DNA of 64,000 nucleotides from Zeimonas sediminis (lineage in GTDB: Bacteria > Pseudomonadota > Gammaproteobacteria > Burkholderiales > Burkholderiaceae_E): NCBI RefSeq assembly GCF_023721795.1, contig NZ_JAMQYE010000001.1:2639671-2703670 (forward strand). Direction: 5' to 3'. The notes beneath the pieces were generated by a model. The model was not told where the DNA came from. It saw nothing but the letters and a program-made list of their open reading frames with translations, and made no database searches. Position numbers and translations under genes: made by a program. Positions 1-64,000 of this stretch are shown here, in pieces; within the stretch, counting starts at the first letter, position 1; each line of letters starts with the position of its first letter.

Positions 1-1167
1 GGCGGTGTTGGCCGCCGGCACGCCGCAGTAGATCGCGCATTGCAGCAGCAACTCCTCGAGCTCCATGGTCTCGAGCTCGTTCTGCAGTCCCGCGCGCAGG
101 TGCAGGTCGAACTCCTCCCAGCGGCCCATCGCGATCGTCGCGGCCAGCACGATGATGCGGCGCGTGCGATCGTCGAACACCGGACGGGTCCAGATCTCGC
201 CCCACGCGTAGCGGGTGATCATCTTCTGGAAGCCGGCGTTCAGCGGATTGAGCGCCTTCAGCCGCGCGTCGACGTAGTCGTGGCCCAGCGCCTCGCGGCG
301 GCGCTCCAGGCCCAGCTCGAAGCGCGCGGCCTCGTCCATCGGCGCCGCGGCCGGTGGCCACTGCGGCCCCGGGCCGGGCTCGGCGAGCGGCGCGTCGCCG
401 CAGAATCGCGCGACCAGGTCCACGAAGCGCGCCGGTGCCTCGACGTGCGGAATGTGCGCGAGCGGCAGCTGGACATGGCGCGCGCCGGGCACCGCGGCCA
501 CGATCGCCTCGCCCATCGCCGGCGGCGTGGACTGGTCGTCGGGGCAGGTGACCACCAGCACCGGCGCCGCGATGCGCGGCAGCTCGGGGCGCAGGTCCAT
601 GTCGCGGATCGCCGCGCAGCAGCCGGCGTAGCCGGTCGGGTCGACCTGCAGCAGCGTGCGGCGAACCGAGTGGAAGCGCTCGTCGGCGCGCGCCACGAAA
701 TGCGGCGTGAAGAAGCGCCCGAGCGCCATGTCGGCGATCGCGGCCATGCCGCCCTCGCGGACCTTCGCGATGCGCTCGGCGAAGCCTTCGGGCGCGGTCT
801 TCGCGGAGGTGTTCGACAGCACGAAGCGCTCGAAGCGCTGCGGCGCGTTGGCAGCCAGCCACATGCCGATCATGCCGCCGATCGACACGCCGCAGTAGTG
901 CGCGCGCTCGATGCCGGCCGCGTCCATCGCGGCCAGCACGTCGCCGGCCAGCATCGCGATCGTGTAGTCGCCGGCGCTCGCCTCGGAAGCCCCGTGGCCG
1001 CGCTTGTCGATCCGCAGCACCTTGAAGCGGCGCAGCAGGCCGGGCATCACCGGCTCCCACAGCGTGAGGTCGGTGCCCAGCGAGTTCCCCAGGACCAGCG
1101 CCGGCCGGTCGGGATGGCCGTCGAGCCGCCAGTGGATGCGCGCGCCGTCGCGTTCGATGAAGGGCAT
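1..1167 (-). CDS. pcaL: Fused 3-oxoadipate enol-lactonase / 4-carboxymuconolactone decarboxylase (PcaDC), 3' end cut off
   Basis: Two consecutive steps of the protocatechuate branch of the beta-ketoadipate pathway in one cytoplasmic polypeptide. Residues 1 to about 260 are an alpha/beta-hydrolase: nucleophile elbow GVSIGG, acid-loop region CPDDQSTP and a C-terminal His in LAHIPHVEAP. Residues from about 280 are carboxymuconolactone decarboxylase (RRREALGHDYVDARL, MITRYAWGEIWTRP, IVLAATIAMGRWEEF, ending GVPAANTA). 389 codons lie in the window without a stop; decarboxylases of this family end shortly after the last motif, so only a short tail is missing. The ATG at 1167 follows GGAGA at good spacing. 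It lies 84 bases downstream of pcaB on the same strand, which fits a pca operon continuing off the left edge. The fusion is known in actinobacteria (PcaL) and some proteobacteria. Confidence 0.93.
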   Translation of the reverse strand, partial: MPFIERDGARIHWRLDGHPDRPALVLGNSLGTDLTLWEPVMPGLLRRFKVLRIDKRGHGASEASAGDYTIAMLAGDVLAAMDAAGIERAHYCGVSIGGMIGMWLAANAPQRFERFVLSNTSAKTAPEGFAERIAKVREGGMAAIADMALGRFFTPHFVARADERFHSVRRTLLQVDPTGYAGCCAAIRDMDLRPELPRIAAPVLVVTCPDDQSTPPAMGEAIVAAVPGARHVQLPLAHIPHVEAPARFVDLVARFCGDAPLAEPGPGPQWPPAAAPMDEAARFELGLERRREALGHDYVDARLKALNPLNAGFQKMITRYAWGEIWTRPVFDDRTRRIIVLAATIAMGRWEEFDLHLRAGLQNELETMELEELLLQCAIYCGVPAANTA

Positions 1168-1251
1168 CTTGTCTCCGTCCTGCTCTCTCGTTGCGCCCGC
1201 GAGTATGCCTGCGCTCGCCCGTGAACGAAAATCCCGTTCGCCGGGAAGCGC

Positions 1252-2649
1252 TCAGTCGCCCGCGCGCTGCGCGCGCCAGTCGGCGAGCACCGCCTCGAGC
1301 ATCGCGGTGGCGCCGGTCAGCTGCGCGGCCGGGTCGAAGAGCGCGTCGAGCGTGCCGGGCGCCAGCGCGGCAGCCGCCTCGGGGTCGGCCTCCAGCGCTT
1401 CGCGAAGCGGCGTGCCGGTGTCGATCGCCCGGTTGCATATCCGCTCGACCAGTGCCGCCGCGGCCGGCCTGCCGAGCGCGCCGGCCAGCTCGATCGTGAC
1501 CGCTTCGGCGAACACGAAGCCGCCGGTGCGGTCGAGGTTCTCGCGCATCCGGGCCGGATCGACCCTCAGGCCGGCGGCCACTTCGATCATCGCCTCGACC
1601 GCGCTGCCGGCCGCTTCGAACAAGTCGGCCAGCACGAAGCTCGCGTTCTGCCAGCTCCCCAGCCCGCGCTCGTGCTCGGAAACCAGCTCCGCGAGCAGGG
1701 TGCCGGCCAGCGCCGGCGCGCGGAACGCGGCTTCGAGGGCCAGCATCGCGCCGACCGGGTTGCGCTTGTGCGGCATCGCCGACGAGCCGCCGCGTCCCTC
1801 GCCGGCCGGCTCGAAGGCCTCGCCGACCTCGGGCTGCATCAGCAGCGACACGTCGCGTCCGATCCGGGCGGCGGCGCCGCAGACCATCGCGAGCTCGGCG
1901 CCGATGCGCGCCACGCGATCGCGCGCGCCGTGCCAGCTCGTGGCCGGCCCGGGCAGCCCGAGCGCCTCGGCCAGCGCCCGCGCGAGCTGCGGCGCCGCGT
2001 CGCCCAGCGAGGCCAGCGTGCCGGCGGCGCCGCCGAACTGCAGCACCGCCTGCTCGTTCACGGCGCGGGCGAGAAGCGTCCTGGCGCGGGCGACCTGGTC
2101 CAGCCAGCCGGCCGCCTTCCAGCCGAAGCTGACCGGCAGCGCCGCCTGCAGCAGGGTGCGGCCGGTGATCACGGTGTCGCGATGTTCCTGCGCGAGCGCG
2201 GCCAGCGAGTCGCCCAGCTCGACCAGCATCGCGTCGAGCTCGCGCGCGGCGTCGCGGGCCAGCAGCATCGTCGCGGTCTCGATCACGTCCTGGCTGGTGG
2301 AGCCCAGGTGGACGTAGCGCGCGGCCTGCGGCGAGCTCGCCGCGACCTCGGCGGTCAGCCGCTTCACGAAGGGGATCGCCAGCGTGCTCGCGCGCCGCGC
2401 CTGGGGAGCGAGCGTGGCCGGGTCGAAGACGGACTGCAGCAACGCGGGGTCGGCCGCCAGCCGCGCGCAGGCGTGGCCGATGGCGTCGGCCGCCTCGCGC
2501 GGCACCAGCCCGCAGTCGGCCTGGGCGCGGGCCAGCGCGGCCTCGAAGCGCAGCATCGCGGCGAGCAGCGCCGCGTCGGAGAGCAGCGGCCCCAGGCGGG
2601 CGCCGGCCAGCATCGCGCGCAGGCCGGCCATCGATCTCACGGCGGTCAT
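1252..2649 (-). CDS. pcaB: 3-carboxy-cis,cis-muconate cycloisomerase
   Basis: Lactonises 3-carboxymuconate to 4-carboxymuconolactone, the substrate of the decarboxylase half of the next gene. 465 residues, normal for the fumarase/adenylosuccinate lyase superfamily. The superfamily signature GSSAMPHKRNP is present, as are the upstream active-site stretches HLGSTSQDVIET and the TGRTLLQAALP segment typical of PcaB. An open frame continues 74 codons upstream, but the extension is low-complexity and matches nothing; the ATG at 2649 (MTAVRSMAGL) starts the recognisable protein. It is divergent from the Rieske operon, with about 100 bases between them that must hold both promoters; I see no clear operator there. 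Confidence 0.93.
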   Translation of the reverse strand: MTAVRSMAGLRAMLAGARLGPLLSDAALLAAMLRFEAALARAQADCGLVPREAADAIGHACARLAADPALLQSVFDPATLAPQARRASTLAIPFVKRLTAEVAASSPQAARYVHLGSTSQDVIETATMLLARDAARELDAMLVELGDSLAALAQEHRDTVITGRTLLQAALPVSFGWKAAGWLDQVARARTLLARAVNEQAVLQFGGAAGTLASLGDAAPQLARALAEALGLPGPATSWHGARDRVARIGAELAMVCGAAARIGRDVSLLMQPEVGEAFEPAGEGRGGSSAMPHKRNPVGAMLALEAAFRAPALAGTLLAELVSEHERGLGSWQNASFVLADLFEAAGSAVEAMIEVAAGLRVDPARMRENLDRTGGFVFAEAVTIELAGALGRPAAAALVERICNRAIDTGTPLREALEADPEAAAALAPGTLDALFDPAAQLTGATAMLEAVLADWRAQRAGD

Positions 2650-2751
2650 CGGGGTGTCGTCGCGGAACAGGGTCCGGTCGAGTCTACACGAGGGTTTCGC
2701 GCCGGATGCCGTGCTAGAGTCGCCGCATCGATCGTGGAACAGGAGGCAGCG

Positions 2752-2842
2752 CCATGGTGTCGCGCAGGCAGCCCCATGACGTCGCGGCAGGCAAGGCCAT
2801 GACGTCGCGGAGGGCCGCGCCATGATGTCGCGCGAGCAGAAC
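2752..2842 (+). repeat. Four-copy 22-23 bp tandem repeat spanning the Rieske gene start
   Basis: Four imperfect copies begin at 2752, 2774, 2797 and 2820, each opening with CCATGRYGTCGCGS (CCATGGTGTCGCGC, CCATGACGTCGCGG twice, CCATGATGTCGCGC). The period is 22, 23 and 23 bases, so the four ATG triplets (2754, 2776, 2799, 2822) fall in different frames. The last ATG is the Rieske gene start. The first has a perfect AGGAGG 7 bases upstream. Confidence 0.85.
2754..2825 (+). CDS. Possible 23-residue leader peptide overlapping the Rieske gene start
   Basis: Reads MVSRRQPHDVAAGKAMTSRR followed by AAP and a TGA at 2823-2825. Its ATG has the best ribosome-binding site in the area (AGGAGG at 2741-2746). 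Its stop overlaps the ATG of the Rieske gene at 2822 in an ATGATG context, the geometry of translational coupling. The peptide is Arg-rich with no run of a single amino acid of the kind used in classical attenuators. It is encoded entirely by the tandem repeat, so it could be an accident of repeat expansion; there is no homology support. Confidence 0.35.
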   Translation: MVSRRQPHDVAAGKAMTSRRAAP

Positions 2843-4159
2843 GACCGGATCTCGCGGGTCGGCCCCGGCACGCCGGGCGGGCGGCTGTTGCGCCACTACT
2901 GGCAGCCGGTGGCGCTGCTCGACGAGTTCGACACCGCGCGCGTCGGCCCGCGCCCGGTGAAGGCGGTCCGGGTGCTAGGCCAGGACTTCGTCCTGTTCCG
3001 CGACGAGCAGGACCGCTGGGGCCTGCTCGATCGCGACTGCCCGCACCGCGGCGCCGACCTTGCCTACGGCCGGCGCGAGGACGGCGGCCTGCGCTGTCCC
3101 TTCCACGGCTGGCTGTTCGACGTCGACGGCCGCTGTCTCGAGACGCCGGCCGAGCCCGAGGGCAGCAGGCTGTGCGACCGGATCCGCCAGCGCGCCTATC
3201 CGGTCCGGGTGATGGCGGGGGCGGTCTGGGCCTGGCTCGGCGAAGGCGAGCCGCCGGCCTTCCCGGCGCTCGACTGCTTCGTGGCGCCCGACTCGCACGT
3301 GTTCGCGTTCAAGGGGCTGTGGGACTGCAACTGGCTGCAGTCTCTCGAGGTCGGCATCGACCCGGCCCACGCCTCGTTCCTGCACCGCTTCTTCGAGGAC
3401 GAGCAGCCCGGCGAGCAGAGTTACGGCCGGCAGTTCCGCAGCGCGTCGAGCGACTCCGACCTGCCGATGACCAAGGTGATGCGCGAGCACTATCGGCCCG
3501 AGATCTTCGTGGAGCCGGCGCCGCACGGGCTGCAGCTCACCGCGCTGCGGCGGATCAGCGACACCGCGACCCACGTGCGGATCACCAACCAGGTCTTTCC
3601 GCAGGCCTTCGCGATCCCGCTGTCCGACGAGATGACGATCACCCAGTTCCACGTGCCGGTCGACGACTACAGCAACTACTGGTTCGCGTTCTTCACCAGC
3701 TTCGGGGCGCCGGTCGACAAGGCGCTGATGCGCGAGCAGCGGCTGAAGATGCACGAGCTTCCCGAGTACCGGCCGCGCGCCGGCCGCGACAACCAGTACG
3801 GCTTCGACCCGCGCGAGCAGCTGACCCAGACCTACACCGGCATGGGCGCCGACATCAACGTGCACGACCAGTGGGCCTGCGAGTCGCAGGGCCCGATCCA
3901 GGACCGCACCCGCGAGCACCTCGGCACCACCGACAAGGCGATCATGGCCTACCGGCGGATGCTGCTGAAGGCGATCGAGACGGTCGAGCAGGGCGGCATG
4001 CCGCCGGCGTGCGGCGACGCGGCGCAGGCGGAGGGCCTGCGCGGCCCGGTCACGATGGACGCGATCGGGCCCGGCGGCAGCGTCGAGGCGCTGCGCGAGT
4101 TCGGGCGGGGCATCGATTCGCGCCGCCGCGCGCGGGCCAGCTGGGGCGCTCGCCTATGA
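2822..4159 (+). CDS. Rieske non-heme iron oxygenase, phthalate 4,5-dioxygenase-like alpha subunit
   Basis: 445 residues. The N-terminal Rieske domain holds C73-x-H75 (CPHRGADL) and C92-x2-H95 (CPFHGW). The mononuclear iron site shows E176-x3-D180-x2-H183-x4-H188 (EVGIDPAHASFLHRFF), D180 being the usual electron-bridge Asp between subunits. The length and opening (RISRVGPGTPGGRLLRHYWQ) match the single-component alpha3 group that includes phthalate 4,5-dioxygenase and dicamba O-demethylase, which take electrons from a separate ferredoxin. It is followed without gap by a glutamine-synthetase-like ligase and a ferredoxin, the latter a likely redox partner; no dedicated reductase lies in the window. 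Substrate unknown. The ATG at 2822 has GGAGGG about 9 bases upstream. Confidence 0.9.
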   Translation: MMSREQNDRISRVGPGTPGGRLLRHYWQPVALLDEFDTARVGPRPVKAVRVLGQDFVLFRDEQDRWGLLDRDCPHRGADLAYGRREDGGLRCPFHGWLFDVDGRCLETPAEPEGSRLCDRIRQRAYPVRVMAGAVWAWLGEGEPPAFPALDCFVAPDSHVFAFKGLWDCNWLQSLEVGIDPAHASFLHRFFEDEQPGEQSYGRQFRSASSDSDLPMTKVMREHYRPEIFVEPAPHGLQLTALRRISDTATHVRITNQVFPQAFAIPLSDEMTITQFHVPVDDYSNYWFAFFTSFGAPVDKALMREQRLKMHELPEYRPRAGRDNQYGFDPREQLTQTYTGMGADINVHDQWACESQGPIQDRTREHLGTTDKAIMAYRRMLLKAIETVEQGGMPPACGDAAQAEGLRGPVTMDAIGPGGSVEALREFGRGIDSRRRARASWGARL

Positions 4160-5598
4160 GCTTCGTCGAACGCCACGGCCTGCGCGACCAGGCCGGGCAG
4201 GCCGCGGCGGCGCAGGTCGCCGAGCGGATCCGCGCCGAGGGGCTGGAAGTCGTGCGCGTCGTCTTCGCCGACCAGCACGGGCTGCTGCGCGGCAAGACGC
4301 TGGTGGCCGCCGAGGCGATCGGCGCGCTGCAGGCCGGCGTCGGCCTGGTCGGCACCAACCTGCTGAAGGACAGTTCCGACCGGACCGCCTGGCCGGTGTT
4401 CACGCCGGGCGCCGGCATGGGCAGTCCGGAGTTCGAGGGCGCTTCGGACGTCGTCATCGTTCCCGACCCGCTCACCTTCCGGGTGCTGCCGTGGAGCCCG
4501 CGCAGCGGCTGGATCCAGTGCGACGCCTGGTTCACCGACGGCCGGCCGGTGCCCTTCGACACGCGCCGGGTCTACCGCGACGCGCTCGCCCGGCTGGCGC
4601 AGGCCGGTTACGACTACAAGGTCGGCCTCGAGGTCGAGTTCCACGTCTACCGGATCGACGATGCGCGCATCGCGCCCGAGCGCAGCGGCTGGCCCGGCGA
4701 GCCGCCGCAGGTCAGCCTGCTCAACACCGGGTATCGCCTGCTCGCCGAGCAGCGCTACGACCAGCTCGAGCCGGTCGTCGAGCTGCTGCGCGGCCCGCTG
4801 CTGGAGCTCGGCCTGCCGCTTCGATCGATGGAAGTCGAGCTCGGCCCCAGCCAGATCGAGTTCGTGTTCGGCGCGATGACCGGCATGGACCCGGCCGACG
4901 CGATGGTGCTGTTTCGCAGCGCGACCAAGCAGGTCCTGCGCAGGCACGGCTATCACGCGACCTTCATGTGCCGGCCCAGGCTGCCGAACGTGATGTCCTC
5001 GGGCTGGCATCTTCACCAGTCGCTGGTCTCGCGCACCGACGGCGGCAACGCCTTCGCCGGGGCCGGCCGCACCCCCGACGATTGCCTGACGCCGACCGGC
5101 CGCCATTTCCTCGGCGGCCTGCTCGCCCACGCGCGCGGGGCCTCGGTGTTCGCGACCCCCACGATCAACGGCTACCGGCGCTTTCGCGCGAATTCGCTGG
5201 CGCCGGACCGCGCCACCTGGGGCTGCGACAACCGCGGCGCGATGGTCCGGGTGATCGGCGGCGGCGGCGATGCGGGCACCCGGCTCGAGAACCGGGCCGG
5301 CGAGCCGGCCGCCAATCCCTACCTGTTCATGGCCGCGCAGGTCCACGCCGGCCTCGACGGCATCGCGCGCCGGCTCGACCCCGGGCCGTCGGCCGACACG
5401 CCCTACGAGGCGAACGCGCCCCTGCTGCCGCGCAGCCTCGAGGAGGCGCTCGCCGCGCTGCGCGAGGACCGGGTCATGGTCGAGGCCTTCGGCCAGCCGG
5501 TCGTCGACTGGTACACCCGCATCAAGCGCGCCGAGATCGCACGCTTCGAGGCGGAAGTCACCGACTGGGAACACCGCGAATACTTCGAGATGTTCTGA
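4156..5598 (+). CDS. Glutamine-synthetase-like gamma-glutamyl ligase
   Basis: 480 residues with the GS catalytic fold from end to end: VGLEVEFHVY (metal-binding Glu strand), MEVELGPSQIEFVFG, FMCRPRLPNVMSSGWHLHQS (ammonia/glutamate-site His), NGYRRFRANSLAPDRATWG, RGAMVRVIGGGGD and ENRAGEPAANPYLFMAAQ, ending in the common WEHREYFEMF tail. It lacks features of housekeeping GlnA such as a C-terminal adenylylation tyrosine motif. Related proteins ligate glutamate to amines (PuuA with putrescine, IpuC with isopropylamine, TdnQ/AtdA1 with aniline). It overlaps the Rieske gene by 4 bases (ATGA) and the ferredoxin by 1 (TGATG), so the three are translationally linked. By inference it may glutamylate an amine that the oxygenase then attacks, or trap an amine product. 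Confidence 0.88.
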   Translation: MSFVERHGLRDQAGQAAAAQVAERIRAEGLEVVRVVFADQHGLLRGKTLVAAEAIGALQAGVGLVGTNLLKDSSDRTAWPVFTPGAGMGSPEFEGASDVVIVPDPLTFRVLPWSPRSGWIQCDAWFTDGRPVPFDTRRVYRDALARLAQAGYDYKVGLEVEFHVYRIDDARIAPERSGWPGEPPQVSLLNTGYRLLAEQRYDQLEPVVELLRGPLLELGLPLRSMEVELGPSQIEFVFGAMTGMDPADAMVLFRSATKQVLRRHGYHATFMCRPRLPNVMSSGWHLHQSLVSRTDGGNAFAGAGRTPDDCLTPTGRHFLGGLLAHARGASVFATPTINGYRRFRANSLAPDRATWGCDNRGAMVRVIGGGGDAGTRLENRAGEPAANPYLFMAAQVHAGLDGIARRLDPGPSADTPYEANAPLLPRSLEEALAALREDRVMVEAFGQPVVDWYTRIKRAEIARFEAEVTDWEHREYFEMF

Positions 5599-5921
5599 TG
5601 CCCGACGTTCACTTCATCGCCGACGACGGGACCGAGACCGTGCTCGACGTCTACCCCGGCAACAACCTGATGATGGCCGCGGTCTTCGACGGCATCCGCC
5701 AGATCGAGGGGATCTGCGGCGGCTGCCTGTCCTGCGCGACCTGCCACGTGTACGTCGACGAGGCCTGGCTCGGCCGCCTGCCGCCGCCGTCGTCCGACGA
5801 GCTGCGGATGCTCGACGAGGTCGCTGCCGAGCGCAGGCCGAACAGCCGTCTTTCCTGCCAGATCGAAATGCGCGAAGATCTCGCGGGGATTGTCGTCCGG
5901 ATGCCAGACCGGCAGTCCTAG
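5598..5921 (+). CDS. [2Fe-2S] ferredoxin, adrenodoxin type
   Basis: 107 residues. Cluster ligands are C40-x5-C46-x2-C49 and C87 (ICGGCLSCATCHV and RLSCQI), the spacing of adrenodoxin/putidaredoxin-type ferredoxins that serve P450s and Rieske oxygenases. C43 is an additional Cys inside the loop. Its start overlaps the stop of the preceding ligase by one base. It is most simply the electron donor for the Rieske oxygenase three genes into the same operon; a ferredoxin reductase would have to come from elsewhere in the genome. Confidence 0.92.
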   Translation: MPDVHFIADDGTETVLDVYPGNNLMMAAVFDGIRQIEGICGGCLSCATCHVYVDEAWLGRLPPPSSDELRMLDEVAAERRPNSRLSCQIEMREDLAGIVVRMPDRQS

Positions 5922-6027
5922 CCGACTAGAATCGACCGTGCCCGGCACCGAACGGGCTCGCGCGGCATCGCCGCCACGACGACCCGGGGCAGCAAGCCCG
6001 CGGGCAAACACCGAAGGAGACAGATCG

Positions 6028-7068
6028 ATGAAGCTTCGCCGCACCCTGTTCCGGACTGCCCTGGCCGCCGGACTGGCCGCCGCCGTGGCCATGCCTGCCA
6101 TGGCCCAGCAGGTCACGCTGAAGTTCCACACCTTCATGCCGCCGCAGTCGAACGTCTGGCTCGACATGCACGTGCCGTGGATGGACAAGATCGAGAAGGA
6201 GTCGGGCGGCAAGATCAAGTTCGAGCGCTATCCGGCGATGCAGCTCGGCGGCACGCCGCGCGACCTCTACGACCAGGCCAAGGACGGCGTCGTCGACATC
6301 GTCTGGACCCTGCCCGGCAACACGCCGGGCCGCTTCCCGCGCATCGAGGTGTTCGAGCTGCCCTTCATGATGACGAACGCCGAGGCCACGTCCAAGGCCT
6401 ACTGGGAGTACGTGCAGACCTACGCGAAGGACGAGTTCAAGGATGTCCAGCTGCTCGCGGTCAACGTGCACGGCCCGGGCGTGATCCACACGAAGAGCAA
6501 GCAGGTGAAGACGGTCGAAGACCTGAAGGGCCTTAAGGTCCGCGGCCCGACGCGCTTCATCACCAAGATGCTCGGCGAGCTCGGCGCGACGCCGGTCGGC
6601 ATGCCGCTGCCGCAGATCCCCGACGCGATGTCCAAGGGCGTGATCGACGGCGCGGTCATCCCCTGGGAGGTCGTGCCGGCGGTCAAGGTCAACGAGCTGG
6701 CGAAGTTCCACGCCGAGTTCGACCCGGCCGGCGGGGCGCTCTACACGACGACCTTCGTCGTGGCGATGAACAAGAAGAAGTACGACTCGCTGCCGCCCGA
6801 CCTGAAGAAGGTCATCGACGACAACTCCGGCATCGAGGCCTCGGGCTGGCTCGGCAAGGTCCAGCAGGGCAACGACCCGAAGGGCCGCAAGACCGCCGAG
6901 ACGCCGCGCAACACGATCTACACGCTGTCGCCCGAGGCCGCCAAGGCCTTCCAGACGGCCGCCGCCGACGTGGCCGACGCCTGGGTCAAGGAGATGGACA
7001 GCAAGGGCTTCAAGGGCAAGGAGCTGCTCGAAGGCGCCAAGACGCTGATCAAGAAGCACACGAAGTAA
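6028..7068 (+). CDS. TRAP transporter periplasmic substrate-binding protein (DctP family)
   Basis: 346 residues with a cleaved signal peptide (Arg/Lys start, hydrophobic Ala-rich core, MPAMAQQ cleavage region near residue 25). The mature protein starts TLKFHTFMPP and carries the DctP substrate-arginine segment (GLKVRGPTRFITKMLGELGA) and QIPDAMSKGVIDGAVIPWE. AAGGAGA lies 8 bases before the ATG. It sits 106 bases after the ferredoxin in the same direction, and a TAGAAT at 5927-5932 could be the -10 of its own promoter. No DctQ/DctM permease genes are adjacent, so it is an orphan receptor using a permease elsewhere. Its position suggests that it imports the substrate of the Rieske/ligase pathway. 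Confidence 0.92.
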   Translation: MKLRRTLFRTALAAGLAAAVAMPAMAQQVTLKFHTFMPPQSNVWLDMHVPWMDKIEKESGGKIKFERYPAMQLGGTPRDLYDQAKDGVVDIVWTLPGNTPGRFPRIEVFELPFMMTNAEATSKAYWEYVQTYAKDEFKDVQLLAVNVHGPGVIHTKSKQVKTVEDLKGLKVRGPTRFITKMLGELGATPVGMPLPQIPDAMSKGVIDGAVIPWEVVPAVKVNELAKFHAEFDPAGGALYTTTFVVAMNKKKYDSLPPDLKKVIDDNSGIEASGWLGKVQQGNDPKGRKTAETPRNTIYTLSPEAAKAFQTAAADVADAWVKEMDSKGFKGKELLEGAKTLIKKHTK

Positions 7069-7091
7069 GCCGGCTCGCCCGGCCCGGTTCG

Positions 7092-7117
7092 CGGGGCGCC
7101 CTGGGGCGCCCCGTTTT
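7092..7117 (+). terminator. Rho-independent terminator after the TRAP receptor
   Basis: Perfect 9-bp stem CGGGGCGCC / GGCGCCCCG (7092-7100 with 7105-7113), loop CTGG, followed by TTTT. It begins 24 bases after the stop codon of the TRAP receptor gene and closes the Rieske-ligase-ferredoxin-TRAP unit. Confidence 0.88.
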
Positions 7118-7206
7118 CGCTCCAGGGCCGGATCCGGGCGGCCGCCGCCTCGCCGGCGCTCCATCGGCTAAGCTAGGCGCACATTCTCGGCCCGGCAGAC
7201 TCGAAC

Positions 7207-8535
7207 GTGAAAGTCCTGATCGTCGGAGGCGGCATCGGCGGCCTCACCCTTGCGCTGATGCTGCACGCCCGCGGCATCCGGCCGCGCATCGTCGAGGCGG
7301 CCGTCGAGGTCAAGCCGCTCGGCGTCGGCATCAACGTGCAGCCGAGCGCAGTGGCCGAGCTCGCGATGCTCGACCTGCTCGATCGGCTCGACGCGACCGG
7401 CGTGCGCACCGCCGAGGTCGGCTACTACAACAAGTTCGGCCAGCACATCTGGACCGAGCCGCGCGGCGTGGACGCCGGCTACGCGGTGCCGCAGTTCTCG
7501 ATCCACCGCGGCCGGCTGCAGATGCTGCTGTTCGATGCGGTGCGCGAGCGGCTCGGCGAAGCCGCCGTCGCGGCCGGCGTCGAGGCGGTCTCGGTCGAGC
7601 CCGATGCGGGCAGGGTGGTGCTGCGCGACCGGCGCGACGGCGGCACGCGCATCGAGCAGGCCGATGCGATCGTCGCGGCCGACGGCATCCACTCGGCGGT
7701 GCGCCGCCAGTTCTATCCCGACGAGGGCCTGCCCCGGTACTCGGGACGCATCCTCTGGCGCGCCACCAGCTACGACAGGCCCTGGCTGACCGGTCGCACG
7801 ATGGTCATGGTCGGCCACGCCGACCAGAAGCTGGTCGCCTATCCGATCACGATGCCCGACGCCGAGGGCCGCTCGCTGCTGAACTGGATCGCCGAGCTGC
7901 GTGTGCCCGGCGACACGCCGCCCAAGGACGACTGGAATCGCGAGGTGCCCAAGAGCGTGTTCGCGCCGGCCTTCGCCGAGTGGAAGTTTCCCTGGCTCGA
8001 CGTGCCGAAGCTCTTCGACGGCGCGGAGCGGGTGTTCGAGTTCCCGATGGTCGACCGCGACCCGCTGCCCCGCTGGAGCTTCGGGCGCGTCACGCTGCTC
8101 GGCGACGCCGCGCACCCGATGTACCCGATCGGCTCGAACGGCGCCTCGCAGGCGATCCTCGATGCGCGGGTGCTGGCCGACGAGCTCGAGAAGGCGGCCG
8201 CCGACCTGGCGGCCGGCGCTGCGGGCGGGGCGGCGGCCGGCGAGGCGCAAGGGCAGGCGCCGGCGGCACCGATCGAGCGGGCGCTGAAGGCCTACGAGGC
8301 CGACCGCCTGCCGAAGACCGCCCGGATCGTTCTGGCCAACCGGGGCCATGGGCCCGACCACGTGATGCAGATCGTCGAGGAGCGGGCGCCGAACGGCTTT
8401 CGCCACGTGCACGACGTCGCCTCGCACGATGAGCTGGTCGCGATCGCCGCGCAGTACAAGGCGATCGTCGGCCTCGAGATCGAGACGGTCAACGCCAGGA
8501 TGAAGGCCTGGCAGCAGGCGCGCGAGCGCGGCTGA
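7207..8535 (+). CDS. FAD-dependent monooxygenase, aromatic hydroxylase family
   Basis: 442 residues of the UbiH/salicylate-hydroxylase superfamily. The N-terminal dinucleotide fold is VLIVGGGIGGLTLALML (GxGxxG at residues 7-12), the middle has the DGIHSAVR motif, and the second FAD motif is TLLGDAAHPMYPIGSNGASQ. The start is GTG at 7207; the FAD fold begins 2 residues later, so little choice exists. An Ala/Gly-rich insert (AAGAAGGAAAGEAQGQAP) near residue 340 sits in a surface segment just before the final helices and looks like a lineage-specific expansion. It follows the Rieske operon in the same direction but behind a terminator. Likely role: NAD(P)H-dependent hydroxylation of an aromatic ring or related compound; substrate not predictable. 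Confidence 0.88.
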   Translation: MKVLIVGGGIGGLTLALMLHARGIRPRIVEAAVEVKPLGVGINVQPSAVAELAMLDLLDRLDATGVRTAEVGYYNKFGQHIWTEPRGVDAGYAVPQFSIHRGRLQMLLFDAVRERLGEAAVAAGVEAVSVEPDAGRVVLRDRRDGGTRIEQADAIVAADGIHSAVRRQFYPDEGLPRYSGRILWRATSYDRPWLTGRTMVMVGHADQKLVAYPITMPDAEGRSLLNWIAELRVPGDTPPKDDWNREVPKSVFAPAFAEWKFPWLDVPKLFDGAERVFEFPMVDRDPLPRWSFGRVTLLGDAAHPMYPIGSNGASQAILDARVLADELEKAAADLAAGAAGGAAAGEAQGQAPAAPIERALKAYEADRLPKTARIVLANRGHGPDHVMQIVEERAPNGFRHVHDVASHDELVAIAAQYKAIVGLEIETVNARMKAWQQARERG

Positions 8536-8577
8536 GCCGCCGCGCCAGACCGCCTCCTTCGCCCGGGACCCTTCGCG

Positions 8578-9531
8578 ATGCCCGCCACCGCGCTCGCGCT
8601 GGTCGTGGCGGCCGCGTTCCTGCACGCCGGCTGGAACCTGTGGATGAAGCGCTCGGGCACCGGCGGCGGCATGGCCTTCGTCTGGGGCACAACGGTCGTC
8701 GCCACGATCGCCTTCGCGCCATTCGTCTGGCTGGCGGGGGCCTTCGGCGCGGGGCCGGCCGGGGCTGGCACGGGCGCCGCGGCCGCGTCGATGGCGCCGG
8801 CGAACGGGGCCGCCGTCGCGCGGCTCGCCGACTGGGGGGGCGGCGTGTGGTTCGCGGTGGCCGCGAGCGTCGTCGTCCACACGCTGTACATGCGGGTGCT
8901 GCAGCGGGCGTATGCCGCCGGCGACCTGTCGATCGTCTACCCGGTGGCCCGCGGCACCGGCCCGCTGCTCGCCTCGGTGGCCGCGATCCTGCTGCTCGAC
9001 GAGCCGGCGCGGCTCGCCTCGTTCGCCGGCCTGGCGCTGGTGGTGGCGGGCACCTTCACGATCGCCGGGGGCGGTGCGATCCTGCGCGCGGGCGCCTCGC
9101 CGGCGGTCGGACACGGCCTGCGCTGGGGCCTGGCCACCGGCGTGCTGATCGCGACCTACACGGTCAACGACGGCCGCGCGGTGGCGGCGCTGGGCGCCGA
9201 TCCGCTCGTCTACTACTGGGCCGTCTGCGTGGGGCAGGCCGTGCTGCTCGCGCCCTGGATCGTGTGGTCCGTTCCCGGCTGGCGGGCGCTGCTCGCCCGG
9301 TCGTGGCGGGTGGTGCTGGGCGTCGGCGTGCTGTCGCCGCTCAGCTACCTGCTGGTGCTCGAGGCGATGCGGCTGGCGCCGGTCAGCGTGGTGGCGCCGG
9401 CGCGCGAGCTGTCGATGCTGGTGGCGGCGCTTGCTGGCGCGATCCTGTTGCGCGAGGGGCAGCTCGCCCGCCGGCTCTCGGGATCGGCGCTGATCGCATC
9501 GGGGGTGGCGCTGCTCGCCGCCGGCGCCTGA
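8578..9531 (+). CDS. EamA/DMT-family membrane transporter
   Basis: 317 residues with about ten hydrophobic segments and the two EamA halves. The conserved VYPVARGTGPLLASVAAI element in the first half and SPLSYLLVLEAM ... VAPARELSMLVAALAGAI in the second are typical of drug/metabolite transporters. It lies 42 bases after the FAD monooxygenase, same strand, so the two may be co-transcribed. Direction and substrate cannot be told from sequence; such proteins commonly export small metabolites. Confidence 0.87.
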   Translation: MPATALALVVAAAFLHAGWNLWMKRSGTGGGMAFVWGTTVVATIAFAPFVWLAGAFGAGPAGAGTGAAAASMAPANGAAVARLADWGGGVWFAVAASVVVHTLYMRVLQRAYAAGDLSIVYPVARGTGPLLASVAAILLLDEPARLASFAGLALVVAGTFTIAGGGAILRAGASPAVGHGLRWGLATGVLIATYTVNDGRAVAALGADPLVYYWAVCVGQAVLLAPWIVWSVPGWRALLARSWRVVLGVGVLSPLSYLLVLEAMRLAPVSVVAPARELSMLVAALAGAILLREGQLARRLSGSALIASGVALLAAGA

Positions 9532-9562
9532 GAACGTGTGAATGAATCTACTGCGCCGTTCG

Positions 9563-10234
9563 CTAGCGCCGGGCGAGCTCGCGCTCGATCGCGGCGACCA
9601 GCGCCGGGTCGTTCGGCTCGACCGCGCTGCGGAAGCTGGCCACCGGCCGGCCCTGGCGGTCGACCAGGTACTTGTGGAAGTTCCAGCGAGGCGCCTCGCC
9701 GGTGGCCTTCGCCAGCGCGGCGTGCAAGGGGTTCGCCTGCGGGCCGGTGACCTGCGACTTCACGAACATCGGGAAGCGCACGCCGTAGGTGTCGAAGCAC
9801 AGCTGGGCGATCTGCTCGCGGCTGCCGGCTTCCTGGCGGAAGTCGTTCGACGGGAAGCCCATGATCACGAGCCCTCGCGACGCGTACTTCGCGTGCAGCG
9901 CCTCGAGCCCCTCGTACTGCGGGGTGTAGCCGCACCGGCTGGCGGTGTTCACGACCAGCAGCACCTTGCCGGCGTACTGGCACAGCGACTGCGGCTTCTC
10001 GTCCTGCAGCCGGTCGAAGCTGTGGCGCAGCAGGGGCGGACAGGCGGCGTCGGCGGGTGCGGTGGGCGCGGTGGCTGGCGCGACACCCGCTCCCGCGCCG
10101 GCAGCCTGGGCCGATGCGGCAGCCGGGACGGCCAGCGCGACGAGCAGGCCGGCGAACACGCGGGCTAGCGGGTGTGCGAGGGGGCGGGCAAGCGGGTGAG
10201 CGAGCGCGCGCAGCAGGGACGGGGTCGGCGTCAT
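9563..10234 (-). CDS. Exported thiol peroxidase, glutathione peroxidase family
   Basis: 223 residues. The GPx core runs from about residue 65: VVNTASRCGYTPQYEGLEAL carries the peroxidatic Cys, GFPSNDFRQEAG the partner Gln region, and WNFHKYLVD the Trp/Asn of the catalytic tetrad. The protein uses Cys, not selenocysteine. The first 45 residues form an unusual leader with a repeated LAHPLARP element followed by a hydrophobic stretch and an Ala cleavage region (VPAAASAQ), so the enzyme is probably periplasmic. Alternative starts further in would shorten the Arg/His-rich part. It is divergent from the MFS gene at 10362. Confidence 0.9.
   Translation of the reverse strand: MTPTPSLLRALAHPLARPLAHPLARVFAGLLVALAVPAAASAQAAGAGAGVAPATAPTAPADAACPPLLRHSFDRLQDEKPQSLCQYAGKVLLVVNTASRCGYTPQYEGLEALHAKYASRGLVIMGFPSNDFRQEAGSREQIAQLCFDTYGVRFPMFVKSQVTGPQANPLHAALAKATGEAPRWNFHKYLVDRQGRPVASFRSAVEPNDPALVAAIERELARR
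10160..10204 (-). repeat. Two-copy 21-bp direct repeat in the peroxidase leader
   Basis: Copies at 10160-10180 and 10184-10204 differ at only a few positions (gcgggctagcgggtgtgcga versus gcgggcaagcgggtgagcga, then g in each) and are 24 bases apart. In frame they encode the twofold LAHPLARP element of the signal-peptide region. Confidence 0.75.
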
Positions 10235-10361
10235 TGGGGGCGGGCTCCGTTCTTCGGGCGGTCGTTTCCATATTGTCGCCCGGCGAAGCGGTCCCTTTCG
10301 GCACGGGCCTCAGCCGGCCTGTCCGCTGCGGTAGCATCGCGCGCACGATGAGCGACTTCGC

Positions 10362-11579
10362 ATGAACCCCGCCTTGCCGGACGAACGTTCGCTGCGCGCC
10401 GCGATCCGGGCGCTCACCTTCGGCAACTTCGCGATCGGCACCGGCGTGATGGTCGTCGTCGGCATGCTCGACCTGATCGCCGAGGGCCTGCGGACCTCGG
10501 TGCCCACGGCCGGCCAGCTGGTCACGATCGGCGCGCTGGTCACCTGCATCGGCGCGCCGCTGACCGCGGCGCTGACCTCCCGGATCGACCGGCGCAGCCT
10601 GCTGGTCGGCAGCCTCGCGCTGAGCGGCCTCGGGCACCTGCTGTCGGCGCTCGCGCCGGGTTTCGGGCTGCTCGCCGCGGTGCGGGCGGCGACGATGGTG
10701 CAGGCGGCGATCTTCACGCCGCAGGCCGCCGCCACGATCGGCTCGATGGTGCCGCCCGAGGGCCGGGCGCGCGCGGTGACCGGCATCTTCATCGGCTGGT
10801 CGATCGCATCGGTGATCGGCATGCCACTGGGGAACCTTGTGGGCACCCACTTCGGCTGGCGGGCCGGATTCGGCGTGGCGGCGCTGCTGAACCTGGCTGC
10901 TTGCGCCTGGGTCTTCGCGACGATCCCTCGCGGCCTCAGGACGCCGGCGCTGTCGCTGTCTTCGTGGGGCGACGTGGTGCGCAATCCGCTGCTGACCGGG
11001 GCGCTGGCGGTCACCCTGCTCGGCGGCGCCGGCCAGTTCACGCTGTCGGCCTACATCGCGCCGGCGCTGAAGCTCGCGACGCAGGCTTCGGCCGAGGCCG
11101 TGGCTGCGGTGATGGGGCTGTTCGGCCTCTTCGGTGTCGCCGGCAACCTGTGGATGATCCGGCAGATCGGCCGCCGTGGCCCGGATCGCAGCGTCGACAC
11201 CGCGATTCTCGCGATCGTCGTCGGCCTCGGCCTGGCGGCGCTGCTCACGCTGGCCGTGGCCTGGCTGCCTGCCGCGACCTGGCCGCTGCTGCTGGCCAGC
11301 GGCGTGTTCTGGGGGCTGGGCTGCTTCGCGATGAACTCCGCGCAGCAGGCGCGGCTGGCCGCCTTCGCGCCGGCGCTCGCGTCGGCGTCGATCGCGCTGA
11401 ACACCTCGATGATCTACGGGGGGCAGGCGATCGGCGCTGCCGCCGGCGGCGCGGTGATCGCGGTCGCGGGCATCGGCCCGCTGCCCTGGGCGGCGGTCGC
11501 GCTGATGCTGGCCACGCTGTGGCTGTCCAGGCGGGTCGGCGCGCGGGCGGCCGTCGCGCGGATGCAGCCCCGCGCATAG
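10362..11579 (+). CDS. Major facilitator superfamily transporter
   Basis: 405 residues, about twelve transmembrane segments. The loop after helix 2 reads LTSRIDRRSLLVGS, a variant of the MFS motif A. The family resembles the arabinose/drug efflux group (AraJ/DHA1-like): short cytoplasmic tails, GxxxG-rich helices, and the TIGSMVPPEGRARAVTGIFI segment. It is divergent from the peroxidase with 127 bases between; TAGCAT near 10332 could be a -10. It is the last plus-strand gene before a convergent minus-strand cluster. Substrate unknown. Confidence 0.88.
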   Translation: MNPALPDERSLRAAIRALTFGNFAIGTGVMVVVGMLDLIAEGLRTSVPTAGQLVTIGALVTCIGAPLTAALTSRIDRRSLLVGSLALSGLGHLLSALAPGFGLLAAVRAATMVQAAIFTPQAAATIGSMVPPEGRARAVTGIFIGWSIASVIGMPLGNLVGTHFGWRAGFGVAALLNLAACAWVFATIPRGLRTPALSLSSWGDVVRNPLLTGALAVTLLGGAGQFTLSAYIAPALKLATQASAEAVAAVMGLFGLFGVAGNLWMIRQIGRRGPDRSVDTAILAIVVGLGLAALLTLAVAWLPAATWPLLLASGVFWGLGCFAMNSAQQARLAAFAPALASASIALNTSMIYGGQAIGAAAGGAVIAVAGIGPLPWAAVALMLATLWLSRRVGARAAVARMQPRA

Positions 11580-11583
11580 GGCG

Positions 11584-11613
11584 GGCCAACCGCGGCGCGC
11601 TTGCGCGGTGGCC
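11584..11613. terminator. Hairpin between convergent genes, possible bidirectional terminator
   Basis: GGCC-A-ACCGCG at 11584-11594 pairs with CGCGGT-GGCC at 11604-11613: a 10-bp stem with one bulged base and a 9-base loop. It fills the 33-base space between the stop codons of the MFS gene and the thioesterase-fusion gene. No T tract follows on either strand, so it may act only with Rho. Confidence 0.45.
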
Positions 11614-12542
11614 TACCGCGCCGCCGGCGCCTGCGCGTCGTCGCCGGCCAGGTCCGCGTCGGGCGCCACGCCGAGCAGGGCCACGGCCTCGCGCACGCTC
11701 ATCCCGATCGACAGCCCCGCCGCTTGCGCCCGCGGGTTCAGGTGGCTGAGCACGCCGCGCTCGTAGCCGTCGCGGGCCTCGCCGATCCGGGCCGACTCGT
11801 GCGCGTAGCAGCCGCAGGCCACGCCGATCTCCTCGAGCAGGTCGAGCGCCACGATGCCGGCCTTGTCGCGACCCACGCCGGCGTCGTTCAGGAAGACCGC
11901 GCGCGGCCGGACCGGCGCGCGCAACACGAAGCCGGTCGAGGACAGCCCGCCATGGGAGCCGGACACGATGATGCCGTCCCGGCAGCTCTCGTCGATCGAC
12001 GTGATCGTGTCCAGCAAGTGAAGGCGCCTCTCGCCTCCGGCCGGCTCGCGCGACGCGCTTGCGTCCGCCGAGCCCGGTGCGGGGGGGGCGGCGGCCGACA
12101 TGGCAGCGTCCGCCGACTGGGGGGCGTCGTCGTCGAACAGCGCCCGGAACCAGCCGGGGATGGCCAGCGCGCGCAGCCGCCGCGGGTCGTCCGGATGCGG
12201 CACCCCGATGAATCGGACCTCCCAGCCCTCGGCGAGCAGCGTGCCGTCGCGCATCGCCCGGTGGGAGATCCGGAAGGTCTTCGCGCTCCATCGCTCGATC
12301 GCCGAGTGGATCTCGATCCGCTCGTTGTAGCGGGCCGGCGCCCGGAACGCGGCGCCGGCGTCGACCAGGGGCCCGAGCACCCAGCCGTGCTCGCGCTGCA
12401 TCGCGTCGTGGCTCTGGCCTGCCGCGTTCAGCAGCGCGTGCGTGGACGCGTCGAACCAGCGGAAGAAGTTCGGGTAGAACACGATGCCGGCCGGGTCGCA
12501 GTCGCCGAACCCGACCAGCACCGGGAACACCAGGGTCTTCAT
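11613..12542 (-). CDS. Hotdog acyl-CoA thioesterase fused to an unidentified C-terminal domain
   Basis: 309 residues in two parts. Residues 1 to about 145 are a 4-hydroxybenzoyl-CoA thioesterase-type hotdog domain (GDCDPAGIVFYPNFFRWFD, containing the catalytic Asp of the family). A Pro/Ala/Ser-rich linker follows. The second part, from about residue 180 to 295, has DTITSIDESCRDGIIVSGSHG, RAVFLNDAGVGRDKAGIVAL, ACGCYAHESARIGEARD and a segment running VLSHLNPRA; it resembles small uncharacterised proteins I cannot name. The GSHGG and NDAGVGxDxAG stretches look like an active or ligand-binding site. It is the last gene of the minus-strand cluster headed by the FAH-family hydrolase, 35 bases after the dehydrogenase. 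Likely hydrolyses a CoA thioester; the role of the second domain is unknown. Confidence 0.85.
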   Translation of the reverse strand: MKTLVFPVLVGFGDCDPAGIVFYPNFFRWFDASTHALLNAAGQSHDAMQREHGWVLGPLVDAGAAFRAPARYNERIEIHSAIERWSAKTFRISHRAMRDGTLLAEGWEVRFIGVPHPDDPRRLRALAIPGWFRALFDDDAPQSADAAMSAAAPPAPGSADASASREPAGGERRLHLLDTITSIDESCRDGIIVSGSHGGLSSTGFVLRAPVRPRAVFLNDAGVGRDKAGIVALDLLEEIGVACGCYAHESARIGEARDGYERGVLSHLNPRAQAAGLSIGMSVREAVALLGVAPDADLAGDDAQAPAAR

Positions 12543-12577
12543 CGGCGGTGCCTCGCGCAGCCCGTCCGGATCCGGGC

Positions 12578-13696
12578 TCAGGCCCCGCCTGCCTCGAGGT
12601 CCAGCGCCGACAGCGGCCCGGGCGAGCGGCCCTTCGCCGCCTCGACCAGCCGGGCGGATTCGTCGAGCTGGGCCATCGTGCCGGCGTCGATCGGCACCGC
12701 CGCGGCGCGCTCGCGCCTGGCGATGCGCTCCGGGTCGCCGGGCATCAGGATCGCCTCGCTGCCGTCGGCCAGCGGCGCCGACTCGACCCACTCGACGAAG
12801 TCGCGCACCTCGCGCTCGAAGTGCGCGCCGGTGCCCATGCGGGCCGGGTCGAACACGATCGCGAGCATGTTGTTCCAGATCGCGTGGCGGGGCGGGAAGT
12901 TGGCCGGCACCGCGGTCTCGCCGCCGGTCAGCGCGCCGCCCAGCACCTCGCAGACCATCGCCAGCGCGTAGCCCTTGTGGGCGGCGAAGGTGCGCAGCGC
13001 GCCGAGCCGGCCTTCCTCGCCTTCCTGCGGCTCGAACATCACCGCCGGATCGTTGGTCGGACGGCCCTGGGCGTCGATCAGGCAGCCGTCGGGAACCGGG
13101 ACCCGCTTGTTGTAGGCCACCCGCACCTTGCCGTGCGCGATCGCGCTGGTCGCGAAGTCGAGCACCAGCGGCTCGCCGCTCGCGCGCGGGATGCCGACCG
13201 TGAACGGGTTGGTCAGGAAGCGTGCCTGCGCGCCGCCGTGCGGCGCGACCATCGCGCCGTTGGACACCGCGTTGGTGAAGTGCACCGACACCAGCCCGGC
13301 GGCCACCGCCTGCTCGGCCCAGTGGCCGACCCGGCCCAGGTGGTGGGAGTTCTTCAGGCCGAGCACGCAGGTGCCGTGCTGCCGCGCCCGCTCGATCGCC
13401 AGCGCCATCGCCTGGTGGGTCACCGACTGGCCCATGCCGCGCCGGCCGTCGACCGTGACGATGCCGCCGCCGTCGGTGACGACGGCGATCTCGCGGTTCA
13501 GCTGCAGCTCGTCGTTCAGGAACGAGTTCACGTAGCGCGGCACCATGCCCACGCCGTGCGAGTCGTGCCCGCTCAGGTTGGCCGCGACCAGGTGGTCGGC
13601 GGTCAGCCGGGCCTCGCGTTCGGACGACCCGGCCGCCAGCCACAGGTCGACGACCCACCGATGCAGCGCATCGGGAGCGATCCGGTGCTCGGCCAT
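12578..13696 (-). CDS. Malate/L-lactate dehydrogenase family (Ldh2) oxidoreductase
   Basis: 372 residues of the NAD(P)H-dependent YlbC/ComC/YiaK fold, unrelated to Rossmann lactate dehydrogenases. Visible markers: GHDSHGVGMVPRY near residue 43 (catalytic His region), VLGLKNSHHLGRVGHWAEQA, VSNGAMVAPHGG, and the C-terminal HKGYALAMVCEVLGGALTGG. Family members reduce 2-oxo acids such as sulfolactate, ureidoglycolate and 2,3-diketogulonate precursors; the exact substrate is open. It begins 2 bases after the stop of the FAH-family gene, so the two are surely co-transcribed. An open frame runs further upstream but overlaps the FAH gene and encodes no family sequence. Confidence 0.9.
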   Translation of the reverse strand: MAEHRIAPDALHRWVVDLWLAAGSSEREARLTADHLVAANLSGHDSHGVGMVPRYVNSFLNDELQLNREIAVVTDGGGIVTVDGRRGMGQSVTHQAMALAIERARQHGTCVLGLKNSHHLGRVGHWAEQAVAAGLVSVHFTNAVSNGAMVAPHGGAQARFLTNPFTVGIPRASGEPLVLDFATSAIAHGKVRVAYNKRVPVPDGCLIDAQGRPTNDPAVMFEPQEGEEGRLGALRTFAAHKGYALAMVCEVLGGALTGGETAVPANFPPRHAIWNNMLAIVFDPARMGTGAHFEREVRDFVEWVESAPLADGSEAILMPGDPERIARRERAAAVPIDAGTMAQLDESARLVEAAKGRSPGPLSALDLEAGGA

Positions 13697-13698
13697 CG

Positions 13699-14406
13699 TC
13701 AGACCAGCCGGATCTTCAGCCCGCCGACGCCCTGGACCTCGCCCTCGAGCAGGTCGCCGGCCACGACCGCGGCGACGCCCTCGGGCGTGCCGGTGAAGAT
13801 CAGGTCGCCGGGCTTCAGCTCCCAGTACTTGGACAGGTGCTCGATCGTCTCGGCGATGTTCCAGATCAGCTTCGACACGTCGCTGGACTGGCGGGTGGCG
13901 CCGTTGACCTTCAGCGAGATGCCCGCCTGCGACAGCGGCTGCCCGCCGGCCGCGACCTCGGCCGCCTTGCGGATCGGGCCGATCGGCGCCGAGTGGTCGA
14001 AGGCCTTGCCGATCTCCCACGGCCGGCCCAGCTTCTTGGCCTCGCCCTGCAGGTCGCGGCGGGTCAGGTCGAGCCCGACCGCGTAGCCGTAGATGTGCTT
14101 GCCCGCGTCGGCCGCGGCGATGTTCCGGCCGCCGGTGCCGATCGCGACGACCAGCTCGATCTCGTGGTGCAGGTCGCTGGTGCCCGGCGGGTAGGGAACG
14201 TCGGCGGTGCTGCCTTCGGCGACGACGACCAGCGCGTCGGCCGGCTTCATGAAGAAGAAGGGCGGCTCGCGGCCGGTGAAGCCCATCTCCTTGGCGTGCT
14301 CGACGTAGTTGCGGCCGACGCAGTAGACGCGATTGACCGGGAAGAGGTTGCTGGTGCCGGCGACCGGCACTGCCGCCTGCTCGGGCGGCGTGATGACGTA
14401 GGACAT
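13699..14406 (-). CDS. Fumarylacetoacetate hydrolase family protein
   Basis: 235 residues, the length of the short FAH family (fumarylpyruvate hydrolase/acylpyruvase). [17 protein letters not shown] is the family opening, [13 protein letters not shown] carries the E-x-E metal ligands, [10 protein letters not shown] the metal Asp, and [12 protein letters not shown] the substrate loop. FAH proteins cleave or decarboxylate 2-oxo acids from ring cleavage. First gene of a three-gene minus-strand set with the Ldh2-type dehydrogenase and thioesterase fusion; divergent from metH with 160 bases between. Confidence 0.9.
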
Positions 14407-14566
14407 CGGGGCTCCGCTGCTTGTCCGGGGGTTGCGGGAAGAAGCCGATAGGTTATCAGCCGCAGGGGGCGCCCCGGGAGCGCGAAAAGACCGGATCGGG
14501 CGCCGGAAGGGGGCGCAGACCCGGGGTCGGACGGTAAAATGGAAGGTTCCCTCGAAGGAACCCGCG

Positions 14567-18421
<3,855 letters not shown>

Positions 18422-19671
18422 GCATCACCGCGCCCGACACCAGCGGCAGCGCGGCCAGCGCCAGGTAGGCGCCGCCGTAGGAGCCGCCCAGGCGGATGAT
18501 CTCGGCGAATGCGACCGGGCCGCTCATGCTGCCCGCGAAGGTGATGAACTGCGAGGCGCCGGCCAGCGTGGCCATGTCCTTGCCCCCGGCCTGGCGCGCG
18601 AGCTCGGCGAAGAACACGCCGTTCCAGCCCATGATCGTGGCGGCGCAGGCGACCGCCGCCAGGATCGCCAGGCCGGTGCCGGCCGATTCGCCCAGCAGCG
18701 CCAGGCCGGCGCAGGCCAGGCCCATGGCCACGCCCAGCACCCCGAGCAGCAGGCCGGAGCCGACCCAGCGATCGGCCACGTGGCCCCAGCCGATGCGCGA
18801 CAGGGTGCTAACCACCTGCGAGCCGGCGAGGATCGCGGCAGCGGTGGCGAGCGACTGCCCGAGCTCGAGCTTCAGGTAGGACACCAGGAAGGTGGTGAAG
18901 CAAAGCTGCGTGAACGCGAACGAGAACGAGGCCAGGCTCAGCCGGCGCAGCGCCGGGTCGCGCAGCACCGTTGCCAGGCCGGCGAGCCAGGAGCCGGTCG
19001 CGGCGGCCCCGCCGGCGCGCGGCGCCACGGCCCCGGCCGGCGGCTCGAGCTTCGCCACCAGCGGCCGCAGCGCGAGCGCCAGCGCTACGCAGGCGGCGGC
19101 GGCCAGCGCCATGGCCGGGCGCCAGCCGAGGGCCGCGAAGCCCAGCGGCATCAGCAGCCCGGCGCCCGCCACGCCCAGCGGCACGCCGGTCTGCTTGATC
19201 GAGAAGAACAGGCCCCTCCTGTTCGCGGGCGCGTGCCGCGCGAGCAGGCTCGAGGTGGCCGGGTTGATCATGCCGTAGCCGATGCCGACGGTGACGGCGG
19301 CCAGCAGCAGCGCCGCCGGCTGCCCGAGCGTGACGGCCAGCGCGCCGAGCGCGCACGACGCCATCGCGACCTGCGACAGGCGCACCGCGCCGATCCGCGC
19401 GGCCCAGCCGCCGCTGCCCAGGCCGGACAGCATGGCCGCCAGGTACGCCACGCCGACGAAGACGCCGACCCGGTCGGCGCCGTAGCCCAGCGTGGGTGCC
19501 ACCGCGGGCGCCAGCACCGACGGCGCGGTCAGCACCAGCGTGGCGAGGGTCTGGACCGCGAGCGTGCCGGCCAGCGTGGCGAGCGCAGGGCTCATGCCCT
19601 GGTCCGGCGCCAATGCCGGCCGGCCGGCGCTGCGCAGGCGCGCCGCTCGCCGATCGCCGGCTGGCGCGGCA

Positions 19672-22130
<2,459 letters not shown>

Positions 22131-22140
22131 GCCGCGCATC

Positions 22141-22758
22141 GTGGCTCGCGAGGAGGGCGCCGGGTCCCCGATCCGGCGCTGGGTGGATCGCTGCGAGAGC
22201 TTCCTGCTCGCGGCGCTGCTGTCGCTGATGACACTGATCACCTTCGCCCAGGTGGTCGCGCGCTACGTCTTCAACTACAGCTTCGTCTGGGCCCTGGAGC
22301 TCACGACCTTCCTGTTCGGGGGGCTGATCTTCTTCGGCATCTCCTACGGGGTGCGGGTGGGCGCGCACATCGGCGTCGACGCGCTGGTCCGGCTGCTCTC
22401 CGAGCGGGCGGCCCGGCGCGTGGCGCTGGTGGCCGCGGCCCTCTGCGTGGTCTACGCAGGCATCGTCTTCGTCGGCGGCTGGATCTACGTCGGCAAGATG
22501 TACGACATCGGCATCCTCGCGCAGGACCTGCCGATCCCGCAGTGGGTGCCCAAGCTGGTGCTGCCGGTCGGCTTCGCGATGCTGTTGCTGCGCTTCGGCG
22601 AGGTGCTCTGGCGCATCGCGACCGGCCGCTCGAGCAGCCTGCTGGGCAACGAGGCCGAGGACGCGCTTCGGCTTCGCGCGGACGCCGACGGCGAGCCCGA
22701 GCCCGAGGCCGGGGCCGAAGGTGCGCGGCAAGACGCCGGATCGGGAGACCGCGCATGA
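22141..22758 (+). CDS. dctQ: TRAP transporter small permease subunit
   Basis: 205 residues with four hydrophobic segments; VVARYVFNYSFVWALELTTF and the ISYGVRVGAHIGVDAL stretch are the DctQ signatures. The start is GTG at 22141, 10 bases after dctP. A charged Glu/Ala-rich C-terminal tail of about 35 residues extends past the last helix. The stop overlaps the dctM start (ATGA), consistent with fixed subunit ratio. Confidence 0.93.
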   Translation: MAREEGAGSPIRRWVDRCESFLLAALLSLMTLITFAQVVARYVFNYSFVWALELTTFLFGGLIFFGISYGVRVGAHIGVDALVRLLSERAARRVALVAAALCVVYAGIVFVGGWIYVGKMYDIGILAQDLPIPQWVPKLVLPVGFAMLLLRFGEVLWRIATGRSSSLLGNEAEDALRLRADADGEPEPEAGAEGARQDAGSGDRA

Positions 22759-24032
22759 CGACCGCCGCCCTGTTCGCGATGCTGTTCGTGTTCATGCTGA
22801 TCGGCATGCCGGTCGCGGTCGCGCTCGGCCTGTCGTCGCTGCTCACGATCCTGCTGTTCGGGCAGGACTCGCTCGCCTCGCTCGCGCTGAAGCTCTACGA
22901 GACCTCCGAGCACTTCACGCTGCTGGCGATCCCGTTCTTCATCCTGTCGGGCGCCTTCATGACCACCGGCGGCGTCGCGCGCCGGATGATCCGCTTCGCG
23001 ATCGCCTGCGTGGGCCACCTGCGCGGCGGCCTGGCGATCGCGGCGGTGCTCGCCTGCATGCTGTTCGCCGCGGTGTCGGGCTCGTCGCCGGCCACCGTGG
23101 TGGCGGTCGGCTCGATCGTGATCGCCGGCATGGTGCGGGCCGGCTACCCGCAGCCCTTCGCGGCCGGCGTGGTCTGCAACGCCGGCACGCTGGGCATCCT
23201 GATTCCGCCGTCGATCGTGATGGTGGTCTACGGCGCGGCCACCGAGACCTCGGTCGGCAAGCTGTTCATGGCCGGGGTGGTGCCGGGCATCCTGCTGGGC
23301 CTGCTGCTGGCCGGCGCGATCTATTTCCGGGCGCGCATGCTCGGCCTGCCGCGCCAGCCGAAGGCCAGCCTGGGCGAGATCCTCGAATCGGCGCGCGACT
23401 CGATCTGGGGGCTTCTGCTGATCGTGATCATCCTGGGCGGGATCTACGGCGGCCTGTTCACGCCGACCGAGGCGGCCGCGGTCGCGGCGGTCTACGCCTT
23501 CCTGATCGCGGTGTTCGTGTACCGCGACCTGCGCTGGCCGCAGGTGCCGGCCGTGCTGGTCGACGCGTCGAAGGTCACGGTGATGCTGATGTTCATCATC
23601 GCCAACGCGCTGCTGTTCGCGCACGTGCTGACCACCGAGCGCATCCCGCAGGCGATCGCCGAGCAGATCCTCGCCTGGGGCATGCCGCCCTGGGCCTTCC
23701 TGATCGTCGTGAACATCCTGCTGCTGGTGGCCGGCGCCTTCATGGAGCCGACCGGCATCATCCTGATCCTGGCGCCGATCCTGTTCCCGATCGCCACGCA
23801 GCTGGGCATCGACCCGGTCCACCTCGGCATCATCATGGTGGTGAACCTGGAGATCGGCATGGTCACGCCGCCGGTAGGGCTGAACCTGTTCGTGACCGCC
23901 GGCATCACGAAGATGCCGATCGGCGCGGTGATCCGCGCCGCGCTGCCCTGGCTGATGGTGCTGTTCGCCTTCCTGGCGCTGGTCACCTACGTGCCGCAGA
24001 TCTCGCTGGCGCTGCCGAACATGTTGTTCTGA
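22755..24032 (+). CDS. dctM: TRAP transporter large permease subunit
   Basis: 425 residues, about twelve hydrophobic segments. DctM signatures: AIPFFILSGAFMTTGGVARR, FAAVSGSSPATVVAVGSI, NAGTLGILIPPSIVMVVYG, GLFTPTEAAAVAAVYAF and EIGMVTPPVGLNLFV. It forms the sodium-coupled channel with DctQ and receives substrate from DctP. Last gene of the dctPQM operon; a perfect 9-bp hairpin follows. Confidence 0.95.
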   Translation: MTTAALFAMLFVFMLIGMPVAVALGLSSLLTILLFGQDSLASLALKLYETSEHFTLLAIPFFILSGAFMTTGGVARRMIRFAIACVGHLRGGLAIAAVLACMLFAAVSGSSPATVVAVGSIVIAGMVRAGYPQPFAAGVVCNAGTLGILIPPSIVMVVYGAATETSVGKLFMAGVVPGILLGLLLAGAIYFRARMLGLPRQPKASLGEILESARDSIWGLLLIVIILGGIYGGLFTPTEAAAVAAVYAFLIAVFVYRDLRWPQVPAVLVDASKVTVMLMFIIANALLFAHVLTTERIPQAIAEQILAWGMPPWAFLIVVNILLLVAGAFMEPTGIILILAPILFPIATQLGIDPVHLGIIMVVNLEIGMVTPPVGLNLFVTAGITKMPIGAVIRAALPWLMVLFAFLALVTYVPQISLALPNMLF

Positions 24033-24037
24033 ACCCC

Positions 24038-24062
24038 ACGGCGGCCGTTGCCGGGCCGCCGT
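24038..24062. terminator. Hairpin between convergent dctM and CoA-transferase genes
   Basis: Perfect 9-bp stem ACGGCGGCC / GGCCGCCGT (24038-24046 with 24054-24062), 7-base loop, 5 bases after the dctM stop. There is no T tract, so it is a candidate Rho-assisted or bidirectional terminator. Confidence 0.5.
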
Positions 24063-24116
24063 CGACGCGCGCCGCGCGCCGATTCGGCAGGCGGCGCCGC
24101 CTCGCGCTCCGGACGG

Positions 24117-25298
24117 TCAGATCGCGCCGTCCGCGCGCAGGCGCTCCATCGCCGCCGCGTCGAGGCCCAGCTCCGAGAGGATCGCGCCGGTGTGCGCGCC
24201 CAGCGCCGGCACCTCGTCGATCCGCGGCGGGTCGGACGCGCTGGTGCCGGGCGGCAGCAGCGCCGCGACCGGGCCGGCCGGCGTGCCGACCTGGGTCCAG
24301 CGGTCGCGGGCCGCGAGCTGCGGGTGCGCCCAGACGTCGGCCATCGTGTTGACCCGCGCGTTGGCGATGCCGGCGGCCTCGAGCCTGGCCACCAGCGCCT
24401 CGGCGTCCAGCCCGGCGAAGGCCGCCACGATGATCGCGCGCAGCTCGGCCCGTGCCGCGTTGCGCCGGGCGTTCGTGTCGAAGCGGGGGTCCGAGGCCAG
24501 CGCCGGCTGGCCGAGCACCTTGTCGCAGAACACCTGCCACTCGCGCTCGTTCTGCAGCCCCAGCATCACCGAGCGGCCGTCCCCGGTCGGGAAGGGGCCG
24601 TACGGATAGATCGTGGCGTGCGCTGCGCCGGCGCGCGGCGGCGGCTCGGCGCTGTCGAAGGCGTAGTAGAGCGGAAAGCCCATCCATTCGACCATCGCCT
24701 CGAGCATCGAGATGTCGATGCGCTTGCCCAGGCCGGTGCGGCCGCGCTCGATCAGCGCGGCGAGGATGCTGCTGTACGCGTACATGCCGGCGGCGATGTC
24801 GGCCACCGAGCAGCCGGCCTTCGCCGGCTCGTCGGCCGTGCCGGTCACCGACAGGAAGCCGGACTCGCTCTGGATCAGCAGGTCGTAGGCCTTCTTGTCG
24901 CGGTAGGGCCCGTCGGCGCCGTAGCCCGAGATGTCGCAGACGATCAGCCGCGGGTGCTTCGGGTGCAGCGCCTCGAAGGACAGGCCCATGCGCGCGGCAG
25001 CGCCCGGCGCGAGGTTCTGCACCAGCACGTCGGCGCGCTCGAGCAGCCTCGCGAGGACCGACGCCGCTTCCGGGTGCTTCAGGTCGAGCGCGAGGCTCTC
25101 CTTCGAGCGGTTCGTCCAGACGAAGTGCGAGGACAGGCCGCGCACCCGCTGGTCGTAGGCCCGCGCGAAGTCGCCGGTGCCCGGTCTCTCGACCTTGACG
25201 ACCCGGGCGCCGAGCTCGGCGAGCTGGCGGGTGCAGAACGGCGCCGCGATCGCGTGCTCGAGCGCGACGACGGTGATGCCTTCGAGCGGGCGCGCCAT
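24117..25298 (-). CDS. CaiB/BaiF family III CoA-transferase
   Basis: 393 residues. Family signatures: GITVVALEHAIAAPFCTRQL, GARVVKVERPGTGDFAR, the catalytic Asp in KAYDLLIQSESGFLSVTG, and SILAALIERGRTGLGKRIDI. Transfers CoA between carboxylic acids through an aspartyl-CoA anhydride. It begins one base after the stop of the acyl-CoA dehydrogenase gene and is the last member of an SDR-hydratase-dehydrogenase-transferase set. With a mesaconyl-CoA-type hydratase alongside, a C5 or branched dicarboxylic acid is a plausible substrate; this is inference from neighbours. Confidence 0.92.
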   Translation of the reverse strand: MARPLEGITVVALEHAIAAPFCTRQLAELGARVVKVERPGTGDFARAYDQRVRGLSSHFVWTNRSKESLALDLKHPEAASVLARLLERADVLVQNLAPGAAARMGLSFEALHPKHPRLIVCDISGYGADGPYRDKKAYDLLIQSESGFLSVTGTADEPAKAGCSVADIAAGMYAYSSILAALIERGRTGLGKRIDISMLEAMVEWMGFPLYYAFDSAEPPPRAGAAHATIYPYGPFPTGDGRSVMLGLQNEREWQVFCDKVLGQPALASDPRFDTNARRNAARAELRAIIVAAFAGLDAEALVARLEAAGIANARVNTMADVWAHPQLAARDRWTQVGTPAGPVAALLPPGTSASDPPRIDEVPALGAHTGAILSELGLDAAAMERLRADGAI

Positions 25299-25299
25299 G

Positions 25300-26463
25300 T
25301 CAGAACGAGCGCGGCATGCCCAGCACGTGCTCGGCCACGTAGCTGAGGATCAGGTTCGTGGAGATCGGCGCGACCTGGTAGAGCCGGGTCTCGCGGAACT
25401 TGCGCTCGACGTCGTACTCGCAGGCGAAGCCGAAGCCGCCGTGGAACTGGATGCAGGCGTTGGCCGCTTCCCACGAGGCCTTGGCCGCCAGGTACTTGGC
25501 CATGTTGGCCTCGGCGCCGCAGGGCTGGTGCGCGTCGAACAGCTGGCAGGCCTTCCAGCGCATCAGGTTGGCGGCCTCGACCTCGATGTAGGCCTCGGCG
25601 ATCGGGAACTGCACGCCCTGGTTCTGCCCGATCGGCCGCCCGAACACCACCCGCTCGCTCGCGTACTTCGACACCTTGTCGATGAACCAGTAGCCGTCGC
25701 CGATGCACTCGGCGGCGATCAGCGTGCGCTCGGCGTTCAGGCCGTCGAGGATGTACTTGAAGCCCTTGCCCTCCTCGCCGATCAGGTTCTCGGCCGGGAT
25801 CTCGAGGTTGTCGAAGAACAGCTCGTTGGTCTCGTGGTTGACCATGTTCAGGATGGGCCTGACCTCGAGCCCCTTGCCGATCGCCTCGCGCAGGTCGACG
25901 ATGAAGATCGACATGCCCTCGGACTTCTTCTTCACCTCGGCGATCGGCGTGGTGCGCGCGAGCAGGATCATCAGGTCGGAGTGCTGGATGCGCGAGATCC
26001 AGACCTTCTGGCCGTTGACCAGGTAGCGGTCGCCCTTGCGCACCGCGGTGGTCTTGATCTTGGTCGTGTCGGTGCCGGTGGTCGGCTCGGTCACGCCCAT
26101 CGACTGCAGGCGCAGCTCGCCGCTGGCGATCTTCGGCAGGTACTCGCGCTTCTGCGCCTCGGAGCCGTGGCGCAGCAGCGTGCCCATGTTGTACATCTGG
26201 CCGTGGCAGGCGCCGGAGTTGCCGCCGGCGCGGTTGATCTCCTCCATGATCACCGAGGCCTCGGTCAGGCCCAGGCCCGAGCCGCCGTATTCCTGCGGGA
26301 TCAGCGCGGCCATCCAGCCGGCCTTGGTCAGCGCGTCGACGAACGCCTCGGGGTAGCCGCGCTTCTCGTCGACCTTGCGGTGGTACTCGGGCGGGAACTC
26401 GGCGCACAGCGCGCGGACCGCGTCGCGGATGTCCTGGTAGGGGTCTGCGTGGGTGTGGGTCAT
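25300..26463 (-). CDS. Acyl-CoA dehydrogenase lacking the usual EGT glutamate motif
   Basis: 387 residues. The three ACAD domains are clear: PQEYGGSGLGLTEASVIMEE, MGVTEPTTGTDTTKIKT (FAD/substrate strand), NGQKVWISRIQHSDLM, and FGRPIGQNQGVQFPIAEAYI. The usual YEGTSEIQ segment with the catalytic Glu reads YQVAPISTNLIL here, so the base must be elsewhere (as in isovaleryl-CoA dehydrogenase) or the chemistry differs. The start is the ATG at 26463 (MTHTHADPYQDIR). It lies between the hydratase and CoA-transferase genes in one operon. Confidence 0.9.
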   Translation of the reverse strand: MTHTHADPYQDIRDAVRALCAEFPPEYHRKVDEKRGYPEAFVDALTKAGWMAALIPQEYGGSGLGLTEASVIMEEINRAGGNSGACHGQMYNMGTLLRHGSEAQKREYLPKIASGELRLQSMGVTEPTTGTDTTKIKTTAVRKGDRYLVNGQKVWISRIQHSDLMILLARTTPIAEVKKKSEGMSIFIVDLREAIGKGLEVRPILNMVNHETNELFFDNLEIPAENLIGEEGKGFKYILDGLNAERTLIAAECIGDGYWFIDKVSKYASERVVFGRPIGQNQGVQFPIAEAYIEVEAANLMRWKACQLFDAHQPCGAEANMAKYLAAKASWEAANACIQFHGGFGFACEYDVERKFRETRLYQVAPISTNLILSYVAEHVLGMPRSF

Positions 26464-26506
26464 GACGGTCTCGTATTGCTGAAGACGGATGGCGGGCTCG
26501 GCGGCC

Positions 26507-27349
26507 TCAGAGCTCGGCGCTGGCCTGCATCGCGACGAAGCCCTCGTGGTCGCGCGCCCACAGGGCGACGCGCCGGTCGGACTCGAAGCGGCCGCAGACC
26601 TGGAAGCGATGGATGTCGAACAGCGGCCGCTTCGCACGGAACTCGAAGCGGCGCACCCGGGCATCGGGCGCCTCGCGGCGCAGCAGGTCGAGCAGCAGCG
26701 TGGCGATCAGCGGGCCGTGCACCACCAGGCCCGGATAGCCCTCGACGCCGGTGGCGTAGGGCCGATCGTAGTGGATCCGGTGGCCGTTGAAGGTGAGCGC
26801 CGAGTAGCGGAACAGCAGCACCGGGTCGGGCGCGATCTCGCGCGAGAAGCCGGCATCGGCCGGCGCCGGCTCGGGGACCGGCTGCGGCGCGCCGGGCGAC
26901 GGATGGTCCCGGTAGACGACGTCGTGCTCCTCGCGGATCGCCACACCCTGCGAATCGGCGATCTCGTGGCTGAGCGTGACGAACACCAGCGTGCCGCTGC
27001 GCCCCTGCTTGCCGGTCACGTCGACGATGCGCGAGGTGCGGTCGATCGCCTCGCCGACCCGCAAGGGGCGCTCGAACTCGAAGCGGCCGCCGGCGAACAT
27101 GCGGCGCGGCAGCTCCACTGGCGGCAGGAAGCCGCCGCGGCGCTCGTGGCCGTCGGGGCCGATGTCGCGGGCCAGCGCGCGCGGCGTGAAGTAGAGCCAC
27201 TGCCACAGCGGCGGCACCTCGGTTCCGGCGGCCGGTTCCGGGTCGTCCCGGTCGAGCGTGGCCGACATCGCGGCCAGCGGCGCGGCGGCGACGAAATCGG
27301 TGCGGCGCTCGACGCGACCGATCCACTGCCGGTAGGTGTCCAGGTCCAT
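26507..27349 (-). CDS. MaoC/HTD2-type hydratase, mesaconyl-C4-CoA or itaconyl-CoA hydratase-like
   Basis: 280 residues, double-hotdog length. The C-terminal half has FRYSALTFNGHRIHYDRPYA and GYPGLVVHGPLIATLLLDL, the hydratase-2-type signature of mesaconyl-C4-CoA hydratase (Meh of the 3-hydroxypropionate bicycle) and itaconyl-CoA hydratase. The N-terminal half has WQWLYFTPRALARDIGPDGH. It sits 10 bases after the SDR gene. No CitE-type citramalyl-CoA lyase is present in the window, so an itaconate pathway is not complete here. Confidence 0.85.
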   Translation of the reverse strand: MDLDTYRQWIGRVERRTDFVAAAPLAAMSATLDRDDPEPAAGTEVPPLWQWLYFTPRALARDIGPDGHERRGGFLPPVELPRRMFAGGRFEFERPLRVGEAIDRTSRIVDVTGKQGRSGTLVFVTLSHEIADSQGVAIREEHDVVYRDHPSPGAPQPVPEPAPADAGFSREIAPDPVLLFRYSALTFNGHRIHYDRPYATGVEGYPGLVVHGPLIATLLLDLLRREAPDARVRRFEFRAKRPLFDIHRFQVCGRFESDRRVALWARDHEGFVAMQASAEL

Positions 27350-27359
27350 GGCCTTCGCC

Positions 27360-28112
27360 TCAGATCGTGCGGCCGCCGTCGACCGGGAACTCGACCCCGG
27401 TCACGAAATCCGCGTCGTCGCTCGCGAGGAACACCGCCGCCCGGGCGATGTCGCGAGGCTCGGACAGCCGCCCCATCGGGATCGTGGCGATGAACCGCTT
27501 CCGGTTCTCCGGCGTGTCGGGCATGCCCATGAAGGCCTCGAGCATGCCGGTGGCGCCCATCACCGGGCAGATCGCGTTGACCCGGATGTTGTCCGGCGCG
27601 AGCTCGACGGCCAGCGACTTCGACATCAGGTTCACCGCGCCCTTCGACGCGTTGTACCAGGTCAGGCCGGGCCTCGGCCGGATGCCGGCGGTGGAGCCCA
27701 CGTTCAGGATCACGCCGCCCTTGCGCCTGCGCATCACCGGAACGACGGCGTGGACCATGTGGAAGATCGCCTTCACGTTGACGTCGAAGACGCGGTCGAA
27801 GGTCGCTTCGTCGACGTCGAGCAGCGGCTGGTTGCGGTGCGTGAAGCCGGCGTTGTTCACCACGATGTCGATCCTGCCGCCGAAGCGCTCCAGCGCGGCG
27901 GCGACGGCCGCGTCGATGTCGGTGCGCTTCGAGACGTCGCAGGCGACTGCGATCGCGCTGTCGCCCAGCGGCCCGGCGACCGCCTTCGCGCCCTCGGCGT
28001 CGATGTCGGCGATCGCGACCTTCGCGCCCTCGGCCACGTACTGGCGCGCGATCTCGGCGCCGAAGCCGCTGGCCGCGCCGGTGACGATGGCGACCCTGTC
28101 CTTCAGTTTCAT
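27360..28112 (-). CDS. Short-chain dehydrogenase/reductase
   Basis: 250 residues, classical SDR. TGAASGFGAEIA is the cofactor loop (TGxxxGxG), VNNAGFTHR the NAG motif, LNVGSTAGIRP the catalytic Ser strand, and WYNASKGAVNLMSKSLAVEL the YxxxK pair. An Asp at the end of beta-2 (IADIDAEG) favours NAD(H). First gene of the SDR-hydratase-dehydrogenase-CoA-transferase operon; likely oxidises a hydroxyacyl-CoA or hydroxy acid. Divergent from the DapA-like gene, 133 bases apart. Confidence 0.93.
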   Translation of the reverse strand: MKLKDRVAIVTGAASGFGAEIARQYVAEGAKVAIADIDAEGAKAVAGPLGDSAIAVACDVSKRTDIDAAVAAALERFGGRIDIVVNNAGFTHRNQPLLDVDEATFDRVFDVNVKAIFHMVHAVVPVMRRRKGGVILNVGSTAGIRPRPGLTWYNASKGAVNLMSKSLAVELAPDNIRVNAICPVMGATGMLEAFMGMPDTPENRKRFIATIPMGRLSEPRDIARAAVFLASDDADFVTGVEFPVDGGRTI

Positions 28113-28245
28113 TCGCTCCCCCTTGCGCTGGCGTCGGTCACGAAGTCTATGTCACCGTAGCACCTGAGCGGGCGCCCGGCGGCCGGCTGCCGTTCAGCTT
28201 ATCGGGTTCCCGGCCCGCTGCCGGGCCCCTTGCGGAGTCGAGAGC

Positions 28246-29124
28246 ATGGATTTCCACGGCGTCCATCCCTACCTGGTTTCGCCGGTCGCGGCCGACGGCA
28301 GCATCGACGCGCCGGTTCTGGCGCGCCTGGTCGACGACCTGGTCGTCGCGGGCGTGCACGGCCTGGCGCCGCTGGGCTCGACCGGCGAGTTCGCCTACCT
28401 GGACTGGCCGCAGCGGCGGCGGGTGGTCGAGGTGGTGGTCGAGGCGGCGCGGGGCCGCGTGCCGGTGGTGGCCGGCGTGGCCGCGACCACGATCGCGGAA
28501 GCGGTCCGGCAGGCACGCGAGATGCAGGCGCTGGGCGCCGACGCCATCCTGGCGATCCTGGAGGCCTACTTCCCGGTGCCCGACGACGGCGTGTACGCCT
28601 ACTTCAGCTCGATCGCGCAGGCTACGCCGCTGCCGGTCGTGCTGTACACGAACCCGAACTTCCAGCGCTCCGACCTGTCGTTGCCGGTGATCGACCGGCT
28701 GAGCCGGATCGACAACGTCCGCGCGATCAAGGACGCGTCGAACAACACCGGCCGGCTGCTGTCGATCATCGAGCGGGTCGAGGGACGCATGCAGGTCTGC
28801 GCGGCCTCGGCGCACATCCCGGCCTGCGTGATGCTGATCGGCGGTGTCGGCTGGATGGCCGGTCCCGCCTGCCTGGTGCCGCGGCAGAGCGTGGAGCTCT
28901 ACGAGCTTTGTCGCGCGGGCCGCTGGCCCGAGGCGATGGCGCTGCAGGCGCGGCTGTGGAAGCTGAACGAGGCCTTCGCGCGGCACAACCTGGCTGCCTG
29001 CATCAAGGGCGGGCTGGTCATGCAGGGCTACCCGGTCGGGGAGCCGCTGCCGCCGCAGTCGCCGCTGTCCGCCGAGGGCCGGGCCGAGGTGCGCGCCGCG
29101 CTCGAGGCGGTCGGGGCGCTGTAG
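28246..29124 (+). CDS. Dihydrodipicolinate synthase/N-acetylneuraminate lyase family aldolase
   Basis: 292 residues, one (beta/alpha)8 barrel. [20 protein letters not shown] carries the GSTGE substrate loop, VVLYTNPNF the catalytic Tyr, and [15 protein letters not shown] the Schiff-base Lys. The family makes or cleaves 4-hydroxy-2-oxo acids by aldol chemistry. It is unlikely to be the lysine-pathway DapA because it sits among catabolic genes, divergent from an acyl-CoA degradation operon. Substrate unknown. Confidence 0.9.
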
Positions 29125-29270
29125 CGCGCCCGGCCACCTCGGCCCTCGCGCGGGCCCGGCCCGCGCCCACCGGCGGCAGCACCCCGCTCCGCGCCGTGGG
29201 TACTCGGGCGCCGGTCTTCCGTCGGCGTTTCAATCGTCCTGCGGCCCCTGACGGGCCGAAGGAGGACCTG

Positions 29271-29507
29271 ATGAAGAAGACGCTGGCGGCACTTCTGTTC
29301 GCCGCATCGGGCCTGGCGATGGCCAGCAGCTGTCCGAAGGAGATGGCCGCGATCGACGCGGCAGTCGCGAAGGGAACGAGCCTCTCGGCCTCGCAGATGG
29401 AAGAGGTCAGGAAGCTGCGCGCCGAGGGCGAGCGCCTGCACAAGGAAGGCAAGCACGCCGAGTCGGTGGCGGCGCTCGGGCAGGCGAAGCGCTTGCTCGG
29501 GATCTGA
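29271..29507 (+). CDS. Small exported protein of unknown function
   Basis: 78 residues. A signal peptide (MKKTLAALLFAASGLAMASS) is followed by a short helical, charged mature part of about 58 residues with KLRAEGERLHKEGKHAESVA, which looks like a single tetratricopeptide-like helix pair. AAGGAGG lies 6 bases before the ATG. A 6-bp hairpin (CGGCCC / GGGCCG, 29242-29258) ends directly at that ribosome-binding site and might modulate its access. Similar small proteins are common in Burkholderiales but I cannot assign a role. Confidence 0.75.
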   Translation: MKKTLAALLFAASGLAMASSCPKEMAAIDAAVAKGTSLSASQMEEVRKLRAEGERLHKEGKHAESVAALGQAKRLLGI

Positions 29508-29626
29508 ACGGAGCCGTTCCTCGGGGCATCGCCCGAGCGGCTATCATCGCCGGTTCCCATGGCGGGGCCCGCGCGCCTGACCGGCGCCCGGGCCCCCGCC
29601 CGTTCCTGTCCCGAACCGCCCGAGCG

Positions 29627-31171
29627 ATGACCCCTCTGGAAGCCTTCATCGAGCAGCCTTTCGGCGTCATGACCGACGCCCTGAGGCTGCACGCCGCCGA
29701 CGCGCCGGAGCGCACGGCCCTGATCCTCGACGACCGCCGGGTCGGCTACCGCGAGCTCGACGCGCTGGTCGACCGGGTCGCGGCCGCGCTGCAGCGCGAC
29801 GGCTGCCGCAAGCGCGACGCGATCGCGATCTGCGCGGCGACCTCGATCGAGTACCTGCTCGTCTATCTCGGCGCGGTGCGCGCCGGCGTGGCGGTGGCGC
29901 CGATGTCGCCGTCGCTGAAGCCCGAGACGCTCGCGGCGATGCTGAGGGACGCCGAGGCGCGGATCCTGTTCCTGGACGACTCGACCGCGGCCCTGGTGGC
30001 GGGCGGCACGGAGGCCCCTCGGGTGGCCCTGGACGGCTCGGCCGTCGGTCGGGCCCTGGCGGACTGGCTCGAACCCGAGGGCGCGAAGCCGGCGCCGGTC
30101 GACATCGAGCCGGAAGACCCGTTCAACATCATCTATTCGTCGGGCACCACCGGCACGCCGAAGGGCATCGTGCAGCCGCACTCGATGCGCTGGATGCACT
30201 CGAAGCGCGGCCCGTTCTACGGCTACACCAAGGACTCGGTCGGCATCCTGACCACGCCGCTGTACTCGAACACCACGCTGGTCCACGTGTTCCCGGCGCT
30301 GACCATGGGCGGCGCGCTGGTGCTGCAGAAGAAGTTCGACGTGCGCGGTTTCTTCGAGCTGGTGCAGAGGCACCGCGTGACCCATGCGATCCTGGTGCCG
30401 GTGCAGTACCAGCGGATCATGGACCACCCGGACTTCGACCGCTACGACCTGTCCTCGCTGGTGAACCGCTTCGCGACCAGCTCGCCCTTCCCGCCCGAGC
30501 TGAAGGCCGAGGTGCTGCGCCGCTGGCCCGGCAAGCTGGTCGACACCTACGGGATGACCGAGGGCGGTGGCGCCTGCATGCTGCACGCGCACGAATTCCC
30601 GGACAAGCTGCACACGGTGGGCCGGCCGGCCAACGGCCACACGATCCTGCTGATCGACGACGAGGGCCGCGAGGTCGGGCCCGGAGAGACCGGCGAGATC
30701 GTCGGCCACTCGCCCGGCATCATGACCGGCTACCGCAACCAGCCGGCGCTGACCGCCGAGGCCGAGTGGATCGCCCCCGACGGCCGGCGCTTCATCCGCA
30801 CCGGCGACGTCGGCCGCTTCGACGAGGACGGCTTCCTGGTGCTGATGGGCCGCAAGAAGGACATGATCATCTCCGGCGGCTTCAACATCTACCCGGTCGA
30901 CCTCGAGGCCGAGCTGCGCCAGCACCCCGACGTGGCCGACTGCGCGGTGGTCGGCGTGCCCTCGCGCGAGTGGGGCGAGACGCCGGTCGCCTTCGTCGTG
31001 TCGCGCTCGGGCGGCCAGGCGATCGCCGCCGACGCGCTGCGCGCCTGGGTCAACGAACGGCTCGGCCGCATGCAGCGGATCGCCGACCTGCGCTTCGTGG
31101 ACCTGCTGCCGCGCAGCTCGATCGGGAAGGTGCTGAAGCGGGAACTGCGGGAGGCCTACGCGGCGGGCTGA
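29627..31171 (+). CDS. Acyl-CoA synthetase, AMP-forming ligase family
   Basis: 514 residues, ANL superfamily. The P-loop is YSSGTTGTPKGIVQPHS, motif A5 is DTYGMTEGGG, the hinge and AMP ribose motif read FIRTGDVGRFDEDGFLVLMG, and the C-terminal lysine region has RSSIGKVLKREL. Activates a carboxylic acid to its CoA thioester through an acyl-adenylate. TATCAT at 29542-29547 could be its -10. The stop overlaps the LysR start by one base (TGATG), so enzyme and regulator are translationally linked. Its product may feed the neighbouring acyl-CoA operon. Confidence 0.93.
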   Translation: MTPLEAFIEQPFGVMTDALRLHAADAPERTALILDDRRVGYRELDALVDRVAAALQRDGCRKRDAIAICAATSIEYLLVYLGAVRAGVAVAPMSPSLKPETLAAMLRDAEARILFLDDSTAALVAGGTEAPRVALDGSAVGRALADWLEPEGAKPAPVDIEPEDPFNIIYSSGTTGTPKGIVQPHSMRWMHSKRGPFYGYTKDSVGILTTPLYSNTTLVHVFPALTMGGALVLQKKFDVRGFFELVQRHRVTHAILVPVQYQRIMDHPDFDRYDLSSLVNRFATSSPFPPELKAEVLRRWPGKLVDTYGMTEGGGACMLHAHEFPDKLHTVGRPANGHTILLIDDEGREVGPGETGEIVGHSPGIMTGYRNQPALTAEAEWIAPDGRRFIRTGDVGRFDEDGFLVLMGRKKDMIISGGFNIYPVDLEAELRQHPDVADCAVVGVPSREWGETPVAFVVSRSGGQAIAADALRAWVNERLGRMQRIADLRFVDLLPRSSIGKVLKRELREAYAAG

Positions 31172-32109
31172 TGATGGATCGCCTCAAGTGCCTCCAGGTC
31201 TTTGCCGAGGTCGCCCGGGGCGGCAGCTTCGTGGGCGCTTCGGTGAGGCTGGGCATGTCGCGCGCCAGCGTGACCAAGCACATCGCCTGGCTCGAGCAGT
31301 CGCTGCAGGCCCGGCTCTTCAACCGCTCGACCAAGCGGGTCGGGCTCACCGAGGCCGGCCTGCGGCTGCTCGACAATGCCGGTCCGCTGCTTCGGCAGTT
31401 CGAGGAGGTCGAGGCTTCGGTTCGGGATGCGGTCAATCTTCCGCGCGGCGTGATCCGGGTCGGCACACCGCCCTCGTTCGGCTCTCATCACCTGACGCCG
31501 ATCGTGGCACGCTTCGCCGAGTCGCACCCGGACATCCAGATCGCGCTGACGCTCGACGACGGCCGCGCCGACCTGATTGCCGAGGGCCTCGACCTGTCGA
31601 TCCGGATCGCTCCGGGCATGCAGGATGCAAGCCACGTCGCGCAGCCGCTGACCAAGGCGCCGCAGGTGCTGGTGGCCGCCCCGGCCTATCTCGCGGCGCG
31701 AGGCAGCCCGGCCGCGCCGCAGGAGCTCGCCCGCCACAACTGCCTAGTGCACACGCTGAAATCGCCGACCCACATCTGGCGCTTCGGGGGGCCGGGCGGC
31801 CCGTATGCCGTCAGGGTCCGGGGGTCGATCAGCGCCAACTTCGGCGAGGCGCTGAGGCAGGCCGCGCTGGAGGGCCACGGCATCGCGATGCATCCGCACT
31901 ACATGGTGTCCGACGATCTCGACGCGGGCCGCCTGGTCGTGGTCCTGCCGGAGCACGAGCCGATCGCGCTGGACATCTACGTGATCTACTCGACCCGGCA
32001 CAACGTGCCTGCCCGGGTTCGGGCCTTCCTCGAATTCCTCAAGCGGTGGTTCCAGACGCCGCCGGTCTGGGCCTCGACCGTCTACCCGGTGAAGGACGAT
32101 TCGCGCTGA
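31171..32109 (+). CDS. LysR-family transcriptional regulator
   Basis: 312 residues. The N-terminal winged helix-turn-helix is MDRLKCLQVFAEVARGGSFV with the recognition helix in SRASVTKHIAWLEQSLQARL and the LFNRSTKRVGLTEAG wing. The effector domain follows from about residue 90. It belongs to the group like DsdC/GcvA-type LysRs that open with MDRL. It is co-directional with and overlaps the acyl-CoA synthetase, and converges on the hydroxy-acid oxidase with a 28-base 3' overlap. Likely regulates one of these two flanking catabolic units. Confidence 0.92.
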   Translation: MMDRLKCLQVFAEVARGGSFVGASVRLGMSRASVTKHIAWLEQSLQARLFNRSTKRVGLTEAGLRLLDNAGPLLRQFEEVEASVRDAVNLPRGVIRVGTPPSFGSHHLTPIVARFAESHPDIQIALTLDDGRADLIAEGLDLSIRIAPGMQDASHVAQPLTKAPQVLVAAPAYLAARGSPAAPQELARHNCLVHTLKSPTHIWRFGGPGGPYAVRVRGSISANFGEALRQAALEGHGIAMHPHYMVSDDLDAGRLVVVLPEHEPIALDIYVIYSTRHNVPARVRAFLEFLKRWFQTPPVWASTVYPVKDDSR

Positions 32110-33278
32110 GCGCCCAGGGGGCCGCGGAAGATCAGGTCGGGCCCGATCTCGGCGGTCGACCTGATGCCGCACAGGCGCATGGTGCGCAGCAGCTCGTCGG
32201 ACAGGATCTCGAGCGCCCTGACCGCCCCTGCCTCGCCCGCCGCGCAAGCGCCGTACAGGGTGGCGCGCCCGACCAGCACGCCGGCCGCGCCCATCGCCAG
32301 CGCCTTCACGACGTCGGATCCGCGCCGGACGCCGCCGTCGACGAGCACGCTCGCGCGGGAGCCGACGGCGTCGATGACCTCGGGCATGGCATCCAGCGTC
32401 GCAACGCCGCCGTCGAGCTGCCGTCCGCCATGGTTCGAGACCACGATCGCGTCGCACCCGAGGCGCGCCGCCCGCTCGGCGTCGTCGCCGCGCACGATTC
32501 CCTTGACGATGAACTTGCCTGCCCAGGCGTCGCGAAGACGCCGCAGCGCGTCCCAGTCGAACGAGGGGTCGTAGTTGCGCCCGACGCTGGAGGCGATCGC
32601 CTGCGTGGAGGTCGATGCCGCCGACAGCCCGATCAGGTTCTCCATGACCGGCAGCCCGCTCGCGAACTGCCTGGCGACCCAGGCCGGGCGCAGCGCGAAG
32701 TCGCGCAGGTTGCGAGGCGTCCAGCGGAACGGTATCGAGAAGTCGTTGCGGAAGTCGCGCTCGCGCTTGCCGCCGACCGGCAGGTCGACCGTGATCATCA
32801 AGCCTTCGAAGCCGGCGGCGCGCGCCCGTTCGACGAGCTTCATCGTGAAGTCGCGGTCCTTCAGGATGTAGGCCTGGAACCAGAGGCGATGGCCGGGGAC
32901 CGCCGCTGCGATGCGCTCGATCGAGGAGGTGGCCGAGGTCGACAGGGCGAACGGGATGCCGAAGGCCTGCGCGGCGCGGGCCAGCGCCACCTCGCCGTGC
33001 GGCCAGCCGAAGCCCACCGCGCCGGTCGGCGCGATCGCCATCGGAAGCGCCGAAGGGCCGCCGAGCAGCTGCGTCGACGCGTCCGCCCTGCTGACGTCGA
33101 CCAGCACCTTCGGCCGAAGGCGAACCCGCTGGAAGGCGGCCCGGTTGTCGGCAAGCGTCAGCTCATCCTCGGCGCCCCCGTCGAAAAGGTCGAACACCCC
33201 GCGCGGCAGCCTGCGGCGCGCGAGGGCGCGGAGATCCTCGATACGAAAGGCGCGGCGAAGCGCTCGATTTCCGGACAT
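32082..33278 (-). CDS. FMN-dependent alpha-hydroxy-acid oxidase/dehydrogenase
   Basis: 398 residues, the glycolate oxidase/LldD/mandelate dehydrogenase family. GGAEDELTLADNRAAFQR is the family opening, ALSTSATSSIERIAAAV and LWFQAYILKDRDFTMKLVER form the FMN barrel, and VSNHGGRQLDGG carries the active-site His and Arg. GVRRGSDVVKALAMGA binds the FMN phosphate. Oxidises an (S)-2-hydroxy acid to the 2-oxo acid. Last gene of the minus-strand cluster that begins with the maleylacetate-reductase-like enzyme at 37423. Confidence 0.93.
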   Translation of the reverse strand: MSGNRALRRAFRIEDLRALARRRLPRGVFDLFDGGAEDELTLADNRAAFQRVRLRPKVLVDVSRADASTQLLGGPSALPMAIAPTGAVGFGWPHGEVALARAAQAFGIPFALSTSATSSIERIAAAVPGHRLWFQAYILKDRDFTMKLVERARAAGFEGLMITVDLPVGGKRERDFRNDFSIPFRWTPRNLRDFALRPAWVARQFASGLPVMENLIGLSAASTSTQAIASSVGRNYDPSFDWDALRRLRDAWAGKFIVKGIVRGDDAERAARLGCDAIVVSNHGGRQLDGGVATLDAMPEVIDAVGSRASVLVDGGVRRGSDVVKALAMGAAGVLVGRATLYGACAAGEAGAVRALEILSDELLRTMRLCGIRSTAEIGPDLIFRGPLGAQRESSFTG

Positions 33279-33312
33279 CGCTGGCCTCGCCGTTGCCGGA
33301 CGGGTCCTCGCG

Positions 33313-34293
33313 TCACTCGACCTTCACGTTCGCCGCGCGGATGACCCGGTCCCAGCGCTCGGCGTCCTTCGCCAGCCAGTTGCGGAAATCCTCGGGCGCG
33401 CCGCCGACGACGATCGCGCCGAGCTGGCGAAGTTTCTCGGCGGTGGCCGGACGCTTCAGCGACTCGTTGAGCGCCTTGTTCAGCTTGGCCACGACGTCGG
33501 CCGGCGTGCCGGCGGGAGCCAGGACACCGATCCCCTGCGTGTACTCCTCGAATCCCTTCAGGCCCTGCTCGGCGGTCGTCGGCGTGTCGGGATAGTCGGG
33601 GTGGCGCGCGGCGGTCGTCACGGCCAGCGGCTTGATCTTCTTCTGCTCGATGTGCTGCTTGATGCCGACCATCGGGTAGAACATGAAGTCCACGCGACCG
33701 GCCATGACCTCGATCAGGGCGGGGCCGTTGCCCTTGAAGGGCACGTGGTTCATCTTGGTCTCCGACAGCGTCTCGAGCAGCGCGGCGGCGAGGTGCGCGG
33801 ACCCGCCGTTGCCCGACGAGCCGTAGGTCACCGCGCCCGGGTTGGCGCGGGCGCGCTTGACGATGTCTTCCAGCGAGTTGGCCGGAGACTCGTAGGCGGT
33901 GACCGCCACCATCGGCAGCAGCGAGGTCAGGACGACCGGCGAGAAGTCCTTCAGCGGGTGGTACTTGACCGACTTCGGAAAGAGCAGCGGATTGACGTTG
34001 TGGGCCAGCGTGCTCACGGTCAGCGTGTAACCGTCCGGAGCCGACTGGGCGACGTACTCGGTGCCGATCCGCCCGGCCGCGCCCGGCTTGTTCTCGACGA
34101 TCACGCTCTGGCCCAGGATCTCGGTCAGGTCGGCTGCGAGCAGCCGCGCGAGCACGTCGGTGGGGCCGCCGGCGGAATAGCCGACGACGAGCTTCACCGG
34201 CTTGCTGGGGAAGTCCTGGGCCGCGGCGGGCGCGACCGCGAACGGCACTGCGCAGGCCAGGGCCGCCGCGAGCATTCCTTTCAGGCTTTTCAT
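33313..34293 (-). CDS. Tripartite tricarboxylate transporter (Bug family) receptor
   Basis: 326 residues. A signal peptide ends at AAAQDFPSKP. The Bug hallmarks are VGYSAGGPTDVLARLLA, NKPGAAGRIGTEYVAQSAPD and YGSSGNGGSAHLAAALL. No TctA/TctB permease genes are near, which is usual for the expanded Bug family of Burkholderiales. It lies between an FMN oxidase and an FAH hydrolase of the same catabolic cluster and is likely its uptake or sensing component. Confidence 0.93.
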   Translation of the reverse strand: MKSLKGMLAAALACAVPFAVAPAAAQDFPSKPVKLVVGYSAGGPTDVLARLLAADLTEILGQSVIVENKPGAAGRIGTEYVAQSAPDGYTLTVSTLAHNVNPLLFPKSVKYHPLKDFSPVVLTSLLPMVAVTAYESPANSLEDIVKRARANPGAVTYGSSGNGGSAHLAAALLETLSETKMNHVPFKGNGPALIEVMAGRVDFMFYPMVGIKQHIEQKKIKPLAVTTAARHPDYPDTPTTAEQGLKGFEEYTQGIGVLAPAGTPADVVAKLNKALNESLKRPATAEKLRQLGAIVVGGAPEDFRNWLAKDAERWDRVIRAANVKVE

Positions 34294-34363
34294 CGTGAGT
34301 CTCCTCGTTGCTGTCGTGGTTCTCGATCGTCTCGCCCGCCTCGCCGGAGCGCGGGCGCCTGGG

Positions 34364-35290
34364 TCAGGCAATCGTGTGCTCGAGCACGCCGATGCCGGAA
34401 ACCTCCAGCCGGAGCCGGTCGCCGGGCTTCAGCCAGACGGGCGGCTTGCGAAATGCGCCCACGCCGGACGGCGTGCCGGTCGCGATGACGTCGCCGGGCA
34501 GCAGCGTCACGAATCCGGTGATGTACTCGATCAGGCGCGCGACCGGGAAGATCATCTGCGCCGTGGACGCGTGCTGCATCTCCTGGCCGTTGACCGCGCA
34601 GCGCAGCTCCAGTGCCTGCGGGTCCGCCACCTCGTCCGCCGTGACCAGCCACGGGCCCATCGGGCAGAAGCCGTCCATGCTCTTGGCGAAGGTGGTCTGC
34701 GGCGGCGAGACGTCGAACTGGAACTCTCTCGCGCTGAGGTCGTTCAGCACCGTGTAGCCGGCGACGTGGGCCAGGGCCTCGTCCGCGCGAACCTTGTGTG
34801 CCGGGCGCCCGATGACCACGCCGAGTTCGACCTCGAAATCGAGCTTCTCGACGCCGGCGGGAATCGCCACCTGCGCGCCGGGACCGACCACCGAGTTCGG
34901 GAGCTTGGCGATGATCCGGGGCTTCTCGAACGCTGCGACGCCGGTCTCGGCCGCGTGGTCTGCGTAGTTGCGGCCGATCGCGACGATCTTCCGGGGATTC
35001 GGGATCGGGGCGAGCAACTCGACCGCCGCAAGGGGCACGAGCCGCGGCTCCGTCGATCCGGGTTGCCGCACCCGCTCCGCGAGCGCGCGGAGCGCCTCCG
35101 GCCCACTCTCGAGCAGCCGCAGCATCCCGGACGAGGGCGAGCCGGTCGAGCCCGGAACTCGCGGATTGCGCGGGGCGCACGGCAGCGCGTCGACCCAGTC
35201 GGTCACGTCGAGCAGGCCGTCCGCGAGCAGGACGCCCACTCGCGGGGCGCCGGGCGCGCCGTCGCGGGGGAGGTAGCTGGCAAGTCTCAT
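34364..35290 (-). CDS. Fumarylacetoacetate hydrolase family protein
   Basis: 308 residues, the longer FAH form with an N-terminal domain of about 100 residues. KIVAIGRNYADHAAETG opens the catalytic domain; DFEVELGVVIG carries the E-x-E metal ligands, VLNDLSAREFQ the metal Asp, DGFCPMGPWLV the substrate loop and GDVIATGTPSGVG the end of the site. Comparable enzymes hydrolyse acylpyruvates or hydrate/decarboxylate 2-oxo-enoates from ring cleavage. It is co-directional with the TfdA-like dioxygenase upstream (34-base gap). Confidence 0.92.
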   Translation of the reverse strand: MRLASYLPRDGAPGAPRVGVLLADGLLDVTDWVDALPCAPRNPRVPGSTGSPSSGMLRLLESGPEALRALAERVRQPGSTEPRLVPLAAVELLAPIPNPRKIVAIGRNYADHAAETGVAAFEKPRIIAKLPNSVVGPGAQVAIPAGVEKLDFEVELGVVIGRPAHKVRADEALAHVAGYTVLNDLSAREFQFDVSPPQTTFAKSMDGFCPMGPWLVTADEVADPQALELRCAVNGQEMQHASTAQMIFPVARLIEYITGFVTLLPGDVIATGTPSGVGAFRKPPVWLKPGDRLRLEVSGIGVLEHTIA

Positions 35291-35324
35291 CGAAGTTCGG
35301 TCTCGCGGATGCCGATCGACGCGC

Positions 35325-36194
35325 TCAGTGCGCGAAGTAGCGGGTTGCCATGACCTGGCAGCGCTTGATCAGGCGAGGCTCGTCGGCAGTGTAGTCGGCG
35401 ATCGCGCGATGGATCGTTCGCAGGTTGTCCCACATCAGCACGTCGCCCTCGGTCCACTCGTGCAGGTACAGGAAGCGTTCCTGCAGCTGGTGCTCGAACA
35501 GGAATGCCAGCAGCGCATCGCTCTCGTCGACGGACATGCCGTCGATCCGGATCGTGTAGCCGGGATTCGCGTACAGGACCCTGCGCCCGGAGATCGGGTG
35601 GACCAGCACCAGCGGATGCGAGACAGGGGGCTTGGCCTTGCGCTGCGCCTCGGTGAGCGGAGGGCGCGTGCTGCCGGGCGCCGCGCGCATCATGTCCCAG
35701 AATTTCGCGAAGTCGTGCGTGGCGGTGCGGCCCTCGATCCTGCCCTTGACGTCGTCGGGCAGCGCATCGTAGGCCGCCGCCATGTCGGCGAACTGCGTGC
35801 CGCCCAGCGGGCGGCCGTCGCGCCGCGGTATCGTGATGCCGTACAGCACGTTGGCGAAGGCGACCATGCTGCTGTAGGACATGTCGGTGTGCCAGCCCTG
35901 GCCCGCGTCGCCCAGCCCGATCGGCTTGCCGTCGACCTTGATGTTCGACAGCGTCATGACCTCCGGCGCGTCGGCTTCCTGGTGCACGTTGGCGACGTTG
36001 ATTTCCAGCTCGCCGAAGTTGGCGCTGAACGTCTTCAGCTGCAGCGGGGTAAGCCGCTGGCCGACGAAGCGGATCACGCCGTGGTCGCCGAGCGCCCGCT
36101 CGATCGCCTGCAGCGTGCCCTCGTCGAGCGGGACCGAGAGGTCCACGCCCTCGATAGACGCCCCGAGCGGGCCCTTCGTCGGAACGATTCGCAT
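35325..36194 (-). CDS. TauD/TfdA family 2-oxoglutarate-dependent dioxygenase
   Basis: 289 residues, the size of TfdA and TauD. The iron triad is H-x-D in GQGWHTDMSYSS and the distal His in MWDNLRTIHRA; an Arg 12 residues after that His (DEPR) is placed to bind the 2-oxoglutarate carboxylate. Family members hydroxylate next to an ether oxygen or sulfonate so that the product falls apart (2,4-D to dichlorophenol plus glyoxylate; taurine to sulfite). With a maleylacetate-reductase-like gene immediately upstream and an FAH hydrolase downstream, an aryl-ether or related substrate is plausible, but this is inference. Confidence 0.9.
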   Translation of the reverse strand: MRIVPTKGPLGASIEGVDLSVPLDEGTLQAIERALGDHGVIRFVGQRLTPLQLKTFSANFGELEINVANVHQEADAPEVMTLSNIKVDGKPIGLGDAGQGWHTDMSYSSMVAFANVLYGITIPRRDGRPLGGTQFADMAAAYDALPDDVKGRIEGRTATHDFAKFWDMMRAAPGSTRPPLTEAQRKAKPPVSHPLVLVHPISGRRVLYANPGYTIRIDGMSVDESDALLAFLFEHQLQERFLYLHEWTEGDVLMWDNLRTIHRAIADYTADEPRLIKRCQVMATRYFAH

Positions 36195-36253
36195 CCTTGC
36201 CTCCTGAGTGCCCGGCCCGAGCCGGGTCGCATCCGTGTTCGTGACCTCGCCTC

Positions 36254-37423
36254 TCACCAGGCGGCCTCCAGCAATTCCAGGATCCGCCCGGCATCCGCGA
36301 CCGGCTTCGGGTTGAAGTACAGGCCGCGCTCGCCCATCACCTTTTCGGCGATCCGCGCGAGCAGCCCGCGATCGACGCCGATGTCGCGCAGGCGCCTGGG
36401 TACGCCGATCTCGGCCTGCAGGGACTCGATCGCCTCGATCAGCGCCGCGGGACTCGCAGCCGGAGCGCCCAGGGCGCGGGCGCCCTCTGCCAGTTCCGCC
36501 TGCGCCGCATCGGCGTTGAAGCGAAGCGCGTGCGGCAGGATCACCGAGTTGGCGTCGCCGTGCGCGGCGCCGGATGCCGCGCCGATCGCGTGGCAGATCG
36601 CGTGGTGCAGGCAGGTTCGCGCATTGAGCAGCACGAGCCCGGACAAGTGGGCCGCGGCCATCAGCGCGGAGCGCGCAGCCAGCGAACCCGGCTGGCGGGC
36701 CACCGCGGGCAGCGCGTCGCTGAACAGGCTCGTGCCGTGCAGCGCGAGCGCGGTCGTGACCGGCGTGCGAGTCTTCGAGTAGAGGCCTTCCAGGCAGTGG
36801 GCGAGGCCGTTCATGCCGGTCGACAGCAGGATCGCGCCGGGCACGCAGAGCGCGGCCTCCGGGTCGACCACGATCAGCCGGCTCGCCAGGCGCGGGTCCG
36901 AGAACAGCAGCTTTCGGCCGTCCTCGGCCCGGATGCCGAGGCTCGGGGTCACCTCGGCGGCCGAGGCGGTCGAGGGGACCGATGCGATCGGCAGCTTCGG
37001 GCGCGAAAGGACGGGAATGTGGAGGCGGTCCGGCGGCGTGAAGCGGCTCGCATGATCTTCCAGCTCCCCGCCCTCGGCGAGCCACAGCGAGGCCGCCTTG
37101 GCCGTGTCGGAAGCGCTGCCGCCACCGACCGCGACGAAGCCGTCGGCCGAGTGGGACCGCCCGAGCGCGCAGACTTCCCGCACGGTCGCGACCGATGAGT
37201 GGGCCGGTACCTCGGCGTATATCGCCGCCGGTAGATTTCCGAGTCCGCGCAGGACCTTCTCGAAGAGCGGCGAGGCGGCAGTGCGCCGGCCGCCGATAAC
37301 GACCGGCCGCGACACCCCGATCGCAGCGAGTTCCGCCTGAAGCGTCGCCGCCGACCCGTTGCCGAAGACCAGCTTCGACTCGGGACTGCGGTGAACGAAG
37401 GTCGTAGTGTCGGGCAGCTTCAT
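36254..37423 (-). CDS. Iron-containing alcohol dehydrogenase, maleylacetate reductase-like
   Basis: 389 residues. The N-terminal NAD(P) domain has VAVGGGSASDTAKAASLWLA, the GGGS motif of group III dehydrogenases. The metal domain carries GMNGLAHCLEGLYS and the His pair region CLHHAICHAIGAASGAAHGD. Short length and the opening (TTTFVHRSPESKLVFGNGS) resemble maleylacetate reductases (TfdF, MacA), which reduce maleylacetate to 3-oxoadipate, a compound made by the pca pathway at the left end of the window. First gene of the five-gene minus-strand cluster; divergent from the hydratase at 37640. Confidence 0.85.
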   Translation of the reverse strand: MKLPDTTTFVHRSPESKLVFGNGSAATLQAELAAIGVSRPVVIGGRRTAASPLFEKVLRGLGNLPAAIYAEVPAHSSVATVREVCALGRSHSADGFVAVGGGSASDTAKAASLWLAEGGELEDHASRFTPPDRLHIPVLSRPKLPIASVPSTASAAEVTPSLGIRAEDGRKLLFSDPRLASRLIVVDPEAALCVPGAILLSTGMNGLAHCLEGLYSKTRTPVTTALALHGTSLFSDALPAVARQPGSLAARSALMAAAHLSGLVLLNARTCLHHAICHAIGAASGAAHGDANSVILPHALRFNADAAQAELAEGARALGAPAASPAALIEAIESLQAEIGVPRRLRDIGVDRGLLARIAEKVMGERGLYFNPKPVADAGRILELLEAAW

Positions 37424-37639
37424 TGACGAATGGCAAACAGTCGGAAGATTTTTCCGGCCTCGAAGCATAGTCGTCTGCCGTATCGTGGTGAGCATGACTG
37501 GCGAAACCCATTGTTTCCGGCTTGGAAACTTTCCCGCGGAGGCTGCTCGTCTGGCGGGATCGAGCGCGGTCCCGCCGTGCTAGCGTTCCGTCGGTATCGC
37601 TACTCGCGTTTGCCCCCATTCCCTGAATCGAGAATTCGA
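37424..37639. promoter_or_regulatory. 216-base divergent intergenic region
   Basis: Separates the maleylacetate-reductase-like cluster (minus) from the hydratase-lrgAB set (plus), so it must hold both promoters. It is the least GC-rich intergenic stretch in this part of the window (AGATTTTTCCGG near 37447). I see no convincing -35/-10 pair, inverted repeat or LysR-type box. Confidence 0.4.
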
Positions 37640-38461
37640 ATGTCCCAGTCCACGGATTCCCTGGCTGCGGCGCTCGCCGCCGCCCGCCGAGAGCATCGGC
37701 CCCTGTCGCCGGCCGACTGGCTTGCGGCAGTCCCCGACGCCGACGCCGCCTACGCGGTCCAGGCCGCGGTCGCCGAGGCCCTCGGCTGGTTTCCCGGCGG
37801 CGTCGCCAGCGCCTGGAAGTCGGGCGGCCCCTCTCGCGAGCAGGCGCTCACCCACGCGCCGCTGCCGCCGGAGGGCGTGAAGGCGAGCCCGGCCGACTTC
37901 TCGACCTGGCGCTTCTTCGCGCCGCTGATCGAGATCGAGGTCGCGTTGCGGCTCGGTCGCGAGGTCACGCCCGATGCCGCGGCCCGGATGTCCGAGGCCG
38001 CGACCGCGGCTGCGCGCGAGTCGGCCGCCGCGCGGGTGGCCGAGGCCGACCGGATCGCCGACGAGCTCGTCGACGCGATGTGCGTGTCGATCGAGATCGT
38101 CGACAGCCGCTGGACCGATGCGGCGCAGGCCAGCGCGCCGCAGAAGCTCGCCGACCTGCAGTCGCACGGCGCGCTCGCGCTGGCCGACTGGGTACCGTAC
38201 GCGCGGCGCGATTGGTCCGCGCAGCGCTGCTCGGTCACGATCGGCGAGGCCGCGCCGGTCGAGCGCACCGGCACGCATCCGCTCGGCTCGCCGACCTGGC
38301 TGCTGCCGGTCTGGCTGCGCCACGCGGCGCGCGAAGGCCGCGCGCTGCCTGCCGGCACGGTGGTCACCACCGGCGCCTGGGCGGGCATGCTGCCGGCGCG
38401 AGCGGGCGACCGGGTCGAGGCGGCGTTCGACGGGATCGGGCGCGCGGTCGTGCAGCTGTAG
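37640..38461 (+). CDS. 2-keto-4-pentenoate hydratase family protein
   Basis: 273 residues, MhpD/TesE fold of the FAH superfamily. AYAVQAAVAEALGW starts the conserved part, APLIEIEVALRLGREVTP holds the E-x-E metal ligands, VSIEIVDSRWTDA the third ligand, and GTVVTTGAWAGMLPARAGD the closing loop. Hydrates 2-oxo-4-enoates from meta-cleavage or acts as a decarboxylase. Possible regulatory link to the divergent dioxygenase cluster. Followed 10 bases on by the LrgA-like gene. Confidence 0.87.
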   Translation: MSQSTDSLAAALAAARREHRPLSPADWLAAVPDADAAYAVQAAVAEALGWFPGGVASAWKSGGPSREQALTHAPLPPEGVKASPADFSTWRFFAPLIEIEVALRLGREVTPDAAARMSEAATAAARESAAARVAEADRIADELVDAMCVSIEIVDSRWTDAAQASAPQKLADLQSHGALALADWVPYARRDWSAQRCSVTIGEAAPVERTGTHPLGSPTWLLPVWLRHAAREGRALPAGTVVTTGAWAGMLPARAGDRVEAAFDGIGRAVVQL

Positions 38462-38471
38462 TCGCCAGCCG

Positions 38472-38852
38472 ATGATCGAGGCGCTGACCGCGCTCCTGCT
38501 GTTCCAGCTCGTCGGCGAGCTCGCGGCGCGCGCCGCGCAGCTGCCGGTGCCGGGGCCGGTCGTCGGGCTCGCGCTGCTGTTCCTCTACCTGCGCTGGCGC
38601 GGTGAGGCTTCCGAAGGCCTGCGCCAGGCTGCGGCGATGCTGCACGGGCACATGTCCCTGCTGTTCGTGCCGGCCGGCGTGGGCGTGATGCTGTACTACC
38701 CGCAGCTGGCCCGCGAGTGGCTGGTGATCCTCGCGTCGGTGCTGGTCAGCACGCTGGTCGGCATCGGCGTCACCGCCTGGGTGCTCGGCCGGCTGGTCGA
38801 TCGCCGGCCGCCGGCGGGCGACCGGCAGGGATCCGAGGGGCCGGCGCCATGA
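38472..38852 (+). CDS. CidA/LrgA family membrane protein
   Basis: 126 residues with four hydrophobic helices. LPVPGPVVGLALLFLYLRW and HMSLLFVPAGVGVMLYYP are the family signatures. Once described as holin-like; later work links CidA/LrgA-LrgB pairs to pyruvate or small organic-acid uptake. The stop overlaps the start of the LrgB-like gene by 4 bases, as expected for a two-part membrane complex. Confidence 0.9.
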   Translation: MIEALTALLLFQLVGELAARAAQLPVPGPVVGLALLFLYLRWRGEASEGLRQAAAMLHGHMSLLFVPAGVGVMLYYPQLAREWLVILASVLVSTLVGIGVTAWVLGRLVDRRPPAGDRQGSEGPAP

Positions 38853-39574
38853 AGCCCGAGTTCTTCCAGCTCTGGGTCTACCTGTCGGCCACTCCCTTGT
38901 TCGGGCTGGCCGCCACGTTGGCCGCCTACTGCGTCGGGCTCTGGGTGGCGCGGCGCGCCGGCCTGCATCCGCTGGCCAATCCGGTGGCGATCGCGGTGCT
39001 GGTCCTGGTCGCGGTGTTCGCGCTCACTGGCGTGCCCTATCCGCAGTACTTCGAGGGCGCGCAGTTCGTGCACTTCCTGCTGGGGCCCGCAACGGTCGCG
39101 CTGGCCGTGCCGCTGTTCGCGCAGTTGCCCGCCCTGCGCCGTCACCGCTGGCCGCTGTTGCTGGCGCTGGTCTGCGGCGGCGTGGCCAGCGCGCTGACCG
39201 CGGTCGGCGTCGCATGGCTGCTCGGCGCGAGCGAGGAGACGATGCTGTCGCTGCTGCCGAAGTCGGTGACCGCGCCGATCGCGATGGGCATCGCCGAGCA
39301 GATCGGGGGCAACCCGGCGCTGACCGCGGTGTACTGCGTGACGACCGGGATCCTGGGCGCGGTGCTGAGCCGATACGTGTTCTCGGCCTGCGGCGTTCGC
39401 AGCCCGATCGCGCGCGGCTTCTCGCTGGGCACGGCCGCGCACGGCATCGGCACCGCTCGGGCCTTCCAGGAGAGCGACGAGGCCGGCGCCTTCGCCGGGC
39501 TCGCGCTGGGCCTGCACGGCCTGATCGCCGCGCTGGTGGTGCCGGCGGCGGTGGCGCTGTTCAGGGGCCTGTAG
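38849..39574 (+). CDS. LrgB family membrane protein
   Basis: 241 residues, about seven hydrophobic segments. Signatures LLGPATVALAVPLFAQ, LLPKSVTAPIAMGIAEQIGG and FSLGTAAHGIGTARAFQESD are those of LrgB/CidB/YohK. Partner of the preceding LrgA-like protein (ATGA overlap). The hydratase, LrgA and LrgB run together, so a carboxylate-transport role fits better than cell lysis. Confidence 0.93.
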   Translation: MKPEFFQLWVYLSATPLFGLAATLAAYCVGLWVARRAGLHPLANPVAIAVLVLVAVFALTGVPYPQYFEGAQFVHFLLGPATVALAVPLFAQLPALRRHRWPLLLALVCGGVASALTAVGVAWLLGASEETMLSLLPKSVTAPIAMGIAEQIGGNPALTAVYCVTTGILGAVLSRYVFSACGVRSPIARGFSLGTAAHGIGTARAFQESDEAGAFAGLALGLHGLIAALVVPAAVALFRGL

Positions 39575-39597
39575 CGGCCGCCCTTACGCCCAGGGGC

Positions 39598-39942
39598 TCA
39601 GACGCCCCAGGTGATCTCCCGGCCGCCCTTGTGTGCCTCGACCAGCATCTCGATGAACGGCCAGGCGCGCTGGGCGTGGGTCACCACCGCCGCCGCGGCT
39701 TCCTCTTCCTCGGCGCCTTCCGCCTCGGCTTCGCGGTGGGCGCTCTCTCGGCGGGCTTCGCGTACCGCCCGCTTGTCTTCCTCGACCGCCTTGCGCAGCG
39801 CCTCGATCGCGGCCGGCATCTGCTCGACCGTGATGATGCCTTGCGGGCCCGGCTGCTTGCCGATCACGCCGAGGATCCATTCGGCGGCGCCCTTGTTCAT
39901 GACGACCGTTCCGGTTACCCGCGACTTGAACTCGTAGATCAT
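39598..39942 (-). CDS. DUF1840 family protein
   Basis: 114 residues, cytoplasmic, no signal peptide. Opens MIYEFKSRVTGTVVMNKGA and continues GVIGKQPGPQGIITVEQMPA, as in DUF1840 proteins, which are confined largely to betaproteobacteria and gammaproteobacteria. A charged Glu/Ala coiled segment (residues 55-85) separates the N-terminal part from a conserved end with WPFIEMLVEAHKGGREITWG. Function unknown. Divergent from the lipoprotein gene, with 45 bases between starts. Confidence 0.85.
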   Translation of the reverse strand: MIYEFKSRVTGTVVMNKGAAEWILGVIGKQPGPQGIITVEQMPAAIEALRKAVEEDKRAVREARRESAHREAEAEGAEEEEAAAAVVTHAQRAWPFIEMLVEAHKGGREITWGV

Positions 39943-39987
39943 TCCCACCTCCCTGGATCGTTGACGGCTGGTTGCTAACATTAGCCG

Positions 39988-40569
39988 ATGCAAGCCCCTG
40001 TCGCACGGTCGCCGCGCCTGCCGATCCCCTTTACGCTGATCGCGATCATCCTCGCGGCATTCGTCGCCCTCTCCGGCTGTTCGCCCCGCTACGACTGGCG
40101 GGAGATCCGCGCCGACGAGGACGGCTACCTGGCGATGATGCCCGATCGCCCCGACCGCTTGACCCTCCCGATCGACCTCGACGGCATGGCGGTGCAGATG
40201 GCGATGCAGGGCGCGCGGATCGACGGCGTGGCCTTCGTCGTCGGTGCGGTGAGGCTCCCGGACGCGTCGGTGGCGGTGAGGGAGCGCGCGCTGGCCGCGA
40301 TGCGCTCCGCGATGGTGCGCAACATCGGCGGACGCGAGGCCGGCGCCGAGGCGATCGCGGTGCCGGTCGTCGACCCGTCGGGCCGGGCCACCGGCTCGGC
40401 GCCGGGGTGGCGGATCCGGGCTTCCGGCCGTGCCGGCGATCGCGAGGTGGCGATGCACGCGGTGTTCGCTTCGCGCGAGGGCCGCGCCTGGCAGGCCGTC
40501 GTGCTGGGCCCCGATCCGGATCCCGAGCAGGCGCGCACCTTCCTCGACGGCTTCCGGATCCTCGAATGA
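39988..40569 (+). CDS. Putative lipoprotein of unknown function
   Basis: 193 residues. A type II signal peptide ends in the lipobox LSGC (Cys30), so the protein is probably anchored in the outer or inner membrane facing the periplasm. The mature part (YDWREIRADEDGYLAMMPDR ... FLDGFRI) looks like a single small alpha/beta domain; no catalytic motif is visible. TAACAT just upstream (near 39976) may be the -10. It overlaps the MFS gene by 4 bases (ATGA). Confidence 0.85.
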   Translation: MQAPVARSPRLPIPFTLIAIILAAFVALSGCSPRYDWREIRADEDGYLAMMPDRPDRLTLPIDLDGMAVQMAMQGARIDGVAFVVGAVRLPDASVAVRERALAAMRSAMVRNIGGREAGAEAIAVPVVDPSGRATGSAPGWRIRASGRAGDREVAMHAVFASREGRAWQAVVLGPDPDPEQARTFLDGFRILE

Positions 40570-41849
40570 GCACTGCGAGCACCCCGACGAGCGGGCGGGC
40601 GGCCGGCACGGGCCCGGCTGCCGCCGCCGCCCTGCTGCCGGCCGGCGCGGCGATCCGGGTCTTCCTGGCCTTCGCCGGCGGCTACTTCATGTCGTACGCG
40701 TTGCGATCGGTCAACGCGATGATCTCGCCCGGCCTGACCGAGGAGTTCGGGCTCACCAATGCCCAGCTCGGCTCGCTGTCGGCAGCCTATTTCTTCGCCT
40801 TCGCCGCGCTACAGCTGCCGCTCGGCATCTGGCTCGACCGGTTCGGCTCGCGCCGTGTCGACGCGTCGCTGCTGCTGGTCGCGGCGGCGGGCTGCGCGGT
40901 GTTCGCGCTGGCCACCGGGCCGGCGATGCTGTGGGCGGGCCGCGCGCTGATCGGCGCGGGCGTCTCGGGCGCGCTGATGTGCTCGCTGCGCGCCTTCCGC
41001 TTCTGGTACGCCGCCGAGCGGCAGCAGCAGCTCGCGGCCTGGATGCTGGTCGCGGGCACGCTCGGGGCGCTGGTCACCACCGTACCGGTCCAGATGGCGC
41101 TGCCGCTGCTGGGCTGGCGTGGCGTGTTCTGGGTCGCGGCGCTGCTGCTCGCGGTGGCCAGCGCCGCGATCTTCTTCCTGCTGCCGCACGAGCCGATGCA
41201 GTCGCCGAAGAAGGGCGAGTCGCCGTGGGCCGGCTACCTGACCGTGTTCTCGACGCCCTATTTCTGGCGCTTCGTGATCCCGGCGATGATGATCCAGTCG
41301 AGCTTCATCGCCTTCCAGAGCCTGTGGATCGGCCCCTGGTTCAGGCAGGTGCTGGGCATGGGGCTCGACGAATCGGCTCGCGCGCTGTTCGCCTTCAACA
41401 TGGTGCTGATGTTCGGCTACCTGGCGCTGGGCTGGGCCGCGCCGCGGCTGGCCCGGCGCGGCTGGTCGACGCTCAGCCTGGTGGTGATGGGTTCGGTGCT
41501 GTTGCTCGCCACCCAGCTGGCGATCGCCTTCGCCGGCGGGCCGCTCGCCTGGCTGCTGTGGCTCGGCGTGGCGATCCTGGTGACCGTGCACACGCTGACC
41601 CAGACGCACGTGAGCCTGGTGTTCCCGGAGCAGCTGACCGGCCGCGCGTTCACCGCCTTCAACCTGCTGATCTTCTCGGGGATGTTCCTCGCGCAGTGGC
41701 TGTTCGGCGTGCTGGTCGACGCGCTGGGCGGCTCGGCCGGCGGCGGCGAGGGCTTTCGCGGCGCGATGATGGTGTGGGTGGCACTGCAGGGGCTTTCGCT
41801 GCTCGTGCTGGTGCTCTGGCGCGTCAGCCCGCCCCGGCACGAGGGCTGA
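40566..41849 (+). CDS. Major facilitator superfamily transporter
   Basis: 427 residues, about twelve helices. PLGIWLDRFGSRRVDASLL is MFS motif A and FMSYALRSVNAMISPGLTEE resembles the nitrate/oxalate-formate type carriers. A 35-residue Ala/Gly/Pro tail precedes the first helix. Translationally linked to the lipoprotein gene. Its last 26 bases overlap the convergent EamA gene. Substrate unknown. Confidence 0.88.
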   Translation: MSTASTPTSGRAAGTGPAAAAALLPAGAAIRVFLAFAGGYFMSYALRSVNAMISPGLTEEFGLTNAQLGSLSAAYFFAFAALQLPLGIWLDRFGSRRVDASLLLVAAAGCAVFALATGPAMLWAGRALIGAGVSGALMCSLRAFRFWYAAERQQQLAAWMLVAGTLGALVTTVPVQMALPLLGWRGVFWVAALLLAVASAAIFFLLPHEPMQSPKKGESPWAGYLTVFSTPYFWRFVIPAMMIQSSFIAFQSLWIGPWFRQVLGMGLDESARALFAFNMVLMFGYLALGWAAPRLARRGWSTLSLVVMGSVLLLATQLAIAFAGGPLAWLLWLGVAILVTVHTLTQTHVSLVFPEQLTGRAFTAFNLLIFSGMFLAQWLFGVLVDALGGSAGGGEGFRGAMMVWVALQGLSLLVLVLWRVSPPRHEG

Positions 41850-42873
41850 AGGCCCGCACGCCGAGCACCACGCCGGCGACCAGCAGCGCGATGCCCAGCC
41901 AGGTGCCCGGGGCCGGCCACTGGCCGCGCCAAGCGAAGCCCATCGCGAGCGCGGACAGCGTCTCGAACACGATCAGCTGACCGGCCAGCGAGGTCGGCAG
42001 CAGCTGGCTCGCCCGGTTCCAGCACAGCGTGCCCAGCCACGAGGCCAACAGCGCGATCGCGAGCATCAGGCCCAGGAAGGTCGCCGGCTGAGGACCGAGC
42101 GGCCAGTCGAAGCCGGCCGCCAGCGCTCCGGTCGCCCCGCTCGCCACGGGGCTCGCCTCGCCCGGGGAGGCCGATCGACCCAGGGCCTCCACCGCGCCCA
42201 GCGCCAGCCAGCCGGCCAGCGCCAGCGGCAAGGTCGTGAGCCCCTGGGCGGTCGCCCAGGTGTCCGAGCGCAGGCCGGGCCGCGCCCGCAGCCAGCGGGC
42301 GTTGCGGATCGGGTACCAGGTCCAGCAGGCGACCGCGGCCAGCGCGAGCGCGGCGCCGGGCAGCAGCGCGGCAGACCCTGAGGGCCCCGACGAGACCCGC
42401 GCGAGCTCGTCGCGGTTGACCAGCAGGATGCCTGCGGCGATCACCAGCAGCGAACCCGCCAGCTTGCGCCAGGGCAGCGTGCGCTCGCCGAGGTTCGAGG
42501 CGATCGCGATCACGACCGGCAGGCTGCCGATGATCATCGTGGGCAGCGGCGGGCCGGCCAGCTGGATCGCGGCCGCCAGGAAGCCGTAGTAGAGCAGGTT
42601 GCCGACCAGCGACAGCTTCGCGGCCTCGACCCAGTCGGCTCGCTCGAGCGCGCCGATCCGGCGCCGGCTCGCCAGCGCCAGCGGCAGCGCGATCAGGCCG
42701 AAGGCCAGGTAGCGGCTGACCGACAGGATCGCCGGCGGGTAGTCGTGCAGGATCGCCGGGGCCACGAACACCAGCCCCCACATCAGCCCGGCGGCGAAGG
42801 CCCAGGCGATGCCCAGCGGCAGGTTCACGATCGCCGCGCCGGGCCACGCCCGCCCTTGCCCGGCCGGCGACAC
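41824..42873 (-). CDS. EamA/DMT-family membrane transporter
   Basis: 349 residues with about ten hydrophobic segments; WAFAAGLMWGLVFVAPAILH and GPPLPTMIIGSLPVVIAIAS belong to the first EamA half, SLAGQLIVFETLSALAMGFA to the second. The start is uncertain: GTG at 42873 is given, but a GTG at 42825, just before the first helix, would also work and neither has a clear ribosome-binding site. Substrate unknown. Confidence 0.82.
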   Translation of the reverse strand: MSPAGQGRAWPGAAIVNLPLGIAWAFAAGLMWGLVFVAPAILHDYPPAILSVSRYLAFGLIALPLALASRRRIGALERADWVEAAKLSLVGNLLYYGFLAAAIQLAGPPLPTMIIGSLPVVIAIASNLGERTLPWRKLAGSLLVIAAGILLVNRDELARVSSGPSGSAALLPGAALALAAVACWTWYPIRNARWLRARPGLRSDTWATAQGLTTLPLALAGWLALGAVEALGRSASPGEASPVASGATGALAAGFDWPLGPQPATFLGLMLAIALLASWLGTLCWNRASQLLPTSLAGQLIVFETLSALAMGFAWRGQWPAPGTWLGIALLVAGVVLGVRAFSPRAGAG

Positions 42874-42922
42874 TGACGCGCGCCGGGCCGGCTCCTGCCG
42901 GATCGGCGCTGCCGACGGGGGC

Positions 42923-44041
42923 TCACTGCGGGAAGCGCAGCACCGACCCGGGCTGCGGGAAGGGATCGTCCAGGTAGAGCCCGTTGGCGAGGTTGTGCGG
43001 ATGCCGGGCCGCCTCGAGGAAGTCGAGCACCGGCGACAGGCAGGCGTCGGCGGTTTCGGCGAGCGCGGCCCAGTGGTCGCGGTCGTGCTCGGCGAAGCGG
43101 CGGGCGAGCCGCTCGGCGGTAGCCGGCCAGGACCCGGGCCGGTACTGGTCGGCCGGATCGATCTCGCCGTCCAGATCGAGCAACTGGAGCAGCTGCCGCC
43201 AGAACTTCGGCTCCAGCGCGCCGACCGCCACGAACCGCAGGTCGGCGCAGCGGTAGGCGCGGTAGAAGGGTGCGGCGCCGTCGAGCAGGTTCGCCTCGCG
43301 CGCCAGGCCCCAGCCGCCGCCGGCCAGCAGGCCGTAGAACATGCCGGTGAGGCCCACGGTGCCGGCCAGGATGCTGGTCTCGGCCACGCCGCCGCGCCCG
43401 GAGATTCCCCGCCGGACCAGCTTCGCCAGCACGCCGACCAGCAGGTGCATCGCGCCGCCGCCGAAGTCGGCGACCAGGTTCAGCGGCGGCACCGGCTGCG
43501 CGGCCGCACCGATCGCGTGCAGCACGCCCGCGAGCGCCAGGTAGTTGATGTCGTGCCCGGCGCGCGGCGCCAGCGATCCGCTGCTGCCCCAGCCGGACAG
43601 GCGCCCGACGACCAGCCGGGGGTGCCGCGCGAGCAGCGCGTCGGGCGCCAGCCCGAGGCGCTCCAGTACGCCAGGCCTGAAGCCCTCGAGCAGAACGTCG
43701 GCGCCCGCCAGCTGGGCGTGCAGCGCCTCGAGCGCCTCGGGTCGCTTCAGGTCGAGGCGCAGGGCGGTCTTGCCGATATTGAGCACGTCGTGCTCGGGAA
43801 GCATGTCGACCCCGAGCCCCGGATCGCTGGGCGGCGAAACGCGGACCACCTCGGCGCCGAGCCCTCGCAGCAGCTGGCCGGCGAAGGGCACCGGGCCGAT
43901 CGCGTGCAGCTCGACGACCTTCAGGCCTGCGAGCGGCAACTCTCCGCCGGCGGCGATCCCGGGGGCCGCCTCGGCTGGGCCGGATCCGGCGGCGCCGGAA
44001 GACGACGGCCCGGGCTTCGGGGGAGGGGCGGACGATGTCAT
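42923..44041 (-). CDS. CaiB/BaiF family protein, alpha-methylacyl-CoA racemase-like
   Basis: 372 residues. After a Pro/Ser/Gly-rich N-terminal tail of about 35 residues comes LAGLKVVELHAIGPVPFAGQ. RAGHDINYLALAGVLHAIG and NLVADFGGGAMHLLVGVLA hold the His and Asp that act as the two racemase bases in mycobacterial MCR/mammalian AMACR, so racemisation of a 2-methylacyl-CoA is more likely than CoA transfer. It overlaps comM by 4 bases, an unusual position; no functional link is apparent. Confidence 0.88.
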   Translation of the reverse strand: MTSSAPPPKPGPSSSGAAGSGPAEAAPGIAAGGELPLAGLKVVELHAIGPVPFAGQLLRGLGAEVVRVSPPSDPGLGVDMLPEHDVLNIGKTALRLDLKRPEALEALHAQLAGADVLLEGFRPGVLERLGLAPDALLARHPRLVVGRLSGWGSSGSLAPRAGHDINYLALAGVLHAIGAAAQPVPPLNLVADFGGGAMHLLVGVLAKLVRRGISGRGGVAETSILAGTVGLTGMFYGLLAGGGWGLAREANLLDGAAPFYRAYRCADLRFVAVGALEPKFWRQLLQLLDLDGEIDPADQYRPGSWPATAERLARRFAEHDRDHWAALAETADACLSPVLDFLEAARHPHNLANGLYLDDPFPQPGSVLRFPQ

Positions 44042-45669
44042 GGCGGACCGGCGGCTGGGATCGAAGGGTGCCCCGATGATAGCCCCCGGCCGGGCTGTCG
44101 GCCCGGATCCGGCGTCGGCCCGGCGCCCGCGATCGGGCCGACGCCCGCTGTCGGCTCGGGGCCGGTCAGCAGGCCGCGCCGGTAGCCGATGGCCTCGCCG
44201 ACGTCGGTCGCGCCTATCCGGTCTCGACCGGCCAGGTCGGCGATCGTGCGCGCGAGCCGGATCGCCCGGTGCAGCGCGCGCGAGGACCAGCGCAGCCGGC
44301 GGGCGGCGGCGTGCAGCAGCGACAGGGCGTCGGGATCGAGCGGGCAGTGGCGATCGATGCCGGCCGGCCCCAGCGCGGCGTTGGCGATGCCCTGCCGCGC
44401 GAGCTGCCTGGCCTGCGCCGCCGTCACCCGCGCGAGAATGGTTTCGGTGGCCTCGCCGTTGGCGGGGGAAGTGAGCACCTGCTCGTCGACCGGGCGCACG
44501 CGGATCTGGATGTCGATCCTGTCGAGAAGCGGGCCGGAGAGGCGGCCCTGGTAGCGCAGCACCTGCTCGGGCGTGCAGCGACAGCGATCTTCGCCGAGAT
44601 AGCCGCAGGGGCAGGGATTCATCGCCCCGACCAGCTGGAAGTCGGCCGGCAGCTCCACTTGGCGCGCGGCGCGCGACAGCGCGATGCGGCCGGTTTCGAG
44701 GGGCTCGCGAAGCGCCTCCAGCGCCCCGCGCCCGAATTCGGGCAGTTCGTCGAGGAACAGCACGCCGTGGTGGGCGAGGCTGATCTCGCCGGGGCGGGGA
44801 TTAGGCCCGCCGCCCACCAGCGCCGCGGTCGACGCGCTGTGGTGCGGCGCGCGGAAGGGGCGCCGCCCCCAGTCCTCGGGGCGAAAGCGCCCGGCCAGGC
44901 TGGCGACCGACGCGGCCTGCAGCGCATCGTCGTCGTCCATCGGCGGGAGGATTGCCGGCAGGCAGGCGGCGAGCAGCGACTTGCCCGCCCCGGGCGGGCC
45001 GAGCATCAGCACGCTGTGCCGGCCCGCGGCGGCGATCTCGAGCGCGCGTTTGGCCGCGCGGTGACCCTTGACCGCGCCGAATTCGGCGGCCGGCGCGCCA
45101 TCGGCGCCGAGGCCGGCGCGGCGGCGCTCGGGCTCGACCCGTTCGAACGGAAGCTCGCCGCGCAGCTGCGCCACCAGCCGGGGCAGCGTGTCGGCCGCGA
45201 CGATGCGCAGGCCATCGACCAGCGCGGCCTCGCCGGCGTTCGCGGCGGGCAGGGCCAGCCCGCGGGTGCCTGCGGTCCGCGCCACGGCGGCCGCCAGCGC
45301 GATCGCGCCGCGGATCGGCCGGACCTGCCCGGTGAGCGACAGCTCGCCGACGAACTCGACGCCGTCCAGCGACGCGGCCGGCAACTGGCCGCTGGCGGCC
45401 AGGATGCCGAGCGCGATCGGCAGGTCGAAGCGGCCGGAGTCCTTCGGCAGGTCGGCCGGCGCCAGGTTGACCGTGAGCCGGCGGTTGGGGAAGTCGAAGC
45501 CGGCGTGCAACAGGGCCGCGCGAACCCGCTCGCGGCTCTCGCGCACCTCGGTTTCGGGCAATCCGACGACGTGAAAGGCGGGCAGGCCGAGCCCGAGATG
45601 GACTTCGACGCTGACCGGCGGGGCGGCCACGCCCACCAGCGCCCTGCTCTGCACCACTGCCAGCGACAT
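44038..45669 (-). CDS. comM: ComM/YifB Mg-chelatase-like AAA+ ATPase
   Basis: 543 residues. An N-terminal domain (AVVQSRALVGVAAPPVSVEV, GLPETEVRESRERVRAAL) precedes the AAA+ core with Walker A LGPPGAGKS, the PFRAPHHSASTAALVGGG loop, LFLDELPEFGRGALEALREP (Walker B) and a zinc-like MNPCPCGYLGED cluster. In Vibrio and Acinetobacter ComM is a hexameric helicase that speeds branch migration in natural transformation; the gene is widespread in non-competent bacteria. The last 50 residues are a Gly/Pro-rich low-complexity tail (TAGVGPIAGAGPTPDPG) absent from typical ComM. Confidence 0.93.
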   Translation of the reverse strand: MSLAVVQSRALVGVAAPPVSVEVHLGLGLPAFHVVGLPETEVRESRERVRAALLHAGFDFPNRRLTVNLAPADLPKDSGRFDLPIALGILAASGQLPAASLDGVEFVGELSLTGQVRPIRGAIALAAAVARTAGTRGLALPAANAGEAALVDGLRIVAADTLPRLVAQLRGELPFERVEPERRRAGLGADGAPAAEFGAVKGHRAAKRALEIAAAGRHSVLMLGPPGAGKSLLAACLPAILPPMDDDDALQAASVASLAGRFRPEDWGRRPFRAPHHSASTAALVGGGPNPRPGEISLAHHGVLFLDELPEFGRGALEALREPLETGRIALSRAARQVELPADFQLVGAMNPCPCGYLGEDRCRCTPEQVLRYQGRLSGPLLDRIDIQIRVRPVDEQVLTSPANGEATETILARVTAAQARQLARQGIANAALGPAGIDRHCPLDPDALSLLHAAARRLRWSSRALHRAIRLARTIADLAGRDRIGATDVGEAIGYRRGLLTGPEPTAGVGPIAGAGPTPDPGRQPGRGLSSGHPSIPAAGPP

Positions 45670-45701
45670 CCGGACCTCCGGCCGGCGCGCCGGCCGGCGA
45701 A

Positions 45702-45947
45702 TCAGGCTTGCCGGCGCTCCTGCTCGTCGAGCGCCTGCTCGAGGCGCGCGATGCGTTCCTGCAGCCGGGCCATGCGCTCGAGCTGCGCGTCGAACTCGTC
45801 GCGCGTGACCAGGTCGAGGCGCTGGAAGGTCTGGCCGAGGACGGCCCGCAGATTGCGCTCGAGGTCGCCGGCGGGGCTGTTGCGCAGCAAGCCGGCGAGG
45901 CGCTCCTGGAGATCGGCGATCAACGCCTGCGGAGTGGGCTTCGACAT
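45702..45947 (-). CDS. ubiK: Ubiquinone biosynthesis accessory factor UbiK (BMFP domain)
   Basis: 81 residues. MSKPTPQALIADLQERLAGL and VLGQTFQRLDLVTRDEFDAQ form an amphipathic helix pair ending in a coiled coil (MARLQERIARLEQALDEQER), the layout of E. coli UbiK/YqiC, which promotes aerobic ubiquinone synthesis with UbiJ. It is 32 bases upstream of comM on the same strand, and divergent from torF-glnK-amtB, an order common in Burkholderiales. Confidence 0.92.
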   Translation of the reverse strand: MSKPTPQALIADLQERLAGLLRNSPAGDLERNLRAVLGQTFQRLDLVTRDEFDAQLERMARLQERIARLEQALDEQERRQA

Positions 45948-46083
45948 GGTGAAACGAGTCTAGCACGCGGTCCCGGCCCGGTTCCCCGCGGGCGCTCGAC
46001 CCGATGGCCTAGGCCCGGCGGCGGGCCGGCTCGCCGCGCCGGCGTCCGGCCATTTCGCATCGATCGGGTGCGCGAGCCCTTTG

Positions 46084-46100
46084 CGCACGACAATGGTGCA
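46084..46100. promoter_or_regulatory. NtrC-type binding site, distal
   Basis: CGCACGACAATGGTGCA: GCAC-N7-GTGC, matching the NtrC consensus TGCAC-N7-GTGCA at all but one outer base. Its centre is 45 bases (about four helical turns) upstream of the proximal site. Confidence 0.7.
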
Positions 46101-46128
46101 ACTTCGGAATCCCGGGGCATCATGGTGA

Positions 46129-46145
46129 TGCACCAATATCGTGCA
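46129..46145. promoter_or_regulatory. NtrC-type binding site, proximal
   Basis: TGCACCAATATCGTGCA: a perfect TGCAC-N7-GTGCA palindrome. It lies about 65 bases upstream of the sigma-54 -24 element, within the usual enhancer range for NtrC. Confidence 0.82.
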
Positions 46146-46208
46146 CAACAGCCCGTCGATCGCGCGGCAAGGGGCGGCGGCGGCCACGTCGCCGGTCTCC
46201 AACGGAGC

Positions 46209-46224
46209 TGGCACGGGAAATGCA
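46209..46224 (+). promoter_or_regulatory. Sigma-54 (RpoN) promoter of torF-glnK-amtB
   Basis: TGGCACGGGAAATGCA: full -24 element TGGCAC and the -12 GC at the required spacing (GG at 46210-46211, GC at 46222-46223). The predicted start point is near 46235, about 45 bases before the torF ATG. With two NtrC sites upstream this marks nitrogen-limitation control. Confidence 0.88.
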
Positions 46225-46279
46225 TGAGGGCTCCCGAGTCGTCTCGATACGACCCGAAACCCTTACGGAGCGTCCAATC

Positions 46280-47456
<1,177 letters not shown>

Positions 47457-47480
47457 GCGCCCTTCGAGACCCTGGAGAAC

Positions 47481-48800
47481 ATGATGAAATCGCTGACTCG
47501 AGTGCCGGCAGCCCTGCTGGCGACGATAGGGGGCCTGATGCTGTCCCCGGCGGCCCTTGCGGCCGAAGCCACGGTGAACAAGGGCGACGTGGCCTGGATG
47601 ATGACCGCGACCGTGCTGGTCATCGCGATGACGATCCCCGGCCTGGCGCTGTTCTACGGCGGCCTGGTCCGCGCGAAGAACATGCTGTCGGTGCTGATGC
47701 AGGTCTTCGTCGTCTTCTCGATGATCGTCGTGCTGTGGGCGATCTACGGCTACAGCATCGCCTTCACCGGCACCGGCCAGTTCTTCGGCTCGTTCGAGAA
47801 GATCTTCCTGAAGGGCGTGGGCGTGGACTCGCTCGCCGACACGTTCAGTGAAGGGATCAAGATCCCCGAGTACGTGTTCATCGCCTTCCAGGCCACCTTC
47901 GCGGCCATCACCTGCGGCCTGATCGTCGGCTCCTTCGCCGAGCGGATCAAGTTCTCCGCGGTGCTGTTGTTCGCGGCGATCTGGTTCACCTTCAGCTACC
48001 TGCCGGTCGCGCACATGGTGTGGTACGGCGAGGGCCTGCTGTTCAAGGACGGCGCGCTCGACTTCGCCGGCGGCACGGTCGTGCACATCAACGCCGGCAT
48101 CGCCGGCCTGGTGGGCGCCTACCTGGTCGGCAAGCGCATCGGCTACGGCAAGGAGGCGATGCCCCCGCACTCGCTGACGCTCACGATGGTCGGCGCCTCG
48201 ATGCTGTGGGTGGGCTGGTTCGGCTTCAACGCCGGCTCGGCGCTGGAGTCGAACGCCACCGCCGCGCTCGCGCTGATCAACACGCTGCTGGCCACCGGCG
48301 CCGCCACGCTGTCCTGGATCGCCGGCGAGGCGATGTCCAAGGGCAAGGCCTCGATGCTGGGCGCGGCCTCGGGCGCGGTCGGCGGTCTCGTCGCGATCAC
48401 CCCGGCCGCCGGCTCCGTCGGCCCGATGGGCGCGATCCTGATCGGCCTGATCGCCGGCCTGGTCTGCCTGTGGGGCGTGGGCGGCCTGAAGCGGATGCTG
48501 GGCGCCGACGACGCGCTGGACGTGTTCGGCGTGCACGGCGTGGGCGGCATCGTGGGGGCGCTGCTGACCGGCGTGTTCACCGCGCCCTGGCTGGGCGGCA
48601 CCGGCGCCGAGGACTTCTCGATCGCCAGCCAGGTCGTCATCCAGGCCAAGGGCGTGATCATCACGATCGTCTGGTCCGGCGTGGTGTCGCTGATCGCCTA
48701 CAAGCTGGTCGACATGATGATCGGGCTGCGCGTGACCGAAGAGGAAGAGCGCGAGGGCCTGGACATCGTCTCGCACGGCGAGTCGGCCTACACCCGGTGA
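47481..48800 (+). CDS. amtB: Ammonium transporter
   Basis: 439 residues. A signal-like N-terminus (LMLSPAALAAEA) is followed by eleven helices. Family markers: GLALFYGGLVRAKNMLSVLM, FAERIKFSAVLLFAAIWFTF, the first pore His in GGTVVHINAGIAGLVGAYLV, GWFGFNAGSALESN and the second pore His in DVFGVHGVGGIVGALLTGVF. Trimeric inner-membrane channel for ammonium, closed by GlnK. End of the NtrC/sigma-54 operon; terminator 93 bases after the stop. Confidence 0.97.
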   Translation: MMKSLTRVPAALLATIGGLMLSPAALAAEATVNKGDVAWMMTATVLVIAMTIPGLALFYGGLVRAKNMLSVLMQVFVVFSMIVVLWAIYGYSIAFTGTGQFFGSFEKIFLKGVGVDSLADTFSEGIKIPEYVFIAFQATFAAITCGLIVGSFAERIKFSAVLLFAAIWFTFSYLPVAHMVWYGEGLLFKDGALDFAGGTVVHINAGIAGLVGAYLVGKRIGYGKEAMPPHSLTLTMVGASMLWVGWFGFNAGSALESNATAALALINTLLATGAATLSWIAGEAMSKGKASMLGAASGAVGGLVAITPAAGSVGPMGAILIGLIAGLVCLWGVGGLKRMLGADDALDVFGVHGVGGIVGALLTGVFTAPWLGGTGAEDFSIASQVVIQAKGVIITIVWSGVVSLIAYKLVDMMIGLRVTEEEEREGLDIVSHGESAYTR

Positions 48801-48892
48801 CCGGTGCGGCCGGACGGGCGGCAGGCGCCGCCCGGCCCGCCGCGCGACCGGCCGGAAACCTCCCCGGGCGCGCAGCCCGGGGGCAGGACGAG

Positions 48893-48916
48893 AAAGGGGC
48901 CTTCGGGCCCCTTTTT
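48893..48916 (+). terminator. Rho-independent terminator after amtB
   Basis: AAAGGGGCC-TTCG-GGCCCCTTTTT: a 6-bp GC stem extended by A-T pairs (48893-48901 with 48906-48914), UUCG tetraloop and a run of five T. It closes the torF-glnK-amtB operon and separates it from gshB. Confidence 0.92.
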
Positions 48917-49073
48917 CCGTGGCGCGGCGCCCGGCCCTCGCAAGGCGCGGCGCGTCGCCCCCGAGGCGCCGCGCCTCGCTTCGAAGGGCCCGGCGCTACA
49001 ATCGGGCGCGAACCCCGCCGGATCCTCGATCCTTCACCGACGCCATGGCCGACCCGGGCCGGGAATCCCATCG

Positions 49074-50030
49074 ATGCGCATCCTGATCATCCTCGACCCG
49101 CTCGAGAAAATCACCACGTACAAGGACTCGACCTTCGCGATGATGGTCGAGGCCGACCGGCGCGGCCACGCGGTCTTCGTCTGCGAGCAGCACGAGCTTT
49201 CGCTGGCTGGCGGGCGCACCGTCGCCCACGCGCGGCTGCTGCGCCTGCTCGACCCGACCGGCAAGGACAAGGCCTGGTACGCGCTCGGCGAGCCCTCCGA
49301 GGAGCCGGTGGCCGCCTTCGACGCCACGCTGATGCGCAAGGACCCGCCCTTCGACATGGAGTACGTGTACTCCACCTACCTGCTCGAGCACGCGGTGCGC
49401 GAGGGCGCGCGCGTCTACAACGACCCCACCGCGATCCGCGGCCACAACGAGAAGCTGGCGATCGCCGAGTTCCCGGAGTTCTCCGCGCCGATGCTGGTGA
49501 CCCGCAGCGCGGCGGCGCTGCGCGCCTTCGTCGACGAGCACGGCATCGCGGTCTTCAAGCTGCTCGACGGCATGGGCGGCACCTCGATCTTCCGCGCCGA
49601 GCGCGGCGACCCCAACCTGTCGGTGATCATCGAGACGCTGAACCAGTTCGGCAACCGATCGGTGATGGCGCAGCGCTTCCTGCCCGAGATCGCCGACGGC
49701 GACAAGCGGGTGCTGCTGATCGGCGGCAAGGTGGTGCCCTTCTGCCTGGCACGCATTCCCAAGACCGGCGAGTTCCGCGGCAACCTTGCCGCCGGCGGGC
49801 GCGGCGTGGCGCGCGAACTTTCGGCGAAGGACCGGGAGATCGGCGAGGCGGTCGCGAAGGTGCTCGCGCCGCGCGGCCTGCTGCTGGTTGGCCTGGACCT
49901 GATCGGCGAGTGCATCACCGAGATCAACGTGACCAGCCCGACCTGCTTCCAGGAGATCCGCGACCAGACCGGCTTCGACGTGGCCGCGATGTTCGTCGAC
50001 GCGCTCGAGGAGGCGGCGGGCCCGCGATGA
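49074..50030 (+). CDS. gshB: Glutathione synthetase
   Basis: 318 residues, E. coli length. LDPLEKITTYKDSTFAMMVE is the family opening, VYNDPTAIRGHNEKLAIAEF the substrate lid region, FKLLDGMGGTSIFRAE the ATP-grasp glycine loop, and LLLVGLDLIGECITEINVTS the metal-binding end. Ligates glycine to gamma-glutamylcysteine. TACAAT at 48997-49002 may be the -10. It overlaps the EIIA gene by 4 bases, an arrangement common in betaproteobacteria and gathering redox buffer synthesis with PTS phosphotransfer. Confidence 0.96.
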   Translation: MRILIILDPLEKITTYKDSTFAMMVEADRRGHAVFVCEQHELSLAGGRTVAHARLLRLLDPTGKDKAWYALGEPSEEPVAAFDATLMRKDPPFDMEYVYSTYLLEHAVREGARVYNDPTAIRGHNEKLAIAEFPEFSAPMLVTRSAAALRAFVDEHGIAVFKLLDGMGGTSIFRAERGDPNLSVIIETLNQFGNRSVMAQRFLPEIADGDKRVLLIGGKVVPFCLARIPKTGEFRGNLAAGGRGVARELSAKDREIGEAVAKVLAPRGLLLVGLDLIGECITEINVTSPTCFQEIRDQTGFDVAAMFVDALEEAAGPR

Positions 50031-50434
50031 TCGGCATCATGGTGGTTTCGCACGAACCGCTCGGCACCGCGCTGATCCGCTGCACGCGCCACGTGTTCGG
50101 CAGGCTGCCGCCGCAGCTGGCGGCGCTCGACGTGATTCCCGACGAGGATCCCGAGGCGGCGATCGGCGCGGCGCGCGAGCTGCTCGCGCGGATCAACGAC
50201 GGCAGCGGCGTGATCGTGTTCACCGACTGCTTCGGCGCCACGCCGTCGCGGATCGCGATGGAGCTGGCCGAGCCGCTGCGCGTGTACGTGGTGGCCGGCG
50301 TCAACCTGCCGATGCTGCTGAAGGCGATCACGCAGCGCCGGCGTCCGGTCGAGGAAGTCGTCGACGAGCTGGTCGCGGCCGGGCAGGGCGCGATCCGCCC
50401 GATGCGCCCCGAGGACAGGGAGGCCGCGCGATGA
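50027..50434 (+). CDS. PTS EIIA component, mannose/fructose family
   Basis: 135 residues of the EIIA-Man fold. MIGIMVVSHEPLGTALI holds the phospho-accepting His9; VIVFTDCFGATPSRIAMELA is the conserved second motif. It receives phosphate from HPr. No EIIB or EIIC lies in the window, so transport through this EIIA is unlikely here; in betaproteobacteria this EIIA-HPr-EI set is thought to be regulatory. ATGA overlaps with both gshB and the HPr gene. Confidence 0.92.
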   Translation: MIGIMVVSHEPLGTALIRCTRHVFGRLPPQLAALDVIPDEDPEAAIGAARELLARINDGSGVIVFTDCFGATPSRIAMELAEPLRVYVVAGVNLPMLLKAITQRRRPVEEVVDELVAAGQGAIRPMRPEDREAAR

Positions 50435-50697
50435 CCGGGGCCGACGTCGTCGTCGTCAACCGGCTGGGCCTGCACGCGCGGCCCTCGGCGAAGCTCAGCG
50501 CGCTGGCCGGGAAGTTCGCGGCCGAGGTCTGGCTCACCAAGAACGGCCGGCGGGTCAACGCCAAGAGCATCATGGGGGTGATGATGCTGGCGGCCGCGCG
50601 CGGCAGCACGCTGAAGATCGAGGCCGAGGGCCCCGACGAAGGCGAGGCGGTGGCCGCGCTGCGCGAACTGATCGAAGCCGGCTTCGACGAGGAGTGA
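50431..50697 (+). CDS. ptsH: Phosphocarrier protein HPr
   Basis: 88 residues. NRLGLHARPSAKLSALA carries the active His15; KSIMGVMML includes Ser46, the site used by HPr kinase/phosphatase, an enzyme that betaproteobacteria often encode elsewhere. Passes phosphate from EI to EIIA. Overlaps the EIIA gene by 4 bases and is 7 bases ahead of ptsI. Confidence 0.95.
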   Translation: MTGADVVVVNRLGLHARPSAKLSALAGKFAAEVWLTKNGRRVNAKSIMGVMMLAAARGSTLKIEAEGPDEGEAVAALRELIEAGFDEE

Positions 50698-50704
50698 CGC
50701 GGCC

Positions 50705-52435
50705 ATGTTCAGCCTGCACGGCACCGGGATAGGCGGCGGCATCGTCATCGGCCGCGCGCGCGTCGTCGAGTCGCGCCAGCGCGACGTGGTGCGCTACCGG
50801 GTCCAGCCGGCGCAGGCCTGGAGCGAGGTCGAGCGGCTCGAGGTCGCGATCGCGGTCGTGAAGTCCGAGCTCAGGGAGCTCGCCGAGCACCTGCCCGAGG
50901 ACGCGCCGGCCGAGGCCCGCGCGCTGCTCGACGTGCACGCGATGATCCTCGACGACCCGGCGCTGTCCGAGGCCGCGCGCGCCGCGATCCGCGAGCACCT
51001 GTGGAACGCCGAGTGGGCGATCTCGGCGCAGGCCGGCCACCTTGCCGCCCAGTTCGCCGAGCTCGAGGACGAGTACCTGAGCGAGCGCGGCCGCGACGTC
51101 GAGCAGGTCGCCGACCGGGTGATCCGCGCGCTGTCCGGCTCGCGGGCCCGCGGCATGCAGGCCTCGGAGCCGGCGATCTTCGTCGCCGAGGACATCGCGC
51201 CGGCCGACATGCTGTCGCTGCGCTCGGCGCTGGGCTTCGCGATCGACCTGGGCGGCGCGACCTCGCACATGGCGATCCTGGCGCGCAGCATGAACGTGCC
51301 GGCGGTGCTCGGGCTGGGCAGCGCCGGCCAGCTGATCCGGGACGACGACTGGCTGATCCTCGACGGCGACGCAGGCATCGTCGTCGTGGCGCCCGACGAG
51401 GCGGTGCTGGCCGAGTACCGCCACCGGCAGGCCGAGGGCCAGCTCGAGCGCGAGAGGCTGCGCCGGCTGATCCGGGTGCCCGCGGCCACGCTCGACGGCC
51501 AGCCGATACAGCTGCACGCGAACATCGAGCTGCCCGGCGAGGCCGCGCAGGCGCTGGAGGCGGGCGCCGAGGGCGTCGGCCTGTTCCGCTCCGAGTTCCT
51601 GTTCCTGAACCGGCGCGAGCTGCCCGGCGAGGACGAGCAGTACGAGGCCTACCGCGAGGCGGTGCTCGGCATGAAGGGCCGCCCGGTCACGATCCGCACG
51701 ATCGACGTGGGCGCCGACAAGGAGCTGCCGAGCGAGCATCCGGGCGCCGCGCCGAACCCGGCGCTGGGGCGCCGCGCGATCCGCTATTGCCTGGCGGCGC
51801 CGGCGGTGTTCCTCACGCAGCTGCGCGCGATCCTGCGCGCCTCGGTCCACGGGCCGGTGCGCCTGCTGATCCCGATGCTCGCGCACGGCCACGAGATCGA
51901 GCAGGCGCTGCAGCTGATCGACCAGGCGCGCGCGCAGCTCGCCGAGCGCGGCATTCCGTTCGACCGCGGCATGCAGGTCGGCGGCATGGTGGAGGTGCCG
52001 GCCGCCGCGCTGACCGCGGGCCTGTTCGTGCGCCGGCTCGACTTCCTGTCGATCGGCACCAACGACCTGATCCAGTACACGCTGGCGATCGACCGCGCCG
52101 ACCACGAGGTGGCGGCGCTGTACGACCCGTTCCACCCGGCGGTGCTCAGGCTGGTCGCGATGACGATCCGCGCCGGCCGCAAGGCGGGCAAGCCGGTGGC
52201 GGTCTGCGGCGAAATGGCCGGCGACTGGGCGGCCACGCGGCTGCTGCTAGGCATGGGGCTCACGCAGTTCTCGATGCACCAGGCGAGCCTGCTTCGCGTC
52301 AAGCAGGAGATCCTGCGGGCCGACGCGTCGAAGCTCGCGCCGAAGGTGTCGCGGCTGCTCGCCTCCGACGAGCCGGTGCGGGTGCGCTCGATGCTGGCCA
52401 AGCTGCGGTCCGACGCGCCCGCCGCAACGATTTGA
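50705..52435 (+). CDS. ptsI: PTS enzyme I (phosphoenolpyruvate-protein phosphotransferase)
   Basis: 576 residues, normal for PtsI and without the GAF domain of the nitrogen-PTS version PtsP. DLGGATSHMAILARSMNVPA contains the active His188. The PEP-binding barrel shows VGLFRSEFLFLNRRELPGED, TIDVGADKELP, LRAILRASVHGPVRLLIPML, SIGTNDLIQYTLAIDR and the VCGEMAGD Cys loop. Starts the phosphate relay to HPr and EIIA encoded upstream. The metX riboswitch follows within 40 bases of the stop. Confidence 0.95.
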   Translation: MFSLHGTGIGGGIVIGRARVVESRQRDVVRYRVQPAQAWSEVERLEVAIAVVKSELRELAEHLPEDAPAEARALLDVHAMILDDPALSEAARAAIREHLWNAEWAISAQAGHLAAQFAELEDEYLSERGRDVEQVADRVIRALSGSRARGMQASEPAIFVAEDIAPADMLSLRSALGFAIDLGGATSHMAILARSMNVPAVLGLGSAGQLIRDDDWLILDGDAGIVVVAPDEAVLAEYRHRQAEGQLERERLRRLIRVPAATLDGQPIQLHANIELPGEAAQALEAGAEGVGLFRSEFLFLNRRELPGEDEQYEAYREAVLGMKGRPVTIRTIDVGADKELPSEHPGAAPNPALGRRAIRYCLAAPAVFLTQLRAILRASVHGPVRLLIPMLAHGHEIEQALQLIDQARAQLAERGIPFDRGMQVGGMVEVPAAALTAGLFVRRLDFLSIGTNDLIQYTLAIDRADHEVAALYDPFHPAVLRLVAMTIRAGRKAGKPVAVCGEMAGDWAATRLLLGMGLTQFSMHQASLLRVKQEILRADASKLAPKVSRLLASDEPVRVRSMLAKLRSDAPAATI

Positions 52436-52471
52436 CATCGGCGCGCCCCGTCGGTAACTTCCCTTCCCCTG

Positions 52472-52524
52472 TCGCGCCGATTTGAGGACCAGCTTGCGGG
52501 CGCGTTAAAAATGCGGCTAAAGCG
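52472..52524 (+). ncRNA. SAM-II riboswitch aptamer upstream of metX
   Basis: Matches the SAM-II (SAM-alpha) pattern: stem P1 CGCGCC (52473-52478) with GGCGCG (52499-52504); loop GATTTGA after the 5' strand; AGCTTGC (52491-52497); the A-rich TTAAAAATGC; and GGCTAAAGC at the 3' end. GCTT (52492-52495) pairs with AAGC (52520-52523) to make the H-type pseudoknot. SAM-II elements sit before methionine genes, mainly in alphaproteobacteria. The position between ptsI and metX fits feedback by S-adenosylmethionine. Confidence 0.87.
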
Positions 52525-52543
52525 GCGGGGTCCGTTGCCCCGA

Positions 52544-52578
52544 AGCCCGATCCGCCTCGCAAGCCGGTCGGGCTTTTT
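52544..52578 (+). terminator. Intrinsic terminator in the metX leader, likely expression platform
   Basis: AGCCCGA (52544-52550) pairs with TCGGGCT (52568-52574) around a 17-base loop, followed by TTTTT (52574-52578). It lies 20 bases after the aptamer and 32 before the metX start. A GGGG/CCCC hairpin (52527-52541) sits between. Control would therefore be by premature termination rather than by hiding the metX ribosome-binding site, which is 70 bases further on. Confidence 0.8.
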
Positions 52579-52609
52579 CGTTTCTGGCTCGAGAAGGATT
52601 CCTTTCCCA

Positions 52610-53863
52610 ATGTCGGCACCCGGTTCGGTCGGTCAGGTCGCGCCCCGGCGCATGCGCTTCGACGCGCCGCTGGCGCTTCGAAGCGGCGCGGCCATCGCCG
52701 GCTACGAGCTCGTCTACGAGACCTACGGCGAGCTGAACGCCGATCGCTCCAACGCGGTGCTGATCTGCCACGCGCTGAACGCCTCGCACCACGTGGCCGG
52801 CACCTACGGCGACGATCCCAGGACGGCCGGCTGGTGGGACAACATGGTCGGTCCGGGCAAACCGGTGGACACGAACCGCTTCTTCGTCGTCGGCGTGAAC
52901 AACCTGGGCAGCTGCTTCGGCTCCACCGGACCGATGAGCACGAACCCGGCCACCGGCGAGCCCTACGGCCCGGACTTCCCAGTGGTCACCGTCGAGGACT
53001 GGGTGCACGCGCAGGCGCGGCTGGCCGACGAGCTGGGCATCGCGCGCTTTGCCGCGGTGATGGGCGGCAGCCTGGGCGGCATGCAGGCGCTGGCCTGGGC
53101 GATCCTGTACCCGGAGCGGATCGCGCACTGCGTGGCGATCGCCACCGCGCCCAAGCTGTCGGCGCAGAACATCGCCTTCAACGAAGTGGCGCGACGGGCG
53201 ATCATCACCGACCCCGACTTCCACGGCGGGCGCTTCTACGCGCACGGCGTGGTGCCGGCGCGCGGGCTGCAGGTCGCGCGGATGATCGGCCACATCACCT
53301 ACCTGTCCGACGACTCGATGGCCGAGAAGTTCGGCCGCGCGCTGCGCCCCTCGCCCGAGGCGCTGGCCGCGCAGCTGGCGGCCGACGGCGCGGCCGAGAC
53401 CGAGGCGCTGCCGCGCAGCGACTACCGCTTCACCTTCGACGTCGAGTTCGAGATCGAGTCCTACCTTCGCTACCAGGGCGAGAAGTTCTCGAAGTACTTC
53501 GACGCGAACACCTACCTGCTGATCACCCGCGCGCTCGACTACTTCGATCCGGCGCTGGCGCACGGCGGCGATCTGGCGGCCGCGCTGGCGCCGGCCACCG
53601 CCGACTTCCTGGTGGCCTCGTTCACCACCGACTGGCGCTTCGCGCCCGAGCGCAGCCGCGAGATCGTGCAGGCGCTGCTGGCCGCCCGCAAGCGCGTCAC
53701 CTACGCCGAGATCGACGCGCCGCACGGCCACGACGCCTTCCTGCTGGAAGACCCGCAGTACATGGCGGTGGTGGCGGCCTACTTCGACCGGATCCACGCG
53801 CGCAGCGCGGCGGGCGCCGGGGTCGCAGCTCCCGCGCCGCCGCAACAGGAGGCCGCGGCATGA
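52610..53863 (+). CDS. metX: Homoserine O-acyltransferase
   Basis: 417 residues, alpha/beta-hydrolase fold. [20 protein letters not shown] opens the core, [20 protein letters not shown] is the substrate loop, [15 protein letters not shown] the nucleophile elbow (Ser), and [12 protein letters not shown] the catalytic His region. Activates homoserine for methionine synthesis. MetX proteins of proteobacteria use either acetyl-CoA or succinyl-CoA, which I do not try to distinguish. AAGGA at 52594-52598 precedes the ATG at 52610; an in-frame extension upstream falls in the riboswitch and terminator. Overlaps metW by 4 bases. Confidence 0.95.
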
Positions 53864-54546
53864 AGCCGGCATCGAGGATTCCGGGCGCGGCGCCGATCGC
53901 GCCGGCGCTTTCGGCCGCCTCGGCCGGACTCATTCCGTCGGGCGCCGGCCCGGTCGACCGTGCGCTGCGGCCCGACCTCGCGGTGATCGGCCGCTGGATC
54001 GCGCCCGGCTCGCGGGTGCTCGACCTGGGCTGCGGCGACGGCTCGCTGATGGCCTGGCTGCAGGCCTCGCGCGGCTGCACCGGCTACGGCGTGGAGATCG
54101 ACCACGAGGCGGTGCTGTCCTGCGTGCGCCGGGGCGTGGACGTGGTCCAGCGCGACATCGAGGCCGGGCTCGGCATGTTCGGCCACGACCAGTTCGACGT
54201 GGTGGTGCTGTCGATGGCGATCCAGGCCACGCACCAGACCGAGAAGGTGCTGCGCGAGATGAGCCAGGTCGGCAGCGAGGGCATCGTGTCCTTCCCCAAC
54301 TTCGGCCACTGGTACCACGCGTGGTCGATCCTGCGCGGCCGCATGCCGGTGTCTCGAGAGATGCCCTATGAGTGGTTCAACACGCCGAACCTGCACCTGG
54401 CCACGGTGCGCGACTTCGAGGACTTCCTGCGCCGGCTCGGGCTGGTGATCACCGGCCGCGCCTTCCTGGCCGACGGCCAGCCGGTGGGCTGGCTGCCGGC
54501 GCTGCGGGCCACGCAGGCGATCTACCGGTTCAGGCGCTCGCGCTGA
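53860..54546 (+). CDS. metW: Methionine biosynthesis protein MetW (methyltransferase-like)
   Basis: 228 residues. A 40-residue Ala/Pro/Ser-rich N-terminal tail, then [17 protein letters not shown] (AdoMet-binding loop), [40 protein letters not shown] and [20 protein letters not shown], all typical MetW. In proteobacteria MetW pairs with MetX and stimulates homoserine acylation. The start used gives the metX-metW ATGA overlap; the real tail might be shorter. Confidence 0.94.
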
Positions 54547-54554
54547 GGGGCGCC

Positions 54555-55877
54555 TTGGCAGGGTCGACGCCAGGCGCGTACCGGGCGAGCCACGGCAGCG
54601 CTGCCGATCGGGGCGACGGCTTTGCGCCGACGATTGCCGCGGCGCTGGCCAGGCTCGACGCGGCCGATCCGGCCGCCTACGCGCGCACCCGCAACGCGCT
54701 CGACGGCGCGGTACTGCGCGTGTCGCCTTGGGTGACGCACGGCTTCGTCGACGTGCCCGACGCGATCGAGCGGATCGCCGCGCGCTCCACGCTGCGCGAC
54801 GACGACCGCCTGGTGTTCGAGTTCGCCTGGCGGGAGTTCTTCCACCATGTGTGGCGGCACCTCGGCGACGCGATCCTCGACGACCTCGGCCGGCCGGCAT
54901 GGCCGGGCCCGCGCGACGCGCGCGTGCCCGGCGACGTGCTGGCCGCCGCCACCGGCGTGCCGGCGATCGACCAGGCGGTGCGCGCGCTCTATCGCGACGG
55001 CTGGCTGCACAACCACGCGCGGATGTGGCTCGCCTCCTACCTGGTCCACCTGCGCAAGCTTCACTGGCGCGCCGGGGCTGACTGGATGTACGGCCTGCTG
55101 CTCGACGGCGACCTGGCCAGCAACCACCTGAGCTGGCAATGGGTGGCTGGCACCTTCTCGAGCAAGCCCTACCTTTTCGACGCGGCCAATGTCGAGCGCT
55201 GGGCGCCGCAGGCCTGGCACAGCCGCGGCACCTCGATCGACCGCGGCTACGACGCGCTGGAGCGTATCGCGCGCGATGGCGGCGACGTGGGGCCGGAGGC
55301 CGCGGCTGCGAGGCCGGCGCCGGCCGCGCCCGTTCCGCTGCGCGAGCGGCCTGCACCGGAACTGCTCGAAGGCTGGAGGCCCGCGGACCCGGCGGCGCTG
55401 CGCGCGGCCGGGGTCGAAACGGTCCGGCTGGTGCATCCCTGGGACCTGGGCGAAGAAGAAGGCCCGGGCGCTCGCGCCGAAGCGCCGGCCACCCCGGTGG
55501 CCTGGCTGCACCCCGGCTTCCATCGCGCTTTCCCGTGGTCGGACGCTCGCTGGCGCTTCGTGCTCGCGCGTCTCCGGCAGAAGTGCCCGATGCTGCACCA
55601 GGGCGACGCGTCGGCCTGGCGCGCCGCAGGCATCGCGCTGCACGGCCGTGAGACCCGCAATCCCGGCTATCGCGAGGCGACGGCCGGCTTCGCGAAGCTG
55701 TCGCCGGTGCCGCGCCGCTTCGAGGATCCGGCGGAGCTCTGCCGCTCCTTCTCGCGGTTCTGGAAGCGGGTGGGCCCGGCCGGCGGCGAACGGGGCCAGG
55801 GCAGCCGTGCCGGGGAGCCGCCGAGGATGAAAGCCCGCCGGGCAGCCGGCGACCGTTCAGCAGGAGATCGCGGATGA
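54555..55877 (+). CDS. Photolyase/cryptochrome-like FAD-binding protein without antenna domain
   Basis: About 440 residues. No in-frame ATG precedes the conserved part; TTG at 54555, 8 bases after the metW stop with GAGGGG close by, is the best start. The FAD-binding half of photolyases is clear: RVSPWVTHGFVDVPDAIERI, VFEFAWREFFHHVWRHLGDA, GWLHNHARMWLASYLVHLRK and DGDLASNHLSWQWVAGTFSS. The N-terminal alpha/beta antenna domain is missing, as in the group called short photolyase-like proteins. The last 150 residues form a different region (VAWLHPGFHRAFPWSDARWR) with no resemblance I can name. Light-dependent repair or sensing is a guess. Confidence 0.82.
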   Translation: MAGSTPGAYRASHGSAADRGDGFAPTIAAALARLDAADPAAYARTRNALDGAVLRVSPWVTHGFVDVPDAIERIAARSTLRDDDRLVFEFAWREFFHHVWRHLGDAILDDLGRPAWPGPRDARVPGDVLAAATGVPAIDQAVRALYRDGWLHNHARMWLASYLVHLRKLHWRAGADWMYGLLLDGDLASNHLSWQWVAGTFSSKPYLFDAANVERWAPQAWHSRGTSIDRGYDALERIARDGGDVGPEAAAARPAPAAPVPLRERPAPELLEGWRPADPAALRAAGVETVRLVHPWDLGEEEGPGARAEAPATPVAWLHPGFHRAFPWSDARWRFVLARLRQKCPMLHQGDASAWRAAGIALHGRETRNPGYREATAGFAKLSPVPRRFEDPAELCRSFSRFWKRVGPAGGERGQGSRAGEPPRMKARRAAGDRSAGDRG

Positions 55878-56329
55878 ACCTCGAACAGACCAACGACGCC
55901 CTTCGCACCTGGGCCTGGCGACTGGGGCTGGGCGGCCTCGCGCCCTTCGTGGCGCTCGCGCTGGCCAGCTGGCTGACCGGCGCCGACCTCGGTTCGCGGC
56001 TGGTGGCGGCGCAGCTCGGCTACGGCGCGGTGATCCTCAGCTTCATCGGCGCGCTGCACTGGGGCGCGGTGCTCGCAGCGCCCGCGGTCGCGCCGCGCGC
56101 CGCGACGATCGCGCTGGGCTGGAGCGTGGTGCCGGCACTGGTGGGCTGGGTCGCGCTGCTGGTGGGGCCGGGCTGGGGGCTGCAGTTGCTCACCGGCGCC
56201 TTCGTCGTCGCGCTGGCGGTCGACTGGATGCTGTACCGTCAGTACGAGTTCGCCGGCTGGTTCCTGGGGCTGCGGGCGCTGCTGACCGCGATCGTCTCGG
56301 TGTCGCTGCTGGCCACGCGGCAGCTGTAG
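55874..56329 (+). CDS. DUF3429 family membrane protein
   Basis: 151 residues with four to five hydrophobic helices. Conserved features: YGAVILSFIGALHWGAVLAA and LGWSVVPALVGWVALLVGPG, as in DUF3429 proteins, which often accompany photolyase-like genes. It overlaps the preceding gene by 4 bases (ATGA), so the two act together or at least share a message. Function unknown. Confidence 0.87.
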   Translation: MNLEQTNDALRTWAWRLGLGGLAPFVALALASWLTGADLGSRLVAAQLGYGAVILSFIGALHWGAVLAAPAVAPRAATIALGWSVVPALVGWVALLVGPGWGLQLLTGAFVVALAVDWMLYRQYEFAGWFLGLRALLTAIVSVSLLATRQL

Positions 56330-56367
56330 ACGCCTTACACCCGGCTCGCCTGGCGCGAACCGGTGGC

Positions 56368-57510
56368 TCAGCCGAGCGGATCGAGCCGCACCAGCTGGCC
56401 GTCGTCGGCATCGGTGAGCAGGTACAGCAGCCCGTCGGGCCCCTGCCGCACGTCGCGGATCCGCTGCGAGAAGTCGGTGAGCAGCCGCTCCTCGCGCGCG
56501 ACCCGCGCGCCGTCGAGCTCGAGCCGGGCCAGCATCCGGAACTTCAGCGAGCCGACGAACAGGTTGCCGCGCCAGCCCGGATAGCGGTCGCTGGTCAGGA
56601 AGGCCATGCCCGACGGCGCGATCGACGGCGTCCACTGCACGAGCGGCGGCTCGACGTCGGCGCGCTCGGTGCCCTCGCCGATCCGGAAGCCGGTCACGTA
56701 CTGCCGGCCGAAGGTGATCACCGGCCAGCCGTAGTTGGCGCCGGCCTTCTCCACGTTGACTTCGTCGCCGCCCTGCGGGCCGTGCTCATGCGTCCACAGC
56801 GCGCCGGTGTCCGGGTGCAGCGCCGCGCCCTGCACGTTGCGGTGCCCGTACGAGTGGATCTCGGGCAGCGCGCCGGCGCGGTTCACGAAGGGATTGTCCG
56901 GCGGCACGCTGCCGTCGGGACGGATGCGCAGGATCTTGCCGAAGTGGTTGTCCAGCGTCTGCGCGCGCTCGCTCTCCGACCAGCGATCGCCGGTGGTCAC
57001 GAACAGGTTGCCGTCGCGCGCGAACGCCAGCCGCGAGCCGAAGTGGTTGCCCCCCGACGTGGCGTGCTTCTGCGCGAAGATCACCGACACGTCGCGCAGC
57101 GACGCGCCGTCGGCCGACAGCGTGCCGCGGGCCACCGCGGTGCGCGCGCCGTCCTTCGTCGGCTGCGAGAAGGACAGGAACACGCTGCGGTCGGCGGCGA
57201 AGCCGGGGCCGAGGACCACGTCGAGCAGTCCGCCCTGGCCGCGTGCGGCGACTTCGGGCACGCCCTTCAGCGGATCGGACAGGCGGCCGTCCGGGAATAC
57301 CCGCCGGAGCCGGCCGGGGCGCTCGGTGACCAGCATCGTGGCGTCGGGCAGGAAGGCCAGCGACCAGGGGTGCTCCAGACCGGCGGCGATCTTCGCCGGG
57401 CGGATCGGCGCGGCCGACGCGACCTGGCTGCGCGCGACGGAAGGGATCGCCGCTGCGGTCAGCAGGGCAGGGGCGGACTGGATGAAACGGCGTCGGGCGG
57501 AAAGGGACAT
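56368..57510 (-). CDS. Soluble PQQ-dependent aldose sugar dehydrogenase (YliI/Asd family)
   Basis: 380 residues. The N-terminus has a twin-arginine-like SARRRFIQSAPALLTAAAIP, indicating export folded. The six-bladed propeller shows LEHPWSLAFLPDATMLVTER, GQGGLLDVVLGPGFAADRSV, GGNHFGSRLAFARDGNLFVT (PQQ-site His), SYGHRNVQGAALHPDTGALW, HEHGPQGGDEVNV and NYGWPVITFGRQYV. Oxidises aldoses at the periplasmic face with PQQ; no PQQ synthesis genes are in the window. Last gene of the minus-strand set from 60135, 69 bases after the enoyl-CoA hydratase. Confidence 0.92.
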   Translation of the reverse strand: MSLSARRRFIQSAPALLTAAAIPSVARSQVASAAPIRPAKIAAGLEHPWSLAFLPDATMLVTERPGRLRRVFPDGRLSDPLKGVPEVAARGQGGLLDVVLGPGFAADRSVFLSFSQPTKDGARTAVARGTLSADGASLRDVSVIFAQKHATSGGNHFGSRLAFARDGNLFVTTGDRWSESERAQTLDNHFGKILRIRPDGSVPPDNPFVNRAGALPEIHSYGHRNVQGAALHPDTGALWTHEHGPQGGDEVNVEKAGANYGWPVITFGRQYVTGFRIGEGTERADVEPPLVQWTPSIAPSGMAFLTSDRYPGWRGNLFVGSLKFRMLARLELDGARVAREERLLTDFSQRIRDVRQGPDGLLYLLTDADDGQLVRLDPLG

Positions 57511-57579
57511 GGCAGTGGAGCGCTCGAAGCGTCGAACCCGGGAAGGAAGCATTGTGCCGTCGTTCGCCGGGCAGGCGGA

Positions 57580-58383
57580 TTACGTCGAGCCGGCTGCCTT
57601 CTTCGCGGCCAGCATCGCCTCGAGTCGCCCGCGCAACTCCTCCGACTCCACGCTCGCCCGATAGTCGGCCTCGATCCGCTCCATCAGCCCGGCCGGGATG
57701 CCCGCGTGCGCCAGCTCGTGCATGTGCCGCTTCATCTGCGCGACCACGCGCGGCTCGTTGCGGCCGATCTGCTCGAGCAGCGCGTGAACGCGCGCGGCCA
57801 GCGCGTCGCGCTCGTGCATCTCGGTCAGGAAGCCGATGCGCAGCATCTCGTCGGACTCGATCGTGGACGCGGTCAGCATCAGCTTGGTTGCGGCGGGCAG
57901 GCCCAGCCGGCTCACGTAGCGGCGCAGGCCGCCCGGGTAGTAGTGCAGGCCGATCTTCGCGGCCGGCATGAACATCTTCAGGCCCGGCGTGCCCAGGCGC
58001 AGGTCGCAGCACAGCGACATGTCGGTGGCGCCGCCGTACACGCTGCCGTTGAGCTGCGCGATGGTCACGAAGGGCAGCGCCTCGAGCGCGTCGAGCATCC
58101 GTTCGAAGCGCGCGTCGAGCTCGTCGACCAGCGCCTGCAGCGTGTAGCCGGAGCTGAAGGTCTTTTCGCCGGCGCCGGTGATGACCAGCGCGCGCATCCC
58201 GGGGTCGGCGGCGAGTTCGGCGAACAGCGCGGACAGCGCGTCGACGTCGGCCGGATCGAGGCGGTTGTGCTCGGCGGGGCGGTTCAGCGTGAGCTTCACG
58301 AGGCCGCCGGCGCGCTGGATCAGCGGGGCGCCTTCGTGGGCGGCGAGGGGTACGGGCGCGACTGCGGCGAAAGGGTCGGTCAT
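57580..58383 (-). CDS. Enoyl-CoA hydratase/isomerase family protein
   Basis: 267 residues, crotonase fold. KLTLNRPAEHNRLDPADVDA, ALVITGAGEKTFSSGYTLQA (first oxyanion-hole loop) and AQLNGSVYGGATDMSLCCDL (second loop) are visible. The usual catalytic Glu pair of true hydratases is not obvious: the loop after GG reads ATDMSLCCD, so an isomerase or hydrolase activity is possible. Minus strand, 55 bases after the cupin gene and possibly co-transcribed with it. Confidence 0.85.
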   Translation of the reverse strand: MTDPFAAVAPVPLAAHEGAPLIQRAGGLVKLTLNRPAEHNRLDPADVDALSALFAELAADPGMRALVITGAGEKTFSSGYTLQALVDELDARFERMLDALEALPFVTIAQLNGSVYGGATDMSLCCDLRLGTPGLKMFMPAAKIGLHYYPGGLRRYVSRLGLPAATKLMLTASTIESDEMLRIGFLTEMHERDALAARVHALLEQIGRNEPRVVAQMKRHMHELAHAGIPAGLMERIEADYRASVESEELRGRLEAMLAAKKAAGST

Positions 58384-58438
58384 CGTGGAATCGGGTGCGG
58401 CAGCATGGGGCCGGCGAGAGCGCCGGGGTTCCTGCGAT

Positions 58439-58942
58439 TCAGGCGCGGATGAAGTCGGCCACCTCGGACACGGCCCTCAGCAGCGCCAGGTCCTCGGGCC
58501 CGGGCAGACGCGGCCGGTCGCGCTCCCGGTTGACCAGGCACAGGAAGCCGAGCGGCGCATCGTCGGCGGCGCGGAACTGGTGCCAGGTTTCGGGCGGCAC
58601 CGTGACCAGGTCGCGCTCGGCCACGTCGAACACGCGGTCGCCGACCAGGCAGCGGCCGCGGCCGCGCAGGATCATCACCGCGTGCGCGTGCTCGTGGCAC
58701 TCCAGCGTGGAGTGCCCGGCCGGCGCCACCTCGAAGTAGCGCCACTCGCAGTGCAGCTCGGGCAGCTGGAACAGCACCTGCCGGGTCACGTCGCGGAACG
58801 GGGCGCCGCCGTCTTCCTTGTAGCGCAGCAGCTCCACGCCTTCCCAGCGGCAGTCGGGCAGCGCGCGGCGCACCGGCGCGCCGTGCCCGGCGATCGCAGG
58901 GTCGTTCGCCGCGGGAGTGGGGTTCGGGTTCTTCATGTCCAT
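58439..58942 (-). CDS. Cupin-domain protein next to a RuBisCO-like protein
   Basis: 167 residues from ATG at 58942 (MDMKNPNPTP); an ATG two codons in is equally possible. A single cupin barrel: ECHEHAHAVMILRGRGRCL supplies the metal His ligands of motif 1, and VPPETWHQFRAADDAPLGFL motif 2. It begins 14 bases after the stop of the RuBisCO-like gene. In Rhodospirillum rubrum a cupin adjacent to a RuBisCO-like isomerase is 1-methylthioxylulose 5-phosphate sulfurylase, which yields methanethiol and deoxyxylulose phosphate; the same pairing here suggests, but does not prove, that role. Confidence 0.85.
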   Translation of the reverse strand: MDMKNPNPTPAANDPAIAGHGAPVRRALPDCRWEGVELLRYKEDGGAPFRDVTRQVLFQLPELHCEWRYFEVAPAGHSTLECHEHAHAVMILRGRGRCLVGDRVFDVAERDLVTVPPETWHQFRAADDAPLGFLCLVNRERDRPRLPGPEDLALLRAVSEVADFIRA

Positions 58943-58956
58943 CTTCGTGATCCGGT

Positions 58957-60135
58957 TCAGGCGGCGGCGCTGCCGCGGTCGGCCGGGAATGCGCCGCCGG
59001 CGGTCCGCGCCGCGCGCAGCGCGCTCGCGAAGGCGGCGGCGCGCGCCGGCATCGCCGGCCCGGCGGCCAGCAGGTCGCCGCCGATCAGCAGCATCGTGGC
59101 GGGGCCGAAGGCGTCGAGCATCTCGCCGCAGCGCTCGACGCGCATCCCGCCGGCGGGCACCGGCAGTGCCGGCAGGTGGCGGCCGAGCGGCTCGCGCGCC
59201 GCATCGGCGATCGCCAGGCACTCGTCGCGGCCGAACGCGAAGCGGCCGCCCCAGTTCGGGAAGATCGTCGCGTCGGCGCCGAACAGCCGCCAGAGCCGGC
59301 CCAGGAGCAGCGCCGGCGAGATGCGCCCGCCGGCGAAGGCCGGGTGGGCCATCACCGGCACGCCGGCGCGCTCGCGCACCAGCCCGGCGAAGGCGCCGGC
59401 GCCGATCAGCATCGGGCAGGCCAGCACCGCGCCCACGCCTTCGTCGCGCACCAGCGCGAGCTGCCGCTCGAGGCGGGCCGGGGCGCCGTTCACGTGCGGC
59501 GCGTAGACCGTGCGGTGGCCGGCGAGCGCCGGGTCGCCGAGCCCGGCCTTCTCCCGGTTGGCCCGCTCGACGGCTGCCTGGACCGCCGGCACGCGTCGAT
59601 CGAAGGGCGCGGCGGGCTGGTCGGCGATGCCGTGGTCGTCCTTGATCACGTCGATGCCGGCGCGGGCGAAGGCGTAGGCGAGCCGCGCGAGGTCTTCGGG
59701 CGGCATGCCCTGCGGCTTCAGCGCGGTGCACGACAGCGGCCGGCCCGCGGCCGTCGGCCCGATCGCGGCGCGCCAGCCGTCGATGCCGAAGCGCGGGCCG
59801 GGCAGCGCGTCGACCAGCGTGTCAGGCAGGTGCGCGTCGACCAGCGCGACGTCGGGTTGCAGCGCGCAGTTGCCGAACAGCATGTTCAGCAGTTGTGCCG
59901 GGTCGTCGCCGACGGTGTTCGCGGACAGCGAAAGCGTGGCGCGTTGCAGGCCCGGGCCCTGCGGATCGGGTTCGATGGACTCGACCCGGCCCAGCACGCG
60001 CGCGCGCAGCGCGTCGTCGGCGATCGCCTCGGGCGGCATCTCGACCGACTGTTCCACCGCCAGCGCGCGGGCGCGCGCCGGCGCCTCGGCGGCGGTGCAA
60101 CGGAGTTGATATGTGACAAGCAGGCGTCCGGTCAT
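58957..60135 (-). CDS. RuBisCO-like protein (form IV)
   Basis: 392 residues, shorter than the 430-470 of true RuBisCO large subunits. LLNMLFGNCALQPDVALVDA, SCTALKPQGMPPEDLARLAY (loop Lys140 as in RuBisCO Lys175) and GIDVIKDDHGIADQP align with the catalytic barrel. The metal/carbamate motif KDDE of RuBisCO reads K165-D166-D167-H168, so it cannot be a normal carboxylase. The barrel end has GRISPALLLGRLWRLFGADA and FPNWGGRFAFGRDE. Known relatives are the methylthioribulose phosphate isomerase of R. rubrum, the enolase MtnW and the apiose-pathway decarboxylases OiaX/XiaX. Start MTGRLLVTYQLRC at 60135; a longer frame exists but would overlap the divergent gene. Confidence 0.9.
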   Translation of the reverse strand: MTGRLLVTYQLRCTAAEAPARARALAVEQSVEMPPEAIADDALRARVLGRVESIEPDPQGPGLQRATLSLSANTVGDDPAQLLNMLFGNCALQPDVALVDAHLPDTLVDALPGPRFGIDGWRAAIGPTAAGRPLSCTALKPQGMPPEDLARLAYAFARAGIDVIKDDHGIADQPAAPFDRRVPAVQAAVERANREKAGLGDPALAGHRTVYAPHVNGAPARLERQLALVRDEGVGAVLACPMLIGAGAFAGLVRERAGVPVMAHPAFAGGRISPALLLGRLWRLFGADATIFPNWGGRFAFGRDECLAIADAAREPLGRHLPALPVPAGGMRVERCGEMLDAFGPATMLLIGGDLLAAGPAMPARAAAFASALRAARTAGGAFPADRGSAAA

Positions 60136-60187
60136 CCGCCAAGGATACCGCGCGTGCCTGAGCGTTCGCGGCGATACTGGCCCGGTG

Positions 60188-61351
60188 ATGGACGCCCTGA
60201 TGCTGCCGCTCACGCGGATCCCGCCCGCCGACGAGGCCTTGCGCGCCGGGATTCGCGAGTTCGTCGAATCGGCGCTGGCCGGCGTGCCGGCCGACGTTCG
60301 CGCGCGCTCGTGGATGGGCTACGACCCGGCCTTCAGCCGGGCGCTGGCCGAGCGCGGCTGGGTCGGGCTGGCGCTGCCGCCCGAGCATGGCGGCGGCGGG
60401 CGCGGCGTGTTCGCCCGCTTCGTGCTGGTCGAGGAATTGCTGTCGCGCGGCGCGCCGGTGCTGATGCACTGGATCGCCGACCGGCAGAGTGGCCCGATGA
60501 TCGCGCGCTTCGGCAGCGAGGCGCAGAAGCGCTTCTACCTTCCGCGCATCTGCCGCGCCGAGATCGGCTTCTGCATCGGGCTCAGCGAGCCGAACGCAGG
60601 CTCCGACCTCGCTTCGGTTCGCACGCGGGCCGAGCGCACTGCCGACGGGTGGCGGCTGAACGGCCGCAAGATCTGGACGACCAACGCGCACCGCGCGAAC
60701 TACATGATTGCGCTGGTGCGCACCTCGGGCAGCGCGGCCGACCGGCACGCGGGCCTGTCGCAGGTGATCGTCGACCTGTCGGCGCCCGGCGTGTCGGTGC
60801 GGCCGATCCGCGACCTGACCGGCGACACGCACTTCAACGAGGTGGCCTTCGACGACGTGCGCCTGCCCGACGACGCGCTGATCGGCGACGAGGGGCAGGG
60901 CTGGGCGCAGGCCAACGCCGAGCTGGCCTTCGAGCGCAGCGGCCCCGAGCGGCTGCTGTCGAGCCAGGTGCTGGTCGACGAGTGGTTCGGCTGGCTGCGG
61001 ACCCTGGCCGACCCGCCGGCCGCGCAGGTCGCCGCGCTGGGCGCGATCTTCGCGCGGCTGGTCACGCTGCGCGCGATGTCGCTGGCGGTCGCCGCGCGGA
61101 TCGACGCCGGCGAGTCGCCGATGCTGGCCGCGGCGCTGGTCAAGGACCTCGGCACGCTGGTCGAGCAGGACATCCCGGCCACGCTCAGCGACATGCTCGC
61201 CGACCTGCCCGATGCGGATCGCGCGCCGCCGCCGGCGGTGCTGATGCGCACGCTCGCCTACGTGTCACAGATGGCGCCGACCTTCTCGCTGCGCGGCGGC
61301 ACGCGAGAGATCCTGCGCGGCGTCATCGCCAGGGGGCTGTCGCTGCGATGA
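60188..61351 (+). CDS. Acyl-CoA dehydrogenase subunit with GGT in place of EGT
   Basis: 387 residues. ACAD domains are clear: GLALPPEHGGGGRGVFARFV, FCIGLSEPNAGSDLASVRTR, RLNGRKIWTTNAHRANYMIA and HFNEVAFDDVRLPDDALIGD. The segment that holds the catalytic Glu reads SLRGGTREILRGVIARGLSL: Gly replaces Glu. Such half-sites occur in heterotetrameric dehydrogenases (mycobacterial FadE28-FadE29, ChsE pairs) where partner genes overlap, as they do here (ATGA with the next gene). The start MDALMLPLTRI at 60188 leaves 52 bases to the divergent RuBisCO-like gene. Confidence 0.88.
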   Translation: MDALMLPLTRIPPADEALRAGIREFVESALAGVPADVRARSWMGYDPAFSRALAERGWVGLALPPEHGGGGRGVFARFVLVEELLSRGAPVLMHWIADRQSGPMIARFGSEAQKRFYLPRICRAEIGFCIGLSEPNAGSDLASVRTRAERTADGWRLNGRKIWTTNAHRANYMIALVRTSGSAADRHAGLSQVIVDLSAPGVSVRPIRDLTGDTHFNEVAFDDVRLPDDALIGDEGQGWAQANAELAFERSGPERLLSSQVLVDEWFGWLRTLADPPAAQVAALGAIFARLVTLRAMSLAVAARIDAGESPMLAAALVKDLGTLVEQDIPATLSDMLADLPDADRAPPPAVLMRTLAYVSQMAPTFSLRGGTREILRGVIARGLSLR

Positions 61352-62436
61352 GCCTGCGCGACCAGCTGTCGGAAGCGGTGACGCGGATCGCCGCCGATCG
61401 CTGCGGCACCGCCGTCGTCCGCGGCGACGAGGCCGGCGAGCGACCCGACGCGCTGTGGCGCGAGCTGGCCGCGGCCGGGCTCGATCGCGCGACCGCGTCC
61501 GAGGCGGCGGGCGGGTCGGGCCTGGGCTGGCGCGATGCGCAGGCGCTGGTCGCGGCGGCAGGCGAGTTCGCGATGCCGGTGCCGCTCGTCGAGACGCTGG
61601 GCGCGCACGCTCTGGCTCGCGCCGCCGGATGCGAGCTCGGCGCGGTTTCCGCTCCGGCCGGATTCGACGGCGCGGCGAGCTTCGCGCGGCTGGTGCGGGA
61701 GGGCGACTCGCTGGTGGCCGGCGCGGTGCCCTGGGGCGACCGGGTCGGCATCGTGGTCGGCGTGGCGGCCGACGGCGGCGTGTGGCTGCTCGACGCGGGG
61801 CGCGCCGAGCGCGGGGACCGCCGCAACCAGGCCGGGGAGGTCCGCACGCGGATGGCCTGGCGGGCGGGCGATGAGGGTGCCCGGCGCTTCGAGCGGCCGC
61901 CCGGCGGCGCGGCATCCGCCGACACGCTCGCCGCAGACTCGCTGGCCTGCCTGGCGGCCGCGCTGCGCGCGGGCCAGCTTGCCGGCGCGATGCGCCGCGT
62001 GCTGGCGATGACGGTGCGATACGCCGGCGAGCGCGAGCAGTTCGGCCGGCCGATCGGGCGCTTCCAGGCGATCCAGCAACAGCTGGCGCTGATGGCCGAA
62101 CTGGTCGCGCAGGCCGCGATCGGCGTGGAGCTCGCATTCGACACCGACGGCCCACTGCCCGATCCGTTGCGGGCGGCCTGCGCCAAGCAGGTCGCGAGCG
62201 CCAACGCGCTGCAGTGCGCTGCGATCGCCCACGCGGTGCACGGCGCGATCGGCGTCACCGGCGAGTACGACCTGCAGTTGTTCACCCGCCGGCTGCGCGC
62301 CTGGGCCGCAGAGTGGGGCGGCGCACATGCCTGGGCGGCGGCGCTGGGGCGCGGGTTGCTCGGCGCCGGGCACGCTTCGGTCTGGCATGCGGTGATCGCG
62401 GCGAGCGACGGAGACGGGGGAGGCCGGACGGCCTAG
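61348..62436 (+). CDS. Acyl-CoA dehydrogenase subunit, partner of the preceding gene
   Basis: 362 residues, shorter and more divergent ACAD. ASEAAGGSGLGWRDAQALVA starts the fold; REQFGRPIGRFQAIQQQLAL is the conserved FAD-contacting helix; AVHGAIGVTGEYDLQLFTRR is the form of the catalytic region typical of the FadE29/FadE27 partner subunits. The middle beta domain (residues 115-190) is abbreviated, with an Arg-rich low-similarity loop. Four-base overlap with the upstream subunit indicates an alpha2beta2 enzyme. It is divergent from the RuBisCO-like operon; pathway unknown. Confidence 0.87.
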   Translation: MSLRDQLSEAVTRIAADRCGTAVVRGDEAGERPDALWRELAAAGLDRATASEAAGGSGLGWRDAQALVAAAGEFAMPVPLVETLGAHALARAAGCELGAVSAPAGFDGAASFARLVREGDSLVAGAVPWGDRVGIVVGVAADGGVWLLDAGRAERGDRRNQAGEVRTRMAWRAGDEGARRFERPPGGAASADTLAADSLACLAAALRAGQLAGAMRRVLAMTVRYAGEREQFGRPIGRFQAIQQQLALMAELVAQAAIGVELAFDTDGPLPDPLRAACAKQVASANALQCAAIAHAVHGAIGVTGEYDLQLFTRRLRAWAAEWGGAHAWAAALGRGLLGAGHASVWHAVIAASDGDGGGRTA

Positions 62437-62484
62437 TCCGCAGGTTCGATTGCGACGACGAGGGGCGGCGCCTAGCTTGGCGGC

Positions 62485-64000
62485 ATGAAAGCCGCTGCCC
62501 TCCGCCTGCTCGCCTGCCTGTTCTGCCTGGCCGTTTCGCCGGCGCACGCTTCGTCCTGCCTGCCGGCCGGCGGGGCGCCCGGCCCGATCCTCGCGATCGG
62601 CGACTCTGGCCTGGGCGGCATCGGGCTGGTCCACAGCCCTTCGATCAGCCCGATCCCGGGACAGTCGAGCGGGGGCCTGGTGGCGAACCTGGTGGGCGCG
62701 GCCCCGGCGCCCGCCTGCGGCCCCGCCGCATCGCCAGAGCCGGCGAGCCTGCCCGCCCCCTCGCCAGGGCGCGCGGCCGGCAATCCGGTCGATCTGGTCA
62801 GCGGCAACAAGTACGCGCTGGCGGTCGACGCGCTGCTGCCCGACCCCGAATCCGGCCTGGGCGCTGCGCTGCGCGAGGCGCTCGGCGACGACGCCGCGCA
62901 CGCGCTGGGCGAGGCCTGGACGCCGTTCGCACCGCTGCGCTTCGCCTTCACCCGCCACTACAACAGCCGCTTCGAGGCGTCCGGTCCCATGGGCCCCGGC
63001 TGGCGGCACGGCTTCGAGACCGCGCTCGCCCGACTGCGCGGCCGGCACGGCATCGAGCTGCAGGTGGTGCAGGCCGACGGCCGTCGACTGGTCTTTCGCC
63101 GCGATGCGGGCGGCGGCTTCGGCGGCCTCGAACCGGGCAGCGGCCGGATCGACGAGCACCTCGGCGCCGGCCTGCCGTGGGCCTGGCGCTGGCCCGACGG
63201 GCGGATCCTGCGCTTCGACCGGCAGGGCCGCCTGGCGCGGATCGAGGCGCCCGATCGCGAGCGGCTGGCCCTCGAACGCGATGCCGGCGGGCGGCTGGCC
63301 AGCGTCGGCGACGCGTCGGGCCGGGCGATTCGGTTCGAGTATTCGGGCGACCGGCTGGCCGCGCTGGTCCTGCCGGACGGGCTGCGCGTCCGCTACGAAT
63401 ACGACGTTCACGGCGTGCTGGCCGCGGTCCGCTATCCGGACGGGCGAAGCGTCCGGCACCACTACGAGGACCTGCGCGCCTTCCACTGGCTCACCGGCGT
63501 CGAGCGGCCCGATGGCCGTCGCAGCCGTTACCGCTACGACGACACCGGCCGGGTCGTCGAGTCCGTTCCGGTCGAAGGCGAGGCTCTCGGGGCGCTGGCC
63601 TTCGGCTGGCGGGTGCCGTCCGAGCCCGGAGGCGTCGGCAGCACCACGGTGACCGAGGGGGATCGCACGTCGACCTGGCAATGGCGAATCGATCCCGCCA
63701 CCGGCGAGGCCGGGCTGCTCGCGATGGAGGGACTTCCCTGCAGCGTCTGCCCGACGCTTCGGTCGAGCTCCGACAGCAAGAAAATCTCGAATTCAGGGCC
63801 GCAGCGGTCACTCACTTACGACACCTTCGGCCTGCCTGCCGAAGCCCGGCTCTCGGGTCGCGCCAGGCGTTCGGACGAGCCTCTGGCACCGATCGCCATG
63901 CACCTGCGCTGGCAGCGCCATGCCGACGGCCCGCTGGCCGGCAAGCTGGCCTGGGTCGAGCGAGTCGCGCCCGACGGTCGGGCCGCGCGCACCGCGTTTC
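62485..64000 (+). CDS. RHS/YD-repeat protein, N-terminal part, cut by right edge
   Basis: 505 codons remain open to the window end. A signal peptide (MKAAALRLLACLFCLAVSPA) with cleavage near AHASS, a Pro/Ala/Ser linker with Cys residues, then the DUF6531-type entry (GNPVDLVSGNKYALAVDALL, FTRHYNSRFEASGPMGPGW). YD-like repeats follow from about residue 200: GRILRFDRQGRLARIEAPD, GRAIRFEYSGDRLAALVLPD, GLRVRYEYDVHGVLAAVRYP, GRRSRYRYDDTGRVVESVPV. Such shells encapsulate a C-terminal toxin or serve as surface proteins; the toxin and any immunity gene would lie beyond 64000. AAGAAAATCTCGAATTCAGG near 63780 is a local AT-rich dip in an otherwise GC-rich gene. Confidence 0.87.
   Translation, partial: MKAAALRLLACLFCLAVSPAHASSCLPAGGAPGPILAIGDSGLGGIGLVHSPSISPIPGQSSGGLVANLVGAAPAPACGPAASPEPASLPAPSPGRAAGNPVDLVSGNKYALAVDALLPDPESGLGAALREALGDDAAHALGEAWTPFAPLRFAFTRHYNSRFEASGPMGPGWRHGFETALARLRGRHGIELQVVQADGRRLVFRRDAGGGFGGLEPGSGRIDEHLGAGLPWAWRWPDGRILRFDRQGRLARIEAPDRERLALERDAGGRLASVGDASGRAIRFEYSGDRLAALVLPDGLRVRYEYDVHGVLAAVRYPDGRSVRHHYEDLRAFHWLTGVERPDGRRSRYRYDDTGRVVESVPVEGEALGALAFGWRVPSEPGGVGSTTVTEGDRTSTWQWRIDPATGEAGLLAMEGLPCSVCPTLRSSSDSKKISNSGPQRSLTYDTFGLPAEARLSGRARRSDEPLAPIAMHLRWQRHADGPLAGKLAWVERVAPDGRAARTAF

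Follow-up and report, generated by a model that had tools for sequence, protein, structure and literature searches.

The sad operon is the closest described counterpart of the genes considered here, and functional work on it was reportedly carried out by Gan et al. in 2012. The published operon (4-aminobenzenesulfonate 3,4-dioxygenase) combines a Rieske oxygenase, a glutamine synthetase (GS)-like protein and a ferredoxin, as set out in the available part of PMC5632844, where Novosphingobium resinovorum SA1 is also described as a well-studied degrader. For ligases of this kind, structural information comes from the 1-naphthylamine glutamyl ligase NpaA1, in which the amine site sits between two subunits and the F75A mutation almost completely abolishes aniline activity (available part of PMC11335346).

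The locus described here belongs to Zeimonas sediminis, and the whole stretch of 64,000 nucleotides that was analysed is called the window. Four genes were confirmed on the + strand, encoding a Rieske oxygenase, a GS-like ligase, a ferredoxin and a TRAP receptor. The overlaps described in the earlier note were found between oxygenase and ligase (ATGA, 4156-4159) and between ligase and ferredoxin (TGATG, 5596-5600), and 106 bases separate the ferredoxin gene from that of the receptor, DctP. The features are as follows:

1..1167, - strand, pcaDC fusion (3-oxoadipate enol-lactonase/4-carboxymuconolactone decarboxylase; NF051488), with about 50 bases running off the left edge of the window
1252..2649, - strand, pcaB (3-carboxy-cis,cis-muconate cycloisomerase; TIGR02426), divergent
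2822..4159, + strand, SadA-like single-subunit Rieske oxygenase (phthalate/LigXa type), 445 aa (PF00355, 1.8e-17; PF19301 LigXa_C, 1.2e-24)
4156..5598, + strand, SadB/TdnQ-like glutamate--aromatic-amine ligase (GS-like), 480 aa (PF00120, 1.6e-78)
5598..5921, + strand, [2Fe-2S] adrenodoxin-like ferredoxin, 107 aa (PF00111, 5.9e-7)
6028..7068, + strand, TRAP receptor DctP, 346 aa (PF03480, 1.7e-45)
7091..7114, + strand, possible intrinsic terminator from the fold (stem of 10 pairs, 4-base loop, then a run of U)
7207..8535, + strand, PhzS-like FAD monooxygenase (PRK07538, 568.6 over 400)

A terminator downstream of DctP, as described earlier, is plausible. The G+C-rich stem and its run of four U were recovered, the first U being drawn as paired; the fold scored only z -1.0 against shuffles and was not listed by the consensus scan. 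The scan listed no sigma-70-type promoter either. The earlier note makes no mention of the divergent pcaB, the PcaDC fusion, or the DctQ-like gene and DctM that lie beyond the left edge of the window.

The earlier note, which had made its comparison with aniline degradation only, raised the possibility of a distinct gamma-glutamyl route. That the route is distinct and undescribed is not supported, since a Rieske oxygenase, a GS-like ligase and a ferredoxin occur together here as they do in the known sad operon (PMC5632844, available part), and by its gene content the operon core is not new in kind. The interpretation of the operon as a system for an aromatic amine is retained, with the ligase clade, the conserved gene set and the TRAP link on its side. 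What is new is the setting: the sad-type operon stands back to back with a divergent operon of the sole clear pcaB, a PcaDC fusion and TRAP permeases. The position of these protocatechuate genes suggests an aminobenzoate as the natural substrate. The candidate substrates can be confined to acidic aromatic amines, of which an aminobenzoate yielding protocatechuate is the most probable. With a probability of roughly 55%, the locus would encode a system of the sad type whose substrate is such an acidic amine, 4-aminobenzoate being the likeliest, with protocatechuate as the product.

The ligase was placed by a tree, by family models and by structure. In the tree, it falls on a 99/99 branch with the ligases of aniline-type (two-subunit oxygenase) clusters and apart from GlnA, GlnT and PuuA, in agreement with the grouping anticipated earlier. 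Four NCBIfam GS/PuuA models gave 222, 229, 233 (PuuA-type NF045547) and 107 bits against cut-offs of 429, 470, 650 and 845. The grouping with aromatic-amine ligases, and a tunnel loop that appears as a gap in GlnA, are features of glutamyl-organic-amine synthetases (GoaS), and the enzyme shows both; it is predicted to be of the GoaS type and to glutamylate an organic amine rather than ammonia. Its best solved chain and closest solved relative is 8wwu (1.3e-122), the residues of which correspond, at an offset of 15, to the NpaA1 loop given in the available part of PMC11335346 (hand count). The N-terminal tunnel loop aligns, and F75, M81, W235 and V201 of NpaA1 correspond to K71, T77, L229 and L195 here (hand count on the alignment). 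K71 was found in 101/101 sad-like rows, and phenylalanine stands at this position in three aniline-type rows, in Rhodococcus CS98 and in NpaA1. This lysine may mark ancestry only, as its loop holds 4 of the 11 clade-marking positions.

The oxygenase is nearest to the solved chains 7fjl (2.5e-64), presumably the phthalate enzyme of Comamonas testosteroni KF1, and 9ina (1.1e-61). R207 and R244 of 7fjl fall at the residue numbers given in the available part of PMC12445078. Residues C73, H75, C92, H95, E176, D180, H183, H188 and R253 are invariant in all 101 distinct rows of the alignment, and D349 is kept in 100, the remaining row having a gap. R253 aligns with the carboxylate-binding R244/R234 of the phthalate/isophthalate dioxygenases. 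The retention of this arginine and the invariance of K71 in the ligase both fit an acidic aromatic amine as the substrate. The oxygenase is 62-67% identical to five plasmid homologues, every one of which adjoins a GS-like gene.

The pairing of the two enzymes, whose co-occurrence the earlier note had suggested checking, is widely conserved. At least 588 loci hold a relative of the oxygenase. In 79 of 80 public loci, chosen by the oxygenase alone and with gene content determined by tblastn, the ligase gene lies downstream in the same orientation, at a distance of 6-346 bases; the sequence of one locus (L024) ends about 300 bases past the oxygenase. A chance neighbourhood is excluded by this pairing. 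Neither an unconserved gene set nor a housekeeping or polyamine grouping of the ligase, the two outcomes named earlier as speaking against the idea, was found. The ATGA/TGATG overlaps are not general: 6 bases separate the match to the oxygenase from that to the ligase in L015. Neighbours were also clustered for 87 loci, with genes called by a crude finder; ABC receptors, amidases, hydrolases and regulators of GntR- and IclR-like type emerged, and no lower pathway shared among the loci. This gene finder saw the ligase in 62/87 loci, and the gene-content counts were therefore taken from tblastn. ABC-type receptors are common neighbours outside the own family, and pcaB and the TRAP set were met in 1/80 and 2/80 named loci, both of which apparently belong to the own family (G045, G057).

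The ferredoxin carries cysteines 40, 46, 49 and 87 (CX5CX2CX37C) and is 47-49% identical to ferredoxins near four homologous plasmid clusters. A reductase with Reductase_C (PF14759) gave no match across the whole genome in a search that was positive in 3/14 control genomes. A FAD ferredoxin reductase of the type found near homologues was not seen in the flanks of 59/80 loci, so such a reductase may not define the sad-type kind. The absence of a two-subunit oxygenase and of an amidotransferase, reported earlier, was also borne out: the operon has no small subunit, and the TdnT-type amidotransferase has no close match in the genome (best 31%, 4e-8). Two other amidotransferase types, outside this search, were seen near homologues.

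The divergent genes connect the operon with protocatechuate. The pcaB gene (the genome contains two further matches, at 30-32% identity) passes TIGR02426 narrowly, with 357.9 bits against a cut-off of 355.75, and does not reach PRK09053 (491 vs 595). PcaDC (L010:14621-15838) exceeds the cut-offs of NF051488 bifunc_PcaDC (454 over 390) and TIGR02427 PcaD (296 over 256), and scores 130 against TIGR02425 PcaC alone, under the cut-off of 156. The pobA-pcaG-pcaH genes are located elsewhere in the genome. Among 17 oxygenase-positive genomes of the family, window included, 8 from two genera have pcaB divergent beside the module, and the distance between PcaDC and the oxygenase is about 5 kb in a third genus (L123). 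PcaH or LigA, for protocatechuate ring cleavage, was found in 15/17 oxygenase-positive vs 31/57 other family genomes (one-sided Fisher p 0.0097, relatedness ignored). The enrichment is not significant for PcaH or LigA taken singly (p 0.09 and 0.07) and is gone within the own genus (5/6 vs 10/12). In G063 and G073, pcaB adjoins the module and LigA is present, and PcaH was not found; in G043, neither PcaH nor LigA was found. In G057 (Zeimonas arvi) and G058 the module is accompanied by TRAP genes, but PcaB and PcaH were not found; G057 has LigA.

The transporter link drawn earlier from the receptor was strengthened, as DctQM forms part of the divergent operon at this locus and is found close to the module in relatives. 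DctM matched PF06808 and TIGR00786; the DctQ-like gene matched no NCBIfam model and was assigned by position and by conservation in relatives, so that the set of DctP, DctQ and DctM is present, with DctQ on those two grounds only. DctP, whose nearest solved chain is 5im2 (6e-158), adjoins the module in 8/17 oxygenase-positive family genomes (window included). A literature search on the TRAP structures nearest to it listed no paper carrying their entry codes. The PhzS-like monooxygenase matched 2rgj/3c96, which we take to be PhzS, at 1.4e-89, and lies near the module in 7/17 of these genomes (window included).

Another aromatic amine, such as an aminophenol, an aminocinnamate or a larger amino-aromatic acid, would reduce the pcaB link to a general grouping of aromatic genes. 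Zeimonas arvi, with the module and without pcaB or pcaH, the recurrent PhzS-like hydroxylase and the ABC receptors frequent elsewhere all suit this explanation, which is nevertheless unlikely given the divergent pcaB in two genera and the PcaDC near the oxygenase in a third. Less likely still is 3-aminobenzoate: its 3,4-dioxygenation would also give protocatechuate, the downstream pathway is identical, and K71 and R253 suit any ring carboxylate, but the activity given for the sad enzyme concerns a para-substituted amine (PMC5632844, available part), and the 3-aminobenzoate cluster (mab) of Comamonas QT12 is thought, in the accessible part of its description, to proceed via cis-ACOHDA and fumarylpyruvate. 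A plain sulfanilate (4-aminobenzenesulfonate) system as in Hydrogenophaga intermedia PBC, with 4-sulfocatechol as the product, is a shade more doubtful. The gene set is the same as in sad, and the homologous pair of SA1 is 57-62% identical; however, the sulfocatechol route consists of pcaH2G2, pcaB2, 4-sulfomuconolactone hydrolase and maleylacetate reductase, which leaves the decarboxylase-lactonase fusion beside PcaB without a place, and the original substrate was suggested to be a natural analogue (all PMC5632844, available part). No sign of the sulfocatechol lower pathway was seen in the neighbourhood of the operon. A ligase for polyamine glutamylation or housekeeping, with unrelated neighbours, is highly improbable: the shared superfamily and the 233 bits of NF045547 are outweighed by four cut-offs missed by far, the tree position, by which together such a role was rejected, and the 79/80 pairing.

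Under the preferred reading, conversion of 4-aminobenzoate to protocatechuate, the TRAP transporter (DctP from this operon, DctQM from the divergent one) would import the amine, and the ligase would convert it to the gamma-glutamyl amide at the expense of ATP and glutamate, the acid group possibly being held by Lys71 at the amine tunnel. The oxygenase, presumably fed by the ferredoxin and a general reductase, would dioxygenate the carbon that bears the amine together with the adjacent one. The resulting diol would then shed the glutamyl amide, probably as glutamine, leaving protocatechuate, which PcaGH, PcaB and PcaDC could convert to 3-oxoadipate. No 4-aminobenzoate ligase-dioxygenase was found in the partly available literature searched, outside which most subscription journals lie. 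If true, the preferred reading would provide a function for a widespread gene pair, and the linkage described above names a concrete candidate, with Lys71 as an easily testable residue. A broader idea, held at slightly less than even odds, is that the sad-type pair is at root for aminobenzoic acids (e.g., 4-aminobenzoate, a folate building block), that sulfanilate is a side activity, and that the Phe-to-Lys change splits neutral-aniline from acidic-amine ligases.

Three loci (L009, L141 and L143), which from gene content we take to be aniline/chloroaniline systems (TdnQTA1A2B, AtdA, DcaQ), likewise cluster a GS-like ligase (48% identical for L009) with a Rieske oxygenase. They have their own two-subunit oxygenase, whose alpha subunit matches the oxygenase here over 153 aa at 25%, an amidotransferase, a ferredoxin-NADP-reductase-type component, and Phe, not Lys, in the tunnel. 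Membership in the aniline system (TdnQTA1A2B) was rejected on the missing small subunit, the lack of a close amidotransferase and the Phe-to-Lys difference. The phthalate/isophthalate dioxygenases of KF1 are single-subunit enzymes of the same family but differ in pocket residues other than the arginine, and no ligase step is mentioned in the available part of PMC12445078. The pSA3 cluster of SA1 (L007, L095) has an oxygenase, ligase and ferredoxin that are 62%, 57% and 47% identical; it differs in having the ferredoxin and a reductase about 5 kb off and a maleylacetate reductase gene near. Its pair may be the working sad operon of SA1, and L007 is unconfirmed as such because PcaB, PcaG, PcaH and PcaDC had no match in 48 kb around the pair (L095). 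The sad operon of PBC (PMC5632844, available part), likened here by gene set with identities taken from SA1, likewise unites a Rieske oxygenase with a GS-like protein and a ferredoxin in a single operon, whereas the present locus has a TRAP receptor within the operon, no adjoining reductase, and a divergent pcaB-pcaDC-dctQM.

The operon is of the sad type, that of the published 4-aminobenzenesulfonate (sulfanilate) 3,4-dioxygenase operon, in a new genomic setting. The four plus-strand genes and the ATGA and TGATG overlaps described in the earlier note are borne out by gene coordinates and family matches.

Further left of PcaDC, minus strand: small DctQ-like gene, then DctM
1-1167 and about 50 bases past the window edge, minus strand: PcaDC fusion, next leftwards after pcaB
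1252-2649, minus strand: pcaB, divergent, left of the oxygenase gene
2822-4159, plus strand: Rieske oxygenase (PF00355 and LigXa_C)
4156-5598, plus strand: GS-like ligase (PF00120), ATGA overlap with the oxygenase gene
5598-5921, plus strand: ferredoxin (PF00111), TGATG overlap with the ligase gene
6028-7068, plus strand: TRAP receptor DctP (PF03480)
7207-8535: PhzS-like FAD monooxygenase, downstream of DctP

On the 3' side of DctP, folding gives a G+C-rich hairpin with a U run at its end (z -1.0), which is not among the calls of a consensus scan of the sequence. A PhzS-like FAD monooxygenase gene adjoins a sad-type module (oxygenase and ligase) or pcaDC in two genera.

In the genome (3.86 Mb, 99% complete), the window occupies C1:2639671-2703670. 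There are two GS-family genes, namely the operon ligase and one GlnA, recognized by its 68% identity to E. coli GlnA. No PF14759 ferredoxin reductase was found in a profile search of the whole genome; a query with an aniline-cluster amidotransferase drew at best a weak match (31%, 4e-8). The pcaB gene at 1252-2649 is the sole clear one, as two other matches are just 30-32% identical; pobA, pcaG and pcaH are clustered about 1.6 Mb from the module. A further intradiol dioxygenase gene (PF00775; L138, G000:C1:2855000-2874900) lies beside what, judged by eye only, appear to be maleylacetate reductase and thiolase genes.

Judged by the oxygenase, the closest named relative among the matches listed is Zeimonas arvi (90% identity). 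Within the family, the oxygenase is present in 17 of 74 genomes, and the ligase lies beside it in 16 of the 17. The exception, G004, has a partial oxygenase (L127, G004:C1:774500-794400) that matches residues 1-317 only and is possibly truncated or decaying, with no ligase match within the 19.9 kb fetched. Divergent pcaB adjoins the module in 8/17 (own genome, G063, G073, G064, G045, G051, G047 and G046); PcaDC is nearby in 8/17, DctP in 8/17 and DctQM in 9/17, counts that include the window and several short contigs. In G057 and G058, TRAP genes occur without pcaB. The stop codons flagged within some pcaB matches were gene ends in the four cases checked.

A scan by oxygenase alignment returned at least 594 public stretches, at least 588 of them relatives, and 80 were kept for gene content. 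Co-occurrence of the gene set, which the earlier note put forward as a check, was found for its core: the ligase directly follows the oxygenase on the same strand in 79 of the 80 loci (gap 6-346 bases). At a match of at least 40% of the query and 35% identity, with several loci ending early at contig ends, query-type ferredoxin was near the module in 37/80, reductase in 21/80, amidotransferase in 10/80, DctP, DctQ and DctM of the window's type together in 2/80, and pcaB with PcaDC in 1/80. L023 and L117 appear to be one contig, and the locus and family collections overlap, since L015 shares coordinates with the oxygenase match in G057. The flanks fetched for L018, L020, L027, L048 and other Reyranella-type loci held no query-type ferredoxin or reductase; alpha/beta hydrolase and GST genes recur near the pair there.

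The ligase scores far under four listed NCBIfam GS/PuuA cut-offs. Its best solved relative is 8wwu, which from its tunnel-loop residues we judge to be the 1-naphthylamine glutamyl ligase NpaA1 (offset 15 to PMC11335346). In a tree of 40 rows, the ligase stands with aniline-type ligases, in line with the gamma-glutamyl route proposed earlier: a 99/99 branch unites 34 rows (30 sad-like, three from aniline-type clusters and Rhodococcus CS98), and GlnA, GlnT, PuuA and two further GS-like rows fall outside it, several on long branches. The 30 sad-like rows alone are supported at just 82/90. A Rhodococcus plasmid carries a GS-like ligase (L142 5944-7479) of 43% identity whose tunnel residue is Phe; it sits near amidase, AmiS/UreI transporter and amidotransferase genes, and the annotation of that stretch includes no oxygenase.

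K71 of the ligase aligns with NpaA1 F75, whose change to alanine almost completely abolished aniline activity (PMC11335346). Lysine occupies this position in 101/101 sad-like rows, against Phe in Rhodococcus CS98 and in each of the three aniline-type rows. The sad-like set is not deduplicated (L023 and L117 at least duplicate each other), and apart from the window, L006, Novosphingobium RL4 and the five plasmid references, its members were chosen via the oxygenase. Constancy of at least 97% across the sad-like rows is seen at 104 positions; the aniline-type rows have another residue at 11 of them, and K71 alone of these gains Lys, Arg, Asp or Glu against a neutral residue. K71, T67, T77 (M81 of NpaA1) and V81 lie inside or beside the tunnel loop. 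Residue R253 of the oxygenase falls, by alignment, on the arginines through which phthalate/isophthalate enzymes bind carboxylate (R244/R234; PMC12445078). R253 is invariant in 101/101 distinct oxygenase rows. The Rieske Cys/His motif is complete, as are the residues presumed to bind iron.

PcaB and PcaDC work downstream of protocatechuate ring opening, so the product should be protocatechuate. It should arise by 3,4-dioxygenation of 4- or 3-aminobenzoate; all that concerns the substrate is inference. PcaH or LigA occurs in 15/17 oxygenase-positive versus 31/57 other family genomes (one-sided Fisher p 0.0097, relatedness ignored; p 0.09 for PcaH and 0.07 for LigA singly), a contrast that is gone within the genus (5/6 versus 10/12, our own count). 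Among the 17, PcaH accompanies adjacent pcaB in 6/8 and is present without it in 1/9 (p 0.013). The exceptions, G063 and G073, have LigA and no PcaH was found in them; G073 is just 65% complete.

In the proposed mechanism, the TRAP transporter would bring in the amine, the ligase would glutamylate it using ATP, and the oxygenase, working with the ferredoxin and a reductase borrowed from elsewhere, would dioxygenate at the amine carbon. The glutamyl amide would then be lost, and the resulting protocatechuate would pass to PcaGH, PcaB and PcaDC. The order, glutamylation before dioxygenation, is taken over from aniline work as summarised in PMC4539516.

The oxygenase is closest to single-subunit phthalate/isophthalate-type enzymes. 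On pSA3 of a sulfanilate degrader, about 8 kb separate folP (dihydropteroate synthase; L095 19768-20598) from the oxygenase-ligase pair; folP might shield folate synthesis against sulfanilate-like compounds. In the sad system, the GS-like protein is reportedly required and the ferredoxin helpful (attributed to Gan et al. 2012). The gamma-glutamyl route suggested earlier still stands as an idea, but its distinctness does not: the gene set is of the same kind as that of the sad operon and not new, because a Rieske oxygenase, GS-like protein and ferredoxin have already been described together for sulfanilate in PMC5632844.
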